Virus record (IMG/VR): IMGVR_UViG_3300048015_000010
Coordinates: 1-37,785 of that record
Reading direction: 5' to 3' (one strand)
Origin: a virus
DNA: 37,785 bases
In this document: positions 1 to 37,785 of the stretch, in pieces
Layout of the letters: each line of letters starts with the position of its first letter
How positions within the stretch are numbered: the first letter of the stretch is position 1
Program-made: the position numbers and the translations under genes
The notes under the pieces: generated by a model
Told to the model about the DNA's origin: nothing
The model's database searches: none
The model's input: the letters and a program-made list of their open reading frames with translations, nothing else

Positions 1-1
1 C

Positions 2-502
2 AGTGCCAACAACAGCGCCGTGAACGCGCAGCAGAGCCAGTTCCAGGATCAGATGGCGGTCCAGGCCGCGCAGCAGGCGCAGTCGAACTCGACCATGTCG
101 GCCATTGGGTCCATCGCTGGCGCGGCCACGATGTTCATGGAAAAGGGCGGTGTCGTCGGTGGAGCGCCGCTTGCGAAAGGTGGACGGATCCCACTGGCCC
201 ACTCGGGGCTTCCGGTGGTGCACGGCGCGGTGCGGCCCCGTCAGCCAGCAGCGTTCCCGTTCGAGCCCATGTTCGCGGGCGGCCCGGTCACGGCGCGGGG
301 TGCGCTGCCGGTCGGCGCGATCCCCGGCACCACGGACCGTAAGCCCGCGATCTTAACGCCGGGTGAGTTCGTGATCCCCCAGGACGTTGCGCAGCATTTA
401 GGCACAGAGAAGCTGCATAAGTTGGTCGACACCACGCGGCAGAACGCCAACAAGCGCCGGGCGATCCCGGTCAACTACGCACCCCATATGAGCATGACAT
501 GA
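2..502 (+). CDS. Virion-associated protein, 5'-truncated by the window edge
   Basis: The frame is open to the left edge, so the true start probably lies outside; the first start-like codon inside is a GTG at 20. The visible 167 codons begin Gln/Ala-rich, followed by a Gly-rich stretch and, near the C-terminus, a TPGEFVIPQDV motif followed by a Gly-Thr-Glu-x-Leu segment. Variants of this PGEFVI motif recur in phage structural proteins encoded between tail and internal-virion genes. The stop overlaps the next start by four bases (ATGA, 499-502), so the two are probably translationally coupled. A role in the tail or injection apparatus is inferred from the motif and the downstream neighbours; no enzymatic motif is seen. 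Confidence 0.75.
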   Translation, partial: SANNSAVNAQQSQFQDQMAVQAAQQAQSNSTMSAIGSIAGAATMFMEKGGVVGGAPLAKGGRIPLAHSGLPVVHGAVRPRQPAAFPFEPMFAGGPVTARGALPVGAIPGTTDRKPAILTPGEFVIPQDVAQHLGTEKLHKLVDTTRQNANKRRAIPVNYAPHMSMT

Positions 503-3153
503 GCGGATCAGGAATTGCGGCATTCATCGGTGGTGCGGCCCCGGGCGTAGCGCAGGGCGTCGGCAAGGCCGTGAACTCCTACCAGGACTATCAGGCCGAC
601 AAGGCGTCCGACGCCATGAACGCCAACGACGCGGGCGGCGGCGCAGGCGCGCAGCCCATGGCCGATGCGAACCACCCGGTTTGGGGACTGCTCAGCAGTC
701 TTGCCGGTGGCGGCGCTCCAGCCCCCGTCGGTGGAACGAACGCAGGCCCGCCGATGCAGGGCATCCCGACGCAGAATCAGATGATGGGCGCCCCCGGTGC
801 GCAGCCCATGCAGTACCAGCGTGGCGGCCCGGTCGGCTACGAAGACGGCGGCGAGGTGACTGACCACAACGGCAACCCGATCCACAAGTTGACCGGCTGG
901 GATCTTGCCAAGCAGGCCGTGAGCGAAGTCGGCGAGCATCTGTTTGGGTCCGGTGCTGGTGCCAAGGCTGCTGCCGCATCGCGTTCCAGCACCGACGGCG
1001 CGCAATCGCAGGTCGACAAGCAGGTCAACGGATATCAGAACGGCGGCCTGGTGCGTCAGAACTTTGGCGGCACAGTGATCAAGCCCGCCTTCGAGCGCGG
1101 CCCGGCGCTGCCGATTGGCTCAAACATGTCCATGGGGCAGGGTGTGACGCCCGCCGGCACCGAAGGGCAGATTTTGACGATGGACGCCGGTGGCGTGGTG
1201 CCAGATGGTTTCCACGAACAGCAAGGTATCAGCGGCGTGCCCATGTCCGGCCGGGGCGCGGCTTTTGTAGAGGGCATGCAAGCCGGCCAGAACATCGGCC
1301 ACAACATCGCACAGGCTTGGCACGAACACCAAGCCCGTACGGCCGCCGCAGACTATGTACAGCAAGCGACCTCGGCTGACGTGGACCAAGCGAACGCGCC
1401 CGACCAGCCCGCCCCGGGCGGCATCCACGGCGCCCTGGACGACGCTAAGAACCACGTGGAAGGGTTCTTCCAGCACCTATGGAACGGCACTCTCAACGAT
1501 CAGCACAAGCCAAACGCGGACCAAGCAATCCCAACCCCGGGCGCTCCGCCCCCGGCCGGCGCTGCCCCGACGCCCGCGCTGCCCGCCCCCGGCGCTGCTC
1601 CGCCGCCTTCCGGCGTTGCTCCGCCGCCCGCCACGCCCCCAGGCGGCCAAGCACTTCCGGCCAACGCACCGCCTCCGGGTACCCAGCCTGGTTCGCCGCC
1701 CGCCGCTGGCGCAGCGCCCGTTCCGAAAGGCCCGCAGCCGTTGCCCGGCGTGAGCCCGCAGGTACAGCAGCAGGTCTCGGCCCAGGAAGCCCAGTCAGTC
1801 GATCAGAACCCGAACGTGAAGGCGGGCATCGCTGACAAGTCGCCCGCTGATTCCGGCAAGCCGCATTCGCTGACGCCCGAGTATTGGTCGAAGCTGAACG
1901 ACCTCAAAACCAAAGCCGTGATGGCCGCCGCGCGGGCCGGCGAAGATCCGGCCAAGGTCTACGAGAGTTTGACCGCCATGCAGACGGCGCACTTCCAAGG
2001 GCAGGTCTTGAAGCAGGCTGCCACGGCGGCCCGCGCGTTCGATAACGGCGACATCCCGAACACGATCCAGGCGCTCAAGAACATCAACTACTACCTGCCG
2101 AACGGGCAGGACATCGACGTGAAGCAAGCCACTGCCAAGGACGTGGCAGCAGCCGGCCCGAACGCGAACTTCGGCGTGGGGGATCTGATCCACTCGAACC
2201 CGTACGCGAACATGTACGGCCACCAGGGCGAGCCCGCGTTTGTCAAAGTCGATGCGCCCTATATCCAGTCGCTGGGTGCCGGCGCGCTCGACCCGCAGAA
2301 GATGGCCGAAGCGCAGGGCAACACCTACAAGGCTCAGATGGAGGCTCGCAAGGGCATGCTTCAGGCGCAGGGCGAAGCCGATACCGGCTTGGGCCGCAAG
2401 TTCACGGGCCTCGCGGCGATTCAGAACGCAAACTCAAAGGAAGCCATGCTCGACGTAGACTCGCGACTCAAGCGGGCCGACGCGCATCTCAAGGACTCGG
2501 AAGCCAACTGGTACGACGAACGTAGCACGGGAGCCCGAGCCAACAGCGATCAGCCGAAGATCCCGCTGGCGCAGATTGCCGTGCGTCAGAAGCAGGTTTA
2601 CGACATGACCAACTCGCTGTCGCAGGGTCAGCCCACGACCGCCCCCGTCATGGTCCCGTCGAAAGACGCCAACGGCAACGTGATCATGGGTCCGGACGGC
2701 AAGCCCGTCATGGAGCCGAACCTTTCACCCGGCGCCGGGCGGCAGCAGCCCGACCCGACGCGCATCCCGGTATGGCTCAAGAACCCGGATGGTTCTGCGT
2801 TCAGCCCCGAACAGCAGCACAACGTCACCGTCGTCGGCGGCCAGATCGCGGCGGCCAATCCGACGCTGCCGGTGTCGCATGCCGTCGAACTCGGCGCCCG
2901 CATTACACAGCAGGAAACGCGCCCGACCAGCCACAAAGATCCGCAGACCGGGAAGACCATGAAGGACTTCGTCTACGACCCTCAGAACGGCACCGCGCGT
3001 ATCTGGATGGGAAATGCCTACGAGAACGTGTATCTTCGTCCGAACGTAGCGGACGAGGGCGCTGTCGGAAACGATCAACCGCCGCCGTCATCCGCTGGCT
3101 CCACGCCCGGCGAAGCAGAGGGCGGATCCGCAGGGCCGGATGCTTTCCAATAG
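499..3153 (+). CDS. Gly/Pro-rich virion structural protein, 884 aa
   Basis: Large gene coupled by an ATGA overlap to the preceding virion gene and followed 18 bases later by the giant virion gene. The first ~300 residues are Gly/Ala/Gln-rich with repeated GG-[PEL]-V turns such as GGPVGYEDGGEV, a style common in phage proteins encoded beside internal virion proteins. Residues ~344-420 form a Pro/Ala linker. From ~450 the protein is more ordered, with helical-looking segments (~460-560 and ~600-700). No catalytic motif, signal peptide or membrane segment was recognised. An internal virion or ejection protein is the likely role, inferred from position. Confidence 0.8.
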   Translation: MSGSGIAAFIGGAAPGVAQGVGKAVNSYQDYQADKASDAMNANDAGGGAGAQPMADANHPVWGLLSSLAGGGAPAPVGGTNAGPPMQGIPTQNQMMGAPGAQPMQYQRGGPVGYEDGGEVTDHNGNPIHKLTGWDLAKQAVSEVGEHLFGSGAGAKAAAASRSSTDGAQSQVDKQVNGYQNGGLVRQNFGGTVIKPAFERGPALPIGSNMSMGQGVTPAGTEGQILTMDAGGVVPDGFHEQQGISGVPMSGRGAAFVEGMQAGQNIGHNIAQAWHEHQARTAAADYVQQATSADVDQANAPDQPAPGGIHGALDDAKNHVEGFFQHLWNGTLNDQHKPNADQAIPTPGAPPPAGAAPTPALPAPGAAPPPSGVAPPPATPPGGQALPANAPPPGTQPGSPPAAGAAPVPKGPQPLPGVSPQVQQQVSAQEAQSVDQNPNVKAGIADKSPADSGKPHSLTPEYWSKLNDLKTKAVMAAARAGEDPAKVYESLTAMQTAHFQGQVLKQAATAARAFDNGDIPNTIQALKNINYYLPNGQDIDVKQATAKDVAAAGPNANFGVGDLIHSNPYANMYGHQGEPAFVKVDAPYIQSLGAGALDPQKMAEAQGNTYKAQMEARKGMLQAQGEADTGLGRKFTGLAAIQNANSKEAMLDVDSRLKRADAHLKDSEANWYDERSTGARANSDQPKIPLAQIAVRQKQVYDMTNSLSQGQPTTAPVMVPSKDANGNVIMGPDGKPVMEPNLSPGAGRQQPDPTRIPVWLKNPDGSAFSPEQQHNVTVVGGQIAAANPTLPVSHAVELGARITQQETRPTSHKDPQTGKTMKDFVYDPQNGTARIWMGNAYENVYLRPNVADEGAVGNDQPPPSSAGSTPGEAEGGSAGPDAFQ

Positions 3154-3171
3154 CGCCGGCGGGGTGACACG

Positions 3172-6100
3172 ATGGGCACGGCTGTAGATGTAGGTGACGC
3201 GCAGAGCCAGCTTCAGCAGGCCCGGCAGCAAGCGAACGAGCAAGCCAAAGACATTGGCATGGGCTCGCTCGATGTCACCCGAGAACCCGCTGGCGTTTCG
3301 CCTCCGCCGAAGCCGCGCACCGGCAGGCAGCAAGCACTCCCGCTCACCGATCCGACACCCGCACAAGCCGAGGTTCAGCCCGCGCAGCCCGCTGACGCCG
3401 ACTCGATCCCGCACGGGAATCTGCAACCTACCCCGCCTCCTCCACCTACGCCGCAGCAAGCCGCCGTCAAGCCGGGTGTCTGGGATCAGACAGGCAGCGA
3501 AGTAGGCAACGGCGCCGTTCGCGGATTCGCAGAACTCGGCCGCGCCGCGATGCTCATGGAGGCGGCTCCGGCCATTGCCGACGATGCATTGAACTCGTTC
3601 GTCAGTGGCAAGCGCACGACCGAAAACCAGGACAAGTTTTTCCAAGCAATCGACAAGGTGATCAATCCGGCGATTGATTACTGGAAACCCGATGACCCTT
3701 CGAAGTCCGGTTTGGGTGCGCAAGTCGCCGGCGATGTGGCGGGAGTGATACCGGCGCTTCTGACTGGCCCCGCCGCATTACCGGCGCTGACTGAGAAGGC
3801 TGTCACCGACGCCGGTATGCAGTCGATCCAAGAAGGCCAAGACGCGAAGACCGCTGCGATTCTTGCGACCGTGGCCGGTGTTGCCAACGTCGCCGGAATG
3901 AAGATCCCGCTCAAGTCGCCCAACATCTGGAAACGCATCGCGTCCAGTATCGGCGGCAACTTGGTGATCAACGAAGCCAGCCAGACGCTAGCGAAAGAAA
4001 TCCTGAAATCGGACGGCTATCAAGAAGCTGCTGACAAGATCAACCTCGCCGATCCTCGCACAATATTGTCGACACTCGTTACGGCCATCGGTTTCGGTCT
4101 TCATCGCCAAGCCGGCGCAACCACGAAGCAGGCTGACCAGAACGTACAGAACGGTACCAAAGTCGGGCAGCCGCCTGCGCCTGACACAGATCTCGCCACT
4201 GCGCCTGACGGCACGCCGGCCCCTCCGCCGCCGCCGTCACCGACCGATGCGACAGCTACTTTTTCGAAGGGCAAAACCGCTGAAGGAGCCCCGGTCACTC
4301 CCGTTGATCCAACTGCTGGCCCGGGCGTACAAAAGATGCGGGTGGCTAGGCCGGGGGAAAACCTGTCAGCCACAGCCCCCGCACCATCTTCGGTGCCGGA
4401 CCAGCCGTCCATTGAGCCCGCCAAAGATCTTCGTGCCCAAGTCCGTGACATGAACGACAAAGCCACGCCGCGCGTGGGCGTCTTGGTTACTACTGACTCG
4501 CTCAAGGGTATGGCCGGCTCGAAAGACGCCAATGCGCTGAGCGTGAACGGCACGCTGAACCAGGCGAGATCTCAAAACCGCACGGTCGTCTTGCCGCAAG
4601 GCGAATTGATTTTGAAGACCGCCAAGATCGCCGAGGTCACGCGGCAGCGGCTCGCGTCGGGCGAAGACCCGCAGGCTGTAATCGGCTCCGTGACTGGGGC
4701 CGGCGATGGTAAGACTCCTGATGCGACAGCCGTAGTACAAGGCAAGGATGCTCAAGGCGCTGTGACCACCGAGACCATGGTCCATCCGGACAACGTGGAT
4801 CAGGCCGTGCGCGCCGTCGAAGCACAAGGTAAGACACCCGTAGTAACAACTCCGGTCGAAGCTGTCCAGCGCCGCATCGACGCCGTGAGCCAAGAGCGCA
4901 ACTCACCGACTCAGCTTGGCATCATGACGCATCCGGACGGCACCGACATACCAGTGCAAGTCGAGCCTAGCGAAACTCCTGGCATGGTTCGCGTGCGCAA
5001 ACTCGACGCCGACGGCGAGCCTGAGACCAAGACGATTGACGTGGACAAGTCTCGTGTTAAGATCGGTGCGCCTTCTAAGGAAATACGCCCTGAGACTAAG
5101 GTGCCGTCCGCTATCGGTGCGGAGCCGGAGCTAACACCAAAGCAAGCCGAGACACCTACGAAGGCCGCTGATACGCAAGTGACAGCGGAGCGCGCTCCTG
5201 CCGTAAAGCCGAGCGAGACGCCCGCAGATAGTACAGCGCAAGGACAGACGGAGGAGGCCCCCGCTGGTAAGACCGGGGGAGAACGGGCGACTGAGGATGC
5301 CGTTGTCGGAACTGAACCGGACACCAGTACCAAGACTTCTGAGGATACCTCCCCGTCTGCGCCTTCTTCCCAGCCACTGGGATTCACCCCCGGCGAGTCG
5401 GGCAAGGGCGCGGAAGCCGCAGCCCGCCGTGCGCTCAAAGCACCGAAGATTCAAACTGGTCTCGAAGCTCTCCCCGCAGCCCTGGAGGAACATGAGAAAC
5501 AGGAAACCCCGCAGCCCGGTCGCAAGAACGTCCCGCTCGCCGAGCGCCAAGAAAACGCCAGCACCTTTGCGGCTGTTCTCAAAGCCGCTGCGGATTCTGC
5601 CCGGGGTAAGGTCGATGTCTCCGCAATCGAACGAGCGACGCGCGCAGCGAAAGCGGCTGAGAGACTCTCAGAGAAAGGCAAAGAAGAAACTGCAAAGGGC
5701 CAAGGAACTGGACACGTCAAGGTCACAGCCCTTGTCAATGAAATGCACAAAGCAGCCCGAGGACTACTTGGCACTGCTCGCGAAGGGGACGACGTTGTTG
5801 TCAAACCAAAAGAAGTAGAGCTTCAAGCCAAGCGCGAGCGTGAAGCCGCGCGCGTCAAGAAGGCCGCAGGCATCGAAGAACCCGAGCCCGCGACGCCGCG
5901 AGTGCGCAAGAGCCTCAAGAAAAAAACAGGAGAAGTCATCGGCGACTTGAAAAAGACGGCTCCGAAATCCAAAGCCGAGATCGAGCGCGAGGGCCAGCGG
6001 CTCACCGAGCGGTATATCAACGCCGATGAAGAAGACCTGCCCAACGCACATAAGGCCGTCGAAGATTACTTGAAAGAACACTTCGCGGACCAGTACACGC

Positions 6101-9100
6101 CGGACCAGACCCGCGACATCCTGCACTTGCTGCAAGAACGCCGCTTGGAAGAAAACCCCGACGCTGTGAATAACGGCCCACGTCGCATGTCGGACACCAT
6201 CGAAGACGAAGAACAGGTCCACGAGACTGAGCCCAAGACTCTCAGGACACTGGGCCTGCGCAACGTGGGTAAACATGCTCTGGAGTTCGCGGCCAACAAG
6301 GCCGCTGCTCTCAAGAACATGGTGTTCAATAATAAACTGCACACGCAGTACCAGAACATGACAGCGTCGATGCTCAAGGGCGGAGCCTTCCGGGACTTGC
6401 TCAGCGTTCGCGACACGGGGCGCGGGCTCAGTACGCACGCCTTGCTTGATACCATGATCTCGCACACAGTGCATGGCACCGAGCTAAGCGGCCTGCTCTC
6501 GAACCTGCGCAGGCACGTACCGGACCTGCCCGTCCATGTGGTGTCGCACGTGATCGACTTGCGCAGCGGCCAGCCGTGGGAGCGCGCGAGCGGATTGTTT
6601 GATCGGGCGTTGAACTCTATTCAGGTTGCTCCAGCCCACGACATGCCTATCGCGACGATCCGCTCGCTGGTCCATGAAATGGTGCACGGCGCGACCGAGT
6701 ATGAGATTAAAACAAACCCCGACGGCCCACTCGCCCACGAACTCAGGGTCGCGCTTGCGGTGCTGCGTAACCGCATGGCCCGCAAATACGGTACCGAAAA
6801 CGTAGTGGCGCATCTGGATTATTTCAGCGGCGAACGCCAAGAAGCTCCGGATAACTACAAACGTTCTTTGTACGGCCTTGCCAACATATCCGAGTTGCTG
6901 GCTGAACTCCACGTGAACCACGATTTTGTCCAAGAGATCGTGGACTCCGAGAAGTACGCTGACCCCAAAGAAGACGCAAAACTGGGCATGGAGGCGCAGC
7001 CCAAACCGAACGGCTTGCTGTATCGGATCTACCAGAGCATTGGCAAGTTCTTTGGTATGAACGAGCCAAAGCTGTTGTCGCATATCGCGGGACTCGGCGA
7101 GGGCGTCATGGGCGAGCAGCGCGCCAAGACCTACGGTCGCGAAGACAACGTGTCAGGGCTACCACCATACGCTGGCCTATCGAAAACCAAAGACCAGTTC
7201 GAACGCAGCATGGTCCAAACGTTGCACGCCACCTTGGGCGCCAACCCCTTGGAGATCAGCCGCGCGTTGCCGAGCTTCGAGGAAGTATCTCGCGAGCCTG
7301 GCCCGCTCAGAGGCGTAGAGTCCGAGATCCGTGCGAGCTTCGAGGACGCTGCCGAAGAACCAACCCGCGTCGCGCGGTTGTTCAAGCAAGCCATGAACTC
7401 TGGAATAGTCGACGGTGTCAGATCTGTCAAGACTATGCTCAAAACAGTCCCGCAGATCTTCCGTGATCACCGCCGGGACTTCGGAGATCGCAACGACCCG
7501 GAGAATCCGCTCAACAGGCTGCAAGACATCGACCATCAAAAGAACGCGATCATCCGAGATCTGTCGCAGCACAGCCGCGACATCGTGCGCCAGTGGAACC
7601 GACTGAACTCAGAAGACAACAAGACAGTCGGCACGATCATTCGCGACTGGACCATGAACAAGATCGACCCGCGCAAAGACGCGGCGTCGCAAATCGAGGG
7701 CGCACAAGAGTCCAAGTACAACGAACTTGCATCGCAGTGGACCAAGCTCCAAGCCGACCGGCCCGATCTCGCCAAGCTGGTCGACGGTGTTTTCAATGCC
7801 AACAAAGCCCTCGCACGAGCGCAGCGCCGCGCAAACATAGACACGGCTCTCGAAGCGTTCTCTGACACGCCTGTCACAGACGCCCAGAAGACTTTGCTCT
7901 ATGCCGCCCGCACACCGGCCGCGTTCGACGAAGTCGTTGGGCCGGGCAAGCTGATCGACATGGGCGAGAACAACGACAAGCTCAAGGCCAGTCTCAAAGA
8001 CTTCGCCGGCCAAGCTGAACTCAATGGTCCCTACGCGCATCTCGGGCGCCATGGAGAATACGTCGTGTCGGCCGATCCCGAAGGCACCAAGACTTTTCGG
8101 TCTGAACAAGAAGCCCGCGCATTTGCCAAGCAGACCAACGAGCTTTCCCCCAACAGCAAGGGCGAGTATGTGTTCCGAGGCGGCCAGCATCAGGTCGACT
8201 ACAAGATCCAGTACACGAGCTTTCACGAGACCCGGAACGATGCACTCGAAGAACGCGACCGGCTGTCCAAAGCCGGGTACGTCGTCGGCGCCGTGACGCG
8301 CAAGACCATGAGCCGCGCGGACACGCCCTTGAGTGCCGGCGCGCGGGATCTTTCGGCGGCTGTGGAAGCCAAGATCAACCGCAACGGCGAGAGCCCTGCG
8401 AACACGGCCTTGGTGGCAGCGTTGCGATCAGCCATGCTGCACCTGGCCGCGAGCCGGTCTGCCTATGCAGGGTCGCGCCTTGCCCGCAAAAACTTTGCGG
8501 GTGTCAAACCCGAAGAAATGCGCCGGAGCTTTGCCGACCACACGCAGTCGACCATCTGGCATACGGCGCAGTTACGAACCACGTTTCCGCAGGCCGCCGC
8601 GCTCGCGAAGCTGCGTAACATGTCGCGTGATTCGATGGGCGCCGATCAGAACACACTGTTCCGTCGAGGCCAAGCGGTCGAGGCATTGAACAAGCATCTC
8701 CAAGACGAGGTCCAGAACTACGGACACAAGTCCCCGACCAACGCGTTCATCGCGAAGCTGGGGTTCATGAGCTTCCTGGCTTCGCCGTCGCACGCCGCCA
8801 TCTGGATGACGCAGAACTTCACGACTGGTATTCCGGCCGCTGGAGCCCGATGGGGATACGGCCGCGCGAGTTCGACTTTCTTACACGCCATGGGCAGCGT
8901 GCTGAGCCCCGCGATGCGGGACGCAGTGAACGAGAGCTTCGCCAAGGGCGGCTCGACTAAGGACGCCAATGAAGCCATGATGCGTGTGATCTCTAAGCAC
9001 GACCGCTGGGGCAAGTGGGCGCCGCAGATCCAGTCCATGATCAACGACGGCGTGCTGGGTCATGGCTACGGCAACGAACTTCACGAGATGGCGCAGTCGA

Positions 9101-10269
9101 CCGGGCCGCTGTCTGGGCCTGTCAATAGGGCGTTCGACTTTGCCAGATTGCTGCCGGCGATGGCCGACAGCTTCAACCGTGTTAGCACGGCACTCACTGC
9201 GCTGGAACTCACGGGTGGCGACGTGCGCAAAGCCAGCGACTTCGTAGACGAAGTCCATGCGGATTATTCGCAGGGCGCTAAGCCGCTCGCGTTCAAGAAG
9301 ATCGGCCGAGTCCCGGGCATGAACTCGATCACGATGTTCAAGACCTATACGCAGTCCATGATCCATTTGTTCTATGGGAACATGAAGGCTGCAATAGATG
9401 GGTCTGGAGAAGGCGGTCGTATGGAAGCTGCCAAGACTGCGGCAGGAATGGTGGTAGCCAACGCGCTGTTCGCGGGCGTGTATGGCGCAGCGGCTATCGA
9501 GCCTTTGAAGCTCGCGGTCTATGCGTATCACAAGCTGTTTGACAAAGAGGGTGAAGTGTTCGACCTGAAGAACGCGATCCACAACTGGCTCGTGGAACAT
9601 CTGGGTCGTACGGCGGGGGACGCGGCGGCCGGCGGCTTGCCGCATTTGGCGGGGTTTGATCTGTCCAGTCGGATGGGGCTCACGGATTTGTTCTTCCATG
9701 ATCCGCCGGATTTGCTGACTTCTGACAAGGAGGGTTGGAAGAACTTCGCGTACGCGCAGGGCGGCCCGATGCTAGATTTCTTGGGATCGCGCACGACGGA
9801 GTTTGTGGGCCACATGAATCGTGGCGAGGGGTTCCAGGCGATAAGCTCGCTGGTGCCTATTAAGGCATATCAAGACATGTTGAAGGCATTTGAGTTGGGC
9901 ACTACCGGCAAGACCAACTCGATTGGCGGGCGCATGACCAAGCCGTCCATGAGCGACGCGGCGTGGCAGGCGTTGGGGTTGAAGCCGTCATCGGTTGCGG
10001 ACGCGCAGGAAGCTGCGAACACCAAGATAAGCTATCAACAGCAGGTTAAGGCGACCAAGGAAAATATCTTGAAGGCTTGGGCGGGTGCGACCGGCGACGA
10101 GCGGCTTAAGGCACAGGCGCGGATCAGCCAGTTCAACCGGCTGCATCCGTCAGAGGCGATCAAGCCAACGGAGCAGCGGTCCATGATGAAGTACCGTCAG
10201 GAGTCTCAGGGCAATGCGCCGACTCGGGACCGGACGCTCAACGACATGCTGAGCTACACGCGCAAGTAG
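3172..10269 (+). CDS. Giant polyvalent-type internal virion protein with zincin metallopeptidase motif, 2365 aa
   Basis: One uninterrupted frame of 2365 residues, in the size class of giant virion proteins that podophages inject with their DNA (T7 gp16 and N4 gp50 are functional parallels). The N-terminal third is low-complexity (Pro-rich ~345-360, then Lys/Glu/Ala-rich to ~1000). A zinc metallopeptidase motif HEMVH lies at residues 1168-1172, with acidic candidates for a third ligand in the SELLAEL segment (Glu1241, Glu1245). Beyond ~1800 come hydrophobic segments (~1859-1880 and ~2090-2115). The region ~2010-2085 resembles the large polyvalent protein domain LPD38; that assignment is from memory of the family. 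The ATG at 3172 follows a GGGGTGA ribosome-binding site. Likely role: packaged protein that enters the host early and may cleave host or virion proteins. Alternative: purely structural with a decayed protease. Confidence 0.85.
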   Translation: MGTAVDVGDAQSQLQQARQQANEQAKDIGMGSLDVTREPAGVSPPPKPRTGRQQALPLTDPTPAQAEVQPAQPADADSIPHGNLQPTPPPPPTPQQAAVKPGVWDQTGSEVGNGAVRGFAELGRAAMLMEAAPAIADDALNSFVSGKRTTENQDKFFQAIDKVINPAIDYWKPDDPSKSGLGAQVAGDVAGVIPALLTGPAALPALTEKAVTDAGMQSIQEGQDAKTAAILATVAGVANVAGMKIPLKSPNIWKRIASSIGGNLVINEASQTLAKEILKSDGYQEAADKINLADPRTILSTLVTAIGFGLHRQAGATTKQADQNVQNGTKVGQPPAPDTDLATAPDGTPAPPPPPSPTDATATFSKGKTAEGAPVTPVDPTAGPGVQKMRVARPGENLSATAPAPSSVPDQPSIEPAKDLRAQVRDMNDKATPRVGVLVTTDSLKGMAGSKDANALSVNGTLNQARSQNRTVVLPQGELILKTAKIAEVTRQRLASGEDPQAVIGSVTGAGDGKTPDATAVVQGKDAQGAVTTETMVHPDNVDQAVRAVEAQGKTPVVTTPVEAVQRRIDAVSQERNSPTQLGIMTHPDGTDIPVQVEPSETPGMVRVRKLDADGEPETKTIDVDKSRVKIGAPSKEIRPETKVPSAIGAEPELTPKQAETPTKAADTQVTAERAPAVKPSETPADSTAQGQTEEAPAGKTGGERATEDAVVGTEPDTSTKTSEDTSPSAPSSQPLGFTPGESGKGAEAAARRALKAPKIQTGLEALPAALEEHEKQETPQPGRKNVPLAERQENASTFAAVLKAAADSARGKVDVSAIERATRAAKAAERLSEKGKEETAKGQGTGHVKVTALVNEMHKAARGLLGTAREGDDVVVKPKEVELQAKREREAARVKKAAGIEEPEPATPRVRKSLKKKTGEVIGDLKKTAPKSKAEIEREGQRLTERYINADEEDLPNAHKAVEDYLKEHFADQYTPDQTRDILHLLQERRLEENPDAVNNGPRRMSDTIEDEEQVHETEPKTLRTLGLRNVGKHALEFAANKAAALKNMVFNNKLHTQYQNMTASMLKGGAFRDLLSVRDTGRGLSTHALLDTMISHTVHGTELSGLLSNLRRHVPDLPVHVVSHVIDLRSGQPWERASGLFDRALNSIQVAPAHDMPIATIRSLVHEMVHGATEYEIKTNPDGPLAHELRVALAVLRNRMARKYGTENVVAHLDYFSGERQEAPDNYKRSLYGLANISELLAELHVNHDFVQEIVDSEKYADPKEDAKLGMEAQPKPNGLLYRIYQSIGKFFGMNEPKLLSHIAGLGEGVMGEQRAKTYGREDNVSGLPPYAGLSKTKDQFERSMVQTLHATLGANPLEISRALPSFEEVSREPGPLRGVESEIRASFEDAAEEPTRVARLFKQAMNSGIVDGVRSVKTMLKTVPQIFRDHRRDFGDRNDPENPLNRLQDIDHQKNAIIRDLSQHSRDIVRQWNRLNSEDNKTVGTIIRDWTMNKIDPRKDAASQIEGAQESKYNELASQWTKLQADRPDLAKLVDGVFNANKALARAQRRANIDTALEAFSDTPVTDAQKTLLYAARTPAAFDEVVGPGKLIDMGENNDKLKASLKDFAGQAELNGPYAHLGRHGEYVVSADPEGTKTFRSEQEARAFAKQTNELSPNSKGEYVFRGGQHQVDYKIQYTSFHETRNDALEERDRLSKAGYVVGAVTRKTMSRADTPLSAGARDLSAAVEAKINRNGESPANTALVAALRSAMLHLAASRSAYAGSRLARKNFAGVKPEEMRRSFADHTQSTIWHTAQLRTTFPQAAALAKLRNMSRDSMGADQNTLFRRGQAVEALNKHLQDEVQNYGHKSPTNAFIAKLGFMSFLASPSHAAIWMTQNFTTGIPAAGARWGYGRASSTFLHAMGSVLSPAMRDAVNESFAKGGSTKDANEAMMRVISKHDRWGKWAPQIQSMINDGVLGHGYGNELHEMAQSTGPLSGPVNRAFDFARLLPAMADSFNRVSTALTALELTGGDVRKASDFVDEVHADYSQGAKPLAFKKIGRVPGMNSITMFKTYTQSMIHLFYGNMKAAIDGSGEGGRMEAAKTAAGMVVANALFAGVYGAAAIEPLKLAVYAYHKLFDKEGEVFDLKNAIHNWLVEHLGRTAGDAAAGGLPHLAGFDLSSRMGLTDLFFHDPPDLLTSDKEGWKNFAYAQGGPMLDFLGSRTTEFVGHMNRGEGFQAISSLVPIKAYQDMLKAFELGTTGKTNSIGGRMTKPSMSDAAWQALGLKPSSVADAQEAANTKISYQQQVKATKENILKAWAGATGDERLKAQARISQFNRLHPSEAIKPTEQRSMMKYRQESQGNAPTRDRTLNDMLSYTRK

Positions 10270-10280
10270 CTCAGCGTTTT
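10249..10280 (+). terminator. Hairpin terminator embedded in the convergent gene ends
   Basis: A perfect 9-bp stem (10249-10257 with 10266-10274, arms CTGAGCTAC and GTAGCTCAG, 8-base loop) is followed by CGTTTT. The stem contains the stop codon of the giant + strand gene, and its 3' arm covers most of the stop codon of the - strand PrimPol gene. The T-tract is short and serves only rightward transcripts; the - strand side has no T-run. Confidence 0.6.
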
Positions 10281-12715
10281 AGCTCGTCGCGGATATCTTC
10301 GGCCGAGCAATTCGCCCAGCGGTTCTGGTTCTTGATAGCCCAGACGCGCATCTTGCCGCTACCGGATCTGATCTCTCGCACCACCTGGGCTTGTGGAAAC
10401 GCGCGGTTCATGAAGCCCCGCACGGCCATACCCGAGTAAACACGGCCGGTCTCGGTTTGCAGCCACTGCCCGAGATCGGCGCACGTAAACACTTCGCGAC
10501 TCAGCGGCCCGTCTTCGTTACGCATCGCGTCGATCAACAACTGCACTTCATTGACCTGTGATCTCTCGACCATCGTGAGCTTGGAGCCGGTCAGCGGCGG
10601 CGCGTCTTTGGGGTTCCAGTTGTTCAGCGGGATCGAGTTGAAAATATATCTCAGCACCCCCGGCCCGCGCGGCCCGTTCAGCCAGTCATGGAAAGTTTTG
10701 AAATACAACTTCCGCTGGTCTGGTGTCATGGGTCTCGTAGGATTGAGATAGTAGATACCCCAACGCCGCTCGTCATTCGACGGCAATGTCATTGCGTCTT
10801 CGTAGTTCGAAGTCGCAGTTATGAATATTCGATTTGGGATGTTGTAAGGCTTAAGACCCTTGGGATGGATCTCGACGTTTGAACCCGTGACAAGGTTCTT
10901 GAGGGAATTGGCTGTGTCATCGGAGTCCCACTTGCCATTAATGTGAACCTCGTCGAAGTGTAGGAAATGCTTACCCGAGATGTAGTCACTGAACGACCCT
11001 CGTAGGACTTTGTTGGACACCATCTGCGAGTTGGCCTGGCCGCAGATCGCTTTGGGTATGTCGTACATCGCGGTGGTCTTGCCGGTGCCAAACTCTTTGG
11101 AGATCATCAGCGGTGCGCTCGTGATCTTGATGGCTGGGAACTGGACCACGTGGGCATAAAATTTCAGCAGGTATTCCCCGAATGGCTTGTCCTCGTTCCT
11201 CGGGAACAAGTAGTCCCAGAGGTCCGCGAACATCGCGGCTTCCTGCGCCGTAGGTGCGATCATGGGCGGCGGATCTACATATAGGTTCACGTAGTTGTTG
11301 CCGTCTTCTGTAAAGATCCGGGTCTGGCCGGGCCAGAAGCCCATGCTGTTTACGACATGGCGCACGCCGTAGCGGCGCATCAACTGCGTCGCGTTGATCG
11401 GCACTCCCGAAGTGTTCAGCGGCATGAACCGCGTGAGCAGATCATCGATGGACATCTTCGCCATGATCTTCCGCTCGGTCATCGAAAAGTACAGACCCTC
11501 TTGGTCCAAGATCATCACGAACTCGTGGGCCAGCCACTGCACCGCGTCGTTGTGATCCAGCCTGGGCTTGCCCGTCGCGTTGACGGCGTGCTGACACGCG
11601 ATCAACAACGGGCTGACTTTGGATTGCACCTGGATCTGCGGTGCTGCGGGGGCTGTGGTAGCAGGAACTATGGGGGCCTGCGCTTGGATTTCCTCGGCGA
11701 AGCTTAGTCCTGAAACAGATCCAGTTGGATCATCGGCCGCCACTGCGACTGGTGTTGGTTCGCCCCATCCGCCGTCGCGAGCAAGCTTAACGAGTGTGCC
11801 GATGCCAACGCCGCCGCCGGGTTCAAAAGACTGCCAGGTGACGTAGCAGTCTTCCTCGCTGACGTAGCCTGGCTGATTGCTGCTCCAATCGTGGAAGAGA
11901 TCAAATGATTCATGTGACTTATTACCCCAGTCTTGTATCGCGCACAGCACGGTGATCCAGAGATCCCGGCTCGCGAACTTCGGAAGGTTGATGTAGTTGA
12001 GCATATCCTGCACTTGAGCGGCAGTCTTTTGCTCGTGATCTTTTTTGCTGACAAGATCGTCGTTAGATGCAAGGACCTTGAGTTTAGACACCGGCCCTGA
12101 CAGCACCGGCGCGACTTGAAGCTGCGCCGCGATATCTTTGAGGGCGTACGTCGTGCCGGTGTCTGTAATGACTACGCACGGCAGTGGCGTCTCGCCTTTG
12201 CGGTTCAGACTCCCGGGCGCGCGAAGCACGCGGGCTGCGTCGCTGGTGCTGCTGGGATCGGCTTTAAAACCAAGCTCCTCGCACTTGGCTTTGAGGGCCA
12301 GAGCCACTGGCTTCCACTCGGCCACCGGAACGTCGCGGTCCAGGCACCAATACACATGAACCCCTCTACCAGAGTTCACGTAGATACTGGGCCTGGGAAG
12401 CCCGGTAGCTTTTACAAACGCCGCAAGTTCCCGGACGGCAACGTCGGTCCCCCCGAAGTCTTTGCCGTCAAGGTCCAGCCACAGAGCGCGCTTCGCTATG
12501 GGGTCTTTCCGGTTGGTACCGGCGTAGCTCCCCACCGCGAAGAACACGTTCAGCGGCAGCATCGATAAGCGATTGACCTCACTCGCCAGTTGAGCGTGCG
12601 TCTTGATGCCGTTATGGTGACGCGACTCAATCAGCTTGCCCTCCGGCCCCGTGGCTCCCGAGAGCAGTGTGAACGGCCCCTCGCTAGGCAATACCCTAGC
12701 GAAGAACTGTTCCAT
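10271..12715 (-). CDS. Primase-polymerase / SF3 helicase (replicative), 814 aa
   Basis: Primes and unwinds phage DNA. The N-terminal part (~residues 1-200) is an archaeo-eukaryotic-type primase-polymerase: catalytic acidic pair in LWLDLDG (Asp81, Asp83), SGRGVH at 115-120, and an Arg-rich RVLRAPGSLNRK segment. Residues ~235-300 match the PriCT-2 linker pattern (RDLW, FHDWS, TWQSF). The C-terminal part is a superfamily 3 helicase of the DUF5906 type: Walker A in EFGTGKTT (541-548), Walker B in HFLHFDEVH (583-591), sensor-1 ITATSN (632-637) and a following DERRWG arginine segment. The last ~100 residues look like a winged helix. The start lies 2 bases after the upstream stop. It is the last gene of the leftward operon and converges on the virion operon. 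Confidence 0.92.
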   Translation of the reverse strand: MEQFFARVLPSEGPFTLLSGATGPEGKLIESRHHNGIKTHAQLASEVNRLSMLPLNVFFAVGSYAGTNRKDPIAKRALWLDLDGKDFGGTDVAVRELAAFVKATGLPRPSIYVNSGRGVHVYWCLDRDVPVAEWKPVALALKAKCEELGFKADPSSTSDAARVLRAPGSLNRKGETPLPCVVITDTGTTYALKDIAAQLQVAPVLSGPVSKLKVLASNDDLVSKKDHEQKTAAQVQDMLNYINLPKFASRDLWITVLCAIQDWGNKSHESFDLFHDWSSNQPGYVSEEDCYVTWQSFEPGGGVGIGTLVKLARDGGWGEPTPVAVAADDPTGSVSGLSFAEEIQAQAPIVPATTAPAAPQIQVQSKVSPLLIACQHAVNATGKPRLDHNDAVQWLAHEFVMILDQEGLYFSMTERKIMAKMSIDDLLTRFMPLNTSGVPINATQLMRRYGVRHVVNSMGFWPGQTRIFTEDGNNYVNLYVDPPPMIAPTAQEAAMFADLWDYLFPRNEDKPFGEYLLKFYAHVVQFPAIKITSAPLMISKEFGTGKTTAMYDIPKAICGQANSQMVSNKVLRGSFSDYISGKHFLHFDEVHINGKWDSDDTANSLKNLVTGSNVEIHPKGLKPYNIPNRIFITATSNYEDAMTLPSNDERRWGIYYLNPTRPMTPDQRKLYFKTFHDWLNGPRGPGVLRYIFNSIPLNNWNPKDAPPLTGSKLTMVERSQVNEVQLLIDAMRNEDGPLSREVFTCADLGQWLQTETGRVYSGMAVRGFMNRAFPQAQVVREIRSGSGKMRVWAIKNQNRWANCSAEDIRDELKR

Positions 12716-12717
12716 GG

Positions 12718-13956
12718 TTACTGAGCGCCCCCAGTGAAGGCGCTGAGCCCTGCCAGGATGCTGTTCACGTCATCGTCCAACTGGCCCTGCGGAGGCGCGT
12801 TGGAAGTCTCTGCTGCGGCCACCGGCGCCGGGGCTACATCGACCGGCGCGACCGGCTTGCGCCGCGTCTTGGGCGCCGCAGGAGCTTCTGCGGCCGGTGC
12901 GGGCGCGGCGGAGGCGAACGGGTTGGCAGCCGGAGGGGGCGGCGGGGCGAACGCAGCGGCCGGCGGCGGGGGAGGAGCGCCACCACCATTGAACGGCTGG
13001 ACCACCGCGCCGTGCATACCGACCGGGGGCGGCGGTACGAAGGCTGGTGCGAAGGTCGTGGGCGGAGGGGTGAACGCAGCGGCCGGCGGCTCGGCTTGAG
13101 CAACCGGACCCTGCGGACCGGGCGGCGAAGCTGCCGCCTGGGCACCCACTCCCACGACCGGCTCCTGCTCGAACGCCGCCGTCGGCGCCGTCGCCGGGAC
13201 ATCGGCCACGAGATCGTTGTCGGCCAGGATCGCGGCGACCGCGTCGCTGTTGTAAAGCTCCAGAACGATTTCGGCTTCCGCATCGGTCAGCGGCCGGATC
13301 GCGTTGAACTGGGGCTTCGGGTGGGACACCGTCATGTCGAACGAGAACCGCACGGCGACGGCGTTGTACGGGAACCCGCGTGCCTTCATACCATCGGCCA
13401 GCTTGGACAGATCACCCAGCGCCGAAGGCGGAACGCGGAACAGCATCGGGCCACCCAGGCTCTCGTTGCGCAAGTCCGCGAGTGGGGCTACGGCCAGCTT
13501 CTTGGTATCACGGCACGCCTTCTGCTTGGCACCGTTGTCACCGATCATCGAGCCCCACTGGTTCATCGGGCACAGCGCGCAGTTGCTATGCACCGGAGTC
13601 TTGACTGCTGCGCTCGGCGTCTTGCCGTCGAGGCTGTAGCAGTCCGGCGGCGAGTTGCTGCCCTCGACGTACTTGCCCTTGTAATACTGCTTGTTCAGGA
13701 ACGGGTTGGCTTTCAGGATCACGAGTTCCAGTGTCGCCACCGGCTCGGGCCGGCCCGTCTGCTGGTTGATTGCCTGGATAACGGTGTCGGTCTTCTTGTA
13801 CTTCAAGTGCCACCGACCGCCCTTGATGGATAGAATCGGGTAGCTGCTGCGGATGCCTTCGCCGAGTTCGTTGCCCATGTTGGCTTCGACGAGCGCGCGG
13901 GCTGGGCCGGCGTTGGTCTCGAACTGGAACAAAGTTACTTGCTGATTGTTGGACAT
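12718..13956 (-). CDS. Zinc-cluster phage protein, candidate ssDNA-binding protein, 412 aa
   Basis: The ordered N-terminal ~240 residues contain a Cys cluster around residues 105-150 (a Cys in DCYSLDG, then NCALCP, then KACRDTKKL) with the Q-W-G-S element seen in a family of phage proteins encoded beside replicative helicases. Residues ~250-380 are a Pro/Ala-rich disordered linker, and the tail carries a short acidic LDDDV patch. An N-terminal fold, flexible linker and acidic tip is the architecture of phage single-stranded-DNA-binding proteins such as T7 gp2.5, and the neighbours are replication genes. The ssDNA-binding role is an inference. A good Shine-Dalgarno (AGAGG) lies 7 bases before the ATG. 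Confidence 0.8.
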   Translation of the reverse strand: MSNNQQVTLFQFETNAGPARALVEANMGNELGEGIRSSYPILSIKGGRWHLKYKKTDTVIQAINQQTGRPEPVATLELVILKANPFLNKQYYKGKYVEGSNSPPDCYSLDGKTPSAAVKTPVHSNCALCPMNQWGSMIGDNGAKQKACRDTKKLAVAPLADLRNESLGGPMLFRVPPSALGDLSKLADGMKARGFPYNAVAVRFSFDMTVSHPKPQFNAIRPLTDAEAEIVLELYNSDAVAAILADNDLVADVPATAPTAAFEQEPVVGVGAQAAASPPGPQGPVAQAEPPAAAFTPPPTTFAPAFVPPPPVGMHGAVVQPFNGGGAPPPPPAAAFAPPPPPAANPFASAAPAPAAEAPAAPKTRRKPVAPVDVAPAPVAAAETSNAPPQGQLDDDVNSILAGLSAFTGGAQ

Positions 13957-13974
13957 GTCATTGCCTCTGGTGAA

Positions 13975-14355
13975 TTAACTTTTACGGATGTGCGCGCATG
14001 TTTCCGTCGTGACTGAGAGTCCCGGCGGTACTTCGTTGTGCGCTTCGATGAAGTCTTGGACGACGGATTTGGAGACTCTCTTTTCGAGGACCGACCAGGC
14101 TTCGTTTGATTTGATCCATTCGAGAGTAGCGTCCCAGTCTTTTACACTGACCGTCGTGTCAGTTTGTAGGAACGCTATTCCGCTTGATCCCTTGAAGTTT
14201 GTCAAGCCTTGCTCTTGTAATTTTTGCTGAACCCAGACCAAACACTTTTGCATCTGATCGTTCAACGGCGCGAGTTCTTCCTTGTGGCGCTTTGCAGTTT
14301 CTTCTTTCTTAGCACGAAGCTGGAGGTAGGCCGCCAGCACTTGGTCGACTGTCAC
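13975..14355 (-). CDS. Conserved phage protein of the replication cluster, 126 aa
   Basis: Start is the GTG at 14353-14355, chosen because AAGGAG lies six bases upstream; the longer reading to 14436 adds residues without a ribosome-binding site. The first ~60 residues are a charged helix (VLAAYLQLRAKKEETAKRHK) that could form a coiled coil. The second half has a DWDATLEWIKSNEAW segment and ends with PPGLSV. Proteins of this layout sit next to single-strand-binding-like genes in many phages. Function unknown; a host-nuclease inhibitor of the Gam type is a speculative alternative based only on the coiled-coil layout. Confidence 0.8.
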   Translation of the reverse strand: MTVDQVLAAYLQLRAKKEETAKRHKEELAPLNDQMQKCLVWVQQKLQEQGLTNFKGSSGIAFLQTDTTVSVKDWDATLEWIKSNEAWSVLEKRVSKSVVQDFIEAHNEVPPGLSVTTETCAHIRKS

Positions 14356-14513
14356 ATGATTCTCCTTGGGTTGATGTAAAGAATGTGGGATCACAGATAT
14401 GAGGAGGAGCGCCGAAGCGCGACAACCTGCTCCCACTGCCGGGGTTTAAGCTACACCCACTCGCCGGCTGACGGTGTCCGGGGTATCCCATGTGGGGCCG
14501 CCCGACTCGGCTG

Positions 14514-16064
14514 TCATTCTTCAAAAAGTTCAAGCAGCGCCCCCTGCAACGCGGCTTTTCTACGTAACCTAGAATATACAGCACTCTCAGCCTTGGTGCT
14601 GGTCAGGTGAACTATGTGAGTGTTCTGTGTCTGGCCGCTGCGCGTGATGCGCGCGTTGGCCTGCTCGTAAATCTCCAGGCTCATGGTCGGCGTCGCCCAG
14701 ATAATGGTGGAAGCAGCAGTGAGCGTAAGCCCGTGTGCCATGGTCTGCGGATGCGCCACGATCACACGGGGTGACGTTCCTTTCTGGAACCCAGAAAAGA
14801 TCAGATCGCGTTGTGCCTTTGGGACTTCACCGTGGATCATGCCCACTTGATACCGCTTGCCCAACACCCCTGCCAGCATCTCAACCATATATCTGAACGT
14901 GGCGAAGACAATCACTTTGCCAGTGGCGCCCTCGATCAACTCGAAGATCGTCTTGAACCGGTCCACGCCACCGATGTAGTGGCCTAGCCCTGAGTCGTCG
15001 TACCCGAAGCCCGCCGAGATCTGGAGGAGCTTCGATAGCTTGACCCCTTCGTTTGCTGCCGTAATCTGATTAGACCGTATTTCGGTGGCGAGTTCGTCGA
15101 GCATCTGCTTGTACGCTTTTTGGGCGGCTGGATCGAGTTGGACTTGGAGTGTCGTATACGTAGTAGGCGGGAGGTCAAAGCACTGCTCGCGAGTGAATCG
15201 CACGGCGGGCTGGAGCGCCTTGTGGACGACTTCGATTGCTTCCGGCCGCTCGACCCACTTGAACGTTCCGATCTGCCGCATGGTCTGGTCTTTGAATGCT
15301 TTGAAGCTATATCCAACAGTGTGCGGAGTAAGTAGTCGAGCCTGTCCAAACGCATCCGTCGGAGCGTTGGGGGTAGGGCTTCCAGTGAGTCCCCAGCTAT
15401 ATCCCGAACGCTGGACCAGAGGAGCGAGAGCCTTAAACCGTTTGGACCGGGAATTTCTGTAGCTAGCAACTTCGTCAATGATGATCGTATCAATGTCTGG
15501 ACGTGCCCATAGTTCTGGGTGTATGACTTCAACGCCATCATGGTTGATGATAAAGACATCAGCATCGCCCGCGAGGAGTTTGAGCCTGCGTTTCTTGTCG
15601 CCATATAGCACCGCCGTTTTCAGGTGTGGGAAGACCTCGAAGATCTCGTTGTCCCACACGGTTGTTATTGTAGAAAGTGGCGCGACGACGAGCAGCTTGC
15701 GGGCCAAGCCTACCGACCGGAGATAGTCATAGGCCCACAACGCTGCTCGCGTCTTGCCGACGCCCATCTCTGAGAGTATGTACGCACGTCTGTGTATCGT
15801 GCAGAGATCCACCGTTACTTCTTGAGACTGAAATGGTGGTCTGCCCGACCGCATATGTGGGTAGTACGACAGCGCCGGACTCTGCACCATCAGCCCGAGG
15901 TTGCGCAGCAGCCGCACCGTGTCCACGTCATGGGGCACAGCTAGCCACCAGGCACCGTCAACCTCGAACCTTTGAGCAGCGGGTGGTCGCACGATGGCTT
16001 CCACGTCCGCCCGATACGGCAGAACAATCTGTCGACTATCAGGATAGACAGCTAAACTGGTCAT
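14514..16064 (-). CDS. SNF2-type superfamily 2 helicase/ATPase, 516 aa
   Basis: DNA-dependent ATPase of the Swi2/Snf2 group. Visible motifs: I in MGVGKT (100-105), II as DEVA (197-200) in place of the usual DEAH, III in GLTGSP (225-230), motif V region in MAHGLTL, and motif VI in QANARITRSGQT near 470-480. The IHRRAYILSEMGVGKT opening is typical of compact phage versions that lack accessory domains. Likely role: remodelling protein-DNA complexes or branch migration during replication or recombination. The start overlaps the upstream stop by ATGA at 16061-16064. A 158-base gap (14356-14513) with no convincing gene separates it from the 126-aa gene. Confidence 0.92.
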   Translation of the reverse strand: MTSLAVYPDSRQIVLPYRADVEAIVRPPAAQRFEVDGAWWLAVPHDVDTVRLLRNLGLMVQSPALSYYPHMRSGRPPFQSQEVTVDLCTIHRRAYILSEMGVGKTRAALWAYDYLRSVGLARKLLVVAPLSTITTVWDNEIFEVFPHLKTAVLYGDKKRRLKLLAGDADVFIINHDGVEVIHPELWARPDIDTIIIDEVASYRNSRSKRFKALAPLVQRSGYSWGLTGSPTPNAPTDAFGQARLLTPHTVGYSFKAFKDQTMRQIGTFKWVERPEAIEVVHKALQPAVRFTREQCFDLPPTTYTTLQVQLDPAAQKAYKQMLDELATEIRSNQITAANEGVKLSKLLQISAGFGYDDSGLGHYIGGVDRFKTIFELIEGATGKVIVFATFRYMVEMLAGVLGKRYQVGMIHGEVPKAQRDLIFSGFQKGTSPRVIVAHPQTMAHGLTLTAASTIIWATPTMSLEIYEQANARITRSGQTQNTHIVHLTSTKAESAVYSRLRRKAALQGALLELFEE

Positions 16065-16258
16065 TGATCTTTCGCCAGGTTCTTCCCATGAAGTACGGCG
16101 TCGTTTATTTTTTCCATGGCGCGCTTGAGCATGTCCATGATCTCGGCGGGCTTGATCTCGCCGTCCCGAACGCAGGCCGAGAGCAGCGCAAGGTCGCTGC
16201 GGATCTCGATCAACGGACGCGGGTTCTTGTCCGACTTGGTATAAAGGATCAAGTTCAT
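16061..16258 (-). CDS. Small phage protein, 65 aa, unknown
   Basis: Start is the ATG at 16256-16258, which overlaps the upstream exonuclease stop by ATGA; the stop in turn overlaps the helicase start by ATGA. Both overlaps argue that this short frame is real. The protein is charged and mostly helical (segments around LALLSACVRDG and EIMDMLKRAMEKIN). No family recognised. Confidence 0.75.
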   Translation of the reverse strand: MNLILYTKSDKNPRPLIEIRSDLALLSACVRDGEIKPAEIMDMLKRAMEKINDAVLHGKNLAKDQ

Positions 16259-16806
16259 GGCCGTGACCCTACGTAACCTCCTGCCAGTAACTGACGCATC
16301 TTGATCACGGCCCGGGCTTGGGTCACGGCGTCTTCCACGGGGTTGTGCGCTACGTAGTTGTACTGCGCCCATTCGGCACGGTCATACCCGGCGCGGATCG
16401 CTTCGGCTTCCAGGGTCCGGTAGCTGCGCGGTGCACGGTAGTGATACGGGAACGCGCCGACGCCTTGCTGTCGTGCCCACCACTCTGTCAAGATCACATG
16501 ATCGAAGTGCGGATCTTTAGACCAGACTTCTTGAACATCATACTTGGCAAGCAGCGTCTTGAGTTCAAACGCCGCAGTCGCAGCCACGTACTTACCGGTG
16601 AAGCTGTACTCCCGCGCGGGCTCGGACTGCTTGGCCCACCAGAATACGGTTGCTGGATCAATGTGACCCGTTACAGACTTGGGCTCCAGCGCCCATCCAA
16701 TACTGTCCAAGATCCGGTCGTTGTCAAAGATCGCAACGCCGATGGATATCACCGCTGCGTCGTATCGTACTGAAAGAGTCTCAAGGTCAATCATCGCGTG
16801 AGTCAT
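16255..16806 (-). CDS. DEDDh 3'-5' exonuclease, 183 aa
   Basis: RNase T/Rv2179c-like fold. The four acidic residues are visible: Asp7 and Glu9 in MIDLETL, Asp102 in DPHFDHVIL and Asp159, with His154 in AHNPVED giving the DEDDh signature. An SIGVAIFD strand follows the first motif as in this family. It would trim single-stranded 3' ends of DNA or RNA. It overlaps the upstream nuclease gene by 20 bases and is coupled to the 65-aa gene by ATGA. AAAGGA lies five bases before the ATG. Whether DNA or RNA is the substrate cannot be told from sequence. Confidence 0.9.
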   Translation of the reverse strand: MTHAMIDLETLSVRYDAAVISIGVAIFDNDRILDSIGWALEPKSVTGHIDPATVFWWAKQSEPAREYSFTGKYVAATAAFELKTLLAKYDVQEVWSKDPHFDHVILTEWWARQQGVGAFPYHYRAPRSYRTLEAEAIRAGYDRAEWAQYNYVAHNPVEDAVTQARAVIKMRQLLAGGYVGSRP

Positions 16807-17164
16807 TGGAGTCCTTTGAAGTAAGCCATACTGTTGCAGACTGTGAAATAAATCCAGGTACTGGCTTCAACAGCCATCCCACCAACTGAGCCATATCATT
16901 ACCTTCGGAACTGTCTATCAAAAACACGGCGCCCCCAGCGTCAATCACATCGCGCATAGTTCGCGTTTGCCTGGCAGTAGGATGTTTGCCGGGCGCCTTA
17001 GTCTCTATGCCGGCGTATACGCCATGGTGGCACACGTGATAGTCCAGGGCTGGAGCGCCCATTCCGTTTTGCACAGCGCAGTGCCTATAGGCACCCGCGC
17101 TCACAAGAGATTTGTTCACTGCCGCTTTAACGCGGCCTTCTGGCGTAGCCACTGTCGCGGGCAC
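16787..17164 (-). CDS. VRR-NUC-like PD-(D/E)XK nuclease, 125 aa
   Basis: Small single-domain nuclease. Asp41 (ALDYHV) and the Glu54-x-Lys56 pair (GIETKAPGK) form the PD-(D/E)XK core, followed by the TARQTRTM helix with its Gln and an AVFLID strand. Stand-alone VRR-NUC domains occur widely in phages and cut branched DNA in characterised members. The start is the GTG at 17162-17164, three bases after the upstream stop; no strong ribosome-binding site is seen, so reinitiation is likely. A downstream GTG six codons in is an alternative start. Confidence 0.85.
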   Translation of the reverse strand: MPATVATPEGRVKAAVNKSLVSAGAYRHCAVQNGMGAPALDYHVCHHGVYAGIETKAPGKHPTARQTRTMRDVIDAGGAVFLIDSSEGNDMAQLVGWLLKPVPGFISQSATVWLTSKDSNDSRDD

Positions 17165-17167
17165 TCT

Positions 17168-17674
17168 TTACATGTTCCGTTTGAGTATCTTCCGGCGCCC
17201 ACGTGATTTCTTATGCAAGTTGGCATCGGGTTTCTCCTCGGCGTCCAAGATCGTGTGCTGATGCGGGTTGTGGTCCTTGAAGATCTTTTGCAAGTGTTGT
17301 GTGATCGCGGCCATCTGCCCGTCGATGAAGCCTTTCAACTCGGGCTGCGCGGGCGGACGGTCGTCGGTCAGCTTCCCCGAATGGTAGGCATCAAGAATAA
17401 TGCCCACACAAGCAAGGACGCTAGCCAGGTGAGGAACACCGGTATCAGCGTCCGCCCATTCGCCGTTCTGATAAGCAGCCACATGACGTGAAATAGCGTC
17501 GAGATAGATGGAAACACGCACACCAGCGACACGCCAATTATATTTGCCATATTTTAATGCTCCTTCGGTAAACGCCAGGGCGGCGTAAGCTTGAACGACA
17601 GATGGAACCAAGTGCATGGCGAGCTTCTTAGAACCGACGGCGTCCTTGGGGTTGGTGGGTTTCAGGTCAATCAT
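17168..17674 (-). CDS. dATP/dGTP diphosphohydrolase-like protein (DUF5664, MazG-like), 168 aa
   Basis: The N-terminal ~110 residues match the all-helical dGTP/dATP diphosphohydrolase pattern: NPKDAVGSKK, then EGALKYGKYNWR, then YLDAISRHVAAYQNGEWAD with its acidic/His metal-binding set, and a conserved HLASVLACVGIILDA helix. Such enzymes hydrolyse purine dNTPs to monophosphates. The C-terminal ~50 residues are a basic, disordered extension (KKSRGRRKILKR). The start overlaps the downstream end of the 76-aa membrane gene by ATGA at 17671-17674. A relative called MazZ serves phages with 2-aminoadenine DNA, but no PurZ is visible here. Confidence 0.85.
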   Translation of the reverse strand: MIDLKPTNPKDAVGSKKLAMHLVPSVVQAYAALAFTEGALKYGKYNWRVAGVRVSIYLDAISRHVAAYQNGEWADADTGVPHLASVLACVGIILDAYHSGKLTDDRPPAQPELKGFIDGQMAAITQHLQKIFKDHNPHQHTILDAEEKPDANLHKKSRGRRKILKRNM

Positions 17675-17901
17675 GCAAGCTCCTTGTTGCCAAACTTCAA
17701 AGAATTAAACCAGCGCCGCAGGATGTAGCTGCGAGCCAGGGAGATCCCTGTGTACATCAAGCCCATGAGGAAGTTGTTGCCGGGGCTGATGTGCATACCG
17801 AACAGAGGAAAGATCAGCAGGTTCGCAAAGTAGTTGATCGTGAACCCAATAGCGATGTTGGCCCATGCCTCGGCGATGGACCCCTTACGCGTCTGACTCA
17901 T
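17671..17901 (-). CDS. Small phage membrane protein (DUF7220-like), 76 aa
   Basis: Start is the ATG at 17899-17901: GGAGG lies five bases upstream and the codon overlaps the preceding stop as ATGA; the longer reading to 17913 would include the ribosome-binding site itself. There are two predicted membrane helices (NIAIGFTINYFANLLIFPLF and a second from FLMGLMYTGISLARSYIL), then a positively charged tail. This two-helix layout with an N-terminal RKGS-x-EA segment matches a small phage membrane family of unknown role. Holin activity is possible but unsupported. Confidence 0.8.
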   Translation of the reverse strand: MSQTRKGSIAEAWANIAIGFTINYFANLLIFPLFGMHISPGNNFLMGLMYTGISLARSYILRRWFNSLKFGNKELA

Positions 17902-19457
17902 TGAAGCCTCCATTTTCCATTGACGATGATGATCAACTGGCGCTTGCCATCCGCGTGAAGTACGCAGTGCGCGTTGAGCCAGGAACTCGGGCCGCTATTG
18001 TACTCAAGCCTGAGCCTGGTAGAAGTACCAACTTGGTAGCAACCTTCTTCAATAGCTGGTGAATGACTGTGCCCGATGATGGATCGTACTCCGATCCGAC
18101 GTAGGTTCTTGGCGGATCCCCTTGAACCGTTTGGACCACGGTCGCCGTGCATCCCGAGTTCCACGCCTCCTAACACGAACGATTCGTTGCCTCCAAGACA
18201 CCTGAACCGAGGGTCCGGTTGCCGCAGCTTGAACCAGTGCGGGAACGGGCTCGGGTACTCAGTGCCGCCTGGCCCCATCTTGGTATCGCGGATCATGGCC
18301 CAGGCTGTGGCAAGATAGAACTCCGCGTTAGTCGGGTCGCTGCGCCAGTCGGTAGAGATCACCCAGCGTCGCAAGAAGTCATCGTGGTTCGAACTCACGA
18401 TGATAGACATCACGTCGGGCGGAGTCTTCTTGGTGACGTGATCTACCGCTCGAAAAACTTCTTCTTTAACCCGGTCCGCACCAGCTTGGCGCTTAGCGAA
18501 AGAGTTGAAAGGGTTGCCCGCGTGGTGAGGATTAGCGGAATATCCGTCCAAGAGGTCGTGCCAGACGAGATGATGCGGTTCAAGCTGGCCGATAATTTCG
18601 TCTGTCGCAGACTCAACTTTGCTGTCGATAAAGTCCACGTGTGTATCGCCCATAACAAGAGCGAGCGGGCGCGGGGCACGCGTCGCCTTTCCAGGTAGAT
18701 AGCGAGTCTCAAGATCAGTGAAGCTGCCAGAAGCTTTATCATAGTTGACTTGCCTTATATGAAAAATCGGTCCGTCGATCTCGACTATCAAAGCTGCCAG
18801 GGCGTGATGGAACTCGCCTTTCTTGCCGGCGTTGCTGTCTGTGTAGTTGGGCAGCGTGCAGGCCCCCGTGGTCGTGATGATCTTTGCCATCTTGTTAGAC
18901 GGCGTCGCAATAGACCGCATCGCTAACTTGGTGTGTGCGATGATGGCAGACTCTTGACCTGAGATAGATTCGAACCCTGACAGCGGGTCGCTCGCTGTCG
19001 GCTGAGTTTTGATATCGCCCAACAGCAACAAGTTCTTGTTCATCAGGCGCCGCGCGTTGTACAAGAACGGCTCGACTTCTTTGGCCCAGAGTTCCAGGTT
19101 CATTTGGGATCCGGTCCAGCGCGAAGTAGGGTTTTTGTACCTGATCGGCACGACCAGCAACTCGGCGTCGAGGGCTTGGCGGGCTGTCTGCAAACACTCC
19201 CAGAACTCTTTGTGCACCGGCGTCGCGTTCTGCGCAGCCGTGATGATGAACGTCTTGGCGCCGGGTCTGATCGGCCGCTTGAACACTACGGGGCGCTTCG
19301 CAACGTCCCCCTTTTTATTGGTCATAGGGCCGTCCGGATTCGTAGTTGAGGAACAAAAAACTTCAAGCGGTCGACACTCCCAGCGGATCCTGCCACTGGG
19401 CGCTTTGCCGTGCTTCTGCAGCGGCCGTCCGCATTTTTTGCAGTTAGGTCTTGTCAC
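17898..19457 (-). CDS. Metallophosphoesterase with N-terminal zinc ribbon, 519 aa
   Basis: The C-terminal half is a calcineurin-like metallophosphoesterase: MGDTHVD (Asp271, His273), SSNHDDF (Asn357, His358), a His in GMHGDRG (~434) and GHSHSP (~461). The N-terminal ~35 residues contain a Cys4-type ribbon (CKKCG near 6-9, Cys28, Cys35). Residues ~65-250 are a separate region of unknown fold (FIITAAQNATPVHKEF, NLLLLGDIKTQP) resembling a nucleotide- or nucleic-acid-handling module. It may act as a phage phosphodiesterase or exonuclease; the substrate is unknown. The start is the GTG at 19455-19457, overlapping the upstream gene by 14 bases, with no strong Shine-Dalgarno. An internal ATG at codon 45 is a less likely alternative because it would remove the ribbon. 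Confidence 0.85.
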   Translation of the reverse strand: MTRPNCKKCGRPLQKHGKAPSGRIRWECRPLEVFCSSTTNPDGPMTNKKGDVAKRPVVFKRPIRPGAKTFIITAAQNATPVHKEFWECLQTARQALDAELLVVPIRYKNPTSRWTGSQMNLELWAKEVEPFLYNARRLMNKNLLLLGDIKTQPTASDPLSGFESISGQESAIIAHTKLAMRSIATPSNKMAKIITTTGACTLPNYTDSNAGKKGEFHHALAALIVEIDGPIFHIRQVNYDKASGSFTDLETRYLPGKATRAPRPLALVMGDTHVDFIDSKVESATDEIIGQLEPHHLVWHDLLDGYSANPHHAGNPFNSFAKRQAGADRVKEEVFRAVDHVTKKTPPDVMSIIVSSNHDDFLRRWVISTDWRSDPTNAEFYLATAWAMIRDTKMGPGGTEYPSPFPHWFKLRQPDPRFRCLGGNESFVLGGVELGMHGDRGPNGSRGSAKNLRRIGVRSIIGHSHSPAIEEGCYQVGTSTRLRLEYNSGPSSWLNAHCVLHADGKRQLIIIVNGKWRLQ

Positions 19458-19692
19458 GTGTCACTTTGATGCCGGCCGCTTTGCGGGCTGCGGCTGTGGC
19501 TTTCTTGTCGACAATGGCACGCCAGAAGATCCGCCCGTTCTCGAACATATACTCCGTGTGGTGGACCAGTCCGCAGTCGCAGCACTCGGTTATTTCTGGA
19601 GAGCCGAGCAGGTACCACACGTTCTCGTGCATCTGGATGAACCCTTTGACCGGGCCAGCCTGCATGGGCTCGGGTGTTTTCTTGCGGCTCAC
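19444..19692 (-). CDS. Small Cys/His phage protein, 82 aa
   Basis: The start is a GTG overlapping the upstream stop as GTGA (19689-19692), with GGGAG eight bases before it. The middle of the protein has ECCDCGLVHHTEY, a compact Cys/His cluster likely to bind a metal, between a strand-rich N-terminus and a basic C-terminus (KKATAAARKAAG). This CDCGL-V-H pattern recurs in small phage proteins of unknown function. No enzymatic role is suggested. Confidence 0.75.
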   Translation of the reverse strand: MSRKKTPEPMQAGPVKGFIQMHENVWYLLGSPEITECCDCGLVHHTEYMFENGRIFWRAIVDKKATAAARKAAGIKVTRDKT

Positions 19693-20354
19693 TTCTTAGG
19701 CTCCCAATACTGGCAAGTGCGCACTTCGCACCAGCCCCTACACAGAAACCCGGGGCGCGGCGGGAAGTTTTCCTGGTCGTGCGCCGCCTGGTACGCCGAG
19801 ACTCGTGGCAACATGCGAGACCAGAACTCTGGGACTTGCTGTGCCATCATGGTCTCCTTGGTGATCTGCTTGGACTTGACCCACAGGAACGCGTGGGTGA
19901 TCTGCTCAAGCTCCGGTGCCAGGTGGAACGTGACCGCGCTGTTCAACTGCAACTGCGTGAAGTCGTCTTTGACTTTGCCGGTCTTGTAATCGAACTGCAC
20001 CGCGCTCTTGCCGTTGATAATCGTCAGGTCGGACTTGACTCTGAGCCAGGCGTCTTTGGCGAACCACTCGACGGGCTGCCACTGTGCGTTCAGTGCGATC
20101 TGCTGCTCGATGATCTTCTCACCCGGCGCGTTCTTGAGGGACTTGAGAGTCGGTTCCCAGTGCCGCATATGCAGCGGCAGCGGATCCCCGGACTTGACGT
20201 ATAGCTCAGCGGCCTTGTGCCACGCCTTGCCGTATGCCATCTCCTCGGACTCTTTGAACGGGATGGTCTTGGCAACACTCTCGTTCCAATACTTGCGCGG
20301 GCATTGTTCATAGCTCGTGATGCGCGAATAGCTCCACGCTACTTGTTTGCTCAA
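19689..20354 (-). CDS. Cas4/RecB-like PD-(D/E)XK nuclease with four-Cys (Fe-S type) signature, 221 aa
   Basis: The start is the TTG at 20352-20354: AGGAG lies six bases upstream and the codon overlaps the previous stop as TTGA; a longer in-frame reading to 20417 lacks such support. An N-terminal SYSRITSYEQCPRKYW motif supplies the first Cys. The nuclease core follows: GKAWHKAAE, EQQIALN, the Asp in VKSDLTII, and the DYKTGK active-site lysine strand. The C-terminal CRGWCEVRTCQYW gives three more cysteines, the arrangement that binds a 4Fe-4S cluster in Cas4, AddB and related nucleases. Likely a DNA exonuclease for recombination or host DNA degradation. No cas1, cas2 or repeat array accompanies it. 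Confidence 0.88.
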   Translation of the reverse strand: MSKQVAWSYSRITSYEQCPRKYWNESVAKTIPFKESEEMAYGKAWHKAAELYVKSGDPLPLHMRHWEPTLKSLKNAPGEKIIEQQIALNAQWQPVEWFAKDAWLRVKSDLTIINGKSAVQFDYKTGKVKDDFTQLQLNSAVTFHLAPELEQITHAFLWVKSKQITKETMMAQQVPEFWSRMLPRVSAYQAAHDQENFPPRPGFLCRGWCEVRTCQYWEPKK

Positions 20355-20617
20355 TGGACTCTCCTGTGGCGATACACGCACACGTACTCTGTCCGGTACT
20401 CGATCACGGGACTGCACCAGCAGTCTTCATGCGGCTCGTGGGGCGCCGCCTCCGGTATGTTCACATGCAGGCACGGTAGCCCGCTGGGCCAGTCGGAGGG
20501 TTCCGCCTCGCCCATGGCTCCGATGAACCGGGCTCGGCGCAGGCAGCGTTCCAAGGTGTTTTCGTTGCTGCTCTCGAACTCGGTCAAGTACGGCTTCTCG
20601 GTCGATGTCGATGACAT
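20351..20617 (-). CDS. Small phage protein with CWC motif, up to 88 aa
   Basis: The C-terminal half (WPSGLPCLHV, HEDCWCSPVIEY) matches small phage proteins built around a D-C-W-C-x-P motif that probably bind a metal. Its stop overlaps the Cas4-like start as TTGA. The start is uncertain: the frame is open to an ATG at 20617, but the ATG at 20513-20515 (54-aa product) fits the usual length of the family better. The longer form overlaps the neighbouring 121-aa gene by 191 bases in another frame. Third codon positions are GC-rich across the whole frame. Confidence 0.65.
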   Translation of the reverse strand: MSSTSTEKPYLTEFESSNENTLERCLRRARFIGAMGEAEPSDWPSGLPCLHVNIPEAAPHEPHEDCWCSPVIEYRTEYVCVYRHRRVH

Positions 20618-20792
20618 GGCACACCCAGTTGAATGATCCGACGGTTGTGGCAGTACTCTTGAACCAGAGCGTTGCCCTGCGTGATAGCGTTTCGGCGTCC
20701 TCGGCGTTGGACACCAAGTCTGATATGCCTTGCTGCAACACTGCTGCCCACAGTGTCCTGTACTGATCTAGTTCGGGGAGGTCGAAGTTCAA
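20427..20792 (-). CDS. Small conserved phage protein (WF-x-S / GSF-x-WVC type), 121 aa
   Basis: The start is the TTG at 20790-20792, overlapping the lipoprotein stop as TTGA. The first ~80 residues have the recurrent phage pattern AVLQQGISDL, LWFKSTATTVGSFNWVCHVIDID, REAVLDRV. The last ~40 residues overlap another coding frame, are low-complexity, and may carry little function of their own. Role unknown. The family is usually found in early regions of phages and was recognised by its WF...GSF-W-C core, not by any function. Confidence 0.65.
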   Translation of the reverse strand: MNFDLPELDQYRTLWAAVLQQGISDLVSNAEDAETLSRRATLWFKSTATTVGSFNWVCHVIDIDREAVLDRVREQQRKHLGTLPAPSPVHRSHGRGGTLRLAQRATVPACEHTGGGAPRAA

Positions 20793-21046
20793 TTGTTTGC
20801 GGCCTCTTGCCCGGGTTCAAGCGTTGGACAATAGACCTGCTTGTTGGCCTTCGCGTTGAGCAATACCGCCATGTCGGCCATGGTGAATATGCACACACTC
20901 TTGAGGAGAGTGCATTCGTTGGCAGCAGCTATGGTTTCAAGAGAGATCGCGCACCGCTTCAGGTCGGACACAGGCTGAGCGGGCGGAGTGGCGCCGCAGC
21001 CGGCGAGAATGAGAAGGCTACTTAGCATCGCCGTAGCTCGCACCAT
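20789..21046 (-). CDS. Small phage lipoprotein, 85 aa
   Basis: A short positive N-terminus and hydrophobic stretch (AMLSSLLILAGC) end in a lipobox LAGC with Cys17 as lipidation site; the mature part is ~69 residues with four further cysteines that could pair in the periplasm. The ATG at 21044-21046 has GGAG seven bases upstream and overlaps the end of the polymerase gene by 29 bases. A membrane-anchored periplasmic protein is expected. It could be an Rz1-like spanin or a superinfection-exclusion lipoprotein, but no Rz partner overlaps it, so neither is supported beyond the lipobox. Confidence 0.8.
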   Translation of the reverse strand: MVRATAMLSSLLILAGCGATPPAQPVSDLKRCAISLETIAAANECTLLKSVCIFTMADMAVLLNAKANKQVYCPTLEPGQEAANN

Positions 21047-22919
21047 GATTCATCTCCACTGCGATAGGTAGGTTGGGCATCCAGTCTACCTTCTTTGTCA
21101 TCTCCGACTCAATAGCCGGCTTGACTTTTTCGACCAAAGAACTCGGCACCGCGAACACCAACTCGTCATGAACCTGGAGGGCCGCCGGTATGTTCATAGC
21201 CGCCAGCCTGGTCTCGGCGCCCGTAGCAATGATGCGGGCCAGGGCTTGGCAAATGTTCTCCAAGAAGCTGCCGCCCCAGATCCGGTTGCCGTCTTGCCAC
21301 TCCAGTACGTCGTCGCTGTCCAGGGCTTTGAACTTGCGCGACCGGAAGTACAATCCCTCTGGGCCGAGCGCGATGTCCGGGTAGGTGATCGGCATTCCGT
21401 TGGGCAGGATGATTCGTTCGTGCACGAACGCCAGGTTGTTCCAGATGTGCATACCCGACGGGTTGACCATGAACCGCCGTGCCAACGAGTCCAGCATATC
21501 CCAACACTCTTTGATCTTGGGGAACGTGGTCCGGTACAAATACACGATACGCCGGGCTTCCGTGGCGTCCATATCGATGCCTTCTTCCAGCATCTTTGCC
21601 AGGAACTTCTTCCAGCCCATGCCGTAGCCGAGACCCAATATACAAGTCTTGCCGACGAACCGTTCGGTCGGGTGATCCTTCTTGTTGACCGGGTACCCAT
21701 AGATCAGGCTCGCGAACCAGGAATAAATATCCTCGCCGCGTGCGAACTTCTCTACGAGATCCCACTGCCCTGCGAGCGTCGCGACTAGGCGGGCTTCGAT
21801 GTTAGAGAAGTCGGCGGCTACTATCGAGTAGCCATCCTGCGCAACCAGCGCAAAGCGTAAGTGTCCCTTCTTCAGCTTCTTCGTAGCCTTGTCCCATTCG
21901 ACACGAGGTAAGTTCTGGAGATTTATCTTCTCGTCGCCCGAGAAGCGGCCCGTGTGCGCTCCATAGTAAACCATCGGAACAGGGAGTAGTCCATCCATAG
22001 TGTTGTGCAAATCTAATAATCTTCGCAGTCTCGCCTGCTCCAAGCTCGACGACATGATAAGTTTTGCGCGACATAGTTCTCTCACTGCCGGGTTCGGATG
22101 AATCAACATGTCCTTCATGCCAGGATCGTTCTTGGCAAATGCGTAGGTCGGCTTGCCTTTCGGGTTCAGCTTCATCGGCACTTCGACGTTGAGGCTCTCA
22201 AGAACCTTGGCGAACTTGTCGCGAGACTTGAGTTGATCAACGGCCACGCCATACTTGCTCTCGATCCTGGTGAGTAACTCATGGCGCTCAGCGTCAAGAG
22301 CGTGCAGCCTCTCGACCAGCTTGGCGCCATCTAGTCTGAGCCGGGGCCGCAGGTATTTTTTGATCGTAGCGTCGACGATCTGCTGTTCTTCTTGAGGCAG
22401 AATCCTGTTCAGATGCTCGGCGATCCCCCACGCGATCTCGGTGTCGACGCAGCAGTACGCTCCGTACTCGGCAAGTTCCTCAGGAACAAGTTGGTCCCGG
22501 TGCTTGCCCATCATTTTGAGTACGGTCTTGCCCTTGGCCTGTAGCTTTAGATGCGTACCAATAGCATCGAGAGACGCGCTGCCAGTATGCGGCACAAAAT
22601 GCGGCCGTGATCCGACCATAGTGCATAGATACGCAGCAGGCTTAAAGCCAAAACGCCACTCAAGAATACTACCGTCAAACCTAGCGTTATGAGAGACCAC
22701 GCGTATACGGTTCCAAGGTAGCGTCGCCAAGATTTTCTTCTGTTCATCGTAGCTCCCTGTGAAGAACTTCGCGGGCTGGCCGCCTGTCTTAAGTGAGAAC
22801 CCCATCGACTCGAACCGTGGGTCCATGACGTACTGAGCGTTCTCTAGTTTTTTGAGAGAGTACTCTTGGTCGTAGTAAGACTCGAAGTCCAGCCCGAGGT
22901 CGATCAGGGGTTGTGTCAT
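21018..22919 (-). CDS. Family A DNA polymerase with 3'-5' exonuclease, 633 aa
   Basis: Main phage replicative polymerase. Exonuclease motifs: Asp11 and Glu13 in DFESYY, Asp82 in SHNARFD, and Tyr155-x3-Asp159. Polymerase motifs: the TGRFSGDEKINLQNLPR element (~323-339), motif A in AADFSNIEAR (Asp370), motif B in RFVGKTCILGLGYG (Arg420, Lys424, Tyr432), and motif C in QVHDELV (His584, Asp585, Glu586). All catalytic residues are present, so proofreading and synthesis should both work. There is no 5'-nuclease domain, as is usual for phage versions of this size. The start overlaps the upstream 80-aa gene stop by ATGA. Confidence 0.96.
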   Translation of the reverse strand: MTQPLIDLGLDFESYYDQEYSLKKLENAQYVMDPRFESMGFSLKTGGQPAKFFTGSYDEQKKILATLPWNRIRVVSHNARFDGSILEWRFGFKPAAYLCTMVGSRPHFVPHTGSASLDAIGTHLKLQAKGKTVLKMMGKHRDQLVPEELAEYGAYCCVDTEIAWGIAEHLNRILPQEEQQIVDATIKKYLRPRLRLDGAKLVERLHALDAERHELLTRIESKYGVAVDQLKSRDKFAKVLESLNVEVPMKLNPKGKPTYAFAKNDPGMKDMLIHPNPAVRELCRAKLIMSSSLEQARLRRLLDLHNTMDGLLPVPMVYYGAHTGRFSGDEKINLQNLPRVEWDKATKKLKKGHLRFALVAQDGYSIVAADFSNIEARLVATLAGQWDLVEKFARGEDIYSWFASLIYGYPVNKKDHPTERFVGKTCILGLGYGMGWKKFLAKMLEEGIDMDATEARRIVYLYRTTFPKIKECWDMLDSLARRFMVNPSGMHIWNNLAFVHERIILPNGMPITYPDIALGPEGLYFRSRKFKALDSDDVLEWQDGNRIWGGSFLENICQALARIIATGAETRLAAMNIPAALQVHDELVFAVPSSLVEKVKPAIESEMTKKVDWMPNLPIAVEMNHGASYGDAK

Positions 22920-23158
22920 GGCGCGGGCTTCACCTTCCGGTTCATCAAGTTGCTGGCGCGTAGATCGTCCAACAGCCCACGCAGCACAGCACAGGAAATC
23001 GGGTCAGCTTTGCTGGCGTCCAAGATGATTTCAAGGTGCATCGCATAGAAGAAAGCGTTGTCGCCACGGATGAACGTGCCGGGCCGGTCATCACCGAACT
23101 GCACCGGCCCGGTTTCGACGCGCGTCTCGACAGCGGGCAGCTTGCGAATGTCGCTCAT
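22916..23158 (-). CDS. Conserved small phage protein, 80 aa
   Basis: The central segment VETGPVQFGDDRPGTFIRGDNAFFYA matches a widespread small phage family located next to replication genes; the C-terminal half is an Asp/Leu-rich helix. No catalytic motif or membrane segment. The stop overlaps the polymerase start as ATGA, suggesting coupled expression. A GGTGAG ribosome-binding site lies five bases before the ATG. Function unknown. Confidence 0.8.
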   Translation of the reverse strand: MSDIRKLPAVETRVETGPVQFGDDRPGTFIRGDNAFFYAMHLEIILDASKADPISCAVLRGLLDDLRASNLMNRKVKPAP

Positions 23159-23191
23159 GTAGGCTCACCTATCCGGTTCACAGTTGCGTCA

Positions 23192-23404
23192 CTATCTTTG
23201 AATCTTGCCACGTCTCGGTACTCCTCTCCAGCCGCCACGCTTTTTGTGGGACCGGGGTTTGTCAGTTGGTATGCCTTTGAGTTGGCACGATATGATCTCT
23301 AGGATCGCTTTGTGGCCGCGCATTTTACTCGCCGCAGGGATCAAAGCAATCTGCGCGTCCAGTTCTTCTGGCGAGTAGCGGTCCCGCTTACGCCCACTCT
23401 GCAT
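23192..23404 (-). CDS. Small basic phage protein, 70 aa
   Basis: Start taken at the ATG 23402-23404, which overlaps the upstream gene end by 17 bases; the frame stays open to 23428. The protein is Arg/Lys-rich, especially at the C-terminus (KKRGGWRGVPRRGKIQR), and has a YSPEELDAQIALIPAA helix. A nucleic-acid contact is plausible from charge alone. No family recognised; no strong Shine-Dalgarno, so reinitiation after the upstream stop is likely. Confidence 0.65.
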   Translation of the reverse strand: MQSGRKRDRYSPEELDAQIALIPAASKMRGHKAILEIISCQLKGIPTDKPRSHKKRGGWRGVPRRGKIQR

Positions 23405-24209
23405 AGCGAGACCACGTGGCGTAGTCAAGATACTGCACTGTGGTTTCTGCCAACGCGGGTTTGTTGAGGCCAGACAGTAAGTGCCCTTTGCTGACTTGCA
23501 ATAACATCTTGTCGATGTTTTCTTTGGGATAGGGCGCCCACTCGAACGGGACGGTTGACGAGCGTTTTTGTTCTTCGAACGCTTCGCGCTGTGCTTGCGG
23601 CAGATACTGCATCAGGTCCGGCACCATGCGTTTGATCTGGCCGGCGGTCTTCGCCATCGTGAATATATCCGTGAGCGTACGGCTGGCAAGCCGTAACTCG
23701 TCATACATTTCGGCTGTCATGTTCATCCACTCGATGAACTCCATGCCCTTATCGGCGCCCAAGTGATGGCAAATATGCCCAGGAGTCAAGTGCAGCGTCG
23801 CGTGCTTGGAGGTAGAGTTTTTGCACAGCGTCACCCACTTCACGATGTCGGTATTTCTGCGGATATCTGGGATAAACCCAAAGCATTGCTGTATGTGCCC
23901 TTGCGCAGCGCGTGCATTGTCGACCGGCCCAATAGAATCTATCTGGATCAGCGCACTGACAGCCCGCGTGCCCTGTGTGACTGTCAGTCGGGGAGAGGTA
24001 TCGATTCCCGAACCACCCGGAACGATGCCAAACTTAGCGAGTTTCCTATACCCCTCGGTTAGCTCAGTCGGGAACTGCCCGTTCCACATGTTCACGAACT
24101 GCTCGCGGTCTTTCAGTGGAAACTCCACGAACCTGACCACGTTATCAAGCAGGCCCCGAAGTTGACTGAGGGATTCTTCTTTGGCGCTGTTACTTAGTCG
24201 CGTTGTCAT
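23388..24209 (-). CDS. Unknown phage protein of the VWA neighbourhood, 273 aa
   Basis: Start at the ATG 24207-24209, with AGGAG ten bases upstream; the longer reading to 24248 begins before that site. The protein has no low-complexity region. Its middle holds an HATLHLTPGHICHHLG segment rich in His, then EFIEWMNMTAEMYDELRLASRTL, a helical stretch. The His cluster could bind metal, but no HExxH or HD pattern is complete. It sits between the small membrane gene and the polymerase group. Function not recognised. Confidence 0.75.
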   Translation of the reverse strand: MTTRLSNSAKEESLSQLRGLLDNVVRFVEFPLKDREQFVNMWNGQFPTELTEGYRKLAKFGIVPGGSGIDTSPRLTVTQGTRAVSALIQIDSIGPVDNARAAQGHIQQCFGFIPDIRRNTDIVKWVTLCKNSTSKHATLHLTPGHICHHLGADKGMEFIEWMNMTAEMYDELRLASRTLTDIFTMAKTAGQIKRMVPDLMQYLPQAQREAFEEQKRSSTVPFEWAPYPKENIDKMLLQVSKGHLLSGLNKPALAETTVQYLDYATWSRYAEWA

Positions 24210-24495
24210 CGGCGCGGATCTCCTGTTTGGTGTCCATGTTCTCGACAACGGCTTCGACGCCGGCGGCCTTCAGGTTGTTCATGAGTTCCTTCACGAACTT
24301 GTTCATGTCCAAGTCGGGCAGGCGCTCATGAATCATGTGCATCATGATGGCGTTGATCTTGGACGTGGCCTCGCCCGCGCAGCGGGCGAGATTGTTGAAG
24401 GCCCGACGTGCGCGCTTTCTTTCATAGTGCTTGCCGGTCAGATACCCCGCGCCCGACGACAAGAACACTGCCAACACAAAGTCAATCTCGTTCAT
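24190..24495 (-). CDS. Membrane-anchored small protein, 101 aa
   Basis: An N-terminal hydrophobic segment (FVLAVFLSSGAGYLTG) is followed by a strongly basic HYERKRARR stop-transfer and a soluble helical domain (INAIMMHMIHERL, FVKELMNNLKAAGVEAVVE). Predicted single-pass, N-out/C-in. GGAG lies six bases before the ATG. The stop overlaps the 273-aa gene by 20 bases; the start overlaps the 42-aa gene by 14. A cytoplasmic partner domain tethered to the inner membrane is expected; function unknown. Confidence 0.75.
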   Translation of the reverse strand: MNEIDFVLAVFLSSGAGYLTGKHYERKRARRAFNNLARCAGEATSKINAIMMHMIHERLPDLDMNKFVKELMNNLKAAGVEAVVENMDTKQEIRADDNATK

Positions 24496-24610
24496 GTATA
24501 TCTCCTAGTAAGAACTCTGATACCAAGCCTATCAAGACAGCCCCCAAAGCCACCCCGTCATTGTTCGTAACGATGGCGACCACGGCGATGCAGGACAACG
24601 CTGTTCTCAT
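24482..24610 (-). CDS. Tiny hydrophobic membrane protein, 42 aa
   Basis: A 42-codon frame whose ATG (24608-24610) overlaps the VWA gene stop as ATGA and whose stop lies inside the next gene start. It begins MRTALSCIAVVAIV and continues with GVALGAVLIGLVSEFLLG, so two short hydrophobic segments separated by TNND dominate it. It fills a gap that would otherwise be 111 bases. Coupling by ATGA on one side and overlap on the other support translation. Function unknown; a small holin-like or regulatory membrane peptide cannot be excluded. Confidence 0.6.
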   Translation of the reverse strand: MRTALSCIAVVAIVTNNDGVALGAVLIGLVSEFLLGDIHERD

Positions 24611-25800
24611 GCGGCCCCCCGCTTGATGTCCACATGGACCGTCACGCCCCACGGCGCTTCATTGTCGGTCGTCATGCACCAGACCGTAGGAATCCCAGTG
24701 TCCTCGCCGAAAGGAGTATACCCATCCGTGAACACCACGAAGGTCTCGATTGGAAGTTGCTGCTCCGCAGCCTCGGTGAACCCGACAGTCATGTCGGTGC
24801 CGCCTCCGCCGCCCGCTTGCTGTCCAAGCTCTTGCAGTTGGTTCACATCGTCGATCTCGATGAACACGCCGTTGTGTAGCCGGTCATCCACGTAGCCCAC
24901 GTGGACCATCTCCGGCTCCAGGTCGGTAAGAATCCCGCCAAGCTCGCCCAGGAACGCCTGAAGCTCGTCCTGCCCGATGGACCCCGACGTGTCGATGATC
25001 ACGCCGATATGCGGGCCTTTGAATCCTGCGCGCCCCGGGAAGTACACATGAGGAGGCGTGGCTAGCTTGCGCCGGTTGGGCCTGGACCACGTATGCGTGT
25101 CGCGGCCACGAGTCAGGTTGGTCATGGCCTTCCTGAGATGTTCGTGCCAAGGTATCTGCGGGTCGCAGATCTCGTCGATCATACGCTGCGCGCCGCTCGG
25201 CAAGTCCTTGCCCTGCATCTTGCTGATCTCGGCAGCCTTGGTCAGCGACGCCTGGAGCATGGCCTTGTCGACTTGGGTCCCCTGGGGCTGTGGCAAGTGG
25301 TCGTCGAAGTTGTCTTTGTCATCGTCGTCTGGAAGCTTCAAATACACTTCGTCGACAATGTCATCGCCCGTTACCTGGGAGTTTTGCAGCGTGCCCAGCG
25401 GTAGCTTGAACCCGGCCTGTGTGAGATACGCATTGATGATGTAGTCGCAGGCTTGATTGAACTTCTTGGGAGAGAAAGTTTTCAAGTCGGGTCCAAGACC
25501 CAGCGACCTGTACATGCTCAAGCGAGAGTTGTGCTGCAAGATTGTGTGCATGACTTCGTGAGCCAGGACACCCACACGCTCGTGGATGTTTAATTTCCCG
25601 AACTCGTCCGGGTTGATCCAGAGAGTCCTGCCGTCAGTGGCAGAAGTCTTCATGGCCGTGTTTTCACCCGGCACGGTCCGGGTTTCCTCGATGTTCATCA
25701 AGTCCAATACGAGGCTGGCAAAGAATGGCTGCTGGACCAGCAGGGCTGAGATAGCTTCCGTCACGCACTGAGATCGTGCGGCGGGCTGCTTTTGGTTCAT
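24607..25800 (-). CDS. VWA-like protein with zincin metallopeptidase domain (DUF2201 type), 397 aa
   Basis: Partner of the upstream MoxR ATPase. The N-terminal domain has HEVMH at residues 81-85 inside the ERVGVLAHEVMHTILQH helix, the putative metallopeptidase part of the DUF2201 family, and an NQACDYIINAYL segment supplying further residues. A short acidic linker (DDDDKDNFDD, ~158-167) precedes the C-terminal VWA-like fold with its MIDAS: DTSGSI at 270-275, Thr335 after a Gly run, and FTDG with Asp359. AAGGAG lies six bases before the ATG. In known MoxR/VWA pairs the VWA protein recruits substrate or metal to the AAA+ ring. The target here is unknown; both metal sites look intact. Confidence 0.9.
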   Translation of the reverse strand: MNQKQPAARSQCVTEAISALLVQQPFFASLVLDLMNIEETRTVPGENTAMKTSATDGRTLWINPDEFGKLNIHERVGVLAHEVMHTILQHNSRLSMYRSLGLGPDLKTFSPKKFNQACDYIINAYLTQAGFKLPLGTLQNSQVTGDDIVDEVYLKLPDDDDKDNFDDHLPQPQGTQVDKAMLQASLTKAAEISKMQGKDLPSGAQRMIDEICDPQIPWHEHLRKAMTNLTRGRDTHTWSRPNRRKLATPPHVYFPGRAGFKGPHIGVIIDTSGSIGQDELQAFLGELGGILTDLEPEMVHVGYVDDRLHNGVFIEIDDVNQLQELGQQAGGGGGTDMTVGFTEAAEQQLPIETFVVFTDGYTPFGEDTGIPTVWCMTTDNEAPWGVTVHVDIKRGAA

Positions 25801-25815
25801 CTACTTCTCCTTGGG

Positions 25816-26091
25816 TTATATCGCAAAGCGCGATAGTTTCTTGGCGCGAATATTCCCTTCGTTGACCAGCATCGTCCGGCCTGACCCGTCATGGAACAGG
25901 CACCAACGATACAGTCGGCCGTCTTTTTCCTCGGTGATCGTTGTCCGAGAGATCCTGACACCACGCACGAAGTATTCATGCGTCGTATCTTTGTAGGCCG
26001 GCCCCCACTGCGCGACTATTACCCCGATATCTTCAGGGATCTGCGAGTAGCGCAGGGGAGGGCCGAATTTATTATCATCGACTATGGTCAT
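25816..26091 (-). CDS. Unknown small phage protein, 91 aa
   Basis: Strand-rich protein (GVIVAQWGPAYKDTTHEYFVRGVRISRTTI, RLYRWCLFHDG) with no motif recognised. GGAG lies five bases before the ATG, which overlaps the preceding stop by ATGA (26088-26091). It lies between the coiled-coil protein and the VWA protein, so it could belong to the MoxR/VWA set, but nothing in its sequence says so. Confidence 0.7.
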   Translation of the reverse strand: MTIVDDNKFGPPLRYSQIPEDIGVIVAQWGPAYKDTTHEYFVRGVRISRTTITEEKDGRLYRWCLFHDGSGRTMLVNEGNIRAKKLSRFAI

Positions 26092-26327
26092 GTGGTCTCC
26101 TTCAGCAAGGCAATCATCGCGTCGATCTCGGCAAGCTTTTCTTCCGTCATGTTGCCGAACGAGCTTCGGTCGTAGCAGGTATATGTGACGAAGCCATCTC
26201 TACGGCGCCATTTCGAGACGTGGCAAAAAGTCCTGTAACTCCACCCCTCGACGTGACGGCCCTTGAACTTATTCCACAGCTTCCGGTTGACACACGTGTC
26301 CCATTTGTATCGCGCTAAGAAGTTCAC
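26088..26327 (-). CDS. Unknown small basic protein, 79 aa
   Basis: The start is a GTG (26325-26327) overlapping the preceding stop as GTGA; the stop overlaps the next start as ATGA. The protein is rich in Arg, Lys, Trp and aromatic residues in its first 55 positions (YKWDTCVNRKLWNKF, WRRRDGFVTYTCYDR) and ends in an acidic helix (MTEEKLAEIDAMIALL). The double overlap supports expression. No family recognised. Confidence 0.7.
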   Translation of the reverse strand: MNFLARYKWDTCVNRKLWNKFKGRHVEGWSYRTFCHVSKWRRRDGFVTYTCYDRSSFGNMTEEKLAEIDAMIALLKETT

Positions 26328-27241
26328 TTCCAGATCTCCTCAAGGGACGCTTCGACAGCCAAGCGGGCTGCGTCGTCTGCGACTTCAGCGGCCAGTCTGG
26401 GATCGTTGCGGTAGGCTTCGACGGGGCGTTGGAGCAACTGCTTCTCGATGTCATCCGCAAGCTTGGTGAGCTTCGGATTATTATGCAGATTCATTGTTTT
26501 GGCAAGCGATACCAAGTCCTGCATGTTGGTCACGAGACTGTCGTACATGCGAGTTTTTTCACCGTCGCCCTTCTTGCCGAGTTGCTTCGCCATGCGCTGG
26601 AGTTCTTCCAGCATCTTGCCCTTGAGTTCGTCCAGTGCGACACCGGCCTGGATCAAGTTTTGCTCGGCGACACGCTGGCCCAGAGCCTCGGACAACTCTG
26701 CGGGCACTGCCACTCGGGCGAAGTCCGATACAGCCGGCACGGGCCTGAGATCAAAACTTACCGCGAACTTGTCAGGAAGCTCGGCGGCAGTCGGGTACTC
26801 GTCGGTTACGCGGGCCATGCCTTTGAGATTAACCCTGGCCTGAGCCACGCGCTGGTCCCACACGTCTTGCAACCGTGCCACAGCCTTGTCGTGTTCATGC
26901 TTGATCGCGTTGACTTCCTTCATGAGTTCGAAAGTCTTGGTTGCGGATACCAAACGCTCGCCGCGCTTGGGTCCGACGGTGTTCGCTGAGAACGTCAGCG
27001 TTCTCGCATATACCATGGCTCTGATCTGATTCTGATGATGGATTACCTCTAGGTACTCCGCATCAGCGTCAGCCAAGAGGTTCTTTACGAAACGTCCGGC
27101 GGAGCGCGTTGCCCCGTTAGCTAGGATCGTATCGTCCGATGCCTGGCGGTCTGTTTTCTTACTGCCCCATGACTTGAGTTCAAGATCCACGAGCATGTAA
27201 TTACTAGCCAAGGCTTCGTTTAGCTCACGTGCGTTTGACAT
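26324..27241 (-). CDS. Coiled-coil protein of the MoxR/VWA cluster (possibly DUF3150-like), 305 aa
   Basis: Predominantly helical, with long charged heptad-like stretches (~100-145 around LMKEVNAIKHEHDKAVARLQDVW and ~195-260 around LDELKGKMLEELQRMAKQLG). The N-terminus has a YMLVDLELKSWGSKKTDRQ segment, similar in layout to DUF3150 proteins, which on integrative elements sit beside MoxR- and VWA-type genes. That relationship is inferred from layout and neighbours only. AAGGAGG precedes the ATG by about three bases. It could be the adaptor of the MoxR/VWA machine. Confidence 0.75.
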   Translation of the reverse strand: MSNARELNEALASNYMLVDLELKSWGSKKTDRQASDDTILANGATRSAGRFVKNLLADADAEYLEVIHHQNQIRAMVYARTLTFSANTVGPKRGERLVSATKTFELMKEVNAIKHEHDKAVARLQDVWDQRVAQARVNLKGMARVTDEYPTAAELPDKFAVSFDLRPVPAVSDFARVAVPAELSEALGQRVAEQNLIQAGVALDELKGKMLEELQRMAKQLGKKGDGEKTRMYDSLVTNMQDLVSLAKTMNLHNNPKLTKLADDIEKQLLQRPVEAYRNDPRLAAEVADDAARLAVEASLEEIWK

Positions 27242-27665
27242 TTGCCTCCTTAAGATAATTAGTTGCTTTCGCCAAACCTGCTAGGGAATCACCTAACAGA
27301 CCAATGCCGGTGTTGCAGTTCGAGCATAACCACCCGCGAAACTTCTTCTGTTTGTGGTCGTGATCGTTATGCAATCGCTTTTTGCCGCGTAACAATCCGC
27401 AGCATTCGCATCTCATCGGCATTGGTCTAGTAGGTGTAGGGTACTTAGACCGCTGATTGTAGTGATACCATTTTAATCTATTTTTCTTGTAGTAGGCACG
27501 CGCGGCGGCCCTACATGCCGCTTTGTTGCGTTTATAGTATTTGCGCTGGGTCGCGTTTTTCTTTTCGCGGTTGCGGGCCGACCACGCCCGCATCTGGGCT
27601 AATTTCTTAGCTTTGATGCGGGCGTAGCGGGCTTTGTCATACCGCTTTTTAAGCAGTTTATCCAT
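27225..27665 (-). CDS. Recombination endonuclease VII family HNH nuclease, 146 aa
   Basis: The C-terminal half matches the endonuclease VII fold: zinc ligands Cys86 and Cys89 (CECC), the LHNDHDHKQKKFRGWLC active-site segment with His99, Asp101 and His102, and Cys114 and Cys117 (CSNC), followed by NTGIGLLGDSLAGLAKA. The N-terminal 80 residues are a very basic Lys/Arg/Tyr/Ala helix, likely DNA-binding. T4 endonuclease VII is 157 aa, so length is normal. It could resolve branched DNA before packaging, or act as a free-standing homing-type nuclease. It lies inside the MoxR cluster and its DNA is more AT-rich than its neighbours, which suggests a later insertion. Its start overlaps the MoxR gene end by 8 bases. 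Confidence 0.9.
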   Translation of the reverse strand: MDKLLKKRYDKARYARIKAKKLAQMRAWSARNREKKNATQRKYYKRNKAACRAAARAYYKKNRLKWYHYNQRSKYPTPTRPMPMRCECCGLLRGKKRLHNDHDHKQKKFRGWLCSNCNTGIGLLGDSLAGLAKATNYLKEANVKRT

Positions 27666-28749
27666 TACTCATATTGATAAGTGCTTTATTCTGGTGGATC
27701 CATTTTATCAATGCCGGCGAATTGAGTAAAGCGGATCCACTCCGCTCCAACAACGACTTCGCCATCGACACTTGGACTTCCTTGGGCAGCCGCTCGGTGT
27801 ACTGCCACAACTTGTCGATGTTGCTACCCTTGGCATAGTGGATGCACATCTGGCCCGCCGCCCAGCCCGCCGAGAGATCCTTCGGACACTTGGCCGCCTT
27901 CGGATCCGCGACGATCTCGTCCAGCGTGGGAAGCTGGTCGTGGATCTTCAGGAACCCGAACATGTCGGCCGCCGCACCCTCACCGATATCACCCATCACG
28001 GCCTGCTGCACCAGCGAGTCACTGGGCAATTCCATCTCTGTGATCCTGCCTTCCGCATCGCGGGCTAGGCCCACTTGCAGAACCTTGGCAGCACGAGTCA
28101 CAGACCGCGCCGTCGCGAACGGCCGGTCGGTCGCCGGCACCTCGTTGACGAACGCAACGGTCGGATGCTGCTTCGCCCAGGCGATGATCAGCGGGTGAAT
28201 CCCGTTGGCCTCCGCCCAGATCGACCATGATAAAGCATCGTTCTCGATGTTGATCTCGGTCACTCGGTTACGGACGTGCGACGGCTGTCGCACGACACCG
28301 GCGCGGTCGGACATGCGATTACTCGCACACCAGACTTGCCAACCGTCGGGCAGCTTCTCGTTGCCGAACCGCTTGTCCAACAACACTGGGGCCAGGGCTT
28401 TCTGCGTGAGCATCTCCGCAGATGACAATTCATCTACGAAGTAAATACCACGCGGATGCTTCTCCAGATATTCTTTGGACGGAAGCTCGGGCGAACGGGT
28501 GAACGCCGAACCCGCTGTGCCGTCGGGATTCTTGATGGGCAGCAGAAATCCCTTGTAGTCCGGCGCATCCAGCGCCGGGGCCAAAGAATCGTGAAAACCA
28601 AACTGCTCGCCATACTGCGCGGACAGTTGCTTCACGATCTCGTGCTGAACGACCTGCGTCTTGCCACAACCCGGCGGGCCTACCAGGCTCACCGTATTGC
28701 CAGCCTCATACAGACGCGGAGCCAGCTTCACTAGATCGAGTATTCGCAT
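27658..28749 (-). CDS. MoxR-type AAA+ ATPase, 363 aa
   Basis: Ring ATPase of the MoxR group. Walker A GPPGCGKT is at 24-31, Walker B in GIYFVDELSS (Asp106, Glu107), sensor-1 in WCASNR (140-145), and an arginine-finger candidate in HVRNRV (~159-164). The RPFATARSVTRAAK segment (~210-223) fits sensor 2. Such ATPases work with VWA-domain partners to remodel or load metal into target complexes; a VWA/zincin protein is encoded 1.9 kb downstream in the same operon. AAGGAG precedes the ATG by seven bases. The start overlaps the upstream 150-aa gene by 44 bases. Confidence 0.92.
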   Translation of the reverse strand: MRILDLVKLAPRLYEAGNTVSLVGPPGCGKTQVVQHEIVKQLSAQYGEQFGFHDSLAPALDAPDYKGFLLPIKNPDGTAGSAFTRSPELPSKEYLEKHPRGIYFVDELSSAEMLTQKALAPVLLDKRFGNEKLPDGWQVWCASNRMSDRAGVVRQPSHVRNRVTEINIENDALSWSIWAEANGIHPLIIAWAKQHPTVAFVNEVPATDRPFATARSVTRAAKVLQVGLARDAEGRITEMELPSDSLVQQAVMGDIGEGAAADMFGFLKIHDQLPTLDEIVADPKAAKCPKDLSAGWAAGQMCIHYAKGSNIDKLWQYTERLPKEVQVSMAKSLLERSGSALLNSPALIKWIHQNKALINMSNG

Positions 28750-29158
28750 TCATCGTCTCCTTTGTAAACAACATATGAAGTTTTATCACTCTCGCCAAAA
28801 ATTCTTCCCGGGTCGCGTATTTGTTCTCTATGGTTCGTAGATAATGTCTCAACGCTCCCGGCACGCCGCGATTCAAAACGACACCGTAGACGGGGCTGTT
28901 CGGCATATTCCAGTAGCCACTCTGTAGCGGTGGCACCCAACGTTTCCAATCACCAGGCCAAGTCTTGAGGACGCCCATGTGGTACATCGCAGTAAGGAAC
29001 TCGGCGCTGAGCGGTTCATGGCACACCCACGGTAAGCACGGCCAGAACGGAAGCGTCACACCGGTCTTGGCATCATACCCCCACGAGTGGAACCAGTACC
29101 GAAACTCGCCGTTATTGTTGCGCCATTCTTTCCACGGATCATCCTTCTTTGAGGTCAC
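28706..29158 (-). CDS. Unknown phage protein, 150 aa
   Basis: Aromatic- and Trp-rich N-terminal half (WKEWRNNNGEFRYWFHSWGYD, PFWPCLPWVCHEPL) and a helical C-terminal half (REEFLARVIKLHMLF). The last 15 codons run into the MoxR gene in another frame and are probably a read-on tail. The start overlaps the upstream gene by 20 bases. No motif or membrane segment recognised. Confidence 0.65.
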   Translation of the reverse strand: MTSKKDDPWKEWRNNNGEFRYWFHSWGYDAKTGVTLPFWPCLPWVCHEPLSAEFLTAMYHMGVLKTWPGDWKRWVPPLQSGYWNMPNSPVYGVVLNRGVPGALRHYLRTIENKYATREEFLARVIKLHMLFTKETMNANTRSSEAGSASV

Positions 29159-29369
29159 GATTGCACGACTCGATGAACGTAAACTCTTTGAACTTGGGAT
29201 TGTCCTGCTTGAACATCTTGCTCATGGCAAGGGTCATAACAGCAAGCTCGTCGAGTCGCGTAACGCCTTCTGTGTGCGTTGGTTCGCTAGCGCCCCAAGT
29301 TTGTTTGACTTTGACGCGGCGCTGATGGATCAGGTCCGCCATAGCTACATAGTGCTGTTGCGTGAACAT
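29139..29369 (-). CDS. Conserved small phage protein (DNPKF type), 76 aa
   Basis: Start is the ATG at 29367-29369, with AAGGA five bases upstream; the longer reading to 29432 lacks a ribosome-binding site. The sequence FTQQHYVAMADLI, a Leu-Asp-Glu-Leu-Ala helix, MFKQDNPKFKEFTFIESC matches a small family seen in many phages, recognised by its DNP-x-F core before a C-terminal Cys. Function unknown. Confidence 0.8.
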   Translation of the reverse strand: MFTQQHYVAMADLIHQRRVKVKQTWGASEPTHTEGVTRLDELAVMTLAMSKMFKQDNPKFKEFTFIESCNRDLKEG

Positions 29370-29446
29370 AGGTTTCCTTTTACGTGTGAGAAAAGTCGGT
29401 CGAATCCAGAGCATTCCCAGTGATCGCTGCATGATTCGACGCGGCG

Positions 29447-29830
29447 TCAGTGCCTGGGGCTAAGTAATCCCAGCAATCTCGTCACCATCTCCTGGGGAGT
29501 CTGGTTTTGTGCCCATGAGTATCCTTCCAGTGCCAACTGGTGGCGAAGGTTTTCGGTGATGTATTCTTTGGCTTCGACCCAGCCGAACGCATAGGCCAAG
29601 GTGTTCTGCATGTTGTCCGGCAGCTTGATCCCGCCAGTGGCTATTCTGGTGGCCCGCGCTCGAACGTCGGTCCACATGGCGTCTACTGCGTCTATATACC
29701 GGCTGTGCCAAGTGTTGTTCTGTATCCCAGCGAAGCGGTAGGTGAAGATGCTACGGCCTGTTTCGTCTTGCTGGGTGACTAGCTCGTACCCGACCGGGAG
29801 AATGATCGGGCGATTCGAAGGTGCTTTCAT
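29447..29830 (-). CDS. Unknown phage protein, first gene of the long leftward unit, 127 aa
   Basis: Start is the ATG at 29828-29830, five bases after AAGGAG; the frame reading to 29890 would run across the candidate promoter. The protein is mostly helical with TWHSRYIDAVDAMWTDVRARATRI and AYAFGWVEAKEYITENLRHQLALEG. It is the first gene after a candidate sigma70 promoter at 29890-29917. No family recognised. Confidence 0.75.
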   Translation of the reverse strand: MKAPSNRPIILPVGYELVTQQDETGRSIFTYRFAGIQNNTWHSRYIDAVDAMWTDVRARATRIATGGIKLPDNMQNTLAYAFGWVEAKEYITENLRHQLALEGYSWAQNQTPQEMVTRLLGLLSPRH

Positions 29831-29857
29831 CGCGTCTCCTTGAGGGATGATTCTGAG

Positions 29858-29883
29858 GGATGGTCTGGTTGCCCAAACCATCC
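29858..29883 (-). promoter_or_regulatory. 5' leader hairpin at the predicted transcription start
   Basis: A 7-bp stem (GGATGGT with ACCATCC on the - strand) and 12-base loop begin almost exactly at the start point predicted from the -10 box. A stem at the very 5' end commonly protects phage mRNA from decay; that role is inferred. Confidence 0.5.
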
Positions 29884-29889
29884 GACGCA

Positions 29890-29917
29890 ATCATACACTT
29901 AAGGCACTCCGCGTAAA
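29890..29917 (-). promoter_or_regulatory. Candidate sigma70 promoter for the replication operon
   Basis: On the - strand, TTTACG (29912-29917) and TATGAT (29890-29895) are separated by 16 bases. The -10 matches consensus at five of six positions, the -35 at four. It lies in the non-coding gap before the 127-aa gene. Confidence 0.55.
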
Positions 29918-29922
29918 GCATT

Positions 29923-29938
29923 TGTTCCTAGAGGAACA
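29923..29938. repeat. Short perfect dyad next to the promoter
   Basis: A 7-bp inverted repeat (TGTTCCT and AGGAACA) with a 2-base centre lies six bases upstream of the candidate -35 box and 13 bases after the 235-aa stop codon. It may be an operator or a weak transcript end; no T-run follows it on the - strand. Confidence 0.4.
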
Positions 29939-29950
29939 TCGCGGTTTTAC

Positions 29951-30658
29951 TTATGCTGCTCGCCTCAAGTGTGTTGCCATTTGATGGATGACCCCCGTTG
30001 CTGTATGGTCCAGCGACGTACGAAGTTCGCCACCATCGATACCAAGATCATCGAAGCCTCTGCTCAACGCGATGATCACGTCATGCAGTGCATCGATAGC
30101 TGCTTGCCGATCCGTCTTGGCCGCTACCAAAACCTGCTCCAAGATCTTCTCGGTCGCGCTGATCAACTTGCGCTTGCCCAGTTGCTGCGTCGCCGACATT
30201 TCGCGACGGGGCGTTTGCTCGTACATGGTCATCTTGTTGGCGTGTTTCGCCACCACGTCTTTCAACGTGTGCCGACCCCGTACCATCCAGTTGCGCAGCG
30301 TGCTGTACGAGGATCTCGCAAACGCGCAGCGGGCGTTGACGATCACGTTTTTCTCCCGCTTGTCGTCCGGCGACACAGGCAGTTGCCGCACGGTCTCGGT
30401 CATGGCCTTGTAAAAGCCCTCGTGGAGCTTGTCCACGACTTTTACATGCTCGGCTATGGTCTCGTCCGTCACCAGGCGGCGACCACGTAGACTCGTTATG
30501 TCAAGATTCAGTTGCTGCTGCGCGCTGGCTATGAGAATCTTCAAATAGACTTCTCGGGTAGTGCTGATCAAGTCGCCCGCCCCGCAGCGGGCTTTGATCA
30601 ACTCTACTACGTCTTGCTCTGTCGCAACGTAGTTGCGAGCTTCGATTGAACCGATCAT
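29951..30658 (-). CDS. Unknown helical phage protein, 235 aa
   Basis: ATG at 30656-30658 with AAGGAG seven bases upstream. Nearly all-helical, with an AVGD-like start (VVELIKARCGAGDLISTTREVYLKILIASAQQQLNLD), then HVKVVDKLHEGFYKAMTETV, a basic RKLISATEKILEQVLVAAK and a last helix DALHDVIIALSRGFDDLG. The layout resembles a conserved phage early-region family of unknown role. It is a single-gene unit bounded by hairpins on both sides. DNA binding is possible but no helix-turn-helix was identified. Confidence 0.75.
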   Translation of the reverse strand: MIGSIEARNYVATEQDVVELIKARCGAGDLISTTREVYLKILIASAQQQLNLDITSLRGRRLVTDETIAEHVKVVDKLHEGFYKAMTETVRQLPVSPDDKREKNVIVNARCAFARSSYSTLRNWMVRGRHTLKDVVAKHANKMTMYEQTPRREMSATQQLGKRKLISATEKILEQVLVAAKTDRQAAIDALHDVIIALSRGFDDLGIDGGELRTSLDHTATGVIHQMATHLRRAA

Positions 30659-30676
30659 GATTACTCTCCTTGGGGA

Positions 30677-30695
30677 TCACTGCACCATGCAGTGA
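30677..30695 (-). promoter_or_regulatory. Leader hairpin before the 235-aa gene
   Basis: A perfect 8-bp inverted repeat (TCACTGCA with TGCAGTGA) with a 3-base loop ends ten bases before the AAGGAG of the 235-aa gene. It may be an operator, an RNA-processing site or an mRNA-stabilising stem. Confidence 0.45.
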
Positions 30696-30746
30696 ACTCG
30701 CGGCCATCCTGGCGGCGACATATCAGAGAGTATGTAGTAACAACCC

Positions 30747-30923
30747 TTATCCCTTTGTAGGGACCGTCTGTCGGACTGTATTGTTAAATTGGCTCTCGCG
30801 CTTGAAGAACGAGAACAAACCATACAACACCACGGGCTTGGCGGGCAGCTTAGAGTAAGGCACCAACCGCTCTCGCTCGCTCAACACATCTGCTGGTCGA
30901 AGCTTGGTTTCACTCACTTCCAT
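30747..30923 (-). CDS. Unknown small protein, 58 aa
   Basis: Start taken at the ATG 30921-30923, which has GGAG three bases upstream and overlaps the end of the 40-aa membrane gene by 10 bases; the frame is open to 30989 without a better start. The sequence has a charged half (VSETKLRPADVLSERERL) and a hydrophobic patch (PVVLYGLFSFF). Function unknown. Confidence 0.55.
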   Translation of the reverse strand: MEVSETKLRPADVLSERERLVPYSKLPAKPVVLYGLFSFFKRESQFNNTVRQTVPTKG

Positions 30924-31036
30924 TTTCTCCAGTAGTAAAAATTCAGCGCGAGTAAAATCACCGCGCCGACGCCCACTACCCAGAAGCATTTGACCAGTGC
31001 TTCGTGAATGAGTTGAATCTTGTCTAGGTCAGTCAT
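30914..31036 (-). CDS. Tiny single-pass membrane protein, 40 aa
   Basis: ATG at 31034-31036 with AGGAG five bases upstream, a stronger site than most genes here. The protein has a soluble N-terminal helix (MTDLDKIQLIHEALVK), one membrane segment (FWVVGVGAVILLALNFYYW) and a basic end (RKWK). Predicted N-out, C-in by charge. It overlaps the 58-aa gene by 10 bases. Function unknown; small membrane proteins of this form include holin-like and antiholin-like peptides, but nothing nearby supports lysis. Confidence 0.65.
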   Translation of the reverse strand: MTDLDKIQLIHEALVKCFWVVGVGAVILLALNFYYWRKWK

Positions 31037-31397
31037 AATGTCTCCTATGGTTGACAAATCAACATGGTCGTCGCAACCGACGTGGGCTTTTGGTTTTCCG
31101 GTCCCGACCGTTCGTTGTCGCTTCGTTGTCGCTCACCGCTTTTGAGTTCGGCTTTACACGGAGTTGTATGGGGATATGTCGCTGCTCGCCGCGTTCGGTT
31201 TGTCAGCAACTCACCTTGGCATTCATAACTCCAGACGTTCGTTGGTGCTTGTCCTCCTGTTTACCTTTGCTCCACTCAGCAACCTGCACAGTGCACTATG
31301 CGGGCTCGGTCTATTGACGACCATTCGAAGATGGCACTGGCATGGGCTGACGCGCCAGCCGCTTCCGAAGAACAATACCAATGCCATCATCGAATGG
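31037..31397 (-). ncRNA. Long structured leader or non-coding RNA
   Basis: About 360 bases between the candidate start point at ~31397 and the 40-aa gene hold no - strand frame of useful length. Structure seen on the DNA: a 21-bp imperfect stem (31320-31398), an odd palindrome (31285-31295), an 11-bp tandem duplication (31111-31132), a CGGTC/GACCG hairpin (31100-31111), and a GTTGA/TCAAC hairpin just before the ribosome-binding site. It could be a 5' leader that controls the membrane gene or a separate small RNA. Confidence 0.4.
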
Positions 31398-31398
31398 T
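31320..31398. repeat. 79-base imperfect inverted repeat
   Basis: The arms 31320-31340 and 31378-31398 pair at 19 of 21 positions. The intervening 37 bases hold a smaller hairpin (GGCTG at 31345-31349 with CAGCC at 31356-31360). The predicted transcription start of the adjacent - strand promoter falls at the outer end of the stem. Confidence 0.65.
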
Positions 31399-31403
31399 GC
31401 CGG

Positions 31404-31433
31404 ATTATAAACCCATCCGGCGAGGGATTTTAA
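31404..31433 (-). promoter_or_regulatory. Candidate sigma70 promoter
   Basis: On the - strand a perfect TATAAT (31404-31409) lies 18 bases after TTAAAA (31428-31433), which itself overlaps the stop codon of the 151-aa gene. The -10 lies inside a GCCGGA/TCCGGC dyad (31399-31421), which could let a repressor or hairpin mask it. Confidence 0.55.
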
Positions 31434-31885
31434 TTAATCAAGTCCGATCCGGGTGCCGTGAAGCTCCCAGGCACGCGCTCGGGTTCGTAGGCTGCATCGT
31501 CCCAGACTTCTGGGGGCATGAGCTTTTCGAATGCGTCTATGTCCAAAAACAAGAACGGCGTATTAGGAAGCTTGATCGCGCACATGTCTTGCAACTGGTC
31601 GCGTTTCATCAATGCCACGCGGCCGGTCCGGTGTGCGCCATCGATGCTTACTTTGTTGCCACTTTCGTCTTTGTCTGACTTCGATGCGTCGATCTCGATC
31701 AGTCCGATCATGCCGTCACGCTCGGTCGCGAGCTTGTGTTCTTCACATATGCCCCAGCCCGTACAGGTGTTCTCGTCGAACGTGTTCTGTAAACGCCTAT
31801 CCAACAAGATCGCGCCAGTGGAGTATTCCAGCCCGCATATTACGCAGGCTTTGGTCTCCATGGTCACAAAGCTTTTCTCAGTCAT
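31430..31885 (-). CDS. Zinc-binding phage protein (CVICG / GWGICEEH type), 151 aa
   Basis: The N-terminal ~50 residues have CVICGLEYSTGAILLDRRL and GWGICEEH, a likely four-ligand zinc site (Cys, Cys, Cys, His) seen in conserved phage and plasmid proteins. The rest has a GHRTGRVALMK-like basic strand and an acidic C-terminus. The start overlaps the Gly-rich gene stop as ATGA (31882-31885), with GGTG upstream. No function known for the family. Confidence 0.75.
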   Translation of the reverse strand: MTEKSFVTMETKACVICGLEYSTGAILLDRRLQNTFDENTCTGWGICEEHKLATERDGMIGLIEIDASKSDKDESGNKVSIDGAHRTGRVALMKRDQLQDMCAIKLPNTPFLFLDIDAFEKLMPPEVWDDAAYEPERVPGSFTAPGSDLIN

Positions 31886-32178
31886 GGTGTCACCAGTAGT
31901 TTGAGAAGATAATCGTAAGTGAAATAACAGTCGTCGCCGTCGCCGTGGCCGTAGCCGTGGCCGTTGCCGTAGCCGTAGCCGTCGCCGTGGCCGTTGCCGT
32001 AACCGTTGCCGTCGCCGTGGCCGTTGCCGTTGCCGTAGCCGTAGCCGTGGCCGTCGCCGTAGCCATGGCCGTGGCCGTAGCCGTGGCCGTCGCCACGGCC
32101 GTAGCCGTCGCCGTGGCCGTAGCCGTCGCCGTGGCCGTTGCCGTCGTAAAAACCGACGCCTAGAGGATTTTGGACCAT
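31882..32178 (-). CDS. Gly-X repeat protein, 98 aa
   Basis: Residues ~13-83 alternate Gly with His, Asp, Tyr or Asn, with one Arg, in an almost unbroken run. The DNA is a hexanucleotide repeat in which the Gly codon stays GGC and the next codon varies at its first base. The ends are unique: MVQNPLGVGFYD at the N-terminus and DDCYFTYDYLLKLLVTP at the C-terminus. The stop overlaps the 151-aa start as ATGA, and the start overlaps the 99-aa gene by 19 bases, so it sits inside an operon. Such Gly/Tyr/His sequence suggests a disordered, possibly metal-binding or self-associating protein. Function unknown. Confidence 0.65.
   Translation of the reverse strand: MVQNPLGVGFYDGNGHGDGYGHGDGYGRGDGHGYGHGHGYGDGHGYGYGNGNGHGDGNGYGNGHGDGYGYGNGHGYGHGDGDDCYFTYDYLLKLLVTP
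31932..32149. repeat. Imperfect hexanucleotide repeat tract
   Basis: About 215 bases on the + strand made of GCCGTN units, nearly always in register as pairs of codons. Variation is confined mainly to one position of the six, which keeps Gly fixed and changes the partner residue on the - strand. Confidence 0.85.
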
Positions 32179-32459
32179 GCTTTATCGTCGCACTCGATCA
32201 TGAAGTGTAGATGGCTGCGCTCCACATAGGCAACGCCCAATTTGTCCAAGACGGTTGTTTCCGTGGGGCCGTTCAATGCAAGCTGCCCGATACCTTTGTC
32301 AGTGCCCCAGACGCGCACCACATGGGCTCTCTGAAGCTCGATGTTTTTCTCCCCCACAAAAGGCTCGCCCACTAATACCCAACCCGCTTCGACGACCAGA
32401 ATGTTTATCCGGCTCGTGGTGACAAAGCTCTTGTCACGAGTATCGGTTGTCTTGGTCAT
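32160..32459 (-). CDS. Unknown phage protein, 99 aa
   Basis: ATG at 32457-32459. Strand-rich core (INILVVEAGWVLVGEP, AHVVRVWGTDKGIGQLALNG, HLHFMIECDD) suggests a small beta-barrel. The start lies inside the 56-aa membrane gene end (26-base overlap) and the stop overlaps the Gly-rich gene. No family recognised; sequence order suggests a folded domain and not a spurious frame. Confidence 0.75.
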   Translation of the reverse strand: MTKTTDTRDKSFVTTSRINILVVEAGWVLVGEPFVGEKNIELQRAHVVRVWGTDKGIGQLALNGPTETTVLDKLGVAYVERSHLHFMIECDDKAWSKIL

Positions 32460-32604
32460 CGCGCATTGCCTCTTTGGTGATTCGCTTCAAGTCGTCTTCG
32501 GTCATGGGACTGGGTGCCAGCCATGATACTAGCGCCGCTGCGACGGCGGCACCACATGCGAAGGCGAACCAGAAAATCTGGGCGCTGGATAATTCATGGA
32601 ACAT
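32434..32604 (-). CDS. Small single-pass membrane protein, 56 aa
   Basis: Start is the ATG at 32602-32604 with AAGGAG seven bases upstream; an open frame continues to 32892 but has no such site. One hydrophobic segment (IFWFAFACGAAVAAALVSWL) is followed by a charged cytoplasmic helix (MTEDDLKRITKEAMRDDQDN). Function unknown. Confidence 0.7.
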   Translation of the reverse strand: MFHELSSAQIFWFAFACGAAVAAALVSWLAPSPMTEDDLKRITKEAMRDDQDNRYS

Positions 32605-32606
32605 TG

Positions 32607-32774
32607 CTATTCTCCTTGTAGAACTTTGATGCGCCACCGCCCCGACTCGTCGTGGGATAACAGGCAGTCGCTTACAAACTCGGCGATTTCTTGGCGTGTG
32701 CCTTCGAACTCGCGCTCGTCTGATTGAAGACGATCTTGTTGGTCCCACCACGTACTTGTCACCAAGACTTTCAT
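32607..32774 (-). CDS. Small acidic protein, 55 aa
   Basis: ATG at 32772-32774 with AGGAG six bases upstream. The protein is acidic and soluble (STWWDQQDRLQSDEREFEG, EIAEFVSDCLLSHDESG) and ends two bases before the next start, its final codons supplying that gene's ribosome-binding site. No family recognised. Confidence 0.65.
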   Translation of the reverse strand: MKVLVTSTWWDQQDRLQSDEREFEGTRQEIAEFVSDCLLSHDESGRWRIKVLQGE

Positions 32775-32794
32775 GTAGATCTCCTGTTATATTT

Positions 32795-32825
32795 GCAGCC
32801 CTCGCATTGACATGCTCGGGGCTGC
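32795..32825 (-). promoter_or_regulatory. Leader hairpin before the 55-aa gene
   Basis: Outer 7-bp stem (GCAGCCC with GGGCTGC) and inner 4-bp stem (GCAT/ATGC) separated by a small internal loop, followed on the - strand by AAATATAAC and the AGGAG of the 55-aa gene. No T-run follows, so a processing or stability element is more likely than a terminator. Confidence 0.45.
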
Positions 32826-32942
32826 GCTTTTCGCTTTGAAGATCGCACTGGCCTGGATGGGGACGCTGGTAACGGACTGACGCGGGCTTCACACGTCCGA
32901 CGCCGTCTTGAACTCCCGTCCGAGAGCCAGGGCAGTGCGATC

Positions 32943-32988
32943 ATCAAAACAAAAAAGCCCGCGCAGAGATTTATTCTCTGCGCGGGCT
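32943..32988 (-). terminator. Strong rho-independent terminator
   Basis: A perfect 14-bp stem (32956-32969 with 32975-32988) with a TTTAT loop is followed on the - strand by TTTTTTGTTTTG. It ends the unit containing the tail-anchored protein gene. The stem starts with the AGCCCGC heptamer that recurs in this part of the window. No gene is seen in 32775-33028. Confidence 0.88.
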
Positions 32989-33028
32989 GGTAAATTATCA
33001 CCGCTCGCCATGACTGGCTCGTCGGTGA

Positions 33029-33415
33029 TTACAAAATCTTCCAGCCGTACACGATCACGCCTAGAGACGCGACGATTACTACGGTGCGCCAGTGAGCATC
33101 TACCCAAGTTTTGACTTTTTGATAGTCAGTCTGAGCCGTCAATAAGAATTGCGGCTCAGTACTGACCGGGGCGGGCTGAGCGGGCTGTGCCTTGGTAATC
33201 AAAGCCTGAGCCGCTGTGATCTCGGCTGTGTGCGCCGCGACGCTGGTCTTGTGGACTTGGATATGCGCATCCAATGCCTGGATGATCTTGGTCTTGTCGG
33301 CTTGGGCCGCCGCTGCCGCAGCGGCAACTTTGGCGTCCGCTGCCGCAATAAGCTTGTCGGCTTGGGAAACTAGGTCGGAACCTAGCTGGCCCGCGTCTTG
33401 AGTGATTGTTGCCAT
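33029..33415 (-). CDS. Tail-anchored coiled-coil membrane protein, 128 aa
   Basis: Start at the ATG 33413-33415 (the frame is open to 33505, but the N-terminal extension has no start signal). Residues ~20-80 form an Ala/Gln/Lys coiled coil (ADAKVAAAAAAAQADKTKI). A PAQPAP hinge follows, and the last ~20 residues are a single membrane segment (TVVIVASLGVIVYGW) ending KIL. Topology should be cytoplasmic coil with C-terminal anchor. The ribosome-binding site is weak (AGGT, distant). Function unknown; a strong terminator follows. Confidence 0.75.
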   Translation of the reverse strand: MATITQDAGQLGSDLVSQADKLIAAADAKVAAAAAAAQADKTKIIQALDAHIQVHKTSVAAHTAEITAAQALITKAQPAQPAPVSTEPQFLLTAQTDYQKVKTWVDAHWRTVVIVASLGVIVYGWKIL

Positions 33416-33528
33416 GATGTTGGTACCTGTGTTTGATCGTTCACGGGAAGCCCGCATTGGTAATCTAGCATTGCTCGCGCTTTCGCGCTCATCAAAGCTG
33501 GACATACATACATACCATGCTTATCCGG

Positions 33529-34194
<666 letters not shown>

Positions 34195-34264
34195 ACGATT
34201 TTCAGTCTCCTTTCAGTCTCCGGGTTTGGTCGTTAGGAATCACGATACGCCATCGCGGCCATGA

Positions 34265-34489
34265 TTACTCCGCCTGACGACGCAGGAGCGCCGGTGTGCT
34301 GGTGTCCCACTGGAAGCCGGGCTGAGAGATTTGGTTGGCTCTGCGGGCTGCCAATGCGGCCCTGATGTGTGCCTCTGCTGCTTGTAACTCCGCGTCTTGC
34401 GGGTCCAGTTCCAGAGAGACTTGATCATGAACGGGAGGCAGGTAGCTTAAGGGCTGTTGATCAAACCAGGATCTTGGTCGGGATCGCAT
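34265..34489 (-). CDS. Unknown small protein, 74 aa
   Basis: Start at the ATG 34487-34489 with AAGGA eight bases upstream; the longer reading to 34564 overlaps the next gene. The protein has an N-terminal basic patch (MRSRPRSWF), then an LDPQDAELQAAEAHIRAALAARRAN helix. No family recognised. Confidence 0.65.
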   Translation of the reverse strand: MRSRPRSWFDQQPLSYLPPVHDQVSLELDPQDAELQAAEAHIRAALAARRANQISQPGFQWDTSTPALLRRQAE

Positions 34490-34493
34490 GGAA

Positions 34494-34757
34494 TTATTCC
34501 TTGGTTGTGTTGTACGGCTGTCGCTTGTATTTGCTGGCTTCGCGGTCGGCCCAATAGCGATCATGGATTTCTTGCATGACTGCCAGCCGTTCGGTCAAGC
34601 CCAAAAGGATACGCTCACGCTCTTGGTAAGAACGAGTGCCTGGTTGAGTGCGTTCTAAGCGTCGCTGCGCTGCTGCTATCCGCATGACTATGCGATCAAG
34701 AGCCTTGCGATTGAACCGCGAGTAGGGGATATAGCCTTCGATGTGCCCTTTGATCAA
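34494..34757 (-). CDS. Unknown small basic helical protein, 87 aa
   Basis: The start is a TTG (34755-34757) with GAGG eight bases upstream; no ATG is available near it. The protein is Arg-rich and helical (ALDRIVMRIAAAQRRLERTQ, RERILLGLTERLAVMQEIHDRYW). It is the first gene downstream of the AT-rich control region, and its charge would suit DNA or RNA contact. Function unknown. Confidence 0.65.
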   Translation of the reverse strand: MIKGHIEGYIPYSRFNRKALDRIVMRIAAAQRRLERTQPGTRSYQERERILLGLTERLAVMQEIHDRYWADREASKYKRQPYNTTKE

Positions 34758-34781
34758 AATTCTTGCCTCATGGGGTACAGG

Positions 34782-35084
34782 AAAGGGTACGCTGTTTTAC
34801 GTACCGACAATATCTTCAAATAAGCCTAGTGTCAAGCTGATTTGAAGATTTGATTTTTGAGCGGGCTGAGCGGGCTTGTTTGTACCCTTTAATCCAGAGG
34901 GCAAAGTCAAAATGGTCGCTGCGCGATTAGCCCCGGTGCCTAGCGCGCCCAGCCCGCTGCGAGTCAAGTTCGCTGCAGTGCAGCACGGCTAACCATTTGC
35001 CATTTATATATAGAGTACAAAGGGTACAAAGGGTATATATATATAAAATATATAGTAAATCAATAACTTAGACGCGTACCCTTT
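34782..35084. repeat. Five AAAGGGTAC-type sites in both orientations
   Basis: AAAGGGTAC occurs at 34782-34790 and 35019-35027, the variant AAAGGGTAT directly follows at 35028-35036, and the inverse GTACCCTTT occurs at 34882-34890 and 35076-35084. Two sites are in tandem (9-bp phase) beside the AT-rich tract. They look like binding sites for a protein acting on this region. Confidence 0.65.
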
Positions 35085-35164
35085 CGCGTGCGCCTTGTCC
35101 CCCTTGGCATTTGGGCAGCCCGCCGGGTTAATTGTCCCCAACATGCTCACAAGACTATGTGGAT

Positions 35165-35215
35165 AGCCCGCGCAGGGAATTCGGTGACAGGATAGTCCTG
35201 CACCCTGCGCGGGCT
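35165..35215. repeat. 51-base two-step hairpin, copy 1
   Basis: Outer 13-bp perfect stem (AGCCCGCGCAGGG with its complement) and inner hairpin CAGGA-TAG-TCCTG. Identical at every base to copy 2 at 36038-36088 and in the same orientation. It lies 22 bases beyond the stop of the 166-aa gene. No T-run follows on either strand. Confidence 0.85.
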
Positions 35216-35237
35216 AGGTCACATAACCCTGGTAGGA

Positions 35238-35738
35238 TTACGCGGCTTCGCGGGCAAAAGCGACCAGCTTGCTCGCCAATGCCGCCGCTTCCGGCGCAAC
35301 CTTGGGAGAGCCGTCTTTGTTGACCGTATTGTCGGTCGCCTTTTTCTCCAACATCTTGACCAATAGCGCAACCGTCAGAGTCGTGGGTTCCGGCTCCTTC
35401 GTGAAGTCGCCAAACGTCACGGCCATTGCGCCGATAATGTCAAAGTCCTCGGCAGTGCGATCCTTCGCCAACTCGGCGACCCATGCCTTGGACTTGCTGT
35501 CCAAGCGCGCGATCAGCTTCTTGTTGGAGAAGTGCGAGACCCACGCCACGATTGCCTGCTTACGGACGCCATTCGGCAGACCATTGAGCAGCGGCAGGAT
35601 CGCGGTGTAATCACCGTGGTCCTTCGTGTGCGACAGGATCGAGCACAGCACCACATGAAGCTCTGAGTCAACCTTGCCCGCGACTCGGACAATACGGGCG
35701 ACTTTCGAACCGATCTGTGACTGTGAATACAAGTTCAT
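35238..35738 (-). CDS. Conserved phage early-region protein, 166 aa
   Basis: ATG with AAGGAG eight bases upstream. The middle part (a His-Thr-Lys-Asp-His-Gly-Asp run, ILPLLNGLPNGVRKQAIVAWVSHFS) matches a widespread phage family with the core H-x-K-H-G-D ... LP-x-x-R-x-x-A-x-x-x-W, of unknown function. The C-terminal half is Lys/Ala-rich helix (VALLVKMLEKKA). The gene and its 60-aa neighbour are flanked by the two 51-base hairpins. Confidence 0.8.
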   Translation of the reverse strand: MNLYSQSQIGSKVARIVRVAGKVDSELHVVLCSILSHTKDHGDYTAILPLLNGLPNGVRKQAIVAWVSHFSNKKLIARLDSKSKAWVAELAKDRTAEDFDIIGAMAVTFGDFTKEPEPTTLTVALLVKMLEKKATDNTVNKDGSPKVAPEAAALASKLVAFAREAA

Positions 35739-35791
35739 AGTAATAACTCCTTGGGGATGATGTTTAACTCAACTACTCAGATAAACCGCGC

Positions 35792-35816
35792 AGCCCGCTT
35801 GGGTATCAAGCGGGCT
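35792..35816 (-). promoter_or_regulatory. Intercistronic hairpin
   Basis: Perfect 9-bp stem (AGCCCGCTT with AAGCGGGCT) and 7-base loop between the 60-aa and 166-aa genes. It uses the same AGCCCGC arm as other hairpins here. Only a short TTT follows on the - strand, so it may be a weak terminator or an mRNA-processing stem. Confidence 0.5.
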
Positions 35817-35823
35817 GATCGCT

Positions 35824-36006
35824 TTACCCGCGTATGCTCCGGGTGTTGCGGACACGCGGATCGGGAATCCGCATTTGCTGATCCCAGTTACCGGGTCCGC
35901 CGGACATATTCGCTACGCGCTCGGTCAGACTCAGAGACTTGGGGACAGCGAAGCACCGATTGCCTTTGATATAAACTTGCTTGCCTTGAACTTCGATGGT
36001 TTTCAT
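35824..36006 (-). CDS. Small phage protein, 60 aa
   Basis: Start at the ATG 36004-36006 with GAGG four bases upstream; the open frame to 36384 crosses the hairpin and is not used. The sequence MKTIEVQGKQVYIKGNRCFAVPKS suggests a small beta-rich protein; the C-terminus is basic (DPRVRNTRSIRG). Function unknown. Confidence 0.65.
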   Translation of the reverse strand: MKTIEVQGKQVYIKGNRCFAVPKSLSLTERVANMSGGPGNWDQQMRIPDPRVRNTRSIRG

Positions 36007-36023
36007 GTTGCCTCGTGTTGTCA

Positions 36024-36102
36024 GGGTTGATCCATCAAGCCCGCGCAGGGAATTCGGTGACAGGATAGTCCTGCACCCTGCGCGGGCTTGAGGGATCAAC
36101 CC
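36024..36102. repeat. 51-base two-step hairpin, copy 2, with extended stem
   Basis: The core 36038-36088 is identical to copy 1. Here the flanks also pair: 36024-36033 with 36093-36102 (10 bp), separated from the core stem by a small internal loop, giving a 79-base structure. It lies just upstream of the 60-aa gene. Confidence 0.85.
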
Positions 36103-36170
36103 CAAGGTTACGTTTGTGTGCTTAGAGGCCGTAGGGCAGACTAGCTGTGTGACAGCAGCCCTTTCGTTAC

Positions 36171-36446
36171 TCACGCGCGCTTTCTGTAGCCGTATGTTCT
36201 CGGAGCCTTCACAAGACAAGACTTGCGCCCTGTCCATTCCAGCATTCCCGCACACGGTCCTAGCGCGACCGGCATAATCGCAGCGACCAGGGGCGACACT
36301 CTGAGTGTCCCGACGTTCTTCGCCACACTTGAGGAATCGCTGTCGACGCCTCCAACTATTGGGATTTTTGCCATGATTTGACATAAGGCATGGGTGCCTG
36401 GACCGAGGGGGAGGGGGCGGCTGGCCGCTTTATCGGTGTCACACAT
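36171..36446 (-). CDS. Possible small protein, 91 aa, low confidence
   Basis: A frame opening at the ATG 36444-36446 behind a GAGAGA purine run, 25 bases downstream of the 16-base motif at 36471-36486. The protein has a hydrophobic stretch (VSPLVAAIMPVALGPCAGM) and a basic end (RTYGYRKRA). Codon use is weaker than in neighbours and no family is recognised, so it may be non-coding. Nothing else is seen in 36103-36470. Confidence 0.35.
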   Translation of the reverse strand: MCDTDKAASRPLPLGPGTHALCQIMAKIPIVGGVDSDSSSVAKNVGTLRVSPLVAAIMPVALGPCAGMLEWTGRKSCLVKAPRTYGYRKRA

Positions 36447-36470
36447 AATTTCTCTCTCAAAACACTTAGA

Positions 36471-36486
36471 CATAACGTATGTATAA
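36471..36486 (-). promoter_or_regulatory. 16-base control motif, leftward copy
   Basis: On the - strand this reads TTATACATACGTTATG, identical to 37465-37480 on the + strand. It contains a CATA-CGT-TATG dyad. It precedes the leftward genes and abuts the 17-bp tandem array. Probably an operator or phage promoter element. Confidence 0.5.
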
Positions 36487-36627
36487 GCCCGCCGAAGGGT
36501 CAAGCCCGCCGAAGGGTCAAGCCCGCCGGAGGGTCAAGCCCGCCGAAGGGTCAAGCCCGCCGAAGGGTCAAGCCCGCCGAAGGGTCAAGCCCGCCGAAGG
36601 GTCAAGCCCGCCGAAGGGTCAAGCCCG
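36485..36627. repeat. 17-bp tandem array, eight copies plus a partial
   Basis: Eight head-to-tail units AAGCCCGCCGAAGGGTC run from 36485 to 36620; one differs at a single base (GGAGGG in the third). A partial unit (AAGCCCG) ends at 36627. There are no spacers, so it is not a CRISPR array. The unit length matches that of plasmid iterons. The array stays open in all + frames. Confidence 0.92.
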
Positions 36628-36688
36628 TATAGACATCAAACCCGCTCGGACTTACACTCGCGTAATCACATCAGGAGCGCGCGGCATC

Positions 36689-37108
36689 ATGGGCAAGATC
36701 ATCCCCGGCGTAGTGCCGCAAACAAAAGGCGCGCACATCAAAATTTTTACCCACCAAGAATTAACCCCCTTGGGAAAAATTCCTGAACCCGAACAACCCC
36801 CTGTCCCCATACCCGTGGTGATACCGAAGCCTGTGAGCCAAGTCCCAAAAACCCCCAAAATTTTTGCGAGTTCAAACCAGACCACCATGACCAAGCCAGC
36901 AACCACGACCGAACCTGCTCCGCAGATCCCCGAAGAAGCGCTCGCGCTGCTTGCCGTTGCGGGCTCGACGATCCAGTGGACGGGTCGGGGCTGGGCGCTC
37001 CGGACTCCCACTGGCAAGGTTTGGGCCGTCAGCGCTCGGGATAACTCTTTCGACAAGTGGCGGGCGACCCTTGTTACGGTGCTTGGACCGGGCAACGGCC
37101 GGGCTTGA
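36689..37108 (+). CDS. Unknown Pro-rich protein with small C-terminal domain, 139 aa
   Basis: Start taken at the ATG 36689-36691 with AGGAG 11 bases upstream; the frame is open further left through the tandem array to 36479, which would add a repetitive KPAEGSSPPKGQARRRV-type N-terminus. Residues ~28-75 are a Pro/Thr linker (EPEQPPVPIPVVIPKP). The C-terminal ~60 residues (TIQWTGRGWALRTPTGKVWAVSARD) form a compact strand-rich domain. Function unknown. Confidence 0.6.
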   Translation: MGKIIPGVVPQTKGAHIKIFTHQELTPLGKIPEPEQPPVPIPVVIPKPVSQVPKTPKIFASSNQTTMTKPATTTEPAPQIPEEALALLAVAGSTIQWTGRGWALRTPTGKVWAVSARDNSFDKWRATLVTVLGPGNGRA

Positions 37109-37133
37109 AGATTTGGGTCTGGTACCATACAGT
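37105..37133 (+). promoter_or_regulatory. Candidate sigma70 promoter for the secreted-protein gene
   Basis: TTGAAG (37105-37110) and TACAGT (37128-37133) are separated by the optimal 17 bases, each matching consensus at four of six positions. It overlaps the end of the upstream gene and is 49 bases before the next ATG. Confidence 0.5.
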
Positions 37134-37182
37134 CCTACACGTACGTACAACCTCTGTTTCTTTACCTATAGGTGACACTGAC

Positions 37183-37392
37183 ATGACTTACTTCAAGAAG
37201 ATTCTTTTGGCGCTCGGCCTGGCGGCCGGCCTCGCGGGCGTTGCCAATGTGGCGACGGCGCAGAACGCCGACGTGGGCGTGAACCAGAACGGCCTGCAAG
37301 GCTTCCCGGGCTTGGACATTGCTCTTGGCACCACGGCCTCCGGTGCCATCACCGCTGCCGACGTGTTGCTCTACGCAGTCCAAGGGTTCTGA
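37183..37392 (+). CDS. Small secreted protein, 69 aa (moron-like)
   Basis: Start at the ATG 37183-37185 behind AGGTGA. A clear signal peptide: basic start (MTYFKK), hydrophobic core (ILLALGLAAGLAGVA) and cleavage after NVATA, leaving ~43 residues of mature peptide rich in Gly, Asn and Ala and free of Cys. It has its own candidate promoter and a strong terminator directly after it, the layout of a moron. Export to the periplasm is expected. The role is unknown; changing the host envelope or blocking other phages is one possibility known for morons. Confidence 0.75.
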   Translation: MTYFKKILLALGLAAGLAGVANVATAQNADVGVNQNGLQGFPGLDIALGTTASGAITAADVLLYAVQGF

Positions 37393-37421
37393 TCCGGCTT
37401 TCGCTGTCAGTCTCCCTCAGA

Positions 37422-37448
37422 CCCCGCCCTAAACCAGCGGGGTTTTTT
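37422..37448 (+). terminator. Strong rho-independent terminator
   Basis: A 6-bp GC stem (CCCCGC with GCGGGG, 9-base loop) followed by TTTTTT, 30 bases after the secreted-protein stop. It separates that unit from the rightward operon beyond. Confidence 0.9.
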
Positions 37449-37464
37449 CTGCATGTACGATCTG

Positions 37465-37480
37465 TTATACATACGTTATG
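37465..37480 (+). promoter_or_regulatory. 16-base control motif, rightward copy
   Basis: TTATACATACGTTATG, an exact inverted copy of 36471-36486, here followed by ATC so that a TATGAT box (37477-37482) is formed. No good -35 is present, so a phage-specific or activator-dependent promoter, or an operator, is likely. Confidence 0.5.
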
Positions 37481-37488
37481 ATCTGCGG

Positions 37489-37728
37489 ATGCCAAGCCTA
37501 CGGCTGTACAATTTTCTCAAACACGACTTTCCAGAGGGGATCCCAGAACTTCTGGACCTGCTGGGGTTCGTGGCGCTCTGGGACCGGCGCACGCGGCGCT
37601 GGCAGATCTACCAGGATAATAATCGGCCGGCGCGTTTGAAGTGGAACTTTCAGGAGTTCGCGGGCGGCAGCACGGAAGACTGGCAAAGGTTCTTGAGTTC
37701 GATCACCAGTACCGAGTATCTGCTATGA
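37489..37728 (+). CDS. Unknown protein at the head of the rightward operon, 79 aa
   Basis: Start taken at the ATG 37489-37491, just after the 16-base motif; an in-frame ATG at 37453 would add 12 residues but precedes that motif. Neither has a Shine-Dalgarno; the transcript could be leaderless. The sequence is aromatic and charged (LYNFLKHDFPEGIPELLDLLGFVALW, RRTRRWQIYQDN, a Lys-Trp-Asn-Phe-Gln-Glu-Phe run). It is coupled to the next gene by ATGA. No family recognised. Confidence 0.65.
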   Translation: MPSLRLYNFLKHDFPEGIPELLDLLGFVALWDRRTRRWQIYQDNNRPARLKWNFQEFAGGSTEDWQRFLSSITSTEYLL

Positions 37729-37785
37729 GCCGACTGTGCGGTTTAAATCCAGAGATCGACTACACGCCTGTCAAGTGGGCAATAA
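37725..37785 (+). CDS. Start of a gene cut by the right window edge
   Basis: An ATG overlapping the previous stop as ATGA opens a frame of 20 codons to the edge (MSRLCGLNPEIDYTPVKWAI). Too little is present to name it. Its position at the head of a rightward operon would suit a DNA-packaging gene, but this is a guess from phage gene order. Confidence 0.5.
   Translation, partial: MSRLCGLNPEIDYTPVKWAI

Follow-up and report, generated by a model that had tools for sequence, protein, structure and literature searches.

Phage N4 gp24 and gp25 belong to the core genes of N4-like phages and have no assigned function; gp25 has been noted as a vWFA protein (PMC4193335, PMC7650795). The pair is present in hundreds of phage records, and its function has long been listed as unknown. 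In the available part of the N4 CRISPRi-ART text, RIIA/RIIB are mentioned and gp24/gp25 were not found. In group 2.2 jumbo phages, Iyer et al. (2021) described a metallopeptidase-vWA fusion encoded beside a MoxR ATPase and, as far as the accessible part of that paper goes, proposed a role in virion assembly by analogy with Acidianus two-tailed virus (PMC7824862). The ATPase/VWA pair is thus already known, both from N4-like core genes and from jumbo phages, and the sequence-only reading of the locus studied here is not supported where it treats the pair as something unusual. In NorQ/NorD, a cellular MoxR/VWA system, a finger of the VWA protein lies in the pore, its C-terminus lies on the post-sensor-1 loop, and the metal ion-dependent adhesion site (MIDAS) lies on the target (PMC9976466, PMC13036017). 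What appear to be previously undescribed, as far as open-access text goes, are a DUF3150-like third part of the phage module and its link to plasmids: no mention of DUF3150 was found in the open-access literature text searched.

Organization of the locus

The window, i.e., the whole stretch of DNA analysed, is a virus record of 37,785 nucleotides. The module occupies positions 24607-28749 on the minus strand, and the coordinates given in the sequence-only reading are exact. The module is real and the original observation is confirmed. Its genes run, in minus-strand order, from the ATPase through the endonuclease VII-like, 305-residue, 79-residue and 91-residue proteins to the zincin-VWA protein, with the following features:

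27658-28749, minus strand: MoxR-type (helix-2-insert clade) AAA+ ATPase, 363 residues, counterpart of N4 gp24 (PHROG_1297, motifs)
28657-28680, minus strand: Walker A of the ATPase, GPPGCGKT, residues 24-31 (from the sequence; K30 in 25/25 relatives covered)
28429-28446, minus strand: Walker B of the ATPase, IYFVDE, residues 102-107 (D106 in 26/26 relatives; E107 in 22/26, D in the others)
27225-27665, minus strand: endonuclease VII-like gene, 146 residues, between the ATPase and DUF3150-like genes (PF02945, E 1.4e-13)
26324-27241, minus strand: DUF3150-like protein, 305 residues, third component (intermediate sequences, hhalign, AF2 model match)
26088-26327, minus strand: small gene, 79 residues, kin of two paralogous small genes at the equivalent place in a related contig, L009 (BLASTP 38% identity, E 2e-12)
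25816-26091, minus strand: small gene, 91 residues (DNA 72.6% identical to the equivalent place in L009 over 197 bases)
24607-25800, minus strand: zincin-VWA protein, 397 residues, DUF2201_N plus DUF2201, counterpart of N4 gp25 (PF13203, PF09967)
25546-25560, minus strand: HEVMH zinc-site motif of the VWA protein, residues 81-85 (H81/E82 in 25/26 relatives; H85 in 26/26)
25444-25446, minus strand: D119 in N-x-A-x-D, candidate third metal ligand (26/26 relatives; the ligand role is putative)
24979-24993, minus strand: MIDAS of the VWA protein, DTSGS, residues 270-274 (D270, S272 and S274, with T335 and D359, all 26/26)

Adjacent genes of the module overlap by a few bases (4 bases for the 79-residue gene with each of its neighbours), with a 15-base gap ahead of the VWA gene, and an AGGAG-like Shine-Dalgarno sequence lies shortly 5' of every gene except that of the endonuclease. 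The 91-residue protein has no Pfam or PHROG match. Beyond the module, the same strand encodes DNA polymerase A, a RecB-type exonuclease, a SNF2-type helicase and a primase. Contig L009 has an equal gene order, and its three main proteins are 73-85% identical to those described here. Among named phages, the one ranking closest in the ATPase search has an annotated integrase and attL.

The module had initially been described as containing two small genes; there are three, the endonuclease VII-like gene at 27225-27665 having been overlooked. This gene is absent between the ATPase and middle genes of L009 and is unusually AT-rich for its genome, with a GC content of 0.488 versus 0.581 for the window (the lowest 1.2% of 441-base windows); thus, it is most simply explained as an insert. 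Without a Shine-Dalgarno sequence of its own, it is probably a free-standing homing-type insert that lies outside the machine.

The ATPase and the zincin-VWA protein

The ATPase matches PHROG_1297 (ATPase) over nearly its full length (residues 2-359, E 7e-63), and a family profile built from 15 relatives reaches midasin (6e-34) and a CbbQ/NorQ chain (1.4e-9) among PDB chains. These profile matches are as expected for the helix-2-insert clade. A MoxR/VWA chaperone pair calls for an ATPase of that clade with both Walker motifs, sensor 1 and an arginine finger; all are found in the protein, and sensor-1 N144, arginine-finger R162 and R215 and the two Walker motifs are invariant or nearly so in relatives, in agreement with the sequence-only reading. 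The ATPase is 85% identical to its L009 counterpart and approximately 26-28% identical to Schitoviridae proteins; tblastn with this protein retrieved 541 phage records. Walker B E107 is replaced by D in four relatives, Burkholderiales plasmid ATPases that read DD at this position.

The VWA protein combines two Pfam domains, both above their cut-offs, with an HExxH motif, which is the combination that defines the DUF2201 metallopeptidase-VWA family: PF13203 (DUF2201_N) scores 132.9 bits (E 2.2e-38, cut-off 23.2) and PF09967 (DUF2201) scores 67.2 bits (E 2e-18, cut-off 26.4). PHROG_1314 covers residues 4-392 (E 1.7e-71). Among the 26 relatives, H85, H90, D119 and the MIDAS residues D270, S272, S274, T335 and D359 are all identical, whereas H81 and E82 are kept in 25; the exception is a Variovorax plasmid copy, which has lost HE and kept the trio. 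The N-terminal part of the protein resembles chains of M48 peptidases and selecase, both by sequence and by model; its C-terminal part aligns with VWA domains, that of Ro60 among them (fold match with Z 13.2, rmsd 2.6 over 134 residues). The predicted model is of moderate quality (pLDDT 67), and a pore finger of the NorD type was not seen in it. The ATPase therefore has an adjacent VWA protein with an intact MIDAS (DxSxS-T-D), as a MoxR/VWA pair should, and the earlier proposal of a MoxR-type ATPase paired with a protein that joins HEVMH to an intact MIDAS is borne out by profile matches and motif conservation. Among the Pfam families suggested as a check, DUF2201 passed its cut-off; AAA_5 reached 20.2 bits, slightly below the 22-bit cut-off, and the DUF3150 family gave no direct match (see below). 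With Walker B reading D in four relatives and HE lost in one plasmid copy, neither ATPase nor peptidase activity is strictly conserved.

PHROG_1314 and many of the phage records label the VWA family "HNH endonuclease". This label was rejected as a description of function: the domains are DUF2201_N and DUF2201, and Pfam found an HNH domain in none of nine members. The family is present in 466 phage records by tblastn, and such labels conceal it from readers.

A DUF3150-like middle protein

Direct scans with the 305-residue protein yielded no Pfam, PHROG or NCBIfam match. The DUF3150 model (PF11348) did not match it at E 1, nor did searches with it match in two relatives (L004 and L009); because a direct match is lacking, we refer to this protein as DUF3150-like and do not call it a Pfam member. 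Scans of viral contigs with one protein at a time yielded no more than two close relatives per scan, and in some cases none. With the middle protein, tblastn found only three phage records; in the one that was inspected, the gene lay between the MoxR and VWA genes. The protein is 28% identical to a protein of Synechococcus phage MinM2 that is annotated as DUF3150 (tblastn E 4e-11), and BLASTP led to plasmid proteins of Simplicispira and Rhodovastum that are also encoded inside such loci. Using the Rhodovastum middle protein as the query, we found 42 plasmid records, 16 of them typed as conjugative. Homologues lie between the ATPase and VWA genes in Planktothrix and Synechococcus phages and in Burkholderiales and Acetobacteraceae plasmids.

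Among the matches listed, two Cupriavidus copies and one Manganitrophus copy are annotated as DUF3150. Against the PF11348 cut-off of 24.9 bits, the Cupriavidus homologue scores 22.1 and the Manganitrophus protein 35.3; the family profile of the middle protein reaches the Manganitrophus protein, which is itself above the cut-off. In a profile-profile comparison, hhalign aligned the middle-protein profile to seven canonical DUF3150 proteins with a probability of 96.8 and an E-value of 2.2e-10. Because E-values from single hhalign comparisons are uncalibrated, controls matter here: none of 30 column shuffles did better than 0.056, and the values were 0.47 with the reversed profile, 0.34 with the ATPase profile and 0.52 with the VWA profile.

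The structural comparison relied on predictions built on smaller alignments. The AF2 model of the middle protein (pLDDT 77.5) consists of long helices and three beta strands; thus, the size of 305 residues stated in the sequence-only reading holds, but a simple coiled coil does not describe the protein. The model matched eight viral models at E < 0.001, and the sole informatively named one is "DUF3150 domain-containing" (E 7.7e-10, TM 0.61). A Foldseek search of the PDB gave no matching fold (best E 0.64). VIA-align rows with Z up to 10.4 were discarded, as they cover mostly the C-terminal helices and include many unrelated helical bundles. Taken together, the intermediate sequences, the controlled profile-profile comparison and the predicted-structure match identify the 305-residue protein as a remote DUF3150 relative that falls below Pfam's own threshold. 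The likeness to DUF3150 had been the weakest point of the sequence-only reading, and it has held up; the adaptor role suggested there for the protein is putative.

Linkage and correlated evolution

The sequence-only reading had staked its case on co-occurrence of the homologues in other phages, and it passes this check. Each of the 25 records with both flanks readable has the VWA gene preceded by an upstream ATPase gene on one strand, and in 10 of them the DUF3150-like gene lies between the two. These records span phages N4, Ab09, EcP1, Bacillus G, Paride, Muenster, Thermus phiFa, CRP-7, MinM2 and RHph_TM3_14A as well as plasmids of Gram-negative and Gram-positive bacteria; the loci were gathered by similarity, with the ATPase, the middle protein or the VWA protein as the query, and are therefore not a random survey. 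Most of the pair-bearing phages inspected, including N4, have no DUF3150-like gene at the locus; thus, this gene is not required everywhere. The family profile found no DUF3150-like protein in the stretches from the Rhizobium phage, CRP-7, N4, phiFa and phage G, where a very divergent copy could escape such a search.

Protein distance matrices are correlated for all three pairs: ATPase and VWA (r 0.84, n=25), ATPase and DUF3150-like (r 0.94, n=12) and VWA and DUF3150-like (r 0.93, n=11), each with a permutation p of ~5e-4. Such correlation means that the three proteins travelled together; contact between them does not follow, as correlated trees are also expected from simple co-inheritance.

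In each of the seven canonical DUF3150 loci inspected (L037-L043), an ATPase gene and/or a CobT-like VWA gene adjoins the DUF3150 gene. An ATPase was detected by profile in six of the seven, with AAA_5 as the type named. The VWA gene carries Pfam VWA together with CobT or CobT_C in five (L037, L039, L040, L042 and L043); in L038 the VWA pattern was recognized by motif, and L041 has only the ATPase in the stretch inspected. The L037 locus is mobile-element-like: its related trio lies directly 3' of genes that read, from their sequences, as Ssb, Bet and Exo.

Proposed function and alternative explanations

We consider it reasonably probable that the locus encodes a three-component, ATP-driven MoxR/VWA remodelling machine carried by mobile elements, the target of which is most likely an early nucleoprotein or enzyme complex, not the virion. 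We infer that the ATPase would form a hexameric ring, on which the zincin-VWA protein would dock via its VWA domain, with the MIDAS metal holding the target and the zincin domain gripping or cutting it. The helical DUF3150-like protein would be a further dedicated subunit, most likely shaping or presenting the target. If NorQ/NorD serves as a guide, the ring may transmit its ATP-driven movement through the VWA protein to the MIDAS-held target, to which the zincin and DUF3150-like parts would contribute grip, cutting or selection. The target may be a complex that acts early, in take-over, in replication or recombination, or in host defence. An early target is preferred over the virion because genes of the module adjoin those for DNA polymerase, helicase, recombination or conjugation; this gene context points to a target that is early, DNA-linked or host-directed, and this part of the proposal carries most of the doubt. 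The proposal is weakened by the phages that have the pair without a DUF3150-like gene, by the lack of a NorD-type finger in the moderate-quality VWA model, and by the replacements in Walker B and HExxH.

A broader version of this proposal, which we regard as tentative and rather doubtful, is that phages, integrative elements and conjugative plasmids share the ternary MoxR-DUF3150-VWA machine as a general tool of mobile DNA, and that by remodelling a complex of the host or replicon it allows incoming DNA to become established. If true, it would account for the function of the N4 core genes gp24/gp25.

Several other explanations were weighed. A machine that disassembles or degrades a host defence complex would be needed by phages and incoming plasmids alike, and the module is indeed common to phages and conjugative plasmids; the position of the L037 trio beside Ssb-, Bet- and Exo-like genes fits such a role, and a host-facing role suits a module that is retained in lytic phages. 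However, no match to any defence or anti-defence system was found, and with hosts spread across several phyla the target would need to be general. We consider counter-defence unlikely. An ATP-dependent protease, in which the ring would unfold substrates and the zincin active site would cut them, is favoured by HExxH, with invariant H85, H90 and D119, and by the M48 and selecase matches that back a zincin fold. On the other hand, the trio is kept in the Variovorax plasmid copy without HE, and monomeric VWA cofactors usually form no chamber, which makes a protease rather improbable.

It is quite improbable that the ring and its VWA partner serve as a chaperone that helps build the phage particle. 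This has been proposed for the zincin-VWA/MoxR pair in the accessible part of the jumbo-phage paper (PMC7824862), and the pair belongs to the N4-like core genes. However, the trio, including the DUF3150-like gene, is also found on plasmids that are conjugative by type IV secretion typing and whose inspected stretches contain no phage genes; this argues against virion assembly as a general or common role. Moreover, in the phages inspected the module lies near polymerase, helicase or primase genes. A chaperone for metallation or cofactor insertion, like NorQ/NorD, CbbQ/CbbO or CobS/CobT, with a metalloenzyme of the phage or its host as the client, is likewise hardly probable: the nearest studied MoxR/VWA pairs do perform such tasks or reactivate enzymes, and neighbours of canonical DUF3150 genes score to CobT, but no metalloenzyme consistently adjoins the module, no cobalamin genes were found among the window proteins scanned, and the CobT likeness may reflect shared VWA architecture alone. 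It is very unlikely that only the ATPase/VWA pair forms a unit, with the middle and small genes riding along as passengers unrelated to it: N4, EcP1 and Muenster do carry the pair without a DUF3150-like gene, and the endonuclease gene is clearly inserted at the locus, but phages and plasmids from differing hosts repeatedly have the DUF3150-like gene between the pair, and it evolves in step with both.

Comparison with known systems

Two described systems were considered and set aside. The first is the CobS/CobT cobaltochelatase: the VWA protein matches DUF2201 but not CobT, and no cobalamin family was found among the window proteins scanned. The second is the group of MoxR-vWA ternary conflict systems with VMAP, iSTAND or FtsH (PMC7159879): the third component here is DUF3150-like, and no VMAP, iSTAND, FtsH or beta-propeller match was found.

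The remodelling machine that we favour shares with Paracoccus NorQ/NorD a MoxR-clade ring and a MIDAS-bearing VWA partner; however, no zincin domain has been described for NorD, that system has no DUF3150, and its target is nitric oxide reductase. In canonical DUF3150 (PF11348) loci, a relative of the middle protein is encoded next to an ATPase gene, a VWA gene or both, but those are of the CbbQ/CobT type (AAA_5/CbbQ_C), as opposed to PHROG_1297/DUF2201 here. N4 gp24/gp25 agree with our locus in both families (PHROG_1297/PHROG_1314, with full-length profile matches for both), in order and in strand, whereas the DUF3150-like gene is absent there. The jumbo-phage pair shares the metallopeptidase-vWA fusion and the MoxR ATPase; the available part of its description names neither a DUF3150 component nor a plasmid counterpart (PMC7824862). 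Synechococcus phage MinM2 and Planktothrix phage Pag-Yong1 have homologues of all three genes, arranged as here and interspersed with small genes, but at 25-30% identity, with three paralogous small genes and without the endonuclease insert. Trios on Burkholderiales and Acetobacteraceae plasmids are alike in the ATPase, DUF3150-like and DUF2201 families and in their order, but they are plasmid-borne, and Walker B is DD in the four Burkholderiales ATPases. Thus, virion assembly is weakened as a general answer, the third subunit is now a testable candidate, and DUF3150 and the plasmid link set the phage pair within a wider group of mobile-element modules.

Naming and gene content of the module

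Two genes of the locus concern us here:
24607-25800, minus strand, zincin-VWA protein, with relatives in the compared records L003, L006, L008 and L047, among others
27225-27665, endonuclease VII-like gene, an insert separating the ATPase and DUF3150-like genes

The zincin-VWA protein is labeled 'HNH endonuclease' in PHROG_1314 and in many phage records, and 'homing endonuclease' in the Paride record; an HNH domain was found in none of the nine family members examined. The endonuclease VII-like gene has a low GC content, shows no visible Shine-Dalgarno sequence and is missing from L009, the contig closest to the window. Tandem small paralogous genes separate the DUF3150-like gene from the VWA gene both in Synechococcus phage MinM2 (three genes; L004:12881-13907) and in L009 (two genes; L009:4001-4620), with no relationship between the two sets detectable by BLASTP.

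Other proteins of the window

3172-10269, 2365-aa protein, probably either a very large virion component or one that is ejected; its C-terminal end carries a PLxRFG domain (NF032893, E 4.5e-62)
17168-17674, 168 aa, with a match to PHROG_2252 (E 1.2e-52), a family annotated 'endolysin; inhibits RNA polymerase'
17898-19457, 519-aa protein matching PHROG_1745, 'DNA transfer protein' (E 1.2e-144), its gene surrounded by replication genes

Related loci in plasmid records and possible mobile elements

On a Variovorax plasmid, the VWA gene copy (L022:6935-8221) has lost the HE of HExxH, although the trio and the MIDAS are retained. In L037, the canonical ATPase-DUF3150-CobT-like trio lies directly downstream of genes reading as Ssb, Bet and Exo (L037:1352-3971); because another genome (L038) carries an almost identical DUF3150 locus, this suggests that the L037 locus is part of a mobile element. 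The 75-kb Acinetobacter baumannii record pRBH2-3, filed as a plasmid, may be a phage-plasmid or else a misfiled phage genome: it encodes a DNA-directed RNA polymerase and the ATPase/VWA pair, in an N4-like order.
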